Assembly: GCF_003144115.1 (NCBI RefSeq)
Contig: NW_020312001.1
Span: 284,845 to 348,844 of the forward strand
DNA from: Tilletiopsis washingtonensis
Taxonomy: Eukaryota > Basidiomycota > Exobasidiomycetes > Entylomatales
DNA length: 64,000 bases
Direction of reading: 5' to 3'
In this document: positions 1-64,000 of the stretch, piece after piece
How positions within the stretch are numbered: the stretch's first letter is position 1
How the letters are laid out: each line of letters begins with the position of its first letter
Notes under the pieces: model-generated
The model's database searches: none
What the model was told of the DNA's origin: nothing
What the model saw: only the letters and a program-made list of their open reading frames with translations
Made by a program: the position numbers and the translations under genes

Positions 1-2697
<2,697 letters not shown>

Positions 2698-3839
2698 TCA
2701 CGCCTCCTGCACCACGCCGACCTGCGCCGCACGCAGCACGCGGCCCTTGATCATGAAGCCGAGCTTGGAACACTCGAGCACGCTGCCCGGCTCCTTGCCC
2801 GGCACGGGCGCCTGGTAGAGCGCCTCGTGCAGCACCGGGTCGAACTTCTCGCCCGTGGGGTCGTACGTCGTGACGCCGTGGCGGGCGAGCATGTCGCGGA
2901 TGCTCTTGCTCGTCAGCTCCACGCCGTCGTACAGCTCCGCCACGGCGCGCCGCGGGTCCTCCGACGGCAGCTCCTTGGGCGCCTGGCGCAGCGCCTCGGG
3001 CACGCTCTTGAGCGCCAGCTGCAGCACGTCCAGCGACGCCGTCAGGTCGCGCGCAAACTTGGTGATGGCAAAGTCCGACGCCTGCGTCTTCTCTTCGCTC
3101 GAGCGCCGCTGGATATTCTGCAGGTCCGCCTTGGCGTACAGCACCTGGTCCTGCTCAGCGATTGGGGGTCAGCACAAGCTCGCAGGCACGGCGACGCCGC
3201 GCGAGTCTCCGGCACAGGCCTGGTGGCATCACTACACAGCTGCAGCCTTGCGCACAGCGAGTCCAGAGCGGAGAAGCTCCGCTGTCCGTGCGCTCATGTA
3301 CATGCTCGACGTCGCGCAATCAGCACCTTGGCTGAGCAAGTGATCAAGCATCTGCGCGAAGAAGTGCCTCGGGAGCAGGGCGCGCTGCTGCCGAGCCTGG
3401 CTGTGCCAAAGTCGTTCTGCGTCACGGCAGTGACAGCAGCGTGCACTGGCCCGCTCGAACTTCGCCACGATGCCATCGCTGCGCCTCTCTCTTCGCCCCT
3501 TGCACGACTCACCTGCAGCTCCTTGATCTTTGCGTCCTTCTCCTTCAGCTTCGCCTCGTGCTCCGCCGGCGCCGCGGCGGCGCCCTTGGCGTCGGGCGTC
3601 TCCTTGATGCCCAGGCCCTTGCCCACCGCCGACTCCTTGCTCTCGGCCGACTCCTCGGCGGGCGTGCCCTTGGCGTCGGCGAGGCGGCGCGGCGCGCTGG
3701 TCGACATGGGCGCCACGAGGCGGGTGGCGCGCGGCAGGCGGGCGCCGGCGACGGCGACACGCGCGGCGCTGCGCGGCGCACGCAGCGACGACGAGGCCTG
3801 TGCCAGCAGCTGGCGTGCGGGGTTCCGGGCCAGCGACAT
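2698..3839 (-). CDS. MGE1: Mitochondrial GrpE-type nucleotide exchange factor
   Basis: Releases ADP from matrix Hsp70 (Ssc1) during protein import and folding. Exons: 3513-3839 and 2698-3150, giving 259 aa. The first ~55 residues are Arg/Ser/Ala-rich with no acidic residue, as in a mitochondrial presequence (MSLARNPARQLLAQ at the start). A charged coiled-coil stretch (EHEAKLKEKDAKIKELQ) leads into the GrpE core, with ALYQAPVPGKEPGSV and the C-terminal motif KLGFMIKGRVLRAAQVGVV. Phase is 0 on both sides of the intron. That intron (3151-3512, 362 nt) is much longer than others here, so a small unseen exon is possible, although ELQ-DQVLYAKADLQN joins naturally. An in-frame ATG 33 nt upstream (3872) is an alternative start. 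Confidence 0.93.
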
Positions 3840-4827
3840 TGTGTGTGTGAGATGGATGCGGTGCGGAGGCAAGCAGCTGTGCGGCGGCTGCTGCAGTCAG
3901 CGGCGCCGCTGTGGAGGAAGCGCGGCGCAGCGGCTGGAAGCTCGGCGTGGCGGGCGCGGCGGCCGGCTCGGGCCGACGGCGCGCCACGTGATCTCGCGCT
4001 CGTGGAGAGCAGCAGCGGGCACGACCCCTGAGCCGCCTGCCGCCGCCGCCGCTGCCTCCTGACCGCAACACCACAACAACGAGCCAAGCGGAATATGGCG
4101 GCCTTGCGCTCAGCCGCAGCCACAATCTCGCATTCGCACCCACACGCGTGCCAATCGCGTCTGTGCCGGTCAGCTAGCAGAGCGCCGGCCGGGTCGCTGT
4201 TGTGCGCGTGCATCCTCGGCGGCCGTCGCTTCGCCTTGGCCGCAGAGGCGAGGAGGCACTCGCTTTCAGCTCAGGGGCGCCCCTGTCGCACTGCAAGTGC
4301 ACTCGATGGCCCTGATTGCCGCCGGCACCGGAGCCCCTAAGCTGCGAGAGGCGCACGCCTCGAGCGCATTGCGCGAAGCGACGCCCGAGCCCCACCGACT
4401 CACTGCGCCCTCCATAGCCGCACTCAAAGCAAGGCGCTATCGAGCGGCTCCGCCGGGGAGCGAGAGCCGAGCTGGGCGCCGCATGGTGTCATGGCGGCAC
4501 GTCGACGGCGGTGAGGTTTTGCAGAGCAGCGCACGGTGCCCCACAGCGCGGCAGCAGCACTGTTGTGCCAGGTGCAGCGCCAGGGGTGCCGGCGCAGGCA
4601 GCCACACTGACTCCTGAAGCCGGCGGCGAGGACAAGACGTGCGCTCACTCGCAGATGCCGGCGCAGAGAGCAAGAAAGCGGCGCAAGAGCCGCAGCCCTG
4701 AGGGCCTTACATGAGCAGAGCAGCGCCGTCTGTCTGTCCCTCTCACCTCACCCACCTCTCTGCCTCCCGCCGCTTGCCTTCCACTGCTCACCAACAGACA
4801 CACCCATCCAACAGCGGCACGTCCGCC
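3840..4827. other. Divergent promoter region, GrpE / NRPS
   Basis: About 1 kb between divergent starts. A CACGTG E-box core lies at 3985-3990, about 145 bp upstream of the GrpE start. The 60 bases before the NRPS start are pyrimidine- and CA-rich, as in other leaders here. No gene or RNA recognised. Confidence 0.5.
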
Positions 4828-7800
4828 ATGGAGATCGCGCTGCATGACCCTCGCACGCCCCTCGAGCACTCGCTCGACGAGCGCGAGGGCTGGTCTGACG
4901 AGGAGCGCAACCGCCGCTGGCTCGCCGAGCGGCTCATGCCGCCGGCCGAGCTCTCGCACCTCGGCGCCGTGCTTAGCTGGCGCGCACAGACTAGTCCAGA
5001 CTACAAGGTGCTCAACTGGACGGAGCCGAAGGGCAAGTACGACCTCCAGGTGACGCGTTCGGTGAGTGTCGAGACTGGCCCGCAGCCGCCCGTGGCTCAG
5101 CGCTGACGGCCCCCCGGCCAGCTCACGTATGCCGAGCTCTGGGAGCAGGCGTCGCGTGTGGCGCGCATGCTCCGCGACGAGTGCGGCGTGCAGCCCGGCG
5201 ACCGCGTGCTCTGCGTCTTTGAGTTCGGCCTCAACTACTGGCCGGCGTTCTGCGGATGCTTTCTCGCGGGCGCAGGTGAGTGCGGCAGTGCGAGCCGGCT
5301 CGCGAGAGGCTACGCAGCTGACGTACCGCCAGTGGCCGTGCCGGCGTACCCGCCCGACCCGACCAAGCTGCAGGCGCGCCTGCCGGCCTTCTCGCGCATC
5401 GCCAAGGAGAGCGGCGCCAAGATGTGCCTGACGTCGGTGCTGTACTGGCGCGCCGCCTTCGTCTCGAGCGGCCTGTCGCGCATGCGCAACTTCGTGGCAC
5501 GCAACGGCCGCTCCGTCGAGTGGCCGCCGCTGACGTGGAAGACGACGGACAGCCTCAAGCCCGACGGCTTTCCCGTCGACTACGGCGCCTTCCACAGGCC
5601 GGCCGACGATGACCTGGCCTTCATCCAGTACACCTCGGGCAGCACGAGCGACGGCGGAAAGGGTGAGTGGCCCATGAGCGCAGCCACCTCCCACGCTCGT
5701 GCTGACGGTGTGACCAGGCGTGATGGTCACCCACCGGGCACTGCGTGCGAATCTCGAGGCCATCGGCTATGCCTCGAAGCACGTGCCGGGCGACCGCGTG
5801 TTCAGCTGGTGAGCCGTGCCAGCTCGGACCATCTCGTCGTCGCCGCTGACGCAGGCACCGCCAGGCTACCGGCCGGGCACGACATGGGCCTCGTGGGCTC
5901 GTACCTCTGTGCGCTGTGGGGCTCGTCGCAGGGCTTCTACGCGAGCCCGATTGAGTTCATCAAGAACCCGATGATCTGGATGACGGGCATGTCCAAGTTC
6001 CAGGCCAGCTTCTCGCAGGGCCCGAACTTCGCGTGGGCCTTGGCAGGTGAGTGCTGCGCTCATGCACCGCACGTCCGACACTCATCTCGACCGCGCTCGT
6101 AGTCAAGAAGTACGACGGACGGCCGCTGGATCTGTCGTACATGCGCATCCTGATCAACGGCGCCGAGCCGGTGCGGCCCGACACCCTGCGAGCGTTCCTC
6201 GCGCTGTACGCGCCGATGGGCCTCTCGCCGAGCTCTGCCCGCCCAAGTTTCGGCCTCGCAGAGAGTTGCGTCTACGTGACGGGCAACGACTACCCCAAGG
6301 AGATCGACGGCGACATCATCAGTGCCGAGGGCTATGTGCTGCTCGGCCCCGCCAAGCACCGCGACACCGACATCCGCATCGTCGACCTGCAGACGTGCAG
6401 GGAGGTGCCGCCGGGCTGCGAGGGCGAGATCTGGGTCACGAGCCAGAGTCTGGCGATCGGCTACTGGGGCCGCCAAGAGCTGAGTCAGACTGCCTTCTAC
6501 GCGCGCCTGGAAGGCACAGATCCCGCCATTCGCTGGCTGCGCACCGGTGACCTGGGCCGCCTGGTGCCTCGAGGCGGCGACGAGCGCCTGCATCTGGTCG
6601 TCAGCGGGTGAGTCGTCCGCGTTGTCCGGCCATCGCCTCACACAAGCGCATACTGACCATACGACATGGCCCAGCCGCGAGCGCGACATGATCATCCTTG
6701 GCGGCGTCAACAAGTTTCCGACAGACATCGAGGCCGAGGTCGCGGACGCGGCGCCCGAGCTTCTGCGTCCCGGCTGTGCGGCCGCCTTTGCCGTGCCGCT
6801 GGATCCGGAAGGGCAGGAGATCATCCTCGTGACCGAGGTCAGGGACGCGAAAGACGTTCGCGTGACGGATGCCGCTGCACGCCGCGCTCTTGCCGAGGAG
6901 CTCGCGTGTGGCGTGTGGGACGCCACCGAGGTGCCACTGTCGTCGATCGTCTTCATTCCGCCTCGCAGCATCTGCAAGACGACGTCGGGCAAGGTGCAGC
7001 GTCGCCTGTGCGCTTCTCTGCTTGCCAGCCAAAGCAAGGATCTGCCGATCCTCTGGCGCGAGGACAGCCTCGAGACGCCCGTGGGCAAGCACATTCTGCG
7101 CTCTCAAGTACAGGCAGCGCTGGCGGAAACGGAACACTCGGACGAGCTTGCAGCGCACATCGAAGAGATCATCAGCGAGGTGCTCGGTGCCACGCTGGCG
7201 GCAGCAGCGCCAGGCGAAGGCGCGACGCTGGCACAGCGCGGGCTGGACTCGATCCAGCTGATGCGTGCAAGCAGTCTCATCAAGCAGCGCCTCGGCATCT
7301 CCATCGGCCTCACAGACGTCGGCAGTCTGCAAGACGCCCAGAGTCTGGCTGTGCATGTTCGCAAGCACTGCGCCGCTGGCGGCGCACTTGCGCTGGACGC
7401 CGACGCGCCCAAGACGATCGTTCCGGACCCGGCTGCGCGCTATGAGCCTTTCCCGCTCATGGACATGCAGTCGGCGTATCTCTTCGGGCGCACCGCCGCG
7501 GTCGACGGGCTGGCGCCCATTGGCTGCCAGGTGCGTTACTGTCCTCTCCTGGCTCCCGGACCTACGTGCCTGACGATCCGCATCGCAGATCTACGAGGAG
7601 ATCGAGCTTACAGGCCCGCTGCGCGTCGAGCGCTACCAGACTGCGCTGCGCAGCCTCGTGCAGAGACACGATGCCCTGCGCGTAGTGTTCGATCTGGACA
7701 CTCTGACGCAGCGTGTCCTGCCCGAAGTGCCCGATGTGCAGATCGAGGTGCTCGACCTCGACGGCATGGGCGACCAAGAGGAGCAGAGTGTCGTTCTGCA

Positions 7801-10800
7801 GAGCATCCGCGAGGAGATGTGCTCGCAAATTCTGCCGGCTGATGAGGCGCCGCTGCTGCAACAGCGCCTCACAATCCTTGCGCCGGGACGTGCCTTCCTG
7901 CACATCGCCATCGACCTGCTGCCGCTCGACTTCTACAGCATCGGCCTCATCCTGGAGGAACTGCGCGCGCAGCTGCAGCAGGAGAGTCCGAGCTTCGCGC
8001 CGCTCGAGCTCACGTTCCGCGACTGTGTCCTTGCGCAAGCAGCCAGCCGCAAGTCTCGCGCGTACGCCCTTGACCGAGCGTACTGGACGGAGCGCGCACA
8101 GAGCTTCGCAGCGGCACCTGAGCTTCCGACGCTGCCGCGCGAGCTCGGCTCTGCTTTGCCGCCGGCCTTCCGTCGCTACCAGCATCGGCTGAGTGCTGAT
8201 GTGTGGCTCCGCACGGAAGCTCTCTGCAAGCAGCGGGGCACCAATGAGACGGCTCTGCTGGCCTCGGTGTACGCAGCCGTGCTCAGCCGCTGGTCCGGCT
8301 CGCCGCTCATGGCCATCAACTTGACGATCTTCAACCGCCTCTCGCTTCCATCGCACGCCGACCTCTCCCGCGTTCTCGGCGACTTCACGTCCTCGCTTCT
8401 GCTGGAACTGTCGGCCGCCGCGAGCGAGAGCCTGGCGACGCAGGCCGCGCGTGCCACCAAGCAGCTCGGCCAGGACATAGCGCACTCAATGTTCAGCGGC
8501 ATCGAACTCATGCGGCACATGCGCAGCGTCGGCATCGACTACAAGTCCAACGGCTTCGTCTTCACAAGCATCCTCAACCACGCGCTCGATCTCGGGCACT
8601 TTGAGCGCAACCTCGGAGGCCGGCGTGTGTATGGCGTGAGCTCCACGCCGGGCGTGCTCGTCGACTTCCAGGCAATCAAGGAGAGCGACGGAGGCCTCAT
8701 GGTGCGCTGGGACTGCCGCGACGGCGTCTTTCCGCCTGGCATGCTGGACACAATGTTCAGGGCCTTCACCTCGGTGCTTGACTCGCTGCCAAAGGAGCGT
8801 GCCTGGGATGCGCCCGTTGACGTTCGGCTCGGCTCGGATCTCGAAGCGCGGCAGCAGGCCAACTCGACGCAGCAGAATGTCGGCGCGCCTGACCTCCTGC
8901 ACCTTGCGTTCCAACAGATCGCTTCCACGCAGCCGACGCGCGCCGCCATTTGCGCTCCTGACGGCTTGGTCGTCAGCTATGGCGCCCTGCTCGTCAAGGC
9001 CACGCGCACGGCCGCATTGCTCGAGCCTCTCTTCGACGGCGTCCCGCGAGGCGAGCGCAAGGTGGCAGTCTTCGCCAAGCGGGGCTGGCGTCAAGCGGCC
9101 GCCGCCCTCGCTGCTCACTATGCAGGTGCAGCATGGGTGCCGCTCGCCACCGACCTGCCGCCTGCTCGTATCACCAAGATTCTGCACGGCTGTCGTTGCA
9201 CGATTGTCCTCGCCGACGAAGAAGCCGTTTCCAAGCTGCGAGGCGACCTCGCAGACCCGGCGGTGCGCGTTCAAGCTCTGGACGCCACGGTGCCGGACGT
9301 CGACGATGAGCACCCCGACTTCACCTCTGGCGCCCAGCCGAGCTCGCCAGCATACATCATCCACACGTCAGGCTCGACGGGCGAGCCCAAAGGCGTCGTC
9401 GTTTCGCACGAGGCCGCCGCAAACACCTGCTGGGACCTCTTCTCGCGCTTCTCGATCACGTCGGACGACTGTCTTCTTGCCGTCTCGCGCCTCGGCTTCG
9501 ACCTCAGCGTCTTCGATCTCGCGCTCCTCGGCCTCGGATGCCGTCTCGTGACGGTGTCGCAGGAGACCGAGAGTGATCCAGCTCATTGGCTCGAGCTCGT
9601 CATGCGGCATCGCTGCACCATCTGGAATAGCGTGCCGGTCGCGCTGCAGATGCTCCTGGAGATCGCCGACACGCCGCAGCAGCTGGCATCGCTCCGACTG
9701 GCAATGGTGTCTGGCGACGTCGTGCCTGCGCCGCTCGTGCAGCGTGTGCGTGCAGAGCACTCGGGACTGCGCCTGTGGTCGCTCGGCGGCGCCACCGAGT
9801 GCTCGATCTGGTCGATTGCCTACCCATGCGACGAGATGGTCGACACCCGGCGGCGCGTGCCCTACGGCCGTCCGCTGGCGAATCAGCGCTGGCACGTGCT
9901 CAGCAGCGTCTCGCCTCTGCAGCATGCGCCGACGTGGGTGACTGGCGAGCTGGTCATTGCTGGGAAGGGCCTCGCCATCGGCTACACGGATCCCGCCAAG
10001 ACAGCGGCCAGCTTCGTGACTGATCCGGCCTCGGGTGAGCGCCTGTATCGCACCGGCGACCTCGGACGCTACCTGCCCGACGGCACCATCGAGATCCTCG
10101 GGCGCATGGACAGCCAGGTCAAGACTGACGGCGGGCACCGCGTCGAGCTGACGGAGATCGAGAGCACCATCGACGGCATCGTCGGCGTCAAGCAGTCGGT
10201 CGTCGCTCTGCAGCCAGACCGCACGCTCGTCGCCTTCATCACGACTGAGCAGGCTGGCGACGAGGCCCCGGAGATGGATCCTGTCGAGAAGGCCGCCTTC
10301 CGCGACCGGCAGCTCGGCATCCTGGCTGCGTCGGGAGACGCGCTCGAGGTGCCCGGCGCCCCCATCGACGAGACGCTCGTGGTCCAGCGCAAGTCGTATC
10401 GCTCTTTCGAGTCTCAGACCCTCCCGGCCCAGACGGTGCATGCTTGGCTCGACCAGGCGTTGGGCCCCGACCTCCCGCACGGCATCGCGCCTGGCCGCAC
10501 AACAGATGTCAAGCTCTTCGCGTCGAGCTTCTTCGCGCTCAAGCTGGGCGACTCGTGGAAGTACGCCTATCCGTCGGCAGGCGGCCTCTATCCTTGCCGC
10601 GCCTTCCTCGAGGTCGGGCCCGGTCACGAGGTGCAGGCGGGCATCTACTACATCCATCTACAGCGTCAAAGCCTCGTGCTCGTCAAGCAGCCTCCGACGA
10701 CCACTCCTCTGGCCGAGGGCACGCTCCGCCTCTCCATCGTTGCGCACGAGCCCGCCATAGAGCCAGCGTATGGTAAGGCCTGGCGTGAGCTCGCCACGTG

Positions 10801-11930
10801 GGAAGCAGGCTACATGCTGGGCCTTGCTTCCGACGCTGCGGCACGGCAAGGCGCCTGTCTGGAGCCGTGCGACGGCACCTCGCGGCTTGCAGACGTCATC
10901 GACCCGCAAGAGGACGTCGTGCTCTGCACGTTCAGCGTTGCCAGCAAATCCGCCTCTTCGTCGCTCTCTACGTCCGGCGAAATGCTGCTCTTCGTGCGAC
11001 GAGGCGCGATCGAAGGCCTCGACGAGCCGTCGCTCTTCCGCGTCACGGGCGCAGGCCTCGAGCCCATCGGCACGCCCGCCGAGGCTCGCGAGATTGACGC
11101 CACGGGCGCGCTCGGCGAGAACGGCACGACGCTTGCCAGCAGCAGGCTCGTCGTGTGCCTGCTGGCCGATCTTCGCGATGCGCTCGAGGTAGGCCGCGCT
11201 GCGTGGCGGCTGCAGACGCGCGGCCTCAAGCACGGCATCGGAAGCTGCCCGATCCCGCGGCTGGACGCGGCGACAAGCAGCCTCGTCGAGGCACACGCGC
11301 TGGACAGCAAGCACCGCATCGCTCAGGTGCTGCTCTGCGGGCCGGTCTCGCAGGCGCAGCTTCTCGAGCGCGCATGGCCGTCGGGCTCGAGCCTGCGTCT
11401 GCCGCGCGTCGACCCGGTCAAGCACTACGTTGCCAAGCGGCTGCCGAGCTACATGGTCCCCGCACGCGTCATCTACCTCTCCTCCCTGCCGCTGTCGTCG
11501 AACGGCAAGGTCGACCGCAAGGCGCTGCCGATGCCGAGCAACACCCTTGCAGATGCGACGACAGAGGGCGCCGAGCGACCGTTCGCCGAGCCCGCGACCG
11601 AGGTGGAGCGCCGTGTGCGCACCATCGTTGCGCAGCTGCTCGAGGTCGACGAGACGACGAGTGAGTGCCCATCCCGTTCAGCTGCGCGTCCACCGCTGAT
11701 CTCAGCGCGCTCCAGTCTCGGTCGAGACGGACTTCTTTGCCGCCGGCGGCAACTCGCTGCAGGCCGTGCGCCTGATCACGCGCCTCAAGAAGGAGTTCGA
11801 GGTCACCGCGGACTACGTGACGCTCTTCCAGGAGCCGACGGTGCGCACCATCGCCGCCTGCTGCAGCCAGCGCTCTCTTCTGGGCGCCGCAGCGGCGGGC
11901 CTGGGCTCACTCCTGGGCCGCGCAGCGTGA
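4828..11930 (+). CDS. Bacterial-style lipo-thiazole NRPS: FAAL-ACP-Cy-A(Ox)-PCP
   Basis: Single-protein synthetase of ~2212 aa in nine exons: 4828-5061, 5122-5275, 5333-5662, 5718-5808, 5865-6046, 6103-6607, 6675-7530, 7589-11660, 11716-11930. All phases close. Order: fatty-acyl-AMP ligase (aa ~1-600; QYTSGSTSDGGKG, SWLPAGHDMGLVG, SFGLAES); ACP with GLDSIQ (Ser ~691); heterocyclisation domain (aa ~750-1190; FPLMDMQSAYLFGR and DLLPLDFYS, the DxxxxDxxS signature; GDFTS); adenylation domain (HTSGSTGEPKG ~1376; RTGDLGRYLPDG); an oxidase of the McbC/SagB FMN family inserted between A8 and A9 (aa ~1700-2050; YPSAGGLYP, GIGSCPI); A10 NGKVDRK; PCP with GGNSLQ (Ser ~2155). Inferred chemistry: a fatty acid is loaded, joined to Cys, cyclised to thiazoline and oxidised to thiazole. 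No thioesterase or reductase follows. Neighbours are housekeeping genes, so it is not in a visible cluster. Confidence 0.93.
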
Positions 11931-12052
11931 ACGGACGATGTGCTGGTACAATTACACCGGAGAAAGACACTTGTGACTGTGGCTGCCGTGGCTTGAAGAG
12001 CGCAAGAGACGGTGACGAGGATAATCTGGACAGCGGACCGAGCGGAAGAGAC

Positions 12053-12859
12053 CTAGCAGATGACGCAGCAGCAGCTGGACGGCACCTCGTCCTTCTTCTT
12101 GAGCGATTCGTCTGGCGAGCGCAAAGGGTCAGACGCGTGCGCTGCCGGGGCGCTGACTCAGGCTGCTCACCATCGCCTCGGATGCTCTCCGTCTTGACAG
12201 GCTTGATCAGCACGTGCACGACGGTCGTGCGTCCGAGCGGCATGGGCCCTGCTGCCGGCCCGCCGCCCGCCGCTGGCCCATCGCCGGAGAGCGGGGCGCG
12301 GTCGTCGAGGAAGTGGCCCATGTGGAGGATGCGCAGCGAGGAGGCATGTGGCGGACGCAGCGGCCAGTCTGTCGACGGCGTGTGAGCACAGCGCCAGATG
12401 AGGCGAGGAGCCGAGCTGTATGCCGCTGCGAAGGGCGCTGCTGCAGAGCAAGGCGGACTGTGACCCGCTCGATGGGCCAGCCACGGCGATTCGCGTGCCC
12501 AGCCTTCAGCTCAACACTGCGCAGCACGCAGCAGCGATCCCTGCGCCTGTCTCTGAATCTGCGCCCCTGCGGAGCTACCGCGCCCTGCTCTGCACCTGCC
12601 GCGCGCACTCACCGGCGGGCCACTCCTCCCAGAAGGTGCGGCGCACCTGCTCGACGGTCGTCTCGGGCTCAAAGTCGAAGAGGTGGCGCTGGCCGCCGAC
12701 GAGGAGCGCGTCGAGGCGCACCTTGCCGGCGCCCGGCCCGCCCGACGTGGCGACGCTGTGGCGCGAAAGTGTCTGCTGCACGGGCGACATGGCGGCGCCA
12801 CTGCTGCTGCTGGCGCTGCTGCTGCCGGCGGCCGGTGCCGCGACGGCCGAGGCGGACAT
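12053..12859 (-). CDS. UBL3/MUB-like membrane-anchored ubiquitin-fold protein
   Basis: Ubiquitin-like protein that is not conjugated but tethered to membranes by its C-terminus; animal UBL3 and plant MUB proteins sort cargo or dock E2 enzymes. Exons: 12613-12859, 12171-12368, 12053-12111, giving 167 aa. After a ~45-residue Ser/Ala-rich leader comes a beta-grasp fold: VRLDALLVGGQRHLFDFEP, then EEWPADWPLRPP and SSLRILHMGHFLDD, then TTVVHVLIKP. These match UBL3 blocks in order. The tail ends SSCCCVIC, so it carries a CaaX box (CVIC) preceded by two more cysteines, as expected for prenylation plus palmitoylation. The tail only appears when the last 59-nt intron is removed. The middle intron (244 nt) is long. 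Convergent with the NRPS, 122 bp apart. Confidence 0.88.
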
Positions 12860-14454
12860 GGCGAGCGAGGCGCGCGCGTGTGCGGGTGGGCGGGACTGCG
12901 GTGTGCTTGTGTGCGGCTTGCGGTGTGCGTGCGGCGTGGCGTGAGCGACGGCGAGGGCTTGCGGCTGTGGACGGCGGGAAGGAGGAGCTGGCGAGGAAGC
13001 GGGCCGAGGCGGCTGCTGCTTATGAACATCTGGGCCGATGCCGGTCACGGTCGGGCGAGGCGCGCCCTCGCCTCACTCACCGCGCCTTGCGGCGCAACGG
13101 CGAAGCCCGCCGCCGGCGCGGCACGGCGCGGCGCCGCAGGCGGGCGAGGAGAGGCGAGAGGGGCCATCCCCGCCCCCGCGATGCATATGCCGCCTCGCTC
13201 CGCACCGCACCGCTCACGCCTGCAGCAGCGCTGCAGCATGCAGCGCAGCGCCGCCGCCGGCTCCGCACACGGAGCCAAGCCTTGGCGAGCCAAGCCGCAC
13301 GTCGCGCAGCGTGAGCGCCGCACGCACCAGCGCCAGCATCAGCCACGTCGTGCTCGCATCACCTCTGCTCGCACGGCGTCCTCTTCTGCACCTGCATCAT
13401 CTCGCGCGATGCGAGCTGCGGCGGCGGCGCCCTTCGCCTCGCGGCCGTGCAGCTCTCTGCGCTGCGCAAGCTCGCATGATGGCAGCGCGCGGGGAGTGAG
13501 CGCAGAGAAGCCTGCAGCTGCTGCTGTTCATGCTTTCACCTGACTCGGCTGAGTCCAGAGTCCGCTGCTCCTGCAGGCCGCCGGTGCCGGCCGGCGTCGA
13601 GCGGGGTGCGTGCGCCGTGAGCTGAGATGCAAGCTCCTGAAGCCCGCCGGGCGCAGCGCACGGCGTGGGGTACAGCACTGCCGCAGCGTTGGAAGCTTCG
13701 GAGCGCTCCTGTGGGAGCACGCACCTTTCCAGAGAGGGGTCAAGAGGCCATTGTGTACCTGCGCTCTGGCGATCAGGCTCGCACGCGCATCGATCGCGCG
13801 CCTCCTCTGCGATAAGACGCTGCGCAGATGCTGCAAGCAGGCGCGCAGCAAGAGCGAGAGAGGGGCGCTGCTGGTCTGCTGCATGCTGCCACCTGGTTGC
13901 TGCTGCTGCCGCGCTGCGAGTCGCAGCCTGCGACTCGACTGGTGTTCTGCGGCAGGCGAGGAGCACGGCCGGCGGGGTGGAGCGAAGCACCTCCCGGACG
14001 TGCCCACGCTCCGCACGCACGCGCGCCAAGGCCGCCATGTCCGCCAGGCACCCGATGCCGCCGGCGCGCCGCCTTGTGCTCGCCAGCTGCCGCATGCCCA
14101 CCACAGATGAGGCCGCTCACCCTCTGACTGCCCGATGTCGTCCGACTTGCGGCACACATAGAGCAGCACGCCGAGGCGAGCAAGCGTCATGTTGCGCCAT
14201 GCAGCGAGCTGTGCTCATGATGGAGGCGAAGCACCGAGTGTGGGCTGACACAGGCGCCGAAGAGCGCGAGGTGCCGTTGCGGGGCGGGGCTGTTGCTGAG
14301 CTCACCCGAGCGCCACACGCGCCGCCGCGTGACAGGTGCGCCGACGCGACGCTTGCCTCCACTCCAGATCCAGGACGCCGTGTCGCCTCGTCTCGTCACT
14401 CGGCTCGCCTGCGCCTCAAGCAAGACCAGCCAGCCATACCCGCCTGCCGCAAGC
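12860..14454. other. Divergent 1.6-kb gap, UBL3-like / DUF427
   Basis: No gene I can support. Several open frames of 130-290 codons exist on both strands, all Arg/Ala/Cys-rich. A minus-strand stretch around 14110-14208 has a CACAG acceptor, an open frame and a GTGAGC donor, but no downstream exon fits it in phase. Confidence 0.5.
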
Positions 14455-15140
14455 ATGCCGCCCAAGCTACGCGCGCCTGAGAATGTCTGGACGTACCCGC
14501 GCCCTGCCCGCGCTGAGCGCACCGCGGCGCGCCTGCGCGTCGTCTGGACCGACGCCCAGGGTACGGAGACGACGCTCGCAGACACGACTGACGGCTACCG
14601 CGTCCTCGAGACGAGCCACCCGCCGACGGTGAGCCGTGCAGCGTGGCTGTGCAGACGGCACAGGCTGTGATGTCGCCTAGAGGGGGCCGTGCCTCGCATC
14701 GAGGTGCCGCCGACGTCGCAAGGCGCATCGCTGACCCCTCGTCCAAAGTACTACTTCCCGCCCTCGGCGGTGCGCCTCGACCTGCTCAAGCCCTCGGCGG
14801 CGCGGCGCACGCTGTGCGAGTGGAAGGGCCAGGCGCTGTACCACGACGTCTTCACTGCCCGCGCCCGCATCTGGAGCTACCCGGCACCGACGCCCGCCTT
14901 TGCGCCCATCAAGGACTACCTCTGCTTCTACGCGTCGAGCAACACCAAGGGCGAGGGCTGGAGCTGCTTCGGTGCGTGCGAGGCACTCCAGACGCTTCAG
15001 GCCCTCTGCTGACGTGCACGCCAGTCGACGACGACCAGGTCGTGCCGCAGGAGGGCGACTTCTACGGCAGCTGGATCACGCCCGAGATTACCGGCGGCGA
15101 CAAGGGCTTCAAGGGCGGCGCGGGCACGTGGGGCTGGTGA
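14455..15140 (+). CDS. DUF427 (NTP_transf_9) domain protein
   Basis: Exons 14455-14628, 14683-14971, 15025-15140; 192 aa. Contains the DUF427 core: GYRVLETSHPPT, then PRIEVPP, RTLCEWKGQALYHDV, and PAPTPAFAPIKDYLCFYAS. The Cys-Glu-Trp-Lys-Gly block and the PxPxPAFAPIK block are the family hallmarks. This family occurs in bacteria and fungi and has no settled function. The first intron needs the acceptor at 14682, the second of two adjacent AGs, to keep frame. The C-terminus is Gly-rich (GGDKGFKGGAGTWGW) and its last codons lie inside a tandem repeat. Family assignment is firm; biochemical role unknown. Confidence 0.88.
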
Positions 15141-15212
15141 GGCAGGGCGCGGGCACGTGGGGCTGGTGAGCGGGCAGGGAACCGATGTGTGAGCGGGCAG
15201 GGAACCGATGTG
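15121..15212. repeat. Two short tandem duplications across the DUF427 stop codon
   Basis: A 21-bp unit starting cgggcacgtgg and ending ggtgag occurs at 15121-15141 and again at 15150-15170 (period 29). The first copy holds the last codons and the TGA. A second unit (gagcgggcaggg...gatgtg, 22 bp) occurs at 15168-15189 and 15191-15212 (period 23). The copies are perfect, which suggests recent slippage. Confidence 0.9.
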
Positions 15213-15256
15213 GATTGCTCTAGCGAAGGCCGATGCATGTGTGTCCGGAGCGGCGC

Positions 15257-17211
15257 CTAGTGCACGCGCGGCTTGCGGCGGTAGCCGTCCTCCGTCGTCG
15301 GCTTGATGCCGCTCGTAGCGGCGGCGAGCTTCGTGTCTGCGCCGGCAGTTCAGCATGGGTGCAGGCGGCGTGCACGCGCAGCACGACTCACACTCCTGAT
15401 CCTCGGGGATGTGCACGAACATCTCGAGCTGGTGCGGCGTGCCGGCCGCCGTCTCGTCCTTGCGCTTCTGCCGCTGCTCGTTCTGCGCATGGCCTCAGCG
15501 CCGGCATCACACGACTGCCACCTCGAGCCGCACTCACCTCGATGCGCGTCTTGTCCTTACTGGCGGCGTCGAAGTTGCCGGCGCGGATGCCCTCGGCCGT
15601 CTTGGCCCACACCTTGCGGCTTTCCATGTCGCCCTGCTCCGCCAGCGGCTTCACCTGCACCTCCCGCCGCTCCGACGACGCGTCCCAGAACGTCGTGTCC
15701 TTGCCCGGCGCCTTGCCCTTGTACTTCGACACGCCCGCCCACTCGCCCTCGATCGAGTAGAGCGGGTGCGTGGGCTGCGCCGACGGCGCAATGCCCGCCT
15801 TGAACGAGTGCGCCTTGCCGCTGAAGTAGCCCTTGCCGGCGTAGTTGATCGTCGCCGTGTAGCCGGTGCTGCTGCTGATGTAGCTCGTGCCGCTGTGTCG
15901 AGGGTCAGCTAGTGGAGGCGTGGCAGCAGCTGCGCAACTCTTACTCACGAGAGCTCAATGTACGGTGCACCTGCCGCTTGCGTGTCAGCCTTGCTGCACC
16001 GCGCCTGCCACCGCAGCACTCACCCCACAGGATGCCCTCGATGCCGAGCGTCGGCAGCGTGATGAGGTACAGGTCCTCCTTGCCCTCTGCGTTCTTGACG
16101 CGCAGCATGGCGTGGCCAATCTGCTTGACGATGATAGAGCGGCCCGTGAAGGACGTCTTCTGCGCCGAGTGGCCCTCGAGCGACACGCCGGCCTTCTCGT
16201 TGGCGAGGTGGTAGGCAGTGATGGGCGGGTGGTGCGAGACTGCCGCGCACGCCGCTCAGCATGCATGCCCTCCACCACGTCGCGCTCCACTCACCCTGCT
16301 CGGCCACCAGCGTCGTCTCGCCCTCGTCGTTCTGGCTCGGCCACGTGCCGAGGAAGAGCTCGCCGAGCACCGGGTTGAGCGGCTGCAAGCAACGTCAGCC
16401 ATGCCCTGCGACCCGCTGCTGCGCCGCTCACCTTCTTCTCGCTGCCCATCGACGTGTTGCGCGACGTGTACTGGCCCTTGAGCGTGGCGATGAACCAGCG
16501 CAGCTGCCGGAGCGGCGTCAGCGCACAGTCCTGTGCTCAGCGCCGTGAGTGCGCAACGCACCACGTTGCACATGCGCTCCACATCGTCGGCGCCCTTGGT
16601 GCAGGCGGCAAAGAGCTCCGGGTGCTCGCCCCAGCTGGCGAGAGAGCATCAGCAGCAGCGCCATGCGCAAGCGCCTACAATCTACTCACTACGACGGGTA
16701 CTCAGTCAGCGAGACAGGCGAGAGGCTGCAGAGACAGAGTGTCAGCCTTGCACAGCACAGACAAGGGCAGCGCTCCACATGGCGCTGCTGCACATTGCCG
16801 CACGCACATGAACGACGGCGCCGTCATGGAGCTGAGGTCGCCCGAGACGGAGGCGATGGACTTGAGGAACTGCAAGGTGGATGAGCGTGAGCACGGACCT
16901 GAGCGCGGGGACACGTCGCGTCGCGGCCGCAGCGATGGGTCCGGGATGCGCCGCAGGGTGCAACACGGCCTGAGCTGCCGTAACGAAAGGCCTGATGCCA
17001 TTCCTGACGAGCATCGCAGCGCTGCTTGCGCTGCCAGTGCGGCGCATTTGCATGCTGCTGCCATCGCACGGGCGTGCCTGACGACGCCTGCGGCGCGGCC
17101 ATCGCGATCGGCCCGCCTCGCTGCGGCGCGCACGGACGGCCCACGCACCTGGCCCCAGCCCTGGCGCTGGTCGGCGGGCACGGCATCGAGGTTGCCGTCC
17201 TTGTCGGACAT
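15257..17211 (-). CDS. Oxysterol-binding protein, Kes1/Osh4 type
   Basis: Short Osh-family lipid exchanger that moves sterol and PI4P between membranes. Eleven exons: 17149-17211, 16808-16869, 16690-16725, 16562-16634, 16432-16503, 16295-16382, 16024-16239, 15949-15970, 15538-15892, 15392-15482, 15257-15336; 385 aa. Visible blocks: FLKSIASVSGDL and APSFILSPVSLTEYP (lid/sterol region), SMGSEKKPLNPVLGE, the family signature EQVSHHPP (about aa 129-136), and YSGKG-like NYAGKGYFSGK. There is no PH or ankyrin domain, as in Kes1. Exon 8 is only 22 nt and encodes GAPYIELS. Skipping it breaks the frame, and an alternative acceptor (CTAG at 15909) gives a poorer match. Convergent with DUF427, 116 bp apart. 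Confidence 0.93.
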
Positions 17212-17938
17212 GGCGGCGGCGGCGTGTGAGGAAGTGTAGACGGTGAAGATGGAGCAGAGAGAGGCGCGGCAGGTGCGGCGAGCAGAAGGAGCGGCGCCGA
17301 GGTGGAGTCGTGGGTGTGGAGAAGCAAGCCGCCCGGCGCAGATGCAGCGCGGCCGCCGCCGCCGCCGCCGCCGCCGCGCGCCACGCCGCCTCGCCTCTGC
17401 GCCAGCAGCACGTCGCGCTGCCCCGCGCCGTGCACCGCGTAGGCAGCTGGACCGACCGTCGACGCAGCACCAGCATCACGCTTGTACATCCAGAGCAGCA
17501 GCCAGCGGCCGCGACGATGCTTTGCTCTGCCAGCCGCAGCAGGTGCGACGCTCGCTGAGCGGCCGCAGCGTCAGCGCCGGCAGCGGCGTACGTGGAGGCC
17601 CGAAATATACCGCTGCCGGCCGGCCGCGCCTGCCAAGGCAAGCAGCGCAGGGTCGGCGGCCGCCGCGGCACGTTCTCGCCCCTGACGCTCGGCTGAAGCA
17701 AAAGCGTCAGGCACGCGGCGGCGCGCGCCGCGGCGGCTCTTGTGGGGTGATGCGCGCGCGTGTTTGCTAGCCCTCTGGCAGCGTCTCTGGCAGCGACCTG
17801 CGGCGAGCATGCGCCTTGTTGAGCGGCAGCACGACACTGAATGATGGCACAGCGGCGCAGACATGCAGCATCAGCAGCAGGTGATGGCGAAGCATCAGCG
17901 CAGCGCGGCCCGAGCGCCGGCGGCGGGAATGGCATGGG

Positions 17939-18007
<69 letters not shown>

Positions 18008-18339
18008 GCGCGCGGCCGGCTGGCGGGGGCCGGGCGTGCATCGCCTCGTCGGGCCCCTCTCTCGCGCCTGCGCTCCTCGTCGGCTCCCGTCCACATCCTC
18101 CCCACGCCGCGCAGCACCGCTCCCGCCGCAGCGGCAGCCGCCGCCCGCCCTCCGCCGCCGGCCTTGCGCCTCGCCTCACGACCCACAGCGCCTCGGCCGC
18201 CTGCCTCACGACCCTCACGCTCCGCTCACGACCCTCACGACTCGCACGACCCTGACGCCTTCCCTTCTTCATCCCTCGACGACCATCGCTTGACTGCCGC
18301 GCGCTGCACCCGCCGCCCAGCCACATCTGCTGCAGTGCC
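17212..18339. other. Divergent gap, Osh / four-TM protein
   Basis: About 1.1 kb. It contains a (GCC)n-like run near 17350-17385 and the CTG tract at 17941-18006. The last 300 bases are CT/CAC-rich with repeated 'ctcacgac', a likely leader of the plus-strand gene. No gene recognised. Confidence 0.5.
17941..18006. repeat. Uninterrupted (CTG)22 trinucleotide tract
   Basis: Twenty-two perfect CTG copies (CAG on the minus strand), about 330 bp upstream of the four-TM start and 730 bp upstream of the Osh start. It is not in any gene I accept. Perfect tracts of this length are usually length-polymorphic. Confidence 0.95.
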
Positions 18340-20105
18340 ATGTCCTCGCGCGGCGGCACGCCGGCGCAGGCGGCCTGGCACGCCCACGCCGACGACGACG
18401 GCTACTCGGAGCGCGACCTCGGCGACTACGCCCGCGCCGCCGCGCCGTACTACGCCCCGGCGTCGGCGCCACACGGCCGCTACTCGCTGCCGCCGCTGCA
18501 CGCCGAGCACGCCGGCTACTACGCCGCACCGGCGCCGCAGCGCGCCACGTCGCTCGAGGTCGGCAGCGTCTACGGCTCCGAGCCGTGCGCGGCGCCCGCG
18601 TCGCAGTACTCGCGCTCCTCGGCCGGCCATGCGCCGTGGGGCGCCGGGGCGCCGATGCACGCCGCGCCTTCGCCGCCGCCGTGGCAGTCGCCGGAGCAGG
18701 CCTACTGGTACGCCGGCGCGCCGCCGTCCGTGGCGTCGCGCTCCAGCGGCGCGTATGCCCGCGCGCTGCCGCTCTCGCCGCCGCCGATGGGCGAGTATGA
18801 TGCGGAAGAGGGCGGCCCGGGCTTCTTCGGCGTCGAAGCGGCTCATCATTTGCCTGGACGACGCGGTGGTGGCGGACAGCGGGACGAGTACGCACGGCCG
18901 ACTGACGAGCTGCCGGCCTTTCCACCATGGAGTAGGAGCTGGTGAGTCTGCGCCTCGCATCTTGCCGCTGCGTACGGCAGTGCTGACACGAACACGCAAG
19001 GTATGCTGGACACCTCTCTGCCGACGGTCACGCCTATACAACGGTGCCGCCGCCAGGCTCGGGCTGGGAGTCCGAGACGATGACTCGCTCTGGCGCCTCG
19101 AGGGCACACGCACCGTACGGTCACCCCTATGGCCGGCCGCCAGGCGCCGGTGAGGCCGAGTACGTCAAGGAGGAGCGCATGCGCATGCTCGAAAAGGAGT
19201 TTGGCGCGCCGCGCATCAGCCACGGCGGTCGCGGTGACGACGAGGAGCTCGACGAGGGCGAGGAGGACGAGCTGGTGCTCGGCAGCGTCGATGCCAAGGG
19301 CCGCCTGATCACCGAGCGGCCGCGCGTGGTGCTGTGGCTGCGCATCTTTCTCGGCCTCGCTGCCGTCGCTGCGCTGGCGTGCGGTCTGGGCGGTGCCTTG
19401 CTCATCAAGACCGTCGGACCGCCGCCTGCTGCAAAGGGCACGATCGCTGCCTACGTGCTCTACATTGCCAGCGCCCTCACCGTCGTGGTGCTGCTCTACG
19501 TCTATGTGCTGCGGCCGTGCTGCTGCGACCCGCGCCGCAAGGTGGCCGCGGGTGACGCATCTGCCGGGCTCGGCGGGCTCGTCATTCCCGTGCTCTCCGG
19601 TGGCGCAGGCGGCAAGGCGGGCAAGCCGCCAAAGGGCTTCAAAGGCATGAAGGGCATGAAGGGTATGAAGGGCGGCATGGGCGCAGGGCCGACGGTCAAC
19701 CTCGTCATCGATCCGACGCTGCTCGCACGCGGCCGCGGCGACTCGGACTCCGAGGATGAGGAGGAGCACCTGCCCGGTGGTGCTCGGCGCAAGCGTCGCA
19801 AGCGCCGCTCGCCGCTCGGCATGCTGGGCAACATGCAGCTGCAGGCACGCTGGCGCGTCGCACGCGCGACGGTCAAGCTGCAGACGACGTGGGATGCGGT
19901 GCTGCTCGTGCTCTGGATCGGCGCCGTCGTCGTGGCGCTCGGCATGGGCAAGAAGTGTCCGGCCGGCAGCAGCGGCGGCTGGTGCGACTTCTACAATGCT
20001 GCCATCGCGTGCGGCGTGCTCGTCGCCGCCACCCTTGTCGTGCTGCTCTACTTCGACTACCGCGATCTCCGCATCTCGCGCACGCCGCCAAAGGCGCCGC
20101 TCTAG
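18340..20105 (+). CDS. Four-pass membrane protein with long Pro/Gly/Tyr-rich N-terminus, unrecognised
   Basis: Exons 18340-18941 and 19001-20105 (intron 59 nt), 568 aa. Residues 1-~300 are low-complexity and hydrophilic, with many YYAP/PPP motifs and an acidic patch (DDEELDEGEEDELVLG). Four hydrophobic segments follow: ~309-333 (LRIFLGLAAVAALACGLGG), ~345-370 (then CCCDP, possible palmitoylation), ~497-516 (VLLVLWIGAVVVALGM) and ~535-556. Between TM2 and TM3 lies a ~125-residue loop with FKGMKGMKGMKGG, an acidic DSDSEDEEE stretch and basic RRKRRKRRS. A Cys pair (KKCPAGSSGGWCDFY) sits in the short TM3-TM4 loop and could form a disulfide. I do not recognise the family; the 2+2 TM pattern resembles tetraspan proteins only in outline. 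Confidence 0.85.
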
Positions 20106-23100
20106 ACCCGCTCTGCTGCTGCCGATCGTCCCGTGCCCTGTCTCCGCATCATCATTCCTCGGACCCCCGACACTCCACTCATATTCCCAGCTGCTTGCAT
20201 CTCGGCGCGTGACCCAATACATCGCTTTACTGCTACACATGCGCGTGCCATCGTGATGCGCGGGCTGGTGTCACTTGGACGTGATCCCTTGGCCGGGCAC
20301 GCGCCGCTTCAGGCTTAGACGGTCGCTGACGCGCCTCGCTGCCGAGAGGACAGCAGTTCTGCGTCATCAGGCGTAGCTTCTGGCGCCGCAGTGTAATATG
20401 CAGAAGGCAGTCGCGCCGGCTGTAGCGATGGACGGCTGCAGCAGCGGCGCCGCCAGCCGAGCGTCCTCTTCGACGCCCGGCCGTCAGCTCGTCCCGCAAG
20501 ATGCGGCGAGCAAGGTCGTCTAGTCACTCACATGCAAAGCCAGCATTCATCTCTTCCTTTCCAGCCTCGTTCGGTGGGTCATCGCCGGCTGCAGCTTCTT
20601 GCATGGTGCAACAGGTCGGAGACGCAGCGCAGCATACGCCACGTGTGCACCCACTCACAGCACCGCAAAGCACAAAGTCAGAGAGAAGACGAAAGCTTGG
20701 GGCGGACGAGGGCAAGCTGCGGAATGTCATGCCCGCGCTAACGTCTGCGATAGCAGACGAAGGCAGAGCACGAGACGCGAGAAGGTGGTGCGGTCGCGAG
20801 CCCGATGACGACGCTATGCTCGAGGCGCGAGCAAGCCTGAGCTCCGAGGGAGACAGAGTGGCGACATCACGGGCGAGCGAACGTGGGAGACGTTGCGACG
20901 CTGCAGAGCACGAAGAGGATGCATCCTGCCTCAACTCGAGCAGGCCCCTCTCGAGGGCAGCGAAGACGCACAATGGGGCTCCGCACTTCAGCTCAACAGC
21001 GAGCTAGTCAATTGCTGAGCTGAAGCTCAGCAGGGCTCGACGATGTCGCTAAGGCACAGCAACACGAGTGCGCAGAGCCAAAGCCGCGTGCGTGAAGAGC
21101 CGTGCTGCGATGGTGAAGCTACAGAGTCGTCGACAGCCGCTCAGGTAGCGAGACCGGATGCACGACTCGGTCAGAGTAGTACACGTCCGCACGATGTCGG
21201 TGGTGTGCGAGCGTGGTGCACTCGAGCGTCGAGGCACAGCAAGGAGAGAGCATGGGATAGAAGGTCGAGGTGAAGTGTGAGGAAGGTGGGGTCGGATGGT
21301 GAGCGAGAAGCAGGTAGCAGCAAGTTGAGCACCAGAGCCGCAGCAGCCACGACGCCTGCTTGAAGGCAAGGACAGACGGCACCCTTCCGCCCCGTCTCGC
21401 ACATCCTCGTCAGCAGCCCACAGCAGCAGCCGGCGGAAGACGAAAGGCTGCCTCAAGCGGACGAACAGCCGCTCAGCGAGCAGCAAGGAGGAGTCTGGGC
21501 GGCTCTGCAGGCAGCAGCGGAGCAGGAGCAGTACAGTCGAGTTGCGGGCGGCGGCGCCTCGGCGTCGGGCATGAGACAGCGCGCTTCTCGGGCCTCTTCT
21601 CTGCACCTGCTTGCCGCGCGCATCTCGGCACCGGCGATGCCACAGCGCGCAGTAGGCAGCTCCTCCAGCTGCGGCCTCACACGGGCAAGAGCTTCCATCA
21701 AAGCATACGCGCACGATCTGGCGACACTGCAGTTGCAGGCTGGCGCTCGCGCTGGACGAGGTCGGACACGCTGCGCTGTGCCCGCGGTGCCTCGCCGCGG
21801 ACGAAGCACGAAGCAAGCGGCGGATGTCGGTGCTGCCCATCATTTGCAGCAGTGCAGGTGGCAAGCTGGCATCAAGATCGTCGCAGGGCCCGCGCCGCCG
21901 AAGCTCGGGCAAGCAGCCGCTGCAGGCTGGAAGCTCGGGGCGAGGGCGAGGGCGAGGGCGCGTCATGCGTGGCGTGACTTGCTGCACGTTGGCGCCGAGA
22001 GCGAGATGCGGCGCTCGGCTGTTGCGCAGCATCGCTCGTGCAGCGCTGCTCCTCCATCGCATGCATCGCCGCCGCTGCCTCATGCCGCAGCCGGCGGAGC
22101 GCGACGCGTATTCGCCCGCCGAGGTGAGGCCAGCGCGGGCAGCGGCGGTGCCTCGAGCAGGCACAGAGCGCGGCATCCTCGCAGCGACGACAGCAGCCAG
22201 CGCACGACAGACAGCGAGACTGGACAGCATCTGCACGTCAGGATGGCGGCGGGAGGAGGAAAGGCAGGCGCACATCAGCACGGCCGCAGCCAGACGCAGC
22301 CGGCTGCCGCAGCCGCAGCGCCCACCTGCTTCCGCGCCTGCTGCATCTGGCGCTGCGCTGTCGTGTGCCGCCCACAAATGCAGCGCTGCTCGATGCGGAT
22401 GGCGGGTCGCCGACGCTTGCTCTTGCGGCCCGGGCCTGCCGCAGCTGGATAGGCCGGGCACCTGGAAGCGCCGGTCCCGTGACGCTGCCCCTTGTTCCGC
22501 TGCGCCGGGCGGCACTCCGCGCGCGCGCCGCGGCAGCGCACGTCCACCCCGGGAAGCACGTCGCACACGCCCCAGACCGCCTCTCGCTGCGGGCGCACTT
22601 ACCGATGGTGTCCAGTGATGAAGCGCATGAGGTGCTGTAGATTACTTGAGCGCTGCAGTCCAAGTCTGGTCGCCTCACTGCCGGCGACTGGCGCGCGCTG
22701 CGCGTCTCGGCTGTAGCACGACGCGTCACCACGAAGCCCGCCCCCTCCGACCCGCGTGCGCTGGACTGCAGCCGCCGTTACAGCTTCTCCTCGGATCCAG
22801 AACCCAGCTATTCACCAGTCGCATGATTTCTGATGCACTCTTGGTGGACACAGTACTCCCTACTGCGCTCTCAGCAGGGCCGCTCGCGAAAATCATGACC
22901 GCCGACACTGAGCACGACGCAATTCGGAGCGACGGCGCGTCGACGCGCCGACGCTGGCGCGCGCGACGGATCTGCATCATCGGGAATTCGCGCCCCGGCG
23001 AGCAGCGCGCTGCAGGCGGTGTCGGTCTCGAGCTCAAGCCAGCTTCCGTGCTGCCCATCGCGCTTGTATGCTGATGGGAGAGCTCGTACAATACACAGGC

Positions 23101-26100
23101 TTGCCTCTCGCCGGGCTGCGAACGCGCACATCACAAGGCGTGGGCAAAATCACGCCTCGAGGTGCGGCCTTGAGGCTGGTCCTTAGCACAGCGAAGGTGC
23201 ACAGTGGTACAGGCACCTGAGGTGCTTGTCTGGGAGCTGGAAAGGGGTGCTGCCATGAGAGGCTCATCATGCATCAACGGCCGAGCCACGTGCTGGCTGC
23301 CACGTGCAGGCATGCGGAAGCATCGCGTGCACTGCGCCGTCGCGGGTGGCCTGGAGGAAGAAGCTCTGGGTAAAGCGGGATTGGCGCAGACGATGACAGT
23401 CCACAGCTGTAGACCTTGTAGACGTGCTGAATCGGGGATTAGACAAGTCATGACTGCGACTGAGCGTCAAAGACAGCGGCAAGAGTTACAATGTGCGGGA
23501 CAAAGTAGGATCCGGGAGATCTTCGAGGCACGAAGCCTCACGGCGGGGTCCGGCGCGCGTGAGCTCGGGTCGCGGCCGCAGACAGCACCGAGCTCTGCAT
23601 TCTGTGCTCACACAGCTTGCCCTGCCTGCTTGACCTTCATGAGGAGAAACTTGCAGTCGCATCACGTGAGCCGTCTTGCGGATATGCCGGGCGCCGCGCA
23701 GGAGCTGGCGAGCATGCAAGCTGGGTGTTGGGCGCTCCGGCCGAGGTGTGATCAGACGAACTTGCTGGCGCATGCTCTGCTGCCGTCCTGGCTACCGCGG
23801 CAGGTGGGGCAGGCGAGCGGCCGCGGCGATCGCGGAGAGGCGGGATTGGCCTCCTCGCGTCCGCACCACCGCGGCGCGGCGCGTTATGCGCCCGTCGACT
23901 GCCGAGACGCCCGGCGGCGCCGCTCTCCATCTTCCCGCTCGCGGCCCACAGAGTCCCAGAGACAGACGCATCATGCAGGAAAGCGCAGGAAGTTTGAGCG
24001 CTGCCAGCGGACAGGACAGCTCGGGCGCAACCATAGCCAGCGGCTGCACCGAGATCGCACTCGCCTACGGCTGCGGACGAGCAGCGTCCTCTCCTGCCAG
24101 CGCAGCGCATGCACAGCCTCGGAGCCTCGTCTGACTCCTCGCGTGCTGGACCTGAGACGCATCTGACCCGCACGTCGTGCCCGCTACTGCCGCTGTAGGC
24201 TCGTCGCTGCCGCCTCCACGTCGCCGTCGCGCTTTGGTCCAAAAGGGCCTGCTGGTCTTCGAGGCACCCACAGGGCGCAGGACACAGCACATTCACACGA
24301 TGGCGGCAGAGCAGAGTACACACATCAGCATTGCCTCGTCACTGCTGCAGCGCCGGGCACCGCTGCATCCTGACCGAGGCGCAGCCACTGGCGACCCAGT
24401 CCCGCGCTCGATGCTCTTGCTCGTGGCGCTGCAGCATGCATGCTCGCTGCCCGTGCTCGCGTGCGGCATGCATGCCCTCCGTTTCGCGATGGCGGTAGAT
24501 GCTCTCGTGCTGCAGCCTCGCGCCGGCTGCCCATCGAGCGCATGCACATACAAGGAGCGGCGGCGCCGACAGAAGCGGTCTCGCAGCCTGGCTGACACAC
24601 TGCATGCTCACCGTCGCGCCGTCGCACAGTGCTCCTTCGCCGCGCCATGCCCACGCGGGAGACGCCTGAGCGTCCCACTCGGCACTCGACGTCCGCACCG
24701 GCAGCGGGCATGGCCGTAGCCACGCTGCTGCGGCCCGAGCATGGCCAAGCACATGCGCTGCCACAGCGCCTGCAGCTGTGCTGCCCGAAGCAGCTCGGAG
24801 TAGCACCGACGGAGAGCAGCTTCTGGGGTGGCCCAACCGAGCAGAGAGAGCTGAACGTGCTCCGCGGGAGAGCGACAGCGGAGCTTGCGTGTGTGTGCGC
24901 AAGCGCGATGCGGGTGGGCTGCTGAATCTCTGCACCGTGCGCAGCAAGCCGCCGGAGCAGAGGTGTCTGCAGTGACAGAGCGGAGAGGCCGTCGCACCGT
25001 GCGGCAAGCGAGGTGTATGAGAAGAGGAGTGTGGACAAGCGTGAGGAGATGGATGGACGAAGTTCGTTGCTGCGGTGCTCGCCGATGGGCAAGGCATGCA
25101 CGGCCGGCGCGTCTGCGGCCCAGCGTCGTCGATCATTGGCGTCGTCACCAGAGAGGCAGGCAGGCCGCTCACCCACACCCGCCGCGCCGGCCCGATGGCT
25201 GCGTCCCAGGCAAAGAGTAGAGTGGCAGCCGTGCGCAGAGTGCTTCTACAAGGCGGCCATAGTGCGCTCAGGCTTCGCTCCACCAGAGTGCCGCGCTCCG
25301 AGAAACGATGCGAGCGAGACAAGCAGGGAGGAGGCTGACAGGCAGGCTCTTGTGCTCGTTTGAGCCCACCCTGCGCCGCCGCGCCGCTGTCTCGGCGCCC
25401 TCGGCCTCACGGCGAGCTAGGCTGTGCCAGCGCTCGCGTGGTGGCGCGCATTTCAGGTGAAGGCAGCCGGCAGATCTTCCACGGCCGGGGGTGCCTCTGG
25501 CTGGCTCGGGGTCGCACCACAGCGCGCCGTCTCGCGGCCTATTCGCGGCGCACGGTTCCGCCGTTGCTGCCTCAGCAGCAGAGCGTCTAATGAGCGGCTC
25601 GAGGCGGTACGCTCCCATCAGTGTCGAGAGAGGCCGGCCTCGGGCAGGCACGGCGCCGAGCGGCCTGCGTCTGGCTGTACCGCAGACGGCCGTCTGTGTG
25701 CGAGCGTGTGCCTGGGTGCTGTGCTGCTGCTGCTGCGCGGCGCGGCGCACGCGGCGTAGTGAGCGCGCCGCCGCCGCCGCTGCTGCCGCTGCTCGCTGCG
25801 TGCCGTGGGCGGCGCACCGATGCCTGCGGCCCGCAGCGTCGGCCGTCTCGATTTGCCTGTCACGCCGCCGCGGCGCGCCGGCGGGCAGTGACGAGGGCGC
25901 CGCACTCCCAGCACCAGCCGCCTCGCCTCGCCTGCTGCGCTGGCTGCGCGCACACCGCCGCTGTCCAAGCCTCCGGCCGGCCGCAGCCGCAGCGTCCGGA
26001 CCACCACATCTCATCTCTCCCTGCCTGTCCCCACACAGGCTCCTCGTCGCACCGGTCTCGCGCGGGTGGACCAGCTCCGAGGACGGCGCCGCCGTCTGCT

Positions 26101-26816
26101 CTGCCGCGGCCCGCGTGCCCGGCCCGTCTGCGCCTTGCCTCGCGCGTGCCTATCCGCCATCTGCTCCCGCACATCCACACGCGTCGCCTCTTCTTCCTGC
26201 GCCGGCACCGGACCCGGACGTGGACTCCACGTCTCTGGACCCCTCGCAGGCTCGCGCCTCGCCTGCGCACGCGCAGACACCGCCTCGCCGGCGACACACT
26301 GCCGCCATCGTAGCTGCACATCCGTGAACCCTCCTCGCTGGCCGGCCTGAACCTCGGTTCACCGTGCCTCTGCTCCACACTTTCTCCGGCGCACCGCCAG
26401 AGAGGCCGTCCGACCACCTTTCCGTCATCAGTCCGCGGCAGGCTTCGTCCTGACACTCCGCGACCGTTTGCCCTTGTTCTGCTCTCACGCCCCTTGCTCC
26501 TTTCTCGGATCGTCTTTGCGCGGTCCTCTCCATCTTTTCCTCGCGAGCATCCCCATTCTGTCTGCAAGCTCGCCGAGTCTCGCGCCTCGGACCACGAACC
26601 ACCACACCTCGCTCGCGCTTTCTCTTCTGCCTCGCGTAGCCGCCGAGCAGCGCTACCCACGGACCATCTCGACCGCGTGGCCTCCATCCCTCGCAACCGT
26701 GTGCTCGCTCTCGGCCTTCGCGCGTGCTCAAAGCCGCGCCTCTACCGTCCAACCCCTCGTCACTGCAGCCTCAGCATCGCCCGCAAGGCCGTGCCGACTT
26801 GCGCCGTGACAGCGGC
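20106..26816. other. 6.7-kb stretch with no supportable gene
   Basis: Lies between two plus-strand genes. Open frames on both strands reach 505 codons (minus, 21049-22566) but are Cys/Arg/Ser/Ala-rich and match no family. A minus-strand exon-like piece at 20532-20604 starts with a plausible ATG (MQEAAAGDDPPNEAG...) and ends at a GTGAGT donor, but its downstream exon is unresolved. A (GAGGGC) run lies at about 21937-21962. The 22780-23530 part looks less GC-rich than the rest. A TCACGTGA palindrome is at 23662-23669. I found no tRNA B-box, snRNA or other RNA signature by eye. Confidence 0.5.
26461..26640 (+). promoter_or_regulatory. Pyrimidine-rich leader upstream of the PUB1-like gene
   Basis: Long runs of C and T on the plus strand (for example ctcctttctc, cctctccatcttttcc), 180-350 bp before the start codon. 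CT-rich tracts of this kind often mark fungal core promoters and transcript starts. Inferred from composition only. Confidence 0.4.
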
Positions 26817-28955
26817 ATGTCGGTCACTCAGCCGCAGGGTGTCGTCTCCTTCCTACCGCCAGGAGAGACGCCGCAGCAGCCCTTGATCCATGTCAGCGGC
26901 CTGCATCCTCGCGTGAGCGAGTGAGTATGGCTGCGGCACCAGCGACATCGTTGGAGACTTGCTCACGCGCTGCTCCGCTCAGGGCGATGCTCGAGGACAT
27001 CTTCTCCGTGGCCGGCGCCGTCGTCAATGTGCAGTTCCTCGCCGGGCGCGAAGGCGCTCGTGCGGCGCTCGTGCGCTACGCGGACTTGCGCAGCGCAGGC
27101 GCGGCCATGCGCATCCTCTCCCAGCGCCAAGTCTTTGAGCAGCAGTTGCGCCTCAAGTGGGCCAACCTGATCCCGCACGCCGGCGCAGGCCACTCTCCCG
27201 CTGGCGGCCCGACGGAGCCGGCGCCCGGCCGGCCGCAGAGCGAGCCGTATGAGAACCTGAGCCTGTCGCCGCGCGTGGAGCAGCATCGCTCGCTCTCCTT
27301 CATGGCGAGCAACACTACCACTGCCACCACCACCAACTCGTCGCAGTCGTCGGGTCTGCTCGCTCCCGGGCCCAGCGCATTCGTCTCGGGCGAGGCCAGT
27401 CCGTCGAGCGCTCCCACCACCGCTCCCACCGAGGGCGAGGCTGCATCCGTCGGCCATCAAGTCTGTGAGTATATCTCGTGCGGGGATCCAGCACGCCACT
27501 GACATGCGCATGCACGCACAGTCGTTGGTGATCTGAGTCGCGACGTGAATGATGCGGCGCTGGCGAACGCATTTGCGTCCTTCGCGAGCTTGAGCGAAGC
27601 ACGTGTGATGGTGCGTCCAGCGGCGGACGTCGGCCAGCAGTCGACACTGACACCGTGGCGAAAGTGGGACGCGGCGAGCGGCAAGTCCCGTGGATATGGC
27701 TTTCTCGCCTTTCGCGAGCGTCATGATGCCGAGCAGGCCAGTGAGTGCCTCGCGACAGGCGTCCACCCACACTGGCGTCGATCTGACCGTGTCTCGCCTA
27801 GTTGCGGTCATGAACGGAGAGCTTCTCGGATCGCGCGCCATCCGCGTCAACTGTGAGTGCATTGCTGTGCGTCTGGCGTGCGTCGGCTGACGCTCGACGG
27901 CATTCCGCAGGGGCGAATGAGAAGGCGGCGCCGGTCCAAGCTGCGCCAGGCGACTCGCCAAGCGCGGTGCAGCCGTCGAGCAGCGGCGGTATGGGCATGC
28001 CGCCGACGGCCGGTGCCTCGTCTGGACCTCCGCTGAGCTACGAGACGGTCTTTGCGGCTGCGCCGCCGACCAATGCGACCATCTGTGAGTATGCTCTGCG
28101 CCGTGATGAAGTCTGTCGTTGAGACGTTTGCTCCAGACGTGGGCAATCTCGCGCCGAACACAAGCGCCAGCGATCTCAGCATTCTTTTTGCCGCTTACGG
28201 ACAGGTGCTCGAGATTCGGATGCAGGTGCGTGGCTCGGGTCACGAGTGCTGCTGCCGAGCTGACCAGCCTATCCAGTCGGACCGAGGCTTCGCCTTTCTG
28301 AAGCTCGACACGCATGAGAATGCCACGCATGCCATTGTCGGCCTCGGCGGCCACCCGCTGCATGGCCGTCTCATCAAGACCGGCTGGGGCAAGGACCGCC
28401 AGGACGCGGCCATGCGCAGGGCGGGAGCGCCAGCGGCGGCGAGCGCGCCAATGCTGCAGCCGCCGCAGCTGCAGCAGCAGCAGTCGCAGCAGCAACAGCA
28501 GGAGCACTACATGGTGAGTGGCGTGGCACAAGCGGCGCATTGGCACTTGCGTCAGCTTCTCTGCTGTGAAAGGAGAAGGCGGCAGAGGAACGGACGGCGA
28601 GCTGGGCAGACGGATAGACGCTACGCGGAGCAGCGCAGTCCCTTTCGCATGTGTGAGCTGACAGCCGCTGCAGATGCCTCAGCAGATGTACGGCGTGATG
28701 CATCCCGTGCACTATGGCTTCAGCGTCTATCCCGGCGCGATGGACATGGGCAGCATGCAGCCGATGCACCCGCAGTCCGCCATGCAGGGAGCCGTGCAGG
28801 GCGCCAGCAGCCAGATGGGCCTCGCTCAGCCGGCGCAGCAGCAACAGCCGCAGCAGCAGGCCATGTACGGCTACCCGCCAGCCTCGTCTGCGGCGCAGCA
28901 GTCGCCGCACCAGCAGCCGCAGCAGCACCGCCAGCACCAGCCGCGGCCGTGGTAG
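26817..28955 (+). CDS. PUB1: Three-RRM RNA-binding protein, PUB1/TIA-1 type
   Basis: Binds U-rich mRNA and poly(A)+ RNA, controls mRNA stability and joins stress granules. Exons: 26817-26920, 26983-27464, 27522-27740, 27802-27852, 27911-28084, 28137-28225, 28277-28513, 28674-28955; 545 aa. RRM1 (aa ~22-100; LIHVSGLHPRVSE) is degenerate at RNP1. RRM2 starts at FVGDLSRDVND (~196) with SRGYGFLAF and ends IRVNWANEK, the TIA-1/Pub1 hallmark. RRM3 starts at YVGNLAPN (~344), has RGFAFLKLDTHENA and ends KTGWGKD. The tail is Gln/Met-rich (QQQQSQQQQQ, QQPQQQ), a likely phase-separation segment. The last intron (160 nt) is long. Nam8-type proteins share the RRM layout, but the WANEK linker and Q-rich tail favour PUB1. 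Confidence 0.9.
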
Positions 28956-29255
28956 CCGCCGACAGCTGCGCCCTTCCCCACCTCAACTTCAACACCTCTG
29001 CGCTCGCACGCAACGACGCCTCTTCTTCTCCTCTCGCCGCCGCACTACACGCCGGATTTCCATGCCTCTCACTTGTCCTCGCAAAATAAAAGCGACGGGC
29101 GCGTCTCCTCGATGCCCTCGTCCTGGGTCTTCGTTCTAGACGGCAACGTGTCGAGTCCGTGTACGTCGCGGCGCGGACGGCCATCTTCCTCGTTATCTTC
29201 CTCTGTCACTCCAACTGCATTCATGCCCAGGCTCGTCGTTCCTCCGTCACATTTC

Positions 29256-29345
29256 CCACCTCATGTTTCTATTACTCCTCATAGCGTTCCTCGTCGCATG
29301 CCACCTCATGTTTCTATTACTCCTCATAGCGTTCCTCGTCGCATG
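29256..29345. repeat. Perfect 45-bp tandem duplication
   Basis: The 45-bp unit starting ccacctcatg and ending tcgtcgcatg occurs at 29256-29300 and again, with no gap or mismatch, at 29301-29345. It lies in the 442-bp convergent gap between the PUB1-like gene and formamidase, probably in the 3' UTRs. It looks like a recent event. Confidence 0.95.
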
Positions 29346-29397
29346 CGCACACCTCAATTTGATCTCCCGATCATGCATTCGCCCTCGTCTGCTGCGC

Positions 29398-32268
29398 CTA
29401 CTTGGTGTACATGCCCGCCTTGGCGTCGCTGCGCACGGCTGCCTGGCCGTACTGTTGCGAGAGGTGTCAGCATTGCAGCTGGACGGAGGCCAGCGAACTC
29501 ACGTCGCGCTTCTCGAAGCCCTTGGCCTGTGACGTGTGTCAGCATGAACAAACAAGCATGTCTGGTCAGATGCGACACAGCTCACAGTGATGGTGAGGCT
29601 GCGAAAGGCGAGGTGTCAGCGCTCAGGCTGGTCCGAGCACCCGTGGCCACTCACTCGCGGTCGAAGATTGCCTTGGGCAGCTCCATCGTGACGCAGCTGC
29701 AGAGTGACTGTATCAGCGTATGCTTCTCATGAGCTCAGCGCGAGACGAACGCGTTCGGAGAGCTGATAGAAGGGAGGATGGTCAGCGAGAGCGCTGCACC
29801 GGCACATCCTCTTGACTCACTCCACAATTGCGGCGACCTGCAGTACACTGCCGTGTCAGCATCAACGTCGCTTTGGTGGCAACTACAGGACAACGCACGT
29901 GCGACTCGACGGGCGCAGCAGTCAGGCTGAAGAGGCTCGTCAGTCGCGCGAGCAGTCGGACAAGTCCGCTTGCGGACCCACAGCAAGATGGCCTGCTCTC
30001 GAGCTGCAGAGGCCTCCGTCAGTCGCGCGCATACTGGTACGGCATGCCGGCACTGACTGTAGCCCAGCACCTGCAGGAACTTGATGCAGTTCTTTGCCTG
30101 CGGACGGATGAGCGCCAATGCAGGCATGGCAGGTGCCAAACGTACCGCTCTGCGAGTAAGACTGCGTCAGTGGTGCGCTTCGCAATGGCAAGCGACCGAC
30201 TCACTCTTTGTACGCCGTCGTGGCGCACATGTTCATCTGACGCCAGCAATTAGCTAGTGCCAAGAGCGCCGCGGAGCGTGGGGCCTCACCTGGCGTCCGT
30301 CGCCGTGCATGTCGACTCCAAGGCCCTGGAACACGATCTTGTCGCTGTACATCGGGTCGACGGGCGAGGGCAGATAGATCGGCATCGTGCCGTTGCCGAG
30401 CAGCTCGACGCCGTTCTTCAGGATGTTGATCTCCATGGTCTGCGAAGCGAGGTGAGCATCCGAGGCGGTGGGCTAGGCTCGCAGGACTTACGACGGTGCC
30501 GGCCATCTCGATCGCTGCAGAGAGGGCGTGTCAGCGAATGGCTGACCAGAGCTACTCCTTCTGCTACTCACCGCCGCAGAAAGCAAGCTCGCCGTCGCCC
30601 TGCGAGAAGTGCAGGTCGCTGCGCAGCGGCCTCGGTCAGCAGAGCGGCAGCGTGAGGCCTCCGAATGCGCAGCTCACCCGATTGCCAGGCCGGCGCCGGA
30701 CTGGAAGCTGTGGCGGCAGTGTGAGCAACATCGAACCGAGTGTCAGCCTCCGTGCGACTGACACAGGCAGGTAGGCCTTGGAGCCACGCGACAGGTTCTT
30801 GATCTGCATGCGGTAAATCGTGAGCAGTCGGAGGCTTGCTGCAAGCAGCCGTATTCTCCTCACGTCGCAGTTGCCGCCATGCTCTCGGCCAGGCTACGAG
30901 ACAGGAGATAGCACGTGAGCGTCCGTCGGGCGAGTGCTCAGGCGGCTCGGGCCAGACTGACGATGGTGCGCTGCAAGCAGATGGACATACGCTTCAGCCA
31001 CCTAATCAACAAAGTATGCCGAACGGACTCACGGCTCCTTCGCGGTAGATCTTCTCGCGCACAGCCTCGGGCAGGTCCTGGCCTACGTAGGCGCCCTGCT
31101 TGTTGGGCGGCAGCGCCACCGCGGGCACCTTCTCGACGCCGTTGACCTTGCACGCCTCGATCAGGCCGCACTCTCTCTCGTTCCACTTTGCGAGCAGCTC
31201 AGCCGAGGGCAGCGTGCCCACCAGGCCGCTGGCACGACGCGGTCAGCTGTGCGGGCTTCGCACCGATGTCAGTCAGCTCACGGGTGCCTGATGCAGGCCA
31301 GGTAAGCCGGCGCATCGCCATGTCCACGCGTCACTTACGGCACACCAGCCAGACGGACGCCAGGCTGAGCAAGACTGGTAAGCCTTGTTCTCCTGCATCA
31401 AACTAGCTGACGCTCACGATGTGGCGCGACGTTGCGTAGACTGGAGGCGTGTATCAGTAAGCTTTCGCTGGCGGGCTTCTGCGACGCTTCTCACCGCCAG
31501 TCAGGTCCCAGATCGCCTCTGGCGAGTGGCACAGTCAGCAAGCCGAGCTTCCGCAGGAGAGAGATGCACTCACTCGCTGCGTGGTACTCCTTGACTGCCC
31601 ACGATACCGGTGAGCTGGGTGGGTGAGACACGCTTCGTCCAACTCACAGTCCTCGGGGCCGGCAAAGAGGCCTGAGTCGGAGGCAAGTGTCAGCCGCCAT
31701 GCCATGTGCTCGTGGCGCGTCCTGCAGCTGCGCACCTCCGCCGTTTTCGCGCTCAAAGATACCGCTGAAGCCCCACGGCGCGTCCGGGTGGAAGGCGACG
31801 TCGTGGAAGATCACCTCGATCATGTCGCCCGGCTCGGCGCCCTGCACCTCGATGCTGAGGCGGACGGTGTGAGTGACGGGCCTCCGAAGCGCAGCGGGCG
31901 GTGCGTCTCACGGGCCCGTCAGCTGATGCACGCTCGTCAGGTCGATGTCGCGCAGGTCGTCTGCGTTGTCGTTGTTCTTGACTTGGCCTCTGCAGTGCGG
32001 TGTGAGCCTCGCTCGCTACCCTGCCTGCGCGCTCGCCACGCACCCCGTCCACTCGAGGCAGTCGACCTTGAAGATGCTGCCCGGCTTGACCGAGGCCACG
32101 AAGGGGATGCTGCAGAGGCGACGTTGAGCTTGTCCACGCACGCAGCACGGCCAGAGCTCACTCGTTGTGCCAGCGGTTCATGAGGCTCTTCTGGCCCGCC
32201 GCGGGCTTGGTGAGGTCGAGCTCGATGAGCGTGGGGATCGGGCCGCCGGTCATCTTGGAGGCGTCCAT
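29398..32268 (-). CDS. Formamidase (acetamidase/formamidase family) with 29 exons
   Basis: Hydrolyses formamide to formate and ammonia; cytosolic nitrogen scavenging. 435 aa from 1308 coding nt. Exons: 32162-32268, 32044-32109, 31912-31989, 31736-31854, 31648-31671, 31574-31594, 31495-31518, 31418-31440, 31339-31364, 31282-31287, 31033-31228, 30962-30970, 30864-30893, 30763-30803, 30678-30707, 30572-30618, 30492-30514, 30290-30439, 30205-30236, 30146-30149, 30058-30097, 29982-30003, 29899-29926, 29821-29837, 29751-29762, 29655-29696, 29586-29598, 29503-29526, 29398-29451. Family blocks appear in order: DIPFVASVKPG, EPGDMIEV, PHPGLVGTLPSAEL, PGREHGGNCD, IKNLSRGS, GDLHFSQGDGEL, AIEMAG, ILLLTAAPVESH. 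The phases sum correctly across all 28 introns (48-68 nt). The 4-nt exon 20 (AGCG) is the weakest: the 48-nt intron after it is in-frame and stop-free. Three donors read GTCAGT. Confidence 0.92.
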
Positions 32269-32848
32269 GGTGGCTGGGCGTGCTTGATGTCGTGTGGTGG
32301 TGGTTGAGAAGGAGGCAGCGGCTCGCTGCACCTCCTGATCTCCGCCTCTGTGCGCTGTCGTGTGAGCGCGAGGCAGAAGAGCGCCTTGGCGAAGGCCTTA
32401 TCGCTGTCGGATGCGGGGCTCGGGCTCGGCGCGTGCCCCGTGCGCGCGCCGTCGGCGTGCCGCACCTCCACCTCGCCCTGCCAGGCCGCGGATCGTCTTG
32501 CAGCCCGCAGCCTGCTCCTGCATCTGCAACCACTGCCACGAGCGCCTCTCCCACCTGCTGCTGTTCCGAAGCGCCGCTGCGGCTTCTGTGCGCCTCGCGC
32601 TGGCTTGAAAGCCCCAGCCCGCCAGGAATTGGGAGGCAGATGCGGGCTCAGGCCGGCAGGAAAAGTCGGAGAGCGCAGCGCGTCGCCGCGGCCCGACTCG
32701 GATGCCTCGCTGCCAGGCGCGGGGACCGCAGTCTCGCGGCGTGTCCAAGCCAGTCTCATCGGTGCTCGATGCCTTCCAGTGCTCGCCAGAGATGCCACAA
32801 AGACTCGCAGCGGTCGCGAGTCGACGGCCGGGGGAAAGGGGGAGGGAC

Positions 32849-32856
32849 TCACGTGA
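32849..32856. promoter_or_regulatory. TCACGTGA palindromic E-box
   Basis: Eight-base palindrome bound in fungi by Cbf1-like bHLH proteins. It sits 9 bp before the first ACGCGT box. The same palindrome occurs in the PUP1/WRS1 promoter (60402-60409). Confidence 0.45.
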
Positions 32857-32864
32857 TGCACTTA

Positions 32865-32908
32865 ACGCGTCGGCCCAGCGACGCGTCTGCCAAAATGCCG
32901 AGACGCGT
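32865..32908 (+). promoter_or_regulatory. Cluster of three ACGCGT (MCB) boxes upstream of POL2
   Basis: ACGCGT at 32865-32870, 32881-32886 and 32903-32908, about 300-340 bp before the POL2 start. ACGCGT is the MluI cell-cycle box bound by MBF (Mbp1/Swi6-type factors), which in yeasts drives G1/S transcription of replication genes, POL2 included. Three copies in 44 bp next to a replicative polymerase is unlikely to be chance, even in GC-rich DNA. Confidence 0.7.
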
Positions 32909-33204
32909 CTCTCAGGTGGGCGGGCAACACTAGACTGGCGAGGTGCCTGCGCGCAGGTGCTGCGCCCTGCTGTGCGCCTTGCAGCGAGCGGTGCGGCTGG
33001 AAGCTCGTCCTCTCGCCCTCGTTCGCCGTGCGGCTTGAGCTCCTCCATCATCCCTCTCCCTGCACAGCACTTCATCGCCTGCTCCACACCACCACGCGGC
33101 ACACATCACCCTCTCTTCTCTCCACGCTCCACGCTGCCCTCATTCGCTCCCGCTCCAACTCGCAGGCAGCCACGCCGCGCGCACGCACGGTCTAGACCAA
33201 CGCG

Positions 33205-36200
33205 ATGGGTCGTGATGCCGCTGGCGGCGGGCGGAGCGGCACCTTTGGCCTGACGTCCAATGGGCGCGGCTCCGGGCGCGGGCGTGGCACGTTCAAGCGG
33301 CGAGGCGGCCACACTGGCCGCGGCGGGCCGCGCGACGAGGCGCACGAGAAGGCCGCCGCGTCGCTGACCAAGGGCGCCTTCGACGAGTCGACGCCCATCG
33401 AGGCGCGCTTCCAGGAGGCCGCGGCCAACGACGAGGTCGACATGCGCATGGGCTTCGAGCGCCTCGAGGCCGGCCCGTCGCGCCAGGCGTGGCTCGTGAA
33501 CATGCACCCGACGATCGTGCGCGACGCCGACGAGTCGAGCGGCGCCGCGCACGCCAGCGGCAAGTCGGCCGTCGACTTCTACTTCATCGACGAGTTCTCC
33601 GACAGCTTCAAGGTCACAGTGCAGTACCAGCCGTACATGCTCGTCGGCTGCAAGCCCGGCACCGAGACACACGTCGAGGAGTGGCTGCTGCGCCGCTTCG
33701 AGGGCCTGCTCGTCTCGTGCGCGCGCCAGAAGAAGGAGGATCTGAAGCTCCCGAACCATCTCGTGGGGCATCAGCGCACCTACGTCAAGCTCAGCTTCCA
33801 CAACGTGCACGACCTGCTGACGGTGCGGCGCGAGGTGCTGCCGCTGGCGCAGCGGGCGCAGAAGCGGCGAGACGCCGTCGACACGTACGCCGACGTGCTG
33901 GCCGAGGGCGCCGCAGCGCAGATGGAGCTGGAGGTGGAGGACGTCGAGGCGGCCTTCGCCGACCCGGAAGACGGGTGGACCGGCGGGCGAGCCAAGTTCG
34001 GCGGCAAGCCGGCACTGGAGCCAGAGGAGTGCATCATTGATCTGCGCGAGTACGACGTGCCCTACTACCTCCGCGTGGCCATCGACAACGGTGAGTCTCG
34101 CTGTCGCCTGTGCTGCGGCTGCGCTGCTGATGCGCGATGCGGCAGACATCCGCGTGGGCATGTGGTACGACGTCAGCTTCCACGAGGGCGCCGTGAGCAT
34201 CCGCTCCGTGCCGTCGCGTGTGAAGCGTGCCGAGCCGTGCGTCTTTGCCTTCGACATCGAGACGACGAAGCAGCCCCTCAAATTTCCCGTCGCCGAGACG
34301 GACGTGGTGATGATGATCTCGTACATGATCGACGGGCAGGTGCGTTGTACCTGCGCCAGGCGCCGCCAGCCCTTGCTGACCTTCTGTGCAGGGCTTTCTG
34401 ATCACGAACCGCGAGATCGTGAGCAGCGACATCAGCAACTTCGACTACTCGCCGAAGAAGGAGTACGAAGGCCCATTTGTGATCTACAACGAGCCGGACG
34501 AGGTGCGTTGCCGCACGCTGCATCGCCTGCCTCTGTTCCTGCTGACTCGGCTTTGACAGGCCGCCCTGCTCCACCGCTTCTTCTCGCACTTCCGCGAGGC
34601 GCGTCCCCGCGTTGTGGCCACGTACAACGGCGACTCGTTCGACTTCCCGTTCCTCGAGACGCGCGCCAACTTCCACGGCCTCAACATGATGCACGAGATC
34701 GGCTTTGCCAAGGACGCCGAGGAGGAGTACAAGAGCCTGTCGTGCGCGCACATGGACTGCTTCCGCTGGGTGAAGCGCGACTCGTACCTGCCGCAGGGCA
34801 GCCAGGGCCTCAAGGCGGTCACCGTCGCGAAGCTCGGCTACGACCCGATGGAGCTCGACCCCGAGCTCATGACGCCGTACGCCATCGAGCAGCCGCAGAC
34901 GCTGGCACAGTACTCCGTCTCGGACGCCGTCGCCACGTACTACCTCTACATGAAGTACGTGCATCCCTTCGTCTTCAGTCTGTGCAACATCATTCCCCTC
35001 AACCCGGACGAGGTGCTGCGCAAGGGCTCGGGCACGCTGTGCGAGACGCTGCTCATGGTGCGTCGCGTCTCTGCCTTGCCTCTGGCGCGCTGCTGACAGA
35101 AGTGCGCAGGTGGAGGCGTACAAAGGCAACATCGCCATGCCGAACCGGCACGTCGAGCCGCTGGGCAACACCTACGAGGGACATCTGCTGGAGAGCGAGA
35201 CGTACGTCGGCGGCCACGTCGAGGCGCTCGAGGCCGGTGTGTTCCGAAGCGACATTGCGACGGACTTCAAGCTCGACGCGAGCAGGCTGCAGCAGGTGAG
35301 TGGGCCCGAATTTTGCCTTCGCACAGCCCACCCTGACGCCGCGCGGCAGCTCATCGACGACCTCGACGACGCGCTCAAGTTCAGCATCCGCGAAGAGGGC
35401 AAGATGCGTCTCGAGGACGTGACGAACTACGACGAGGTCAGAGACAAGATCCAGGGCATGCTCGAGGCGCTGCGCGACACGCCCAATGTGCAGGTGGAGC
35501 CGCTGATCTACCATCTCGACGTCGCGGCCATGTACCCCAACATCATGCTGAGCAACCGGCTGCAGCCGGACTCGGTCGTCGACGAGGCCATGTGCGCGAC
35601 GTGCGACTACAACCGGCCGGGCATGACGTGCAACAAGGAGATGGAGTGGTCCTGGCGCGGCGACTTCTACCCGGCGAAGCGCGACGAGGTCAACATGATC
35701 CGGCATGCGCTCTCCAGCGAGCTCTTCCCGGCGCGCTTCCCCAACGGGCCGAAGCGCACCTACCACGAGCTCAGCGCCACGGAGCAGTCGGCGCTGCTCA
35801 AGAAGCGCCTCGGCGACTACAGCCGCAAGGTGTACAAGAAGACGCACGAGACCAAGACGGTCGAGCGCAAGTCGATCATCTGCCAGCGCGAGAACCCGTT
35901 CTACATCGACACCGTGCGCGCCTTCCGCGACCGGCGCTACGAGTACAAGGGCCTGCACAAGACGTGGAAGAAGAACCTCGAGACGAGCGAGGACGACGTG
36001 GCCGTGGCCGAGGCGCGCAAGATGATTGTGCTGTACGACTCGATGCAGCTCGCGCACAAGTGCATTCTGAACTCCTTCTACGGCTACGTCATGCGCAAGG
36101 GCGCGCGCTGGTACTCGATGGAGATGGCCGGCATCACCTGCCTGACGGGCTCGAAGATCATCCAGCTCGCGCGCGAGCTCGTCGAGCGCATCGGCCGCCC

Positions 36201-39200
36201 GCTCGAGCTCGACACCGACGGCATCTGGTGCATGCTGCCCGGCACGTTCCCCGAGAACTTCACCTTCAAGACCAAGACGGGCAAGGGCCTCGGCATCTCG
36301 TATCCCTGCACGATGCTCAACCACCTCACGCACCAGCGCTTCACAAACCACCAGTACCACACGCTCACGGACCCGACGACGGGCCACTACGAGGTGCACA
36401 GCGAGAACTCGATCTTCTTCGAGCTCGATGGCCCGTACCGCGCCATGATTCTGCCGTCGAGCAAGGAGGAGGACAAGCTGCTGAAGAAGCGCTACGCCGT
36501 CTTCGAGCACGACGGCACGCTGGCCGAGCTCAAGGGCTTCGAGGTGAAGCGCCGCGGCGAGCTGCAGTTGATCAAGGACTTCCAGACGCAGATCTTCAAG
36601 CACTTCCTGCAGGGCAAGACGCTGCAGGCGTGCTACAACGCCGTCGGCGCCGTCGCCAACCAGTGGCTCGACATCCTCTTCTCCAAGGGCGGCGCGCTCC
36701 ACGACGACGAGCTCATCGACCTCATCGCAGAGAACAAGAGCATGTCCAAGACGCTCGCCGAGTACGGCACGCAGAAGTCCACCGCCATCACCACCGCGAA
36801 GCGCCTCGCAGAGTTCCTCGGCGCGCAGATGGTCAAGGACCGCGGCCTGGCGTGCAAGTTCATCGTCTCGGCCAAGCCGCACGGCGCGCCCGTAACCGAG
36901 CGTGCCGTGCCGGTGGCGCTCTTCAATGCCGAGCCGAGCGTCAAGCAGTACTATCTCCGGCGCTTCCTGCGCGACCCGGCGCTGACGAACTTCGACCTGC
37001 GCTCGCTCCTCGACTGGGACTACTACGTCGAGCGCTTCGGCGGCGTCATCCAGAAGCTCATCACCATCCCGGCGGCCATGCAGCACATCGCGAACCCGGT
37101 GCCGCGCATCCGGCATCCCGACTGGCTGTTCCGACGCGTCGCCGCGAGCGATGACAAGTTCAAGCAGCGCAAGCTGACGGACTTGTTCAAGGTGCAGCAC
37201 AAGCGCAACGTCGCAACGGCAGCCAAGATCGCCGAGGCCTCCGCCGACGGCAGCACGACTGCCACAGCACCCACAGAGCCTGCCGCCGAGCCTAAATCTA
37301 TGGGCCCGCCGGCGCCGAAGAAGGTCGCTGAGTTCGTCTTCGAGGTCTTTCCAGAGGAGGACTACTCCGCCTGGCTCGCGATGGTGCGACCGCGCTGGCT
37401 GAAGGAGCGCAAAGAACGCGCAAAGCAGGCGGCGATCGAAGGACGCACTGCGCGCACCCGAGGATCAGCCTTCGGAGCCATGGACGCGCTCGTCTCTCGC
37501 ACGTCGCGGAGCATGGCGTCCGCGACGTGGGACGTGCTGCAGATCACACCCACGGCCAGGCCGGGCGAGTTTCGCCTGTGGGTCTCGATCGACCAGCAAA
37601 TGCACAACCTGCGCCTGCGCGTCCCGCGCCAGTTCTACGTCAACTTCAAGCGCGTACCCGCGCCGGGCACCTTTGCGGACTCGTACGTCGTCGAGAGCCT
37701 CACGCGGACACTGCCGCGCGGCACGCCATGCCGGCATCTCTTCCGCATCACGGTCGACGAGTCCGTCTACCTGGAGGAGGAGGTGCACTTCTCCGCCCTG
37801 CTCAACCACGCGAACGTCGACGGCGTCTACGAGATGCAAGTGCCGCTCGAGGTGCGCGCCCACCTCCAGCTCGGCAGCGCGTGCTCCATGCACCCGCGCA
37901 GCCAGCACAAGCTGAGTCGAGGCATCGATGCCGGATTCGAACTTGCCGACCTGGTCAAGGCGAAGCCGATGTCGATGCACTCGAGGCGCTATCTGGACGG
38001 TGGTCGCGGCCAGCGCTACTTCTACCTCTACCACGCCACCAAGGACACGCGCCACGTCTTTGGCCTCATCACGCCAGAGGGGCAGGCGCGGATCCACGTT
38101 GCTGACACCGCAGGCCTGCGGCAGATGCCCAACCTCGAGACGCTGTACGTCGACGTGCTCGCCAATGCGCGGGAGAAGCACGGCGACATGAGCGGCGGCG
38201 CCTTTGAGCTGCCGAGCGCGCTCGAGGCCGATCTGAAGGTCCACACCTCGGCCGAGCGCGCCTTCAAGGCGCTGAGCAAGGACATGACGACGCTCCGCAC
38301 GGCGAAGCAGGGCGGCGCCGTCCTCGTGCTCAAGTCGGCGCGTCCGCTGGCGTACTACGAGCGCAACATGGGCACAGCGATCGCCGAGTTTCCGGTGCTG
38401 CACATTCCGACGCCGGACCAGGATGACCGGCTGCCGGCCCTTGGCTGGCAGCGTTCCAGCGCCACGCGCATGTTCAATCAGTACCTCCACGCGGCGGGCG
38501 AGATCATCCAGGTCGTCGGCCTTGCCTCGCAGTTTGACCTGCCGTTCTGCAACATCGGCAGCGACGCCTCCGTCGCGGGCGCCGACATCGACTTCGCGCG
38601 CCGCCTTGTGCAGCACGACATGGTCCTGTGGTGGTCTGCTGCACCGCAGCCGGATCTTGGAGGCCGCGAGGAGGACTGCCACTCGGCCCAGACCGCCGGC
38701 AAGGAGGATGGGCTGCTGGAGATCTCGAAGCCGGGATGCTACTCGAGCGTCGTGTTCGAGGTGCAGCTCGGCGACCTGGCCATCGACGCAGTGCTGCAGT
38801 CCGGCTCCATCAACGACATGGAGGGCTCCGGCGGCGGATCGCTCGCGTTCGACACCGCCTCGCACAACCTCGACGAGTACGCCAAGGGCACGGTGCACTC
38901 GTCGACGGCGCTCGGCGACTCCGTGCTCACGTCGCAGGTGTTCAACACCGTCAAGGCGATGCTCAAGGCGTGGAGCGTCGAGCGCGCCCGCGCCACGAGT
39001 CCCGAGAGCTCGCTGCTGTCGGAGAACTTCTGGCGCTGGGTCTCGAGCCCGACGAGCGCCCTGTACGAGCCTGCGTTGCAGTCCTTCCTGCAGAGTCTGA
39101 TGCGCAAGACGCTGCTGCAGCTTCTCGCCGAGTTCAAGCGGCTGGGCGCCTCGATCGTGTACGCGTCGTTCGGCCGCCTTTTCCTCCTCACGTCGAAGCC

Positions 39201-40380
39201 CACCGCCGGCAGCGCGGCTGCGTACGGGCGCTACCTCATGACTGCGGTGACAAGCCGCGACCTCTTCAAGCACATCAAGCTCGAGATCGTCCACTTCTGG
39301 GAGTACCTGCTCTGGATGGACGTGGCCAATTTCGGCGGTGTCATCTCGAGCGACCCGCAGGCCGTCGAGCTCAGCCGCCAGGGCGCCGTCGAGTCGAACT
39401 GGAACATCTCGACGTTCCTGCCGCAGGCCGTGGAGCCGCGCTTCAAGCTCATCGTCAGCACCTTCATCCAGCAGCTGTACCTCTCCAAGTGCGAGAACGC
39501 CGCTGCTCTCGAGCGGACGCCGATGCGTGCCATCCAGCAGGTCACGCCCGGCGGCACCGAGGCGGCGCCGGGCACCACCGACGGCACCATCGGCCTGCTC
39601 GTCGACCCCATCAAGACTGCGCAGGCACACTTCGCCAAGCAGCTGTTGAGCAAGCGCATGACGCGCCAGCTGCTGCGCGCCGTCGACGACATTAAGAAGG
39701 AGCACACCGAAGAGCAGGACGCGCTGAGGCAGCAGCGATACGACGAGGAGGATGCCGAGGCCGTCAAGCAGCGCTGGCAGTTCCCAGACTTGCCCGGCCG
39801 CGTCGTGCATCCGTCGACGCGCACCTCGCCTGCGCTCGAGTTCGTCAAGACCATCATGGCCGTGCTCGGCCTGGCGCGCGAGCTCAGCGAAGAGGTCGGC
39901 GTGCTGCGCCGCAACCTGCTCGAGCTGCTGCAGGTGCGCGAGTTTGCGCCCGAGTCCGAGTGGCGCAACCCGTGCGAGGCCTTCAAGCTGCCGCACGTCA
40001 TCTGCGCCTACTGCAACGAGGAGCGCACCATGGACCTGGCGCGCGACGGCGACCTCATGCCGGAGCGGCCGGGCAAGGCGCGCGCCTGGGAGTGCAACCA
40101 GTGCCACGCCCTCTACGACCGGCCGGCGCTCGAGCACCGCCTCTGCGGCATGGCCAATGCGCTCGTCACCACGTTTGCGCTGCAGGACCTGCGCTGCAAC
40201 AAGTGCGGCGGCGTGCGTGCCAACAACATCGCGCCGCACTGCAACTGCTCCGGCTCGTGGGGCCTGACGGTGACGCGCAAGGACACGCTGCGCCGCCTGA
40301 CGGCGATGCGCCATCTGGCGCGCTTCCATGCGCTGCACGTCGTCGAGGCCGCCGTCGCCAGTCTGATCGCGCTGGTCTGA
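33205..40380 (+). CDS. POL2: DNA polymerase epsilon catalytic subunit
   Basis: Leading-strand replicative polymerase with 3'-5' proofreading. Exons: 33205-34090, 34146-34339, 34392-34502, 34560-35057, 35110-35295, 35350-40380; 2301 aa, close to human and yeast lengths. The first ~45 residues are Gly/Arg-rich. Exonuclease motifs: FDIETT (~aa 330), [12 protein letters not shown] and [13 protein letters not shown]. Polymerase motifs: [13 protein letters not shown] (A, ~684), [14 protein letters not shown] (B) and LDTDGIW (C, ~913). The inactive second polymerase-like half follows. The C-terminus keeps both Cys clusters: VICAYCNEE...[11 protein letters not shown] and [12 protein letters not shown]...CNCSGSW (~2176-2250). 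The 54-nt intron 35296-35349 is in-frame and stop-free but has GTGAGT, CCTGAC and GGCAG signals, so I treat it as spliced. Confidence 0.97.
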
Positions 40381-40606
40381 TCGTGCGTGCACCGCGCCGT
40401 AGAGCACTCTCTTCCCCTTCCCTTTCCGTCTTGCACCATCTAGCACTGTACTTGTACCGCCTGCATCCAATCTGTATCTCCTATCCCACGGCCCCACAGC
40501 CTGTGCGTGTCTCCGTTGTCCAGGTATAGCATTAGTGAGGTGTGGCAGAGGTGATCCAGGGAGAGCAGCAGCGTCGCCGCGCGCGCGTCATGCGCAGGCG
40601 GCGGGT

Positions 40607-41277
40607 CTAGGCAGGCGCGGCAGTCGGCGAGGCGGGCTTCTCATCATCCTCCTTTTGCCGCCGCTCGTCTGCGAGGTAGCGCACGATGCGCGCCGGCAGC
40701 TCGGAGTGCGTGCGCTTGAACTGCGCCTTGACAAAGGGGCGCACGACGAGCGGGCAGGTGACTGTGGAGTCCTCGCGGCCGCGGCAGCGCGGCGAGCCGT
40801 CGGGCGCCGGCGGCAGCGCATCGACGGTCCACGTCGTGTCCACGGTGACCCACATGGGCGCGCGGCACACGATGCGTGCGCCGTTGTCGCGCTGCTCGAG
40901 GTCGACGAGGAAGCGCACGCAGCAGTGCGCCAGCGTCAGCCACTCCTCGACTGTGCGGAGAAGGGGCGTCAGCTTGCGGCACACGGTGGCCAGGTGGCCA
41001 TGGCATGCGGCTGCAGCAGATGGCGATGCCATACAGACGCGCCAAACAGTCGTGCTGGCGCAGGCCCGGCCACGACGCCGTGCCGCCCTCTTACTGCCCG
41101 CACGCCGTCTCTCGCCTGCTGCCTCCACTCACCGTGCCACGTGCCCTGTGCGTCCTGCTCGATGCTGCGGAAGTGCGAGCTGGCGTCCGTGAGGCGGCGC
41201 ACGTCGTGCAGCAGGTCGAGCAGCTCCTCTGCCGCGAGTGGGAAGTCGTGCGTGACGTCGTTGCGGAACTGGCCCAT
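40607..41277 (-). CDS. Unrecognised 162-aa protein
   Basis: Exons 41133-41277 and 40607-40950, intron 182 nt (GTGAGT...CGCACAG). I do not recognise a family. The first half looks helical and amphipathic (FPLAAEELLDLLHDVRRLTDASSHF). The middle has HCCVRFLVDLEQRDNGARIVC and a Pro-rich DALPPAPDG turn. The end is charged (RYLADERRQKEDDE) and finishes in Ala/Pro. No signal peptide or TM segment. The reading frame is supported by the intron phase and by the protein-like pattern, which differs from Arg/Ala-rich chance frames nearby. The start at 41277 follows a stop upstream in the same frame, but an upstream exon joined at 41300 or beyond is possible. Convergent with POL2 (226 bp) and divergent from the SMN gene (362 bp). 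Confidence 0.65.
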
Positions 41278-41639
41278 GGCGTCGAGGCAGGCGCGCTGCG
41301 GCGGGTGCTCCGGCTCGCCTCAGCCGCGTCCGCCGGCTGCGTGCGCTGCGGGACTGGAGAGCGCGCAGCGGCGGGCGAGCGCGGTGGCTCTGCAGGACGA
41401 TGCGGGCCGCAGACGGCGCTTGGCAGGCAGCTTGACAGAGCGTGGTTGTGGTAGCAGGATGAGTGTGGAGTGCAGCACAGAGAGCGGGCCCCTGCTGGGC
41501 AGCACATCAGCTGAGCGCTGCACGGCGTTTCGTGTCTCGCACGGCAGCCGGCCGCGTGGGAACTTTGCGTGGAGGCCGCTCACAGACGCAGATCCAACCG
41601 GCCGCTCGCCTCTCTCCGCACCACATCACCTGCTCTGCC

Positions 41640-43023
41640 ATGCCGCGCGCCATCGTGCCGTACGACGACCTCGCCGGGCCGAGCCGCAGCAGCGCACCGG
41701 CCGCGCCGCCGCACAAGCGCAAGCGCGCCGCCTCGCGCACCGGCGCCGACGCCGCCGCCTCGGCGCAGCCGCACGTGCGCCGGGCCCCGCCGGGCGTCTG
41801 GGCGCCGTCGGCAGGCACGGCTCTGCCACAGCTCCGGCCAGGCCTCGCGCTGAACGACGACGACGACGCCGAGCTGCCCGACAGTCTGCGCCCGCTCGCG
41901 CCGCCCGAGTACGCGTACGAGGCCGTCGCGCCAGCCGCCGCGCCGCCACGGCCGCCGCAGCTCGAGACTCAGACGCTAGCAGCCTCTGAGGCGGCAGACA
42001 CCGAGATGGAGCCTCTGCTGGACGACACAGCGGATGCAGAGGGCGGCGAGTGGGATGAGGAAGAGGAGTGGTACGAGGAGGGCGAGGAGTGGTATGGAGA
42101 AGAGGAAGAGGAGGAAGAGGAAGAGGACGATGGCTCGCGCCCACTCTCGCACGCCGACATCTGGGACGAGGACACGCTCGTCGGCGCATGGAACGCCTCA
42201 GTGGCCGAGTATGAGGCATTCCGGCTGCGGCGAGCGTCGGCCGGCGCTGCGACTGCGGGCGCTTCTGGCGCGCCAGGTACGGCGCTGTGGCATGATGCGC
42301 CGGCGCCAGACTCTCGTGCCGCCCGCAACGCGCACGTCGAGGGCAAGGCGTATGCCGAGCGCCGCAAGCGCGAGGGCAAGGAGAGCGACGAGGCAAAGCG
42401 CGAGGAGAAGCGCACGCAGCAGGCGCAGGCCGTCGATGCCGCCGAGGCCGCCGAGGCTGCCGAGGCCGACGCTCCCGCCATCGACGCTGCCATCGAGGCG
42501 GCAGCGGTGCCAGGCGACTCTGCGGCAGAGGCACTGCGTCTAGCTACAGTTGCTGCAGCGGAGGCGACTCGTCTCTCGACAGCAATGCAGGCTCGGGCCA
42601 CGGCACCTTCGCCTGCGGATGGGCCTGCAAAGGGCGCCAAGGCCACGAAGAGTGAGTGCTCGTGCGACGAAGCGCAACCGTCAGCGGGGATTGCATCGCG
42701 GTCACGCAGTCTCGCAGCTCTCATACCGTTCTCTCTTCACAGAGCCGCGTGGCGTCGTGCCGCCGTCGGCGTCGCTCTCTGGCTCTGCCGCCTGGCATGC
42801 GGCGTGTGCCACCGTCTCCAAGACGCCGAACATCATTGCCGGCGTCAGCAACGCCGATGCGTCAACAGCGGCAGGCCCGTCGGGTGCTCTGGCGCCGCCA
42901 TCGCCCGCGCTGCCGCGTCCGCCGAGCGACGGCCCCGACGTGGAGACGCTGCAGAACCTCGCGAATGCGTGGTACTATGCCGGCTACTACCAGGCCATGG
43001 CCACGCGCGCCTCACAGCAATGA
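41640..43023 (+). CDS. SMN1: SMN (survival of motor neuron) homologue without Tudor domain
   Basis: Core of the complex that loads Sm rings on spliceosomal snRNAs. Exons 41640-42651 and 42743-43023; 430 aa. Two hallmark pieces are visible. The Gemin2-binding helix is HADIWDEDTLVGAWNAS (~aa 171-187). The C-terminal YG-box zipper is LQNLANAWYYAGYYQAM (~406-422), with the spaced aromatic/Gly pattern that drives oligomerisation. No Tudor domain lies between them, as in fission yeast Smn1. Unusual is a very acidic stretch (EEEEEEEEEDDG, with WYEEGEEWYGEE repeats) directly before the Gemin2 helix, and a long Ala-rich linker. An SMN homologue suits the intron-dense genes here. Confidence 0.85.
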
Positions 43024-43281
43024 CAGGCCTTCATCGAGCTGCGAAGTACATCGTGCGTTGCGGGGCATGTGAAGGGGGCATCGAGAAGAAAGAGCGGTAT
43101 GCCGAGAGAAGGTGAAGAGTGACAAGAGATTAGAGGAGACAGCAGAGGTGTATGCGCGGAGAGCTGAACGGCGGACAGAGAAGAAGCGTCAAGGGGCAGG
43201 GGGCACGGTGAGTATTAGCCAGTCATATGTTACGAACGGGACGGGATGGGATGAGGAGGGAATCCAGGAAGAAGAAGGCAG

Positions 43282-44843
43282 CTAGCGGCCGGAGAGGAGC
43301 ATCTCGAGGGCCAGGTCGCTGTCGTACGGCTCGGCGCACTCGCCCGAGTGCGCCAGGTCGCTCCAGAGCAGCACCTCGCCGCGGCGGATGACGCGGCCCT
43401 TGGCCGCCGGCTCGGCGGCGTGGCTGCGGCTCGGGTTCAGCGACACGGGCGTGGGGCGCGCGTGGCGGAAGGAGCTCATGTCGGCGAGCATGGCGTCGGC
43501 CTGTGCGCGCGCGTGCTCGAGCGCCGCCTCGGCCTTCTCGGCGTCGATGTCCATCTCGTCGCTGCCCTCGCTGTCGTACGCCGGCGCGTCGGCCATGAGC
43601 TCGGCGTCCGAGTCATCCTCGCTGGCGAACTCGGACGGCCCGTCGAGGAACGTGTGGTGCGGAGAGTTGCGCAGCGACGCCCGTGTCGTGAGGCGCGGAG
43701 CAGCGCTCGACGAGGTGCGGTAGGGAAATGAGCCGTACACGGGCGTCGGAGGCTTGATGGCGTGCACGCCGGCCTCGCCGGGCACGTAGCGCCGCTCGCG
43801 CACAGTGATCTCGGAGCAGTGCAGAACGGTGCGGTGGCTGCAAGAGACGTGCGTCAGAATAAGGCCACGCGAGGACTGGCGGCAAGATGCTCACCCGTTG
43901 GAGCTGCGCTGGTGCTTTGCGACGCTGTTGTTGCAGCGGTCGCACGGCGCGAGGATCATGTAGCCGATCTGCGAGCCACAGCCGTTGCAGCCGAGGCTCT
44001 GTGTGAGGCAGTCGCAGGTGCGCTGCACGGCCGGCTCCTGTGCGGAGCCGATGCCCTGCTGCTGGTACACAGGCCGACAGTTGGCCGGCAGCGCGTCGGT
44101 CGAGTAGAGCGTGATGTTGGGCCGGAGGAGCAGCACGGCCTGGAGCAGACGTCAGCGCTGCGGCCTGGCCCGATGTCGCGCCCTCGCCCGCCCTCGCTCA
44201 CCTTCATGCCCCGGTTCGAGAGCAGCAGGCCACAGCCGCGGCAGTTGAGCAGGTACACACGGTGCTGCGGCGCAGCGGGCCGGGCCGAGCGCGACGAGGT
44301 GCCCTGGTGCGTCTCCTGGCGGCTGCGAGGCAGGTGCTGCTGCTGCTGCTGCGCCGTGGCGGCCTGCAGCTCGGCGCGCGCCCGGCGGTACACCTCGTGC
44401 CGGCCGCGCTCCTGGGCCTCGTGCTCGGCGAGGCGCTGCTGCCGCTCGTACTCGATGCGCGAGAGCCGCAGCGCCTCGGCCGCCGCTGCCTCGGCGGGTG
44501 AGAGCCGCTGCGGCGCTGCGGCCATGACGCGGCTCGCCCGCCGTGCGGCACTGGCGGCCAGACGCGCCGTCATGTCGCGAGCCACCGAGGGGTCCGTCTC
44601 GAGCGGACGGCCGGGCGCCGCAGCCGGCGCATTGACAGTGACCGTCGGCCAGTGGGCGTGCGACGAGGCGGCGGCGGCGTTCATCTCGATGGCCGACGAC
44701 GGCGAGAGGTACTGGCGGTTGGAGAAGGGCCGGTGGCTGAGGCTGGTGCGGCGCGTGGTGCGTGCCGACGAGAGGGCCAGCGCGGCCGGGTGGGCGGCGC
44801 GCGGCGGGAGCATGAGCGTGTCCTCGGACGTGCTGGCGGGCAT
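43282..44843 (-). CDS. FAM72-family zinc-binding protein
   Basis: Exons 44202-44843, 43895-44139, 43282-43837; 480 aa, much longer than vertebrate FAM72 (~150 aa). The FAM72 core is clear: YLLNCRGCGLLLSNRGMKA, then LYSTDALPAN, CDCLTQSLGCNGCGSQIGY, APCDRCNN and later GEVLLWSDL. The CxxC, CxC and CxxC pairs are presumably metal ligands. The N-terminal ~200 residues are an added region with a charged helix (EYERQQRLAEHEAQERGRHE) and a poly-Gln run. An acidic stretch (ASEDDSDAEL, DSEGSDEMDIDAE) lies between the core and the last block. In animals FAM72A promotes turnover of the uracil glycosylase UNG2; whether that role exists in fungi is unknown to me. Confidence 0.87.
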
Positions 44844-47800
44844 GGCGAAGAGCGGCGCGGTGGAGGCAGTGCGGGGCGGAGCAGAGGAGCCGAGAGAGAG
44901 CGGGAGAGTGCGATGCTAAGGCAGGAGCGAGGAGCGGACGGCGGCGAAGGCGAGCTTGTATATCTGCGGCGCGGCAGGTGGGAGTGAGCAGGCCGTACGG
45001 CGCATCGGGGCCAGGAGGCAGCGCGACACAGGGGCGCGCGGGAGGAGATGGAGCAGCAGATGGATGGAGGCAATGATGGCGGCGAGAGCGAAGCAACTGC
45101 CGCCGCTCTCGACGTCTGAGAGCAAGGCCGCGGGCCCGGCAAGCGCGCTTCTGTGCCGCAGATGAGGCGCAGAGATGAGGCGCACGCGGCGGAGGCTCGC
45201 CGCACCCGGAGTGCGGCAGCAGCATGCCTCGCCCGGACCCCGCCGTCGTTGCTCTTGATGCGCCATCGCATCGACGAGCAGCAGCAGCGCCTTCTCGCGG
45301 TCAAGTGCCCTCCGCCGGACGCAGGCCAGGCCAAGCCAGGGGGCATGCAGTGATGCCGCCGGCGGGTCTCAGCCTCGGCATGAGCGCGGCGGATGTGCCG
45401 CGAGGCGGCCCCACGCTCCACCAGCGTGCAGCGGCTGCAGCGGCTCTCCGCACCAACGCATCATCGTCGAGCAAGCGGCAGCCGCAGCGGCAGCACAGCT
45501 CTACAGGCAGTCGAGTACTGCAGAGAGGCTCGGTCGCCCCGGCGTCCGAGGCGCAGCGCCAGGGAGCGCGACGCAGGCACGGCGGCCGCCTGGGACGCTG
45601 CGCAGCGGCGATGCATGCGCCGATGCGTGGCGCTCGGCGCTCGCCCGATGCAGCGGCGGCGCGGCGGGCGAAGCGAGCACCGCCGGCAGCGCCGCTCGCT
45701 GGTGCGGTGCGCCGCCGTTGACGCTGCTGGGCCGCTGCATGCTGATGCAGCGGCTGAGCTGCGGCTGCGGCTGGGTGCTGATGCTGCGGTCGAGGCGTGG
45801 CGCTGAGACTCGCCTCGCCGTGCATGCCGCCGTTGGCGCGCGTGCGAGACGTGCGGCGGCGGCGCCGAGCGCGCGAAATGCAGCCGCCGCCGCATGTGGC
45901 GCTGCCGCAGGACATGATGCAGCGCGCGCCAGATGGTAGCCGCGGCACAGCAACGAGGCGAGGCCCTGACATGCTGGCGGCGTGCTGGTGGCAGAGAGCG
46001 GCCGCTGATGATGGTACAGCCGGCCGCCGTCCGCACACGCAGCGACGCACGCAGCAGCGGCGGCGAGAGCGAAGCGAGAGGGATGGACCGGAGGCGCGGA
46101 AGGAGATCGCAGCACCACGGAGCCTCGTCTGCAGCCTCATCACTCGCCCGGACGACTCACCTGAGCGAGCAGCAGGATTAGCGGAGACGGCCTGGATGCA
46201 GCGTGGAGCAGTCGCGGAGCGCAGGCGGGCAGCGGCGGGCCTTGTCAGGAGGGCGAGCGGCGGGGAGAGGGAGATGCAGAGGCGGAGGTTGCGCAAGAGA
46301 GAGAGAGAGAGAGAAAGGTGGGTGCCGGGCTCTCGGTGCGCGGAGTGTGCGCCAGCTATATAGCAGCCGGCGGCGCCTGCACGGCCTGTGAGAGCAGCCT
46401 GATCTGATCGGGCGCTGCGTGCGACTGGGAGAGGCTGCGCCGGGGCAGTTTGACCCATGCCCCGACATTTCTGGCGACGATGGTGCAAACTGCGCAGCGA
46501 GCAGCGGCAGTCGAGTGTCGCACTCGACTGCACAGCGCCGAGCCCCACGGCGCGCACGCCGCTGCGGGAGCGGAGCGCTCGGCTCCGCCGGCGCCAGCGG
46601 CAGCCATGTCTCACCGGCACTGCTCCCAGGAGAGGAGAGGGCGCCCGCGTCACGATGGCGGCAGGCTGCATCTGCGGCTTGCCTCTGCAGCATCAGCGCA
46701 GCAGCAGCAGCACAGCGCCGGCGAGGCTGCCCCTGGGAGCCGCACCCTCCGACGCTCCACAGCGCCAGGGCGCGCGACTTGGCAGCGGTGCCGTCAGCGG
46801 CAGCGTCAGCACACGCTCCATCCTCATGCGCCATGCGCAGCGCGCAGCTTGCTGACGGCTGATGCTGGGCTGGGCTGCACCTGCACGCCGCACCGCCCGG
46901 CGGCAGGGTGCAGCAAGCGTCGGCGCGGCGCGTCTCAGAGGCGCAGCGGCGGCGGCGCCCATGCTGCATCGCGTGGCCTTTGGCGCTCGCTGCTGCGATG
47001 GCTGCCCCTCCGTGCATCTACGACGGGCCCCGTCGCCGCCGCGTCATCCGCCGCCGGCGCCAATGCAGCAGCACAAGCAAGCCGGGAGTGCCGCAGCAGC
47101 AGGCAGCCGCAGGTGTTGATCGCGGGTGACGGCCTCTGCAGCCCCATGGCCCCGCCTTGCTCCTTCGCTTCGCCCGCGCTAGGCGATGCATCGCAAGCGC
47201 CCGGCACCGGCGAGCGGCACGCGGGGACGGCACAAGCGCCGCTGCTCGCTCGCCGACAGGAGCAATCGCGAGTGCTGCTGCCGACGTCGGTGCCGCTTCT
47301 TCTTGTCCGTGATGGCGACGGCGGCGCGCACTCCCTGCGACGTCCGCTGCTCCCGCCGAGGCTTGGGCTGCCCGCAAGCGTATCTCGTGTGCCCGCTCCA
47401 CCCTCGTCGGAGGCCTCTGCAGAGCGTCTGCGCCTGCCGCTCGTCTCCGCCTCGGGCGCCCAGCGCCTGCGCGAGCCTCCGCCTCGGGCGAGCCACAACG
47501 TGCGCGCCGCAAATACCCGGTGCGCCGCAAGCAACACCTGCCGCTGCTGCTGCATTGCCGCTGCGGCGGAGTGCCCGTCTATTCGGCAGAGCTGTGCTGC
47601 TCTGCGCCGTGCGGCGGCCGCATGCTGCGCCGGTGCCAGAGGGAGGCCTCTTGGCACGGCGCGGCACGATGGGCAGCCACGCGGCAGCGTCGGCGCAGCA
47701 GCGGATGCCGCTCACACGCGCACCGCACCGCACCGCCGCATGCCGCGCCTCTGCGTGAAATCCGCCTCAGCCGGCGCGCGTCGACGAGACAGAAAATAAG

Positions 47801-48772
47801 GTGCGGCGTCGCTGCCCAGGCAGCCGCTGCGGAGTGTGTCGCCTGGCTCCACCCGGCAGGGCAGCAGCAGCGAGCAGGCCTGGAGCGCAAGCATCTCTCC
47901 GCGCCAGTCTCACAGAGCGCTCCCTGAGCACCTCACCATGGGCGGAGGGCGCGAGAGAAGCATCCGCTAGCCGGCGATGCTGCACGCTTGGCCGGCCATC
48001 TGCTGCACCCTGCGTGCTGCACCTGGCCCGCGTCGAGGGGGCGACTGCGATGCAGGCGGTGCGCATCTGCCTCCTGGGCTCCGTTGCTCCGTTGCTCTGG
48101 GACGCTGCCGCCGGGGTCCGATCTGCAGCGGGCCGCACACGCGCGGGCACCCCTCCAGCCGCGTCTGCGCTCGCTGCCCGGTTGCGCCGCTGCAGCTGCC
48201 GGAGAGCAAGGCAAGGCTAGCGTGCCAGGATCTGGCTGCGGCTGCGGCTGCGCGCAGTAGAAGGTAGCCGAGGCGACTTTCGGCAGCGCCTCGTTGGAGC
48301 AAGGAGGGGCGCGCGGCGGCGTGCTTCCCGGTAAGATGATGGGCGCGCGGGCTGCAACCGCGCCTTGCCCGCAGCTGCGCATCCAGGATCGCTTATGCGC
48401 GCCTTGGCCTCGGAGCCGAGACATCTGGCGGAGCGGCTCGGCGGGCGCTCGGTAAGCTGCCGCTCGGCAATCTCTTGCGGCGCGCCACGGCCTCCTCGCG
48501 GCCAGCTGCCTGCGCGGCGTGCGGCACGCTGCGGCTGCCGCGCCGCATGCCATGCCCGACGGAATGAGGCGCTGCATTCATCACCCGCCCCCAACTCCGC
48601 TTTGTTTGTTCCAGCCCTCGCGCAAGAATCAGGCAGAACGGAACGCATCGCACGATGCAGCCACCTCGGGACGCGGTGACGGAGCGGCGTTGCGAGAAAG
48701 TACAGCCGTGATACATGGCAGATCGAGCTCTAGGCGGAACAGGCAAGGGGGTGGGAGCCGGCAATCCCTCTC
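44844..48772. other. 3.9-kb stretch with no supportable gene
   Basis: Lies between two minus-strand genes, so part is the FAM72 promoter. Very GC-rich with dense GCAGC/GCTGC runs. Frames up to 456 codons (minus, 45301-46671) are Arg/Ala/Cys-rich and look like chance. A (GA)n run lies at about 46296-46314. I recognise no RNA gene, repeat family or splice-consistent exon chain. Confidence 0.5.
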
Positions 48773-50998
48773 TCAGTCAAAGACGATCTTCCTGGGCACG
48801 GCGGAATGACGTGTCAGTAAGAGACAGGAGATGCACTCTGGCTCTGCACGGCACGACTCACTTGGCCTTGCCCGGCACAAGCTCCTTGAAGTGCGCACCG
48901 TACGACGAGTGCTCCTTGCGCTTGATCGCTGCAGGCGGGCGCGATCGGGTCAGCTCGAGCACGCAGGGGAGCAGAGAGAGGCCACGCACTGGTGGGGAAC
49001 TGGTTCATCTCCTCGGGCACGGGCTGGTTCGAGTCCTTGAGAATGCGGATCAGCTCGCCGGCGTGCGACTTGTCCTCCTGCGTGAAGAAGCTGTGCGGGA
49101 ACGGTCAGACGGGAAGACCCAAGAAAGGCGCACGGACGCCGAGCGTCTTCGCAAAAGACTAACGTGATCGATTTGCCCGTCTTGCCGCCTCGTCCCGTGC
49201 GGCCGATGCGGTGCACGTAGTCCTCGATCGCTAGCGTCGCGGCGTCAGTCGGGGCCGTGGGACGCTTCCGTCGGCGCGCGGAACTCACTCAGCGGGAAGG
49301 TGTAGTTGACCACATACTCGACCGACGGAACGTCGATGCCACGCGCCGCGACGTCTGGAGCCAAGAGCGTGTGAGCGTCATGGGCCGCGCCGCACGGCCA
49401 AGGCGGTGTCGCTTACCGGTAGCGACGAGGATCGGCGTCTCGCCCTTCTTGAACGCGTCCAGGCTGGCCATGCGCTGATGTTGGTTGAGGTCGCCGTGGA
49501 TGCCGGCGACGCTGTAGCCGTTGCGGCGCAGCGTGTCCTCGACGCGCTGGGCCTCCTTCTTGTACAGCGCAAACACAAGCACCTTGTCGTTCGGCCGCTT
49601 GCCGCGCGGGCCGGCGCCGATCTTGCGCAGGAAGGCCTCGAGACGCCGCTCCTTGGCCCGGCCGTCCTCCAGCACCTCGACGCTCTGCTCCACGCGGTGG
49701 TTCGCGCTCAGCTCGTCGCTGCCCACCGTCACGCGCACCGGGTCGTTCATGAAGCTCTCGGCCAGGCCGCGCACGGCCGGCGGCCACGTGGCCGAGAACA
49801 TGCTCGTGTGCCGGCCCTGCTCGCGCGACTGCGTCATACCGACGATGGCGCGGATGTCCGGCTCGAAGCCGACGTCCAGCATGCGGTCGGCCTCGTCCAG
49901 CACGACGTACGACACCTTGCTCAGGTCGAGGTTGCCCTCGCGCGCAAGGTCGAGCACGCGGCCGGGCGTGCCAACAACGACGCGCACGCTCGGCGAGGAG
50001 CGCAGCAGCTTCAGCTGCTCCGGCTTCGACACGCCGCCGTAGAGGCACACGCTGCCGAGGCCGACGGCGCGTGCGAGCTTCGCCATGTGCTCGTGCGTCT
50101 GGATGGCAAGCTCGCGCGTCGGCGCGATGACAAGCACCGACACCTCCGGCACGGCAGAGTCCTTCTTGCCCTTCTTGCCGGAGCTGGCGCCGTTGGCTCC
50201 TCCGGCCTCAATAATCCGCTGCAGTGCCGGCAGGCCGAACGCAAACGTCTTGCCCGAGCTGTGCCGCGCTGTCAGTACGCGAGAGGAGAAGGCGCGGCAC
50301 TGTGCCGCCTCCATACGTCTCCCGCCGCATTAGACTCACCCAGTCTCTGCAATGCCCACCACATCCTTGCCGCCCAGCAGCACGCTCCAGCAGCAGGCCT
50401 GGATCGGCGTGGGCTTGGCAAAGCCGTTGCGGTCCAGCTCGTCCTTGAGGCGCTGGTCAACCTTGCCGACCAGCTCGTCGAAGCTGAGCATCGGCAGCGG
50501 CGGCTTGCCGACGTGCGAGTCGCCGACGAGCTCGAGGGTGATGTTGTTGGCCTCCATGTAGGCACGCGCCGCGGCCGAGTTGGTCGACTGCGGCTCGGCG
50601 GCAGCCGGCGCGGCCGGCTTGGTCTTGCCCAGCGCACTCATGATGGCGGCAGACTGGTCGACGGCAGACGAGGAGGAGGGCACAGAGGCGGCCTTTGCAG
50701 CCTTCTTCTCCTCCTTGCGGCGCCGCTTGGCCGCCTTCTTGTCCTCGGCGGCATCGCTCGTGGACGCGGCCGGTTGCTCCTCCTCTGCCGGGCGCTTCGT
50801 GGAGGCGCTAGCCGGCGCAGAGGCAGCAGCAGCCGAGGTGCCGGCGTCACTGGCGGACGCCGCGAGCCGCTTGGCCTCCTTCTTGGCCTGCTTGCGGCGC
50901 TTCTTCTCCTCGACCTCGACCTGCGACGGCGACGCAGGCGCGTCGAGCTCGGCAGGCGCGGCGCGCTTGGTCTTCTTGTACAGTGCGGGTGTGGACAT
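48773..50998 (-). CDS. DBP3: DEAD-box RNA helicase DBP3
   Basis: Nucleolar ATP-dependent RNA helicase for 60S/ITS1 pre-rRNA processing. Exons: 50340-50998, 49417-50258, 49289-49354, 49164-49230, 48990-49090, 48862-48928, 48773-48791; 606 aa. A Lys/Ala-rich basic N-terminus ([14 protein letters not shown]) is typical of Dbp3. Motifs: Q ([12 protein letters not shown]), I (AETGSGKT, across an intron), Ia (PTRELA), GG (YGGVSK), Ib (TPGR), II (DEAD), III (SAT), IV-V (ARGID), VI ([10 protein letters not shown]). It ends KKIVFD. The closely related Dbp2 has an RGG tail, which is absent here. The last exon is 19 nt. Divergent from the 1994-aa gene. Confidence 0.94.
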
Positions 50999-52397
50999 GG
51001 TGAGGGCAGGGAGTGGGTGGAGGAGAGGCAGGCCCGTGGCCGCAGACGCTCGTGTGGCGCTGCACCCGTGGGCGCGCGCCGCGAACTTTTCTGCTTACGT
51101 CAGCATTGCGCTCGCCCGCCTCGGCCCCCCCCTGGCACCTTCGCAGCCATACCGGCCCGGCGTGGCGGGATGCGCAGCACAAGCGGCCGTACGCTAGCGT
51201 CGAGTTGAATGCCTCTCCATGGACTGGCGGTCCTCGGAGAACACCTGTCCTGGACGCTGGCGACCCAGAAGGCGAGAGTGTGAGCGCACAGCGATGCATT
51301 GGACGTCACCTGCACATCGGGCTTCGCGCGACAGCCTAAGCCTGGCGGCTGTGACGACCCAGAAGTCGACATGATCGGCTTCACGCAGAGTCGTGCTGGA
51401 TATTGAGCTATACATCAGGCCTCGACTACACCTTGGTGCCGCTGGCATGCCGCAGCGACGCTGAGAGGCCCTCGAGCGCGGTGGGCGTGTCGCGCGCAAA
51501 GTGTTGGTCTGGCGCAGCGGCACAGACACTGCTCGCCTGCCGCTGTCGCGACGCGCCAAAGCCGGAGCAGCTGCTCTCACGCCTCGCAGCGTCTGTGCCG
51601 CGCCCTCCCTCTCCTCCTCTTCGCCTATGCCCCCGAGATGAGGTAGAGAGTATGAAGCAGTCTGCGTCATGCACGGGCCTCGGGTCCTCGCCAAGGAGGC
51701 GCTGGCAGGCGCAGCCGAAGAGCGCCCTGGCGCACGCCGTGCTGCAGAGCGGCAGAGCGCGCGGTGTGCATCTGCTGCCGCGGCGGTGCACGGCCAGCAC
51801 ACGCGCAAGGCGGCCTGTGCGCTCTCGGCTCTTGTTCGCGAATCCTGCGCCAGGACCATCTCCTCGAGCGCCGCTGTCTTAGTGGCCAGCGCTCTCTTGT
51901 GCCCTTGCTCGCGCAGAGCAGGGCTCTTCTCAGCCGTGTGTGAGCAGACGAGCGTGATCGGCGCAGAGGGCGGCGTGTGCCTTGATGCTGCCGGCGCACC
52001 TGCACGCGCCGCCGCGGCGCAAGGGGCACGCACACGCGCGCCGCCAGTCACTTTCCGCCGAGGAGCGGCGCCGCCCGAAGCTGCTGGCGCACTCTCAGCC
52101 GAGACCAGATGCCGACGGCGACGGCGCAGCACAGCATCCTTCGGGCACGACCGCCATCTCCCTCTTGCCCATCGCACACGCGCTCTGCTCCGTCGTCCGA
52201 GCGTCGCGCCGTCTCCGCCGCCTCTCCGCACCCGGCTGCCCGCTTGACGCGTCGGCGTCGTGCCTGCCGTGCTCGCCGTGTCCCAGCACATGCGCAGGTA
52301 GCAGCCACGCCGCGGCCGCCTCTCGCAGCCTGCTCCTCGTGTCCGTGTCCGCCGCGCCGCCACACCCGGCGCTCTGTGCGCCTAGCTGCGTGCCAGC
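50999..52397. other. Divergent 1.4-kb gap, DBP3 / coiled-coil protein
   Basis: Only Arg/Ala/Ser-rich chance frames (up to 389 codons on the minus strand). No domain, RNA gene or repeat recognised. The first ~120 bases hold the DBP3 5' flank. Confidence 0.5.
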
Positions 52398-55300
52398 ATG
52401 GCGCAGCCGCAGCGCTCGCCCGTGCCCTCGCACCTGCAGGTGAGTGGCCGCCGTGCTCGCGGCGTGCGCCTCGTCGCTGATGAGCGAGCGGCGGCCGTCC
52501 AGATACCCGGCACGCCCGGCTCGCAGCACGCCTCGCCCATGCCGCGCGGCGCAGGCGGCTTCCAGATGGGCTTCCAGCCGCAGCCCGGCGGCTACGACGG
52601 CGGCATGCTCAGCCCTGGCGCGCCCGCCTTCCAGCCGGGCCGCCTCAGCACTGGCGCTGCAGCACCGGGCGGACGCCGCAGCGGCCCTGGCGCTGCCTTC
52701 GTGCCGCCGCACGTGGTGAGTGGCAGCATGGCCGTACAACCTGTAGCGAGCCACGCTCATCTCTGTCGCTCGCCAGCTGCAGCAGATCCAGACGCAGATC
52801 CACCAGAGCGCCGCTCCAGGCCACCCTGGGCCGGGCTTCAACATGATGCCCATGCCCACGGGCTCGCCGCATCACCAGCAGATGCCGCAGCCCTTTGTGC
52901 CGATGCAGTCGCGCCAGCTCTCCAGCAGCGGCCTCAACCCGGCGGCAAGCGCGTTCCCGTTCCCTGCGCCGACGGCCATGGGCGGCACGAGCCCGCGCTT
53001 CCACCCGGCGAGCCTGCAGTCTGGCGGCCTCAGCCCCGGCGGCTTCGGCTCGGATGCAGGCATGAGCCACAGTCCTGGCGCCGTGAGTCCGGCTGAAGGG
53101 CCGTGGGGACGGCCACCGCTGTCGCCGCAGCCGTATCCCGGCACGCCGGGCGCGAGCGCGCCAGTCGGCTTCGCCAACTCGCCGGGAGCCGGCACGCCGG
53201 GCATGCGTGGTGGACGCAGAGGCCGTGGCCCGCCGCAGAACCAACCATTCAAGATCTCCGGCCACAACTCGAAGCCATCGGTGAGCCTGGCTCCGGCAGC
53301 CTTTGCTGCGGCTCTCGCTGCTGCCGGCGTGGACGGCGCCAAGCCGAAGCGCAAGATGCTGGTCCAGCTGCCAAAGGAAGGAGGCGACGCGGTCGACGCC
53401 GAGCAGGCAGCCAGTAATGCCGCGACCCAGGCGCAAAATGACGGCGCCGAGGAAGAGGTCATCGAGGCCAAAGCGGAGGCTGCCCGTGCCGGCGCCCTGC
53501 TGCGTGCCGCATGGCGCCGCCGCGAGCCGCTGGCTCTGTCCGCCGAGGAGTGGAAGAAGGTTCACGAGCGACAAGCCGAAGAGGCCGCACTGCCTGCAGA
53601 CTGCACACTGTCGCGCATGGCGTGGCCGGAGCCCGAGACGGTGTACACCAGCATCGACATCTACCTGCCGGGCAACGTCGCGTGGGACGAATATCGCGAG
53701 CAGCGTCTGGAGGAGAAGCTGCAAGAGCTGGGCGCGTCGATGGAGCCCGCAGCACTGCAGCCTCCATGGCTCGTCGAGCCTGCAGATGACGCCTCTATGG
53801 ACGCCGTCGTCTACGACGCTTCTGCGGTGAGCAACGCCGCCTCTTTCTCCCATGGCAGCCCTCTGACAGCCCCCCCTCAGATCTCCACGCCAGCGGACCC
53901 GACGCTCGTGTCTGACCGGCTCAGCAGCTATCTGCAGTCGCAGGCCTCGGATCCGCAAGATCCACCCACTGCGCCGCCTGTCCCACCATTCGGCCGCTTC
54001 TCCGACTTCCTGCCGGCTGGCCTGCGCAAAGCAGCGGCAGAGAAGCTGGTCAAGAGCAGCAGCAGCCCGGCGCACGGCCAGACTATGTCACTCAGCGTGC
54101 CTCACTCGGGCCAGCCCTTCGGACCCTCTGCGCTCGACGCGATGGGCCTGAGCAAGTCCGCCGAGCGCGCCGCGTCCGACACTGAGCAGGACGATGCTCC
54201 AGCGCTTGGTGACAGGCCCGAGATGCAACGAGGCCTGTCAGAGTCCGCTCTGCAGACCAGCTCGTCCGCTGCGGCAAGCGCAGAGCCCGCAGATGGCCCT
54301 GAAGATGCGAAGAGCTCGGCAGCCTGGAAGGCGCTGGGCGCTGGCTTCGGCTACGACATCGCCGAGGACGACGAGGCCAACAGCGATGCCCAGTCCGAGT
54401 CCGAGCGGCAAGCAAATGGCCAGGGCGACGTCGACATGCGCACCAACCCCAGCGAGGACGGCGACATGTCGGAGGACGATGCGCTGGCAGAGGACACTTC
54501 GTACGACGATCAGGGCGCCGACGGCGCCGACTACTACGGAGAGGAGGGCGAAGACGAGAGCATCGGCAGCCTCGACAGCCTCACCGACTCCCTCACGCCG
54601 TCGGACGAGGAGTTCAGCAACCCTTCCGACGAGGAGGCGGCTCGCGAGGCGCGAGGCCAGCGTCGTGCCCTGCGTGCTGAGCTACGTGCTGCCCGGCTCA
54701 TCGCGCGCGACCGGGCCCTGGCTGCGCAGCGCCGCAAGCACGGCAGAAGCACGACGAACGACACGCTGCCGAGCTCGAGCATCGGAGGCAGCATGCCGGG
54801 CTCTGGCGCGTGGGCTCGCCTGACGCGCCCCGACGACGAACTGGCCAGCAATCCGTCGGACGACGAGCCAGCCAGTCGCTCCTTCGCAGGCCGGCACGGC
54901 CCGCTGGACCACGTCGACCGCACGCACGCGTCTGGCGAGGAACGCCTCAGCCAGGACTTCCGCTTTCCGCACGAGGCCTCCACCGGGCACTCACAGTCGG
55001 GCTCAGACCAGGGCCGCTTCGCCTTCCGCCCGCCGGGCACCGTCGGCCGATCGGGCCTCAACCCCGGAGCCAAGGAGTTCAGCTTCGGCGGACGTTCGTC
55101 GCAAGGGCCCATGCCGCCGCAAGCCGGCGGCACCCAGCCGCACTTCCGGCTGCCGAGCATTCCGCACTCCAGCTTCGGCAGCTCGGCGCTCGCTGGCATG
55201 GATCGCGACCCCGCGCTCAGCGCCGCTGCACCGGCCTTCACGCCGGGCGCCTTCACCTTCACGGCGCCGGGCGGCGCGCCGAAGCTCGGACTGCCTGCTG

Positions 55301-58300
55301 CGCCTGGCGCGCCCGACGGCGAGAGCGCGCGCGACTCTCAAGGCAGAGAGAAGCGGCAGCGCTTCCGAGATGGCGGCGAGGAGGATGCCGAGTTTGACCC
55401 GACGTACAATCCGGCCCTCGCAGACCAGCTTTCGCGCCCACGGCACTCTGCTGCCAGCATCGAAGGTCCCATGCGCGATGCTGGCTCCCTCGGTCCGCCG
55501 CCCTTCCGCCCGGCGGGCAGCGGACTGTCGACCATCTTCCAGTCTCCGCTGCAGCCAGGCGATGCGCAGTTCTCGCAGGCACACGGCTTGCAGCCAGAGG
55601 CGCCGTCGTTCCTTCCGTCTTGGAGCCGGAGCACTGCAGCTGGAACTGCGCCCAGACGGCCAGGCATTCCGAGCTTCGCAGCTGCCGGGATGCCCGACTT
55701 TGTTCGCGCCAGCGACAACAAGGCGGTGCCCATCCGCGTTCCAGGAGATGGAGACGAGCGCTCGCAGCCGCAACATACTGCAGACGTGCCGCGCAACGCC
55801 TCTGACCTGGCTGATCTCGAGAGGGAGACAGGCTACGATGACGACCCGGAGCGCGCCACTCGGCGACGTGGCGGTGCCTCACGGCGCGATGGCTTCCCGG
55901 CCGGTCACTCGCACGCGCTGGACATTCCGCATCCCCAGCAGGCGCGTCGGCGCTCTCACCAGCGCGGAGACTCGTCGAGCAGTCTCGGCGCGTCGCTCGA
56001 CCGCCGGCCGACTCGTGCCCGGCGCGAGCCTGTCTCGCGCGGCTACGCTGACCTGGGCGACGAGGACGAGTCGGACAGCGACGTCTCCGACATCATCGAG
56101 GAGATCGGCGAGCGTGTTGACAAGGCGCTCGAAGGCTGGGCAGGCAAGATCCTGGACGAGGTCACGATCATGGGCCAGGTCCGCCCGCCGTCGCATGCCG
56201 GCTACGACCGCCGCGCGATCATCGACGCCATCGAGGACACGCTCGGCGACTGGTTCGACCGGCTCAAGGAGGCTGCACTCGAGCGGCGCTCGGTCGAAGG
56301 CCCGTCTAGCGACGGCGCGGACGACTCGTCGACGACGGTGCGGGCGCTCAGCCGCACCGCTTCGCACTCTGCACTCACCGGTCACGGCCCGCTCGATGCT
56401 CAGGGCGAGCTGGACTTTGACTTCGTGCAAGAGGTGCTCGATGCCAAGATTGCCACGCTGAAGCAAGACCTCACCGCCGCTTTCGACACATCGCTGCCTC
56501 GCGCGCTCGCCGAAGCTGCGGCGCTCAGAGAGCAGGCATCAGCGGCTGAAGCGGCGCGCGCTGCCGACGCTCCGGTGCCCACGCAGCCGATCGCATCGGT
56601 GCTGTCGGACGCCGCTGCAGAGACCCTTTGCACGCTTCTCGTTGACAGGATGCAGCCAGTCATCGAAGGCGTCGAGGCCGCCACCAGCAGCCAGCGTCGG
56701 ACAGAGCTTCTCGACGCGCTCGAACCGCTTCTGGAGCAGCATCTCGACCGCACGCAGCACAAGGCAGCCGCAAACCGCGAGGAGGCCGGACATGCTTTCG
56801 CCGAGGAGATGCGCTCGGAGCTGGCGTCTCGCTTCGGCCAGCTCGAGGAGAAGGTGCTGCAGAACCGCGAGCATCTGCGCGAGAGCTTCGAGGAGCAGCT
56901 GCAGATGACGATGATCAACAGCATCATCCCGCACCTGGAGACGCTGCACCCAGAGCCTCTGGACCCGGAGGTCATCGCAGCCCGCGTCACGCAGATCGTC
57001 GCGCCCATGCTCGAAGACCGGGCCGACCGCCCTCACGCTGCAGACGCCACGCCATCTGGTCCGTCCTTCAGCGTTGACGATGTTGTCGACGCCCTGCACC
57101 CGATGATCGCGTCGATTAAGTCCGAGCCCATCGACACCGACTCGATCGTCCGCAGCATCGGCGAGGTCGTCGGACGCCAGTCGCTGGAGCACATCGTCGA
57201 CCTCACGCCCGTGCTCGCTCTGCTTGAGCCGGTCCGCGCTCACCAGGAAGAGCTGCGCAGCATGGCCAGGCGCATGATGGAGCGCCAGCGTGACGCCGAG
57301 ATTCAGCTCGGCGATCTCCCGTCCGCTCTCAACGCCAAGACAGAGGTCTTCCTGTCGAGCGCGCAAGAGCAGCAGCATCTCTCGCAAAGCATTCTGCAGC
57401 GCGTCGCCGAACTGGCAGACGCTGTGAGAGCTGCTGCCACTACGCTGCCGACAGCATCGCCTGACAGGAGTGCCGAATTTGCGATGCTGGAGAGCCGTAT
57501 CGACCGCGCCGAGCGCGACTCGCAAGAAGTGAGCGAGCAGATCGTGGCGCTGCGCGCCCGCGAGCAAGATGCCATCGAGCGCGCCCACGCCGCCGAGCGC
57601 TCTGCAGACGAGGCGCTCGCCAAGGTGCAGGAGAAGGAGGCCGCTCGCGTCGCCGCGCAGCGCAAGAACGAGCTGCTCTCCGACCACGTCAAGGTGCTGC
57701 AAGAGGAGCTCCGCGTCAGTCATGAAGAGCGCGCACGCGAGCGGGAGACGGCTGCACAAGCCACCGCCGCTGCCCTCGCCCGCGCGGAGAATGCCAGTGC
57801 CCGTGCGAGCAAGCTTGAGCAGAGCGCCGCCGACGCTCAGGAGCGTGCCGATGCTCGCGTCGACGAGGCTGCACGCATTGAGCGCCTGGCCCAGCACGAG
57901 GCTCGTGAAGCAGCAGAGCGTGCCGCCAAGGTCGAGGGCCAGCTCGAGGCGCTGGAGAAGCGCCTCGGCGACCAGGACACCAAGATCGCTGCACTGCACG
58001 GCGTCACCGCGACGCAGAAGCAGAAGGCGGCGCAGTCGCAGCAGCGCCTTGCCGAGAACGAACGGAAGCTCAAAGAGCTCGAGAGCACGTCGGAGCAGCT
58101 GGCTGTGGCGAACGCTCGCCTTGTGGACATGGAGCGGGCGCGCGACGACACCGAGGGCCGCCTTCGCGAGGCGCAGGGCACCATCTCCGAGTACACTGAC
58201 CGCTTCCTGGACCTCGAGGTGAGTGTTTCGCAGCCGCATCGACGGCTCGAGCAAGCCTCTGACACCCTCTTCCGTCTTCGCAGAAAGATTTGGTTGCCAT

Positions 58301-58625
58301 GCGCGAGACGCTCATTGGGCGCGACGAGCTCGACGCTGCGCAGCTCGAGATCGCCCGCCTGCAGACGCAGCTCGAGGAGCGCACCATGCACTCGCACTCC
58401 GTCGGCAAGGTCAGCGGCGACAGCGCCTTCTACCCGCACGCCTCGAGCGGCACCAAGGATCACTCGCCCGACAGCTCCTGGGGCGAGGGCTCCGTGACGT
58501 GGTCGTCTGTGCACGCGCCTGCGTCGCAGGACAGCTACGTCGGCGCCGGCGTCGCCAGCCGCTCCGTCTCTGGCGCATCTCGCACCACCAATGTCGAGCA
58601 GAGCGCTGATGGCTGGTGGTCGTAA
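52398..58625 (+). CDS. 1994-aa low-complexity and coiled-coil protein, unrecognised
   Basis: Exons: 52398-52439, 52503-52715, 52777-53826, 53881-58218, 58284-58625. Residues 1-~260 are Pro/Gly/Ser/Gln-rich with PxxPGT motifs and an RGGRRGRGPP patch. A conserved-looking block follows (PLALSAEEWKKVHERQAEEA, CTLSRMAWPEPETVYTSIDIYLPGN). The middle is disordered, acidic and Ser-rich (DSLTDSLTPSDEEF). From about aa 1080 there are long helices, then a continuous coiled coil (~1500-1880) rich in Ala/Glu/Arg heptads. The tail is Ser-rich and ends DGWWS. The 54-nt intron 53827-53880 is in-frame and stop-free. I do not know the family. A scaffold or P-body/cell-pole type role is possible from layout alone, but this is a guess. 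Confidence 0.88.
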
Positions 58626-58848
58626 CCCCACCGCGCCGTGCTCGACTCTCACTCCGACCCACACTCCCTTAACAATCATTCGACCCTGCCCTTCATCTTT
58701 TCCACACACTCATCTTATACCGCAGCACTGCTGACGATCACCAGAACCCTGCGCCCACGTCTCTTCCACCTTCGCGAGCGCTGTGCAATCTGACACATGG
58801 CCCGCATGTGCGACGTCTGAGAAGTGCGTGCATTCGCCTGCGACCCGC

Positions 58849-60257
58849 TCATGCGCTCGTGTCCATGGCCTGCGCACCTGGCGTCGCGGCAGCTGCTGGT
58901 GTGGAGCTCTTGCCGATCTCCAGCACGTCTGCCGGCGCGGTCAGCCAAGCGGATCTGCGCTGCGCAACCGCAGCACTCACCCTCCTGCACCACCATGCTC
59001 CAGATCTTCTCCTTGGCGACGGTCGGCGTCACGCCCTTTGGAATGACATACCGGCCCTCCTTCTGCAAACGCGAGACGCAACGGCAAAGACGCATCAGCA
59101 TGTGCACAAGCATGGTGCGGCTCGTGGCATCTCACCTGGCCGCGCTCGTTTGGCTTGGCGTAATTTCTCTGCGTGATCTCGTAGTCAGGATGCGGCAACA
59201 GCGGGAGAGAGCGTGGGCACGCACCATGTAGTTGGTCTCCTTCTCCGTGATGACACACACGTCGACGTTCGAGCCGGAGCCCAGGTCGTTGAAGATACCT
59301 GGCGTCTGCGATTAGCGGGAGTGCGACACGAAGAAGGCAAGCGCACTCACCAGACTGAATCGCAGCGCTGACGATCTCAATCGCCTCTTCCCGCTACGTC
59401 CCGCCACGTGCGTCAGCACAAGGCGCTCTCAGAGGCCGCTGCAGAGGGCTCACCGTCATGTCCTTCCGCCAGCCGCTCTCGAAGACGCTCATGGCGGCTG
59501 CGTCCGCGATGTAAGACAGAAGTCTGTGCGCGCCACGCTTCCCAGCAACTCACCAAGCGAGCCGGAGCCCATCGTGACGTACGGCAGCTTGTCGGTAGAG
59601 CCGTGCGGCGCCACAGTGAACAGGTTCGGCCCAGACTCATCAACGCCACCCAGCACAAGCGCGGCTCCGATCTGCCCTTGGTACCTGCGCGGGTTGCAGC
59701 GTCAGCAGCCCGGACGAAGCCTTGCGTAGCTTCACGCAGAGCGCAGCCATGTAGCTCCGGCACGCCAAGCAAAGCGCAAGCACCACTCACTGGAACAGCC
59801 GCTGCTTCAGCATCGTCATGGCCGTCACGACGCGCGGCAGGCGGCCCGTGTGCAGCTCGTGCAGCTGCATGTTGGAGCTGATGAGCTGCGTGACGAACTC
59901 GGTGTCGGCGGCCGTGCCGGCGCCGCAGCATCGGATGTTCTGCGAGATGTAGTGGATCTGGCGCAGCAGGTGTCAGCCTCGGCATGCTGGCGGGCTGTTG
60001 CTTGCCGTCGAGCTGCCAGACGCAGGAGCATGCCTCGGGCCAGCACGCACCTTCTCGCAGTTCTTGTCGGCCACAATGGGGCCCTCGGTGGCACGCGTGT
60101 CGGCGCCGAGCACGACGCCGTCCTTGTAGATGCAGCCGACGATGGTCGTGCCGGTGCTGGTGGCCTTGGGCAGCGCATGGCCGCGGGCGGCGAGGTGGGC
60201 GTTGCGCGAGTGCAGGCCGAAGTCGAAGCCCGAGCGGGACGGGGCGGAGGCGGCCAT
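58849..60257 (-). CDS. PUP1: 20S proteasome subunit beta-2 (trypsin-like site)
   Basis: Catalytic beta ring subunit of the proteasome. Nine exons: 60051-60257, 59791-59957, 59554-59684, 59454-59497, 59351-59393, 59225-59298, 59136-59168, 58981-59062, 58849-58928; 286 aa. A 36-residue propeptide ends STG before [11 protein letters not shown], so the mature catalytic Thr is residue 37. The active-site Asp (GADTRATEG) and Lys (IVADKNCEK) are present. Beta-2 specific features: [47 protein letters not shown], and a C-terminal arm ([14 protein letters not shown]) that in yeast wraps beta-3. The start of mature exon order and all phases close. Confidence 0.95.
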
Positions 60258-60499
60258 GTCTGCAGCGGTGTGGGGCGGCGGACGTGGGTGTGGAGAGGGA
60301 GAGGCAAGGAACGGGACAGCAAGAGCTCCGCGCGCGGCTGAGGCGGACGCGCGTCGCAGCTGGCTCGAGCGCAGCGCAGCGGCTGCCAGGCACCGCCGGC
60401 GTCACGTGAGGCTGGACCCCCAGAGGCGGCACTGCGCCGATACGATCGAGGCCTGACTCCTTCCTGCCGCTGCACCATCTCCACCTCACACACAGCAGC
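60258..60499. promoter_or_regulatory. 242-bp bidirectional promoter, PUP1 / WRS1
   Basis: Shared by divergent housekeeping genes. A TCACGTGA palindrome at 60402-60409 lies about 150 bp from PUP1 and 90 bp from WRS1. The WRS1 leader is C/A-rich (caccatctccacctcacac). I do not see the yeast proteasome element GGTGGCAAA. Confidence 0.5.
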
Positions 60500-62259
60500 A
60501 TGGCGTCCACCGAGCCGCCCACCGCACAGCTGGCCGCCTCCAGCCTGGAGAGCGCCGGTGCGCCGCCCGCTGTTGCGGCCGCGGGCGCCGAGCAGAAGGT
60601 GACGCCGTGGGACGTCGAGGGCGCGACCGTCGACGGGCAGCAGGTCGCCATCGACTACGACAAGCTCATCGTGCAGTTCGGCACGCGCAAGATCGACGCA
60701 CCGCTCCTCGAGCGCTTCGAGAAGGTCACTGGCTGGCGCCCGCACCCGCTGCTGCGCCGCGGCGCCTTCTTCAGCCACCGGTGAGTGCGGCGGGAGGGCG
60801 TCGAGTGCTGCCGGCTGGCTAGCGGGGCGGCGGCGTGAGGCTGGTAGCGATAGCGCTCCGCGTGAGCTGTCTCCAGTGCTGCTGCTGCTGATGTTGCGCT
60901 TCTCCTCCTCGCAGCGAGCTTGACCTCATCCTCACGCGCTTCGAGCAGGGCAAGCCCTTCTACCTCTACACGGGCCGCGGCCCGAGCAGCGACAGCATGC
61001 ACCTCGGCCACCTCATTCCCTTCCTCTTCACCAAGTACGTCAAGCGCGGTGCAGTGACTTGGAGGCACAGCTCACAGTGCTTCGCAGGTGGCTGCAGGAT
61101 GTCTTTGATGTGCCGCTCGTGGTCCAGCTGACGGGTGAGCAGCGACGTGCTCACAGGCCAGGGCTGGGCTAACGCCGTGCCCAGACGACGAGAAGTTCCT
61201 CTTCAAGGCCAACCTGAAGCTCGAGGATGTCCAGCGCTTCGCACGGGCAAACGCACGCGATGTCATTGCCTGCGGCTTCAACCTGAAGAAGACGTTCATC
61301 TTCTCAAATCTCGACTACATGGGGTAAGGACGCCGCCTCACAGGGGGTGTGCCAAGCAGTGCTGACGGGCATCGCAGCGGTCCCTTCTACCACAACGTTG
61401 TCCGCATCGCGCGCACGATCACGACGAGCCAGTCCAAGGCGACGTTCGGCTTCGTCGACAGCGACAGCGTCGGCAAGCTGCACTTTGTGGCCATCCAGGC
61501 TGCGCCGTCCTTCTCCAACTCGTTCCCGCAGATCTTCGGCTCGCGCAGCGACGTGCCGTGCCTGATCCCCTGCGCCATCGACCAAGATCCGTACTTCCGC
61601 CAGACGCGCGACGCGGCCGTGAAGCTCAAGTACCCCAAGCCGTCGCTCATCCACTCCAAGTTCTTCCCGAGCCTGCAGGGCAGCCAGACGAAGATGAGCG
61701 CGTCGAGCGAGACGAGCTCCATCTTCATGACCGACACGCCCAACCAGATCAAGAACAAGATCAACAAGCACGCCTTCTCCGGCGGGCAGGAGACCGTCGA
61801 GGAGCACCGGCGGCTCGGCGGCAACCCCGACGTCGACGTGGCGTACCAGTACATGACGTTCTTCGTCGACGACGACGAGGAGATGGAGCGGTTGGCCAAG
61901 GTGCGCTCCGCGCCAACGTGCTTGATCCCACCTCGACTGACGCCACGCTCGACCGCAGAACTACCGCTCTGGCGAGCTGCTCACCGGCGAGCTGAAGAAG
62001 CAGTGCATCGCCGTGCTGCAGAAGATCGTCAAGGACTTCCAGGAGGTGAGCAGCAATACGCTGCCAGCCGTGCCGGCCGCTGACCACGTCTTCGCAGCGC
62101 CGGGTCAAGGTCACCGACGAGATCCTCGCCGCCTTCATGGACGCCTCACGGCCCATCGACGGCCTCGCCGTCACGCAGCCGGGCTCTACCGTCAACTCTG
62201 CATCGGCACGCGAGACGACCGTCGACTCTGCGGCAGACGCGGCGGCGGCACAGGCATAG
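60500..62259 (+). CDS. WRS1: Cytosolic tryptophanyl-tRNA synthetase
   Basis: Class Ic synthetase charging tRNA-Trp. Exons: 60500-60780, 60915-61034, 61088-61134, 61185-61323, 61378-61900, 61959-62045, 62098-62259; 452 aa. An Ala-rich N-terminus leads to VTPWDVEG, the eukaryotic TrpRS opening. Motifs: the HIGH equivalent MHLGHLIPF (~aa 124), [34 protein letters not shown] and the KMSKS equivalent QTKMSAS (~301). The C-terminus ends in an Ala/Thr/Ser-rich tail ([10 protein letters not shown]). No WHEP domain. All seven exons close in phase. Confidence 0.96.
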
Positions 62260-62643
62260 CGAATGCAACACAAATGTATACACAAGCGCGCGACGTCGGG
62301 TCCTGGGAGAGGCAGGCTGCATTGGAGGGTTCAGGTGCGGCGGGACGAGGTCAGGTGAAAGGCGGGCAGGGGCGACGCAGATCTCTAAGGTTGACAGGGG
62401 GCAGTGATGGGGTGCGACAGAGCGAAGGAGGAAGGTGCAGGTCGGGCGGCCGGCGGCCAGTGGGCGCCGTCGCCCCTCTCGATGCGCAGAGACAGATGAG
62501 CCATGCTCAGAAGGGACGGGCAGGGCGAGGAGGGTATAGCGAAGCGAGAGAAGCGAGGCTTAGAGTAGATCCAGGTCCGGCGCGGAGAGCAAGAGAGCAG
62601 CAGGGGTAGCGACGAGCAGGATTAGGTGTGCGGCGAGGGACCA
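62260..62643. other. Convergent gap, WRS1 / SRPK
   Basis: 384 bp of shared 3' flank, purine-rich on the plus strand (ggagaggcagg, gaaggaggaagg). No gene, RNA or repeat recognised. Confidence 0.5.
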
Positions 62644-64000
62644 TTAGGCGCCAGTCGTGGCGACGGCGCGTGCGAGGCGTGCAGGACTGGCAGAGCTCGA
62701 GTCGCGGCCCTTGGCCTGCGTCTGGCTGGGTGTGCGCGGCGTGGCGCTGGGCGCAGCACCGGGCGCCGGGCTCGCGGCGGTGGTCGTGGCCGAGGGCGTG
62801 GGCTTGGCGTTTGCCTGCTGCTGCGCCTGCTGCTGGGCGTGGTGGAGAGCCGCCCGCTGCTGGGCTTCTTGCAGCGCCTGCGGGTTGAGGTGGACGGCAC
62901 CCTGCTGCGGCGAGTTGAGGCTGGAGGCGAGAGAGGTGGAGATCGGCTTGAGCGCGTCGAGCGCGTCGTCCTCCTCGCCAGGCAGCGGCGTCCAGTCGCC
63001 GGTCATCGGCACGTCGGCGTCCGGACCAAACGCAGCCTGGCGGCGCATCAGCTCGACCTCGCCCTCGACGATGATGCCCTCGAGCCAGTCGTGCTCGAGC
63101 AGATCCTTGGCTGCCGAGCGCTTGTCGGGATGCAGCTTCAGCATCGGCAGGATGAACGAGGACAGGCGGTTCGCATCGTCGAAGGGCATCAGGTACTTCT
63201 CCTGCAGCACCGAGATGAGCGGCCAGAAGCGCAGCTTGTGGATGTGCCGCAGCTCGCCGCGGCGGTTGAAGAGGTCGGCGCTGTACTTGCCCGAGAAGGC
63301 GAGGCTCTTCGGGAAGTCGCCGAGCAGCTCGATGATCTGCGCAATGTGGTCGTCGTCCTTGTTGTACTTGGAGCCCGCGGCCGGGTCGAAGAGGTAGTCG
63401 CCGGTCAGCAGCTCGAAGAACATGGCGCCGGCGCTCCACATGTCGGCGCTCGGGCCCCACTTGGCGCCCAGAATGACCTCCGGACACCGGTACTGGCGCG
63501 TCTGGATGTCGTTGGTGAAGTGGTGGTCCGTCCAGCAGGCGTTGCCCAGGTCTGCGATCTTGACAGTGATGCGCTCGAGCGAGCTCGGGTCGTACGGCGG
63601 CGGCGGCGGCAGCGTGGTGGGGTCGCCGGCGCGCACGGCTGGCGGGTGGTACTCGCCGGCAGCGGCATCAGACGCAGGCGCGCCATCGGCGCCCGCCTTG
63701 CCTGCTGGTGCGTCGGTGGACATGGCAGAGACGGAAGAGCTCGAGCTGCCGCCCGACTGAAGCGCGCCAGCTTCTGGCGGGGCAAGAGCAGCGGCGTTTG
63801 CTGCGGGTGCAGCCGGTGCAGCGCTCTTTGGCGCGCTCGGCGCCTGCTGAGAGAGGAGCGACGGGCCCTGCGGCGCGGTGTGCACGGCGCGGTGCACGAA
63901 GGCCTGCCCGCCAGGCGACGCTGCCGCCTTGCCGAGGCTGCGGCCGCCGCCGCCGCTGCCGCCGGTGCTCAGCTCGCTGAGACTGTGCGCAATGGCATCG
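62644..64000 (-). CDS. SR-protein kinase (SRPK/Sky1 type), 5' part outside window
   Basis: Ser/Thr kinase that phosphorylates RS domains of splicing and mRNA-export proteins. The frame is open from the right edge to TAA at 62644. About 451 residues are visible, covering the end of the spacer and the C-lobe. KIADLGNACWTDHHFTN is the SRPK activation segment (DLG rather than DFG), followed by QTRQYRCPEVILG and SADMWSAGAMFFELLTGDYLF. HPDKRSAAKDLLEHDWL closes the kinase fold. After it comes a ~150-residue Ala/Gln/Pro/Thr-rich tail. The part at 63650-64000 is the low-complexity spacer that splits SRPK kinases. The N-lobe, ATP loop and catalytic HTD motif lie beyond the edge. Confidence 0.93.
   Translation of the reverse strand, partial: DAIAHSLSELSTGGSGGGGRSLGKAAASPGGQAFVHRAVHTAPQGPSLLSQQAPSAPKSAAPAAPAANAAALAPPEAGALQSGGSSSSSVSAMSTDAPAGKAGADGAPASDAAAGEYHPPAVRAGDPTTLPPPPPYDPSSLERITVKIADLGNACWTDHHFTNDIQTRQYRCPEVILGAKWGPSADMWSAGAMFFELLTGDYLFDPAAGSKYNKDDDHIAQIIELLGDFPKSLAFSGKYSADLFNRRGELRHIHKLRFWPLISVLQEKYLMPFDDANRLSSFILPMLKLHPDKRSAAKDLLEHDWLEGIIVEGEVELMRRQAAFGPDADVPMTGDWTPLPGEEDDALDALKPISTSLASSLNSPQQGAVHLNPQALQEAQQRAALHHAQQQAQQQANAKPTPSATTTAASPAPGAAPSATPRTPSQTQAKGRDSSSASPARLARAVATTGA

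Follow-up and report, generated by a model that had tools for sequence, protein, structure and literature searches.

Within the window, a 64,000-nucleotide stretch of Tilletiopsis washingtonensis DNA, a sequence-based splice model reads positions 4828-11930 as one nine-exon gene encoding a 2212-aa synthetase with the predicted order FAAL-like ligase-ACP-Cy-A(Ox)-PCP (FAAL, fatty-acyl-AMP ligase; Cy, heterocyclisation; A, adenylation; Ox, oxidase). Its features, with the basis of each assignment in brackets, are as follows.

4828-5061, 5122-5275, 5333-5662, 5718-5808, 5865-6046, 6103-6607, 6675-7530, 7589-11660, 11716-11930, forward strand: whole gene, nine exons (splice model and translation)
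4945..7023, forward strand: FAAL-like acyl-AMP ligase domain covering roughly residues 40-615; TTSGKVQRR contains the catalytic Lys (NCBIfam, PDB sequence search, residue spacing)
7126..7368, forward strand: ACP, residues about 650-730, GLDSIQL serine (one of two Pfam PP-binding stretches; motif)
7432..8821, forward strand: Cy domain, residues about 752-1195, split by intron 7531-7588 (PDB search, tree, motif)
7913..7939, forward strand: Cy signature DLLPLDFYS, of the form DxxxxDxxS (translation motif)
8882..10216, forward strand: A domain core, about residues 1216-1660, with a putative cysteine-type code (Pfam, NCBIfam, motif, structure-database alignments)
10373..11362, forward strand: embedded, apparently pseudodimeric oxidase; half 1 with RKSYR and YPSAGGLYP, half 2 with an Asn position and GSCPI (PDB search, alignment, HMM, predicted structure)
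11402..11536, forward strand: C-terminal part of the A domain, SSNGKVDRK (A10) (Pfam, motif)
11594..11876, forward strand: PCP, GGNSL serine, split by intron 11661-11715 (Pfam, motif)

After splicing, the reading frame runs from the ATG at 4828 to the TGA at 11930 over 2212 codons with zero internal stops. The eight introns measure 55-67 bases, with donors GTGAGT (six), GTGAGC and GTGCGT and acceptors CAG (seven) and TAG (one), and in seven of them CTGAC or CTGAT stands 15-22 bases before the intron end. All but one lie before residue 785, leaving a single intron in the following 4.3 kb; because the frame breaks of POL2, also in the window, are likewise crowded at the 5′ end ahead of a 5.3-kb open stretch, this pattern appears ordinary here. 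Codon usage is host-like (RSCU r 0.98 versus POL2; GC3 0.84 versus 0.92). These observations, together with Pfam and PDB domain matches, agree with the preliminary description of the locus, which had predicted one spliced multidomain gene with nine exons between these limits. A division into two separate genes is rejected on the predicted reading of exon 7, which by itself encodes the C-terminal part of the FAAL, the ACP and the N-terminal part of Cy without a stop, a bridge that argues against two genes. Pfam recognizes two AMP-binding stretches, a Condensation domain and two PP-binding stretches in the protein, and the catalytic motifs checked across it are intact; no thioesterase (TE) or reductase domain follows the PCP in the 2212 residues.

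Pfam-matched neighbours on both sides, on the same contig, are mostly eukaryotic housekeeping genes, and POL2 is 66% identical to a Ceraceosorus bombacis protein. No biosynthetic cluster genes were seen around the synthetase within the window, and three PPTase-like loci are present in the genome. A protein search also found three JGI contigs, up to 40 kb long, that carry a nearly identical fragment of the protein. Although a protein of bacterial type could suggest contamination or mis-assembly of bacterial DNA, the spliceosomal-type introns inside the gene, its eukaryotic flanks and the JGI contigs contradict that explanation, which we reject as exceedingly improbable.

Domain assignments

We found that the condensation-type domain carries DLLPLDFYS and lacks HHxxxDG, as had been described from the sequence. 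Its top eight PDB rows are all Cy-containing proteins (from EpoB at 2.4e-67, the best solved relative, to PchE at 1.1e-40, with the ninth row at 5.9e-13), among them 6lta/FmoA3, which we take to hold a Cy domain. The catalytic T/D dyad and helper Gln of Cy domains, named in a passage of PMC9547227, correspond by motif and spacing to T1110, D1143 and Q1145, with a T-D spacing of 33 compared to 32 in HMWP2-Cy2. The motif TPGVLVD has Gly in place of the Gln of TPQ or TSQ, which is found in 17 of 21 other rows. In the C-domain tree the query falls inside the Cy clade (support 100/100), whose 21 other Cy domains comprise 14 of named bacteria and seven from records without an organism name; the query's sister, P0044 (support 96/89), is an ENA record of the latter kind. 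A topology uniting the query with the three C domains of the fungus itself was rejected (p-AU 2.3e-5), and a plain fungal C domain is rejected on the tree, this test and the missing HHxxxDG. The adenylation code, read by motif as DLFNMSLIWK, shares nine of ten letters with DLYNMSLIWK, printed among the codes of Ox-bearing Cys modules in PMC12283262.

For the first domain, the top NCBIfam row is 'fatty-acid--AMP ligase', with all 25 rows shown falling under curated cut-offs. The first PDB row is 3kxw, presumably a Legionella FAAL; rows 2-4 bear the name 'polyketide synthase', and rows 5-15 are named FadD32, FadD23, FadD28, acyl-CoA synthase or fatty acyl-adenylate ligase. Among adenylating enzymes, the domain thus appears nearest to FAALs. 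However, the stretch from A5 to GEIWV, which we take to be the place of the FAAL-specific insertion, spans 53 residues compared to 65-78 in 30 of 34 other rows (the remaining four have 45, 57 and two values of 26 that are probably pattern errors), and the insertion looks shortened. The earlier label 'FAAL' is right by similarity, with this reservation.

The embedded oxidase and related assembly lines

The oxidase is inserted between A8 (residue 1633) and A10 (about 2089), and A-domain alignments span it (for example 5es8_A, 469 aligned, model 1-885); the structure comparison matched via the adenylation domain and has no bearing on the Ox fold. Pfam Nitroreductase scores 21.6 bits at residues 1716-1791, just under the 23.5 cut-off, and the best PDB indication is a weak match to the BmdC oxidase (4e-4, 49 residues aligned only). 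RKSYR corresponds to BmdC R145, R146, S147 and R149, given as FMN-phosphate residues in a passage of PMC8795117, and the EPAYG Tyr, conserved throughout A1 and A2, is by its spacing probably equivalent to BmdC Tyr260. The query matches positions 2-328 of 329 in an Ox HMM that includes the indigoidine synthetase proteins P0121 and L006 and has the query itself as one of its five rows. A predicted structure of the region (mean pLDDT 74) repeats a strand/helix pattern twice in a by-eye secondary structure reading; a separate Ox-only prediction with a mean pLDDT of 50 was left out of the evidence. Together, alignment and model suggest a long pseudodimeric oxidase of two fused halves, of the indigoidine synthetase type. 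It is also the most divergent part of the protein (26% identity to P0121; 27-33% in a further comparison). A protein search with the Ox region, in which the 7999 top word-sharing candidates were scored, returned two proteins, one being the JGI copy of the gene itself and the other of indigoidine type, and a contig scan placed Ox in at least five of 80 loci by BLAST, with L009 also found by HMM.

The preliminary description had likened the oxidase to the epothilone type. Its position within the A domain stands, but its length sets it apart from EpoB (Cy-A(Ox)-PCP), whose Ox, like the pseudodimeric Ox of indigoidine synthetase, lies between A8 and A9 and is smaller than the indigoidine type, according to a passage of PMC8795117. 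The resemblance to indigoidine synthetase (IndC/BpsA type) stops at the oxidase, since the query has a Cy domain and a FAAL-like domain, lacks a TE and carries an apparently Cys-type code; identification as an indigoidine synthetase is rejected. That enzyme is an A-Ox-T-TE protein with no Cy and a TE-like end, and it activates glutamine to make a glutamine-derived pigment; EpoB, for its part, receives its substrate from a polyketide synthase, not from a FAAL in cis.

The order FAAL-ACP-Cy-A in one chain was found in 24 other proteins, 18 from named bacteria and six without an organism name, and 20 of them have an Ox. Because single bacterial proteins already have this order, the layout itself is not new; the preliminary description, which assigned these domains to bacterial hybrid systems, overlooked that the whole of it already occurs in single bacterial proteins. 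What appears new is such a layout in a dikaryan fungus, along with a long pseudodimeric Ox, which occurs in none of the 20 Ox-bearing proteins. The Streptomyces FAAL-ACP-Cy-A(Ox)-PCP proteins (P0031, 1997 aa, 34% identical over 83% of the query, and relatives) share the order and end at the PCP without a TE. In contrast to the query, they are bacterial, have a longer FAAL stretch and bear a short single Ox, with 321-347 residues between A8 and A10 compared to 456. Cy-A(pseudodimeric Ox) modules resemble the query in their long Ox and Cys-type A label (short motif), and were found in L102, L109-L111 and L120/L171 (myxobacterial class), L005 (a Neisseriaceae MAG), L153/L169 and L132/L170. These are parts of other assembly lines, and in the three with upstream context (L005, L169 and L171) an A-PCP rather than FAAL-ACP precedes Cy.

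Origin of the gene

Among the 999 matches listed by the protein search, 120 carry an organism name and all 120 are bacterial; identity to the query is 25-40% among the matches listed and does not exceed 41% in the domain trees. A control search with POL2 in the same database returned Ceraceosorus, Pseudozyma, Jaminaea, Tilletia, Malassezia and Exobasidium. Since Ustilaginomycotina are thus present in the database, the lack of fungal-named matches among those listed counts for transfer. The query's branches are long (Cy-A 1.34, FAAL 2.06, Ox 2.8), and with these lengths and low identities no donor group is supported in the Cy-A, FAAL or Ox trees. The Cy-A tree covers A jointly with Cy and has no fungal rows. 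The protein search and domain trees had both been proposed as checks on a bacterial source. A bacterial origin is supported for Cy by its placement among Cy domains and the rejected topology with the fungal C domains, and the search and the apparently Cys-type code agree with it; the FAAL and Ox trees do not settle a bacterial origin for their domains. On sequence evidence, acquisition from bacteria, probably long ago, is the favoured and most likely origin.

Vertical inheritance of an old fungal gene lost in nearly all other fungi would accommodate the long branches as well as the introns and host-like codon usage. We consider it very unlikely given that the POL2 control finds relatives where the synthetase search lists no fungal-named match, and that the Cy domain falls in the Cy clade, away from the C domains the fungus otherwise has. 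A chimera, in which the fungus joined a bacterial Cy-A(Ox)-PCP to a FAAL-ACP from a different source (a second transfer or a eukaryotic FAAL), or in which the Ox was swapped, is unlikely but deserves more weight. It draws on the loosely placed FAAL, with its branch of 2.06 and apparently shortened insertion, on the 5′ crowding of introns, and on the pseudodimeric Ox, seen in Cy-A modules after A-PCP and in none of the Ox-bearing FAAL-ACP-Cy-A proteins. However, the 24 proteins already join FAAL-ACP-Cy-A in one chain, POL2 shows the same crowding, and the synthetase gene changes little in GC3 and codon usage along its length. We therefore prefer, with a probability of roughly two in three, a bacterial gene that was acquired whole, gained introns and host codons, and encodes a single-module alkylthiazole line. 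An ancestor within the Ustilaginomycotina would have received the FAAL-ACP-Cy-A(Ox)-PCP gene, with introns and host codon usage following later; intron gain after bacterial gene transfer is documented in basidiomycetes in PMC3584928.

Proposed chemistry and its meaning

In this single-module assembly line, the FAAL-like domain would convert a fatty acid to acyl-AMP and load it on the ACP, while the A domain would load L-cysteine on the PCP. Cy would join the two and cyclodehydrate them to a 2-alkyl-thiazoline, which the FMN-dependent embedded Ox would oxidize to a PCP-bound 2-alkylthiazole-4-carboxyl thioester, the probable product. A 2-alkyl-thiazole-4-carboxylate lipid had been proposed earlier; this is sound as deduced from the domains and A code, although release is not encoded in the protein and would depend on a partner encoded elsewhere or on slow hydrolysis. 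An ordinary bacterial transfer with other chemistry (an inactive or different Ox, a thiazoline product or a non-fatty-acid acyl group) seems decidedly unlikely. The Gly in the Cy TPQ motif, the divergence of the Ox and the apparently reduced FAAL insertion would fit it, but the pseudodimer layout of the Ox retains RKSYR, YPSAGGLYP and GSCPI together with the Tyr and Asn positions, Cy keeps its dyad and helper Gln, and the named solved relatives of the first domain at ranks 5-15 are FAAL-type ligases.

Megasynthases or FAALs with a bacterial signature are described in PMC7732545 and PMC8070225 from fungi (a Gigaspora margarita NRPS-PKS, Basidiobolus and Mortierella clusters, and Glomeromycotina FAAL clusters); these are early-diverging fungi, whereas the host here is dikaryan. 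The main text of PMC7732545 never mentions FAAL, heterocycl, Cy domain or oxidase. Among titles and abstract openings, with subscription papers mostly outside, no fungal FAAL-Cy-Ox system or fungal alkyl-thiazole was recognised.

We tentatively suggest, as a plausible reading short of a likely one, that the gene encodes a complete, cluster-free lipo-thiazole synthase of bacterial descent in a dikaryan fungus, in which FAAL loading of a Cy-A module is combined with a pseudodimeric Ox; none of the 24 other proteins of FAAL-ACP-Cy-A order shows this combination. Its products would form a fungal class of 2-alkylthiazole-4-carboxylate lipids, which an unlinked host enzyme would release or pass on. 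The locus places a whole, anatomically intact bacterial-type thiazole module in a basidiomycete genome, with introns, host codons and no surrounding cluster, and would exemplify the transfer of a megasynthase into Dikarya. As a naturally occurring Cy module whose Ox is a fused dimer, it informs where oxidases can be embedded. If an alkyl-thiazole lipid is made, fungi possess an NRPS pathway leading to thiazoles, for which one cloned gene suffices as a test.

Gene structure and loading domains

The synthetase gene is a predicted single-gene thiazole-lipid synthetase of bacterial type, real and intact-looking, in a basidiomycete. Splicing eight short introns out of the gene in a sequence-based model leaves one ORF of 2212 aa, and both the coordinates and the nine exons proposed in the preliminary description appear correct on this evidence. 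Its main segments in the window, all on the plus strand, are:

4828-11930: synthetase gene
6675-7530: exon 7, C-terminal part of the fatty-acyl-AMP ligase (FAAL), ACP and start of the heterocyclisation (Cy) domain
7589-11660: exon 8, stop-free, bulk of Cy plus the adenylation (A) and oxidase (Ox) domains

The eight introns are 55-67 bases long with GTGAGT, GTGAGC or GTGCGT donors, and in seven of them CTGAC or CTGAT occurs 15-22 bases before the intron end. The synthetase gene shares its 5' crowding of introns with POL2, a gene in the same window that served as control, and codon usage of the two correlates at 0.98 (GC3 0.84 for the synthetase gene versus 0.92 for POL2). Massive intron gain after bacterial transfer is on record for basidiomycetes (PMC3584928).

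Pfam assigned two AMP-binding stretches, one Condensation and two PP-binding domains to the 2212-aa protein, and a Nitroreductase match scored slightly below its cut-off. NCBIfam matched the first domain to fatty-acid-AMP ligase (E 4.3e-83, under the curated cut-off). A PDB sequence search with this domain ranked 3kxw first (3.6e-72), deposited under a name other than FAAL, which we take to be a Legionella FAAL; entries named 'polyketide synthase' follow at ranks 2-4, and FadD32, FadD23, FadD28, acyl-CoA synthases and one fatty acyl-adenylate ligase occupy ranks 5-15, indicating that FAAL-type ligases are its nearest relatives. The stretch for the FAAL-specific insertion spans 53 residues compared to 65-78 in 30 of 34 other rows; the insertion thus seems reduced, which may loosen the choice between ACP and CoA. 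By motif reading, the ACP (GLDS) and PCP (GGNS) retain their conserved serines, and TTSGKVQ and NGKVDR their lysines.

Cyclisation and oxidation domains

A PDB search with the C domain returned eight best rows that all come from proteins with Cy domains. The preliminary description had read DxxxxDxxS in place of HHxxxDG, and this was borne out: DLLPLDFYS is present and HHxxxDG absent. The pattern D-x4-D-x2-[ST] matched in 20 of 21 other Cy rows (none in P0003; the match in P0107 is a different stretch), while the non-Cy rows showed HHxxxD[GA] in 13 of 22 and chance matches to the Cy pattern in 3 of 22. Cy domains use a Thr-Asp dyad and a helper Gln, as described in PMC9547227; by motif and spacing we located T1110 and D1143 as the dyad and Q1145 as the helper. 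One departure is TPGVLVD, in a place taken by TPQ or TSQ in 17 of 21 other rows. With positions assigned by motif, the A code is D-L-F-N-M-S-L-I-W-K; DLYNMSLIWK is among the cysteine codes of Ox-bearing modules printed in PMC12283262.

The A-domain insert gave a weak, 49-residue match to the BmdC oxidase in the PDB search. The A8-A10 distance is 456 residues, compared to 321-347 in Streptomyces proteins of the same layout, and a second, degenerate half accounts for the extra Ox length. RKSYR and YPSAGGLYP lie in the first half, and an Asn position and a GSCPI position in the second. According to Fortinez et al. (PMC8795117), indigoidine synthetase has a larger insert that forms an Ox pseudodimer, and the EpoB Ox is smaller; the long, two-halved fungal Ox resembles the former. 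An HMM built from five long Ox domains, the fungal one included, matches the fungal protein over model positions 2-328 of 329, whereas it reaches position 167 at most in all 20 other Ox-bearing proteins of the order FAAL, Cy, A described below. In the predicted A+Ox model (mean pLDDT 74, 18 sequences), secondary-structure reading shows a nitroreductase-like strand/helix pattern occurring twice.

Bacterial counterparts and proposed origin

The FAAL-ACP-Cy-A(Ox)-PCP layout is already known in bacteria. We gathered 24 other proteins and loci with the order FAAL, Cy, A (18 from named bacteria, 6 without organism name); the gap between FAAL and Cy points to a carrier there, which was observed directly in P0031, a Streptomyces protein. 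Ox is present in 20 of the 24, lying before the first A10-like motif, and so embedded, in 12, behind it in 3, and undecided by pattern in 5. In the genome searches, hits came from 18 of 289 genomes in the Sorangium class, 8 of 350 in the Moritella class, 17 of 374 in the Streptomyces class and 13 of 291 in the Calothrix class, each set being a sample of a larger group. Another protein, P0005 (Streptomyces sp. MAR4 CNX-425), continues past FAAL-ACP-Cy-A(Ox)-PCP with a further Cy-A-PCP and finishes in a reductase-like region, a layout pointing to a lipid bis-heterocycle that is set free as an aldehyde or alcohol.

Eight rows of the long-Ox tree join a long Ox to an A domain with a Cys-type motif. 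A-PCP, instead of FAAL-ACP, lies upstream of Cy in a Neisseriaceae MAG (L005), in L169 and in L171 from the class of Sorangium (three of eight rows with upstream visible). In four loci from that class (L102, L109, L110, L111), ORFs of 6417-8002 aa include a Cys-type A domain with a pseudodimeric Ox; in L102 a Cy end precedes the A domain and the ORF continues into a ketosynthase.

A whole-protein search scored 7994 candidates of 1217-3871 aa. Among the best 120 of 999 matches, identity to the fungal protein was 25-40%, a near-identical JGI fragment excepted, and every organism-named row was bacterial, with many rows lacking an organism name. A POL2 query returned many Ustilaginomycotina from the same database, indicating that a close annotated fungal orthologue of the synthetase should have surfaced. 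POL2 itself is 66% identical to that of Ceraceosorus bombacis, followed among named rows by Pseudozyma, Thecaphora, Jaminaea and Tilletia, which places the fungus in Ustilaginomycotina. JGI contigs also supply near-identical fragments of the synthetase (P0001, 6 member sequences on 3 contigs) and of POL2 (P0123, 4 on 6); environmental samples therefore probably contain this fungus or a close strain.

The C-domain tree held 47 rows: the fungal domain, 21 other Cy domains (14 from named bacteria), non-Cy domains (the first 22 among the matches) and three partial C domains from the fungus. The fungal Cy fell within the Cy clade (support 100/100), pairing there with P0044, an ENA protein (96/89), on an end branch of 1.25, and a clade uniting it with the other three C domains of this fungus was rejected (p-AU 2.3e-5). 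Together these results support bacterial transfer of Cy, as judged from sequence, and transfer of the adjoining A domain is taken to hold. The bacterial origin proposed earlier is thus supported for Cy; the FAAL (42 rows) and long-Ox (27 rows) trees do not place the fungal domains, and the position of the fungal Cy-A in a Cy-A tree (94 rows, without fungal outgroup) is unsure.

Genomic setting and proposed pathway

Pfam matches beside the synthetase gene in the window

Left: PABP-like RRM gene, GrpE gene
Right: weak ubiquitin-like match, DUF427, oxysterol-binding protein, RRM protein, acetamidase/formamidase
Right, continued: POL2, DEAD helicase, proteasome subunit, Trp/Tyr-type tRNA synthetase, kinase

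Five of 20 segments tested in the window had no Pfam match, and no biosynthetic neighbour was seen in this partly annotated stretch. A codon-usage scan found no coding segment across nearly 7 kb (20103-26986), and much of the remaining window is gene-dense. An open stretch at 17935-18006, with about 22 consecutive leucine codons, is probably a trinucleotide repeat.

The genome (18.7 Mb, 32 contigs) has three PPTase-like and two thioesterase-like places, and a Condensation search found places beyond the synthetase gene on contig C15 only. These (C15:58031-62559, minus strand; L001, L003 and L004, outside the Cy clade) may belong to a siderophore NRPS. On contig C23, 16 kb separate two places with strong AMP-binding matches (8225-9472 and 25601-26815), whose open frames run to 916 and 1634 aa.

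In the proposed pathway, the FAAL-like domain would load a fatty acid onto the ACP and the A domain cysteine onto the PCP, Cy would form a 2-alkyl-thiazoline, and Ox would oxidise it to a thiazole thioester. The 2212-aa protein contains no releasing domain; the 1997-aa P0031 likewise stops after its PCP, which makes a partner acting in trans likely for it as well. Specialists would be surprised by the host, by seeing no cluster around the gene and by a fused Ox dimer within a FAAL-loaded module.
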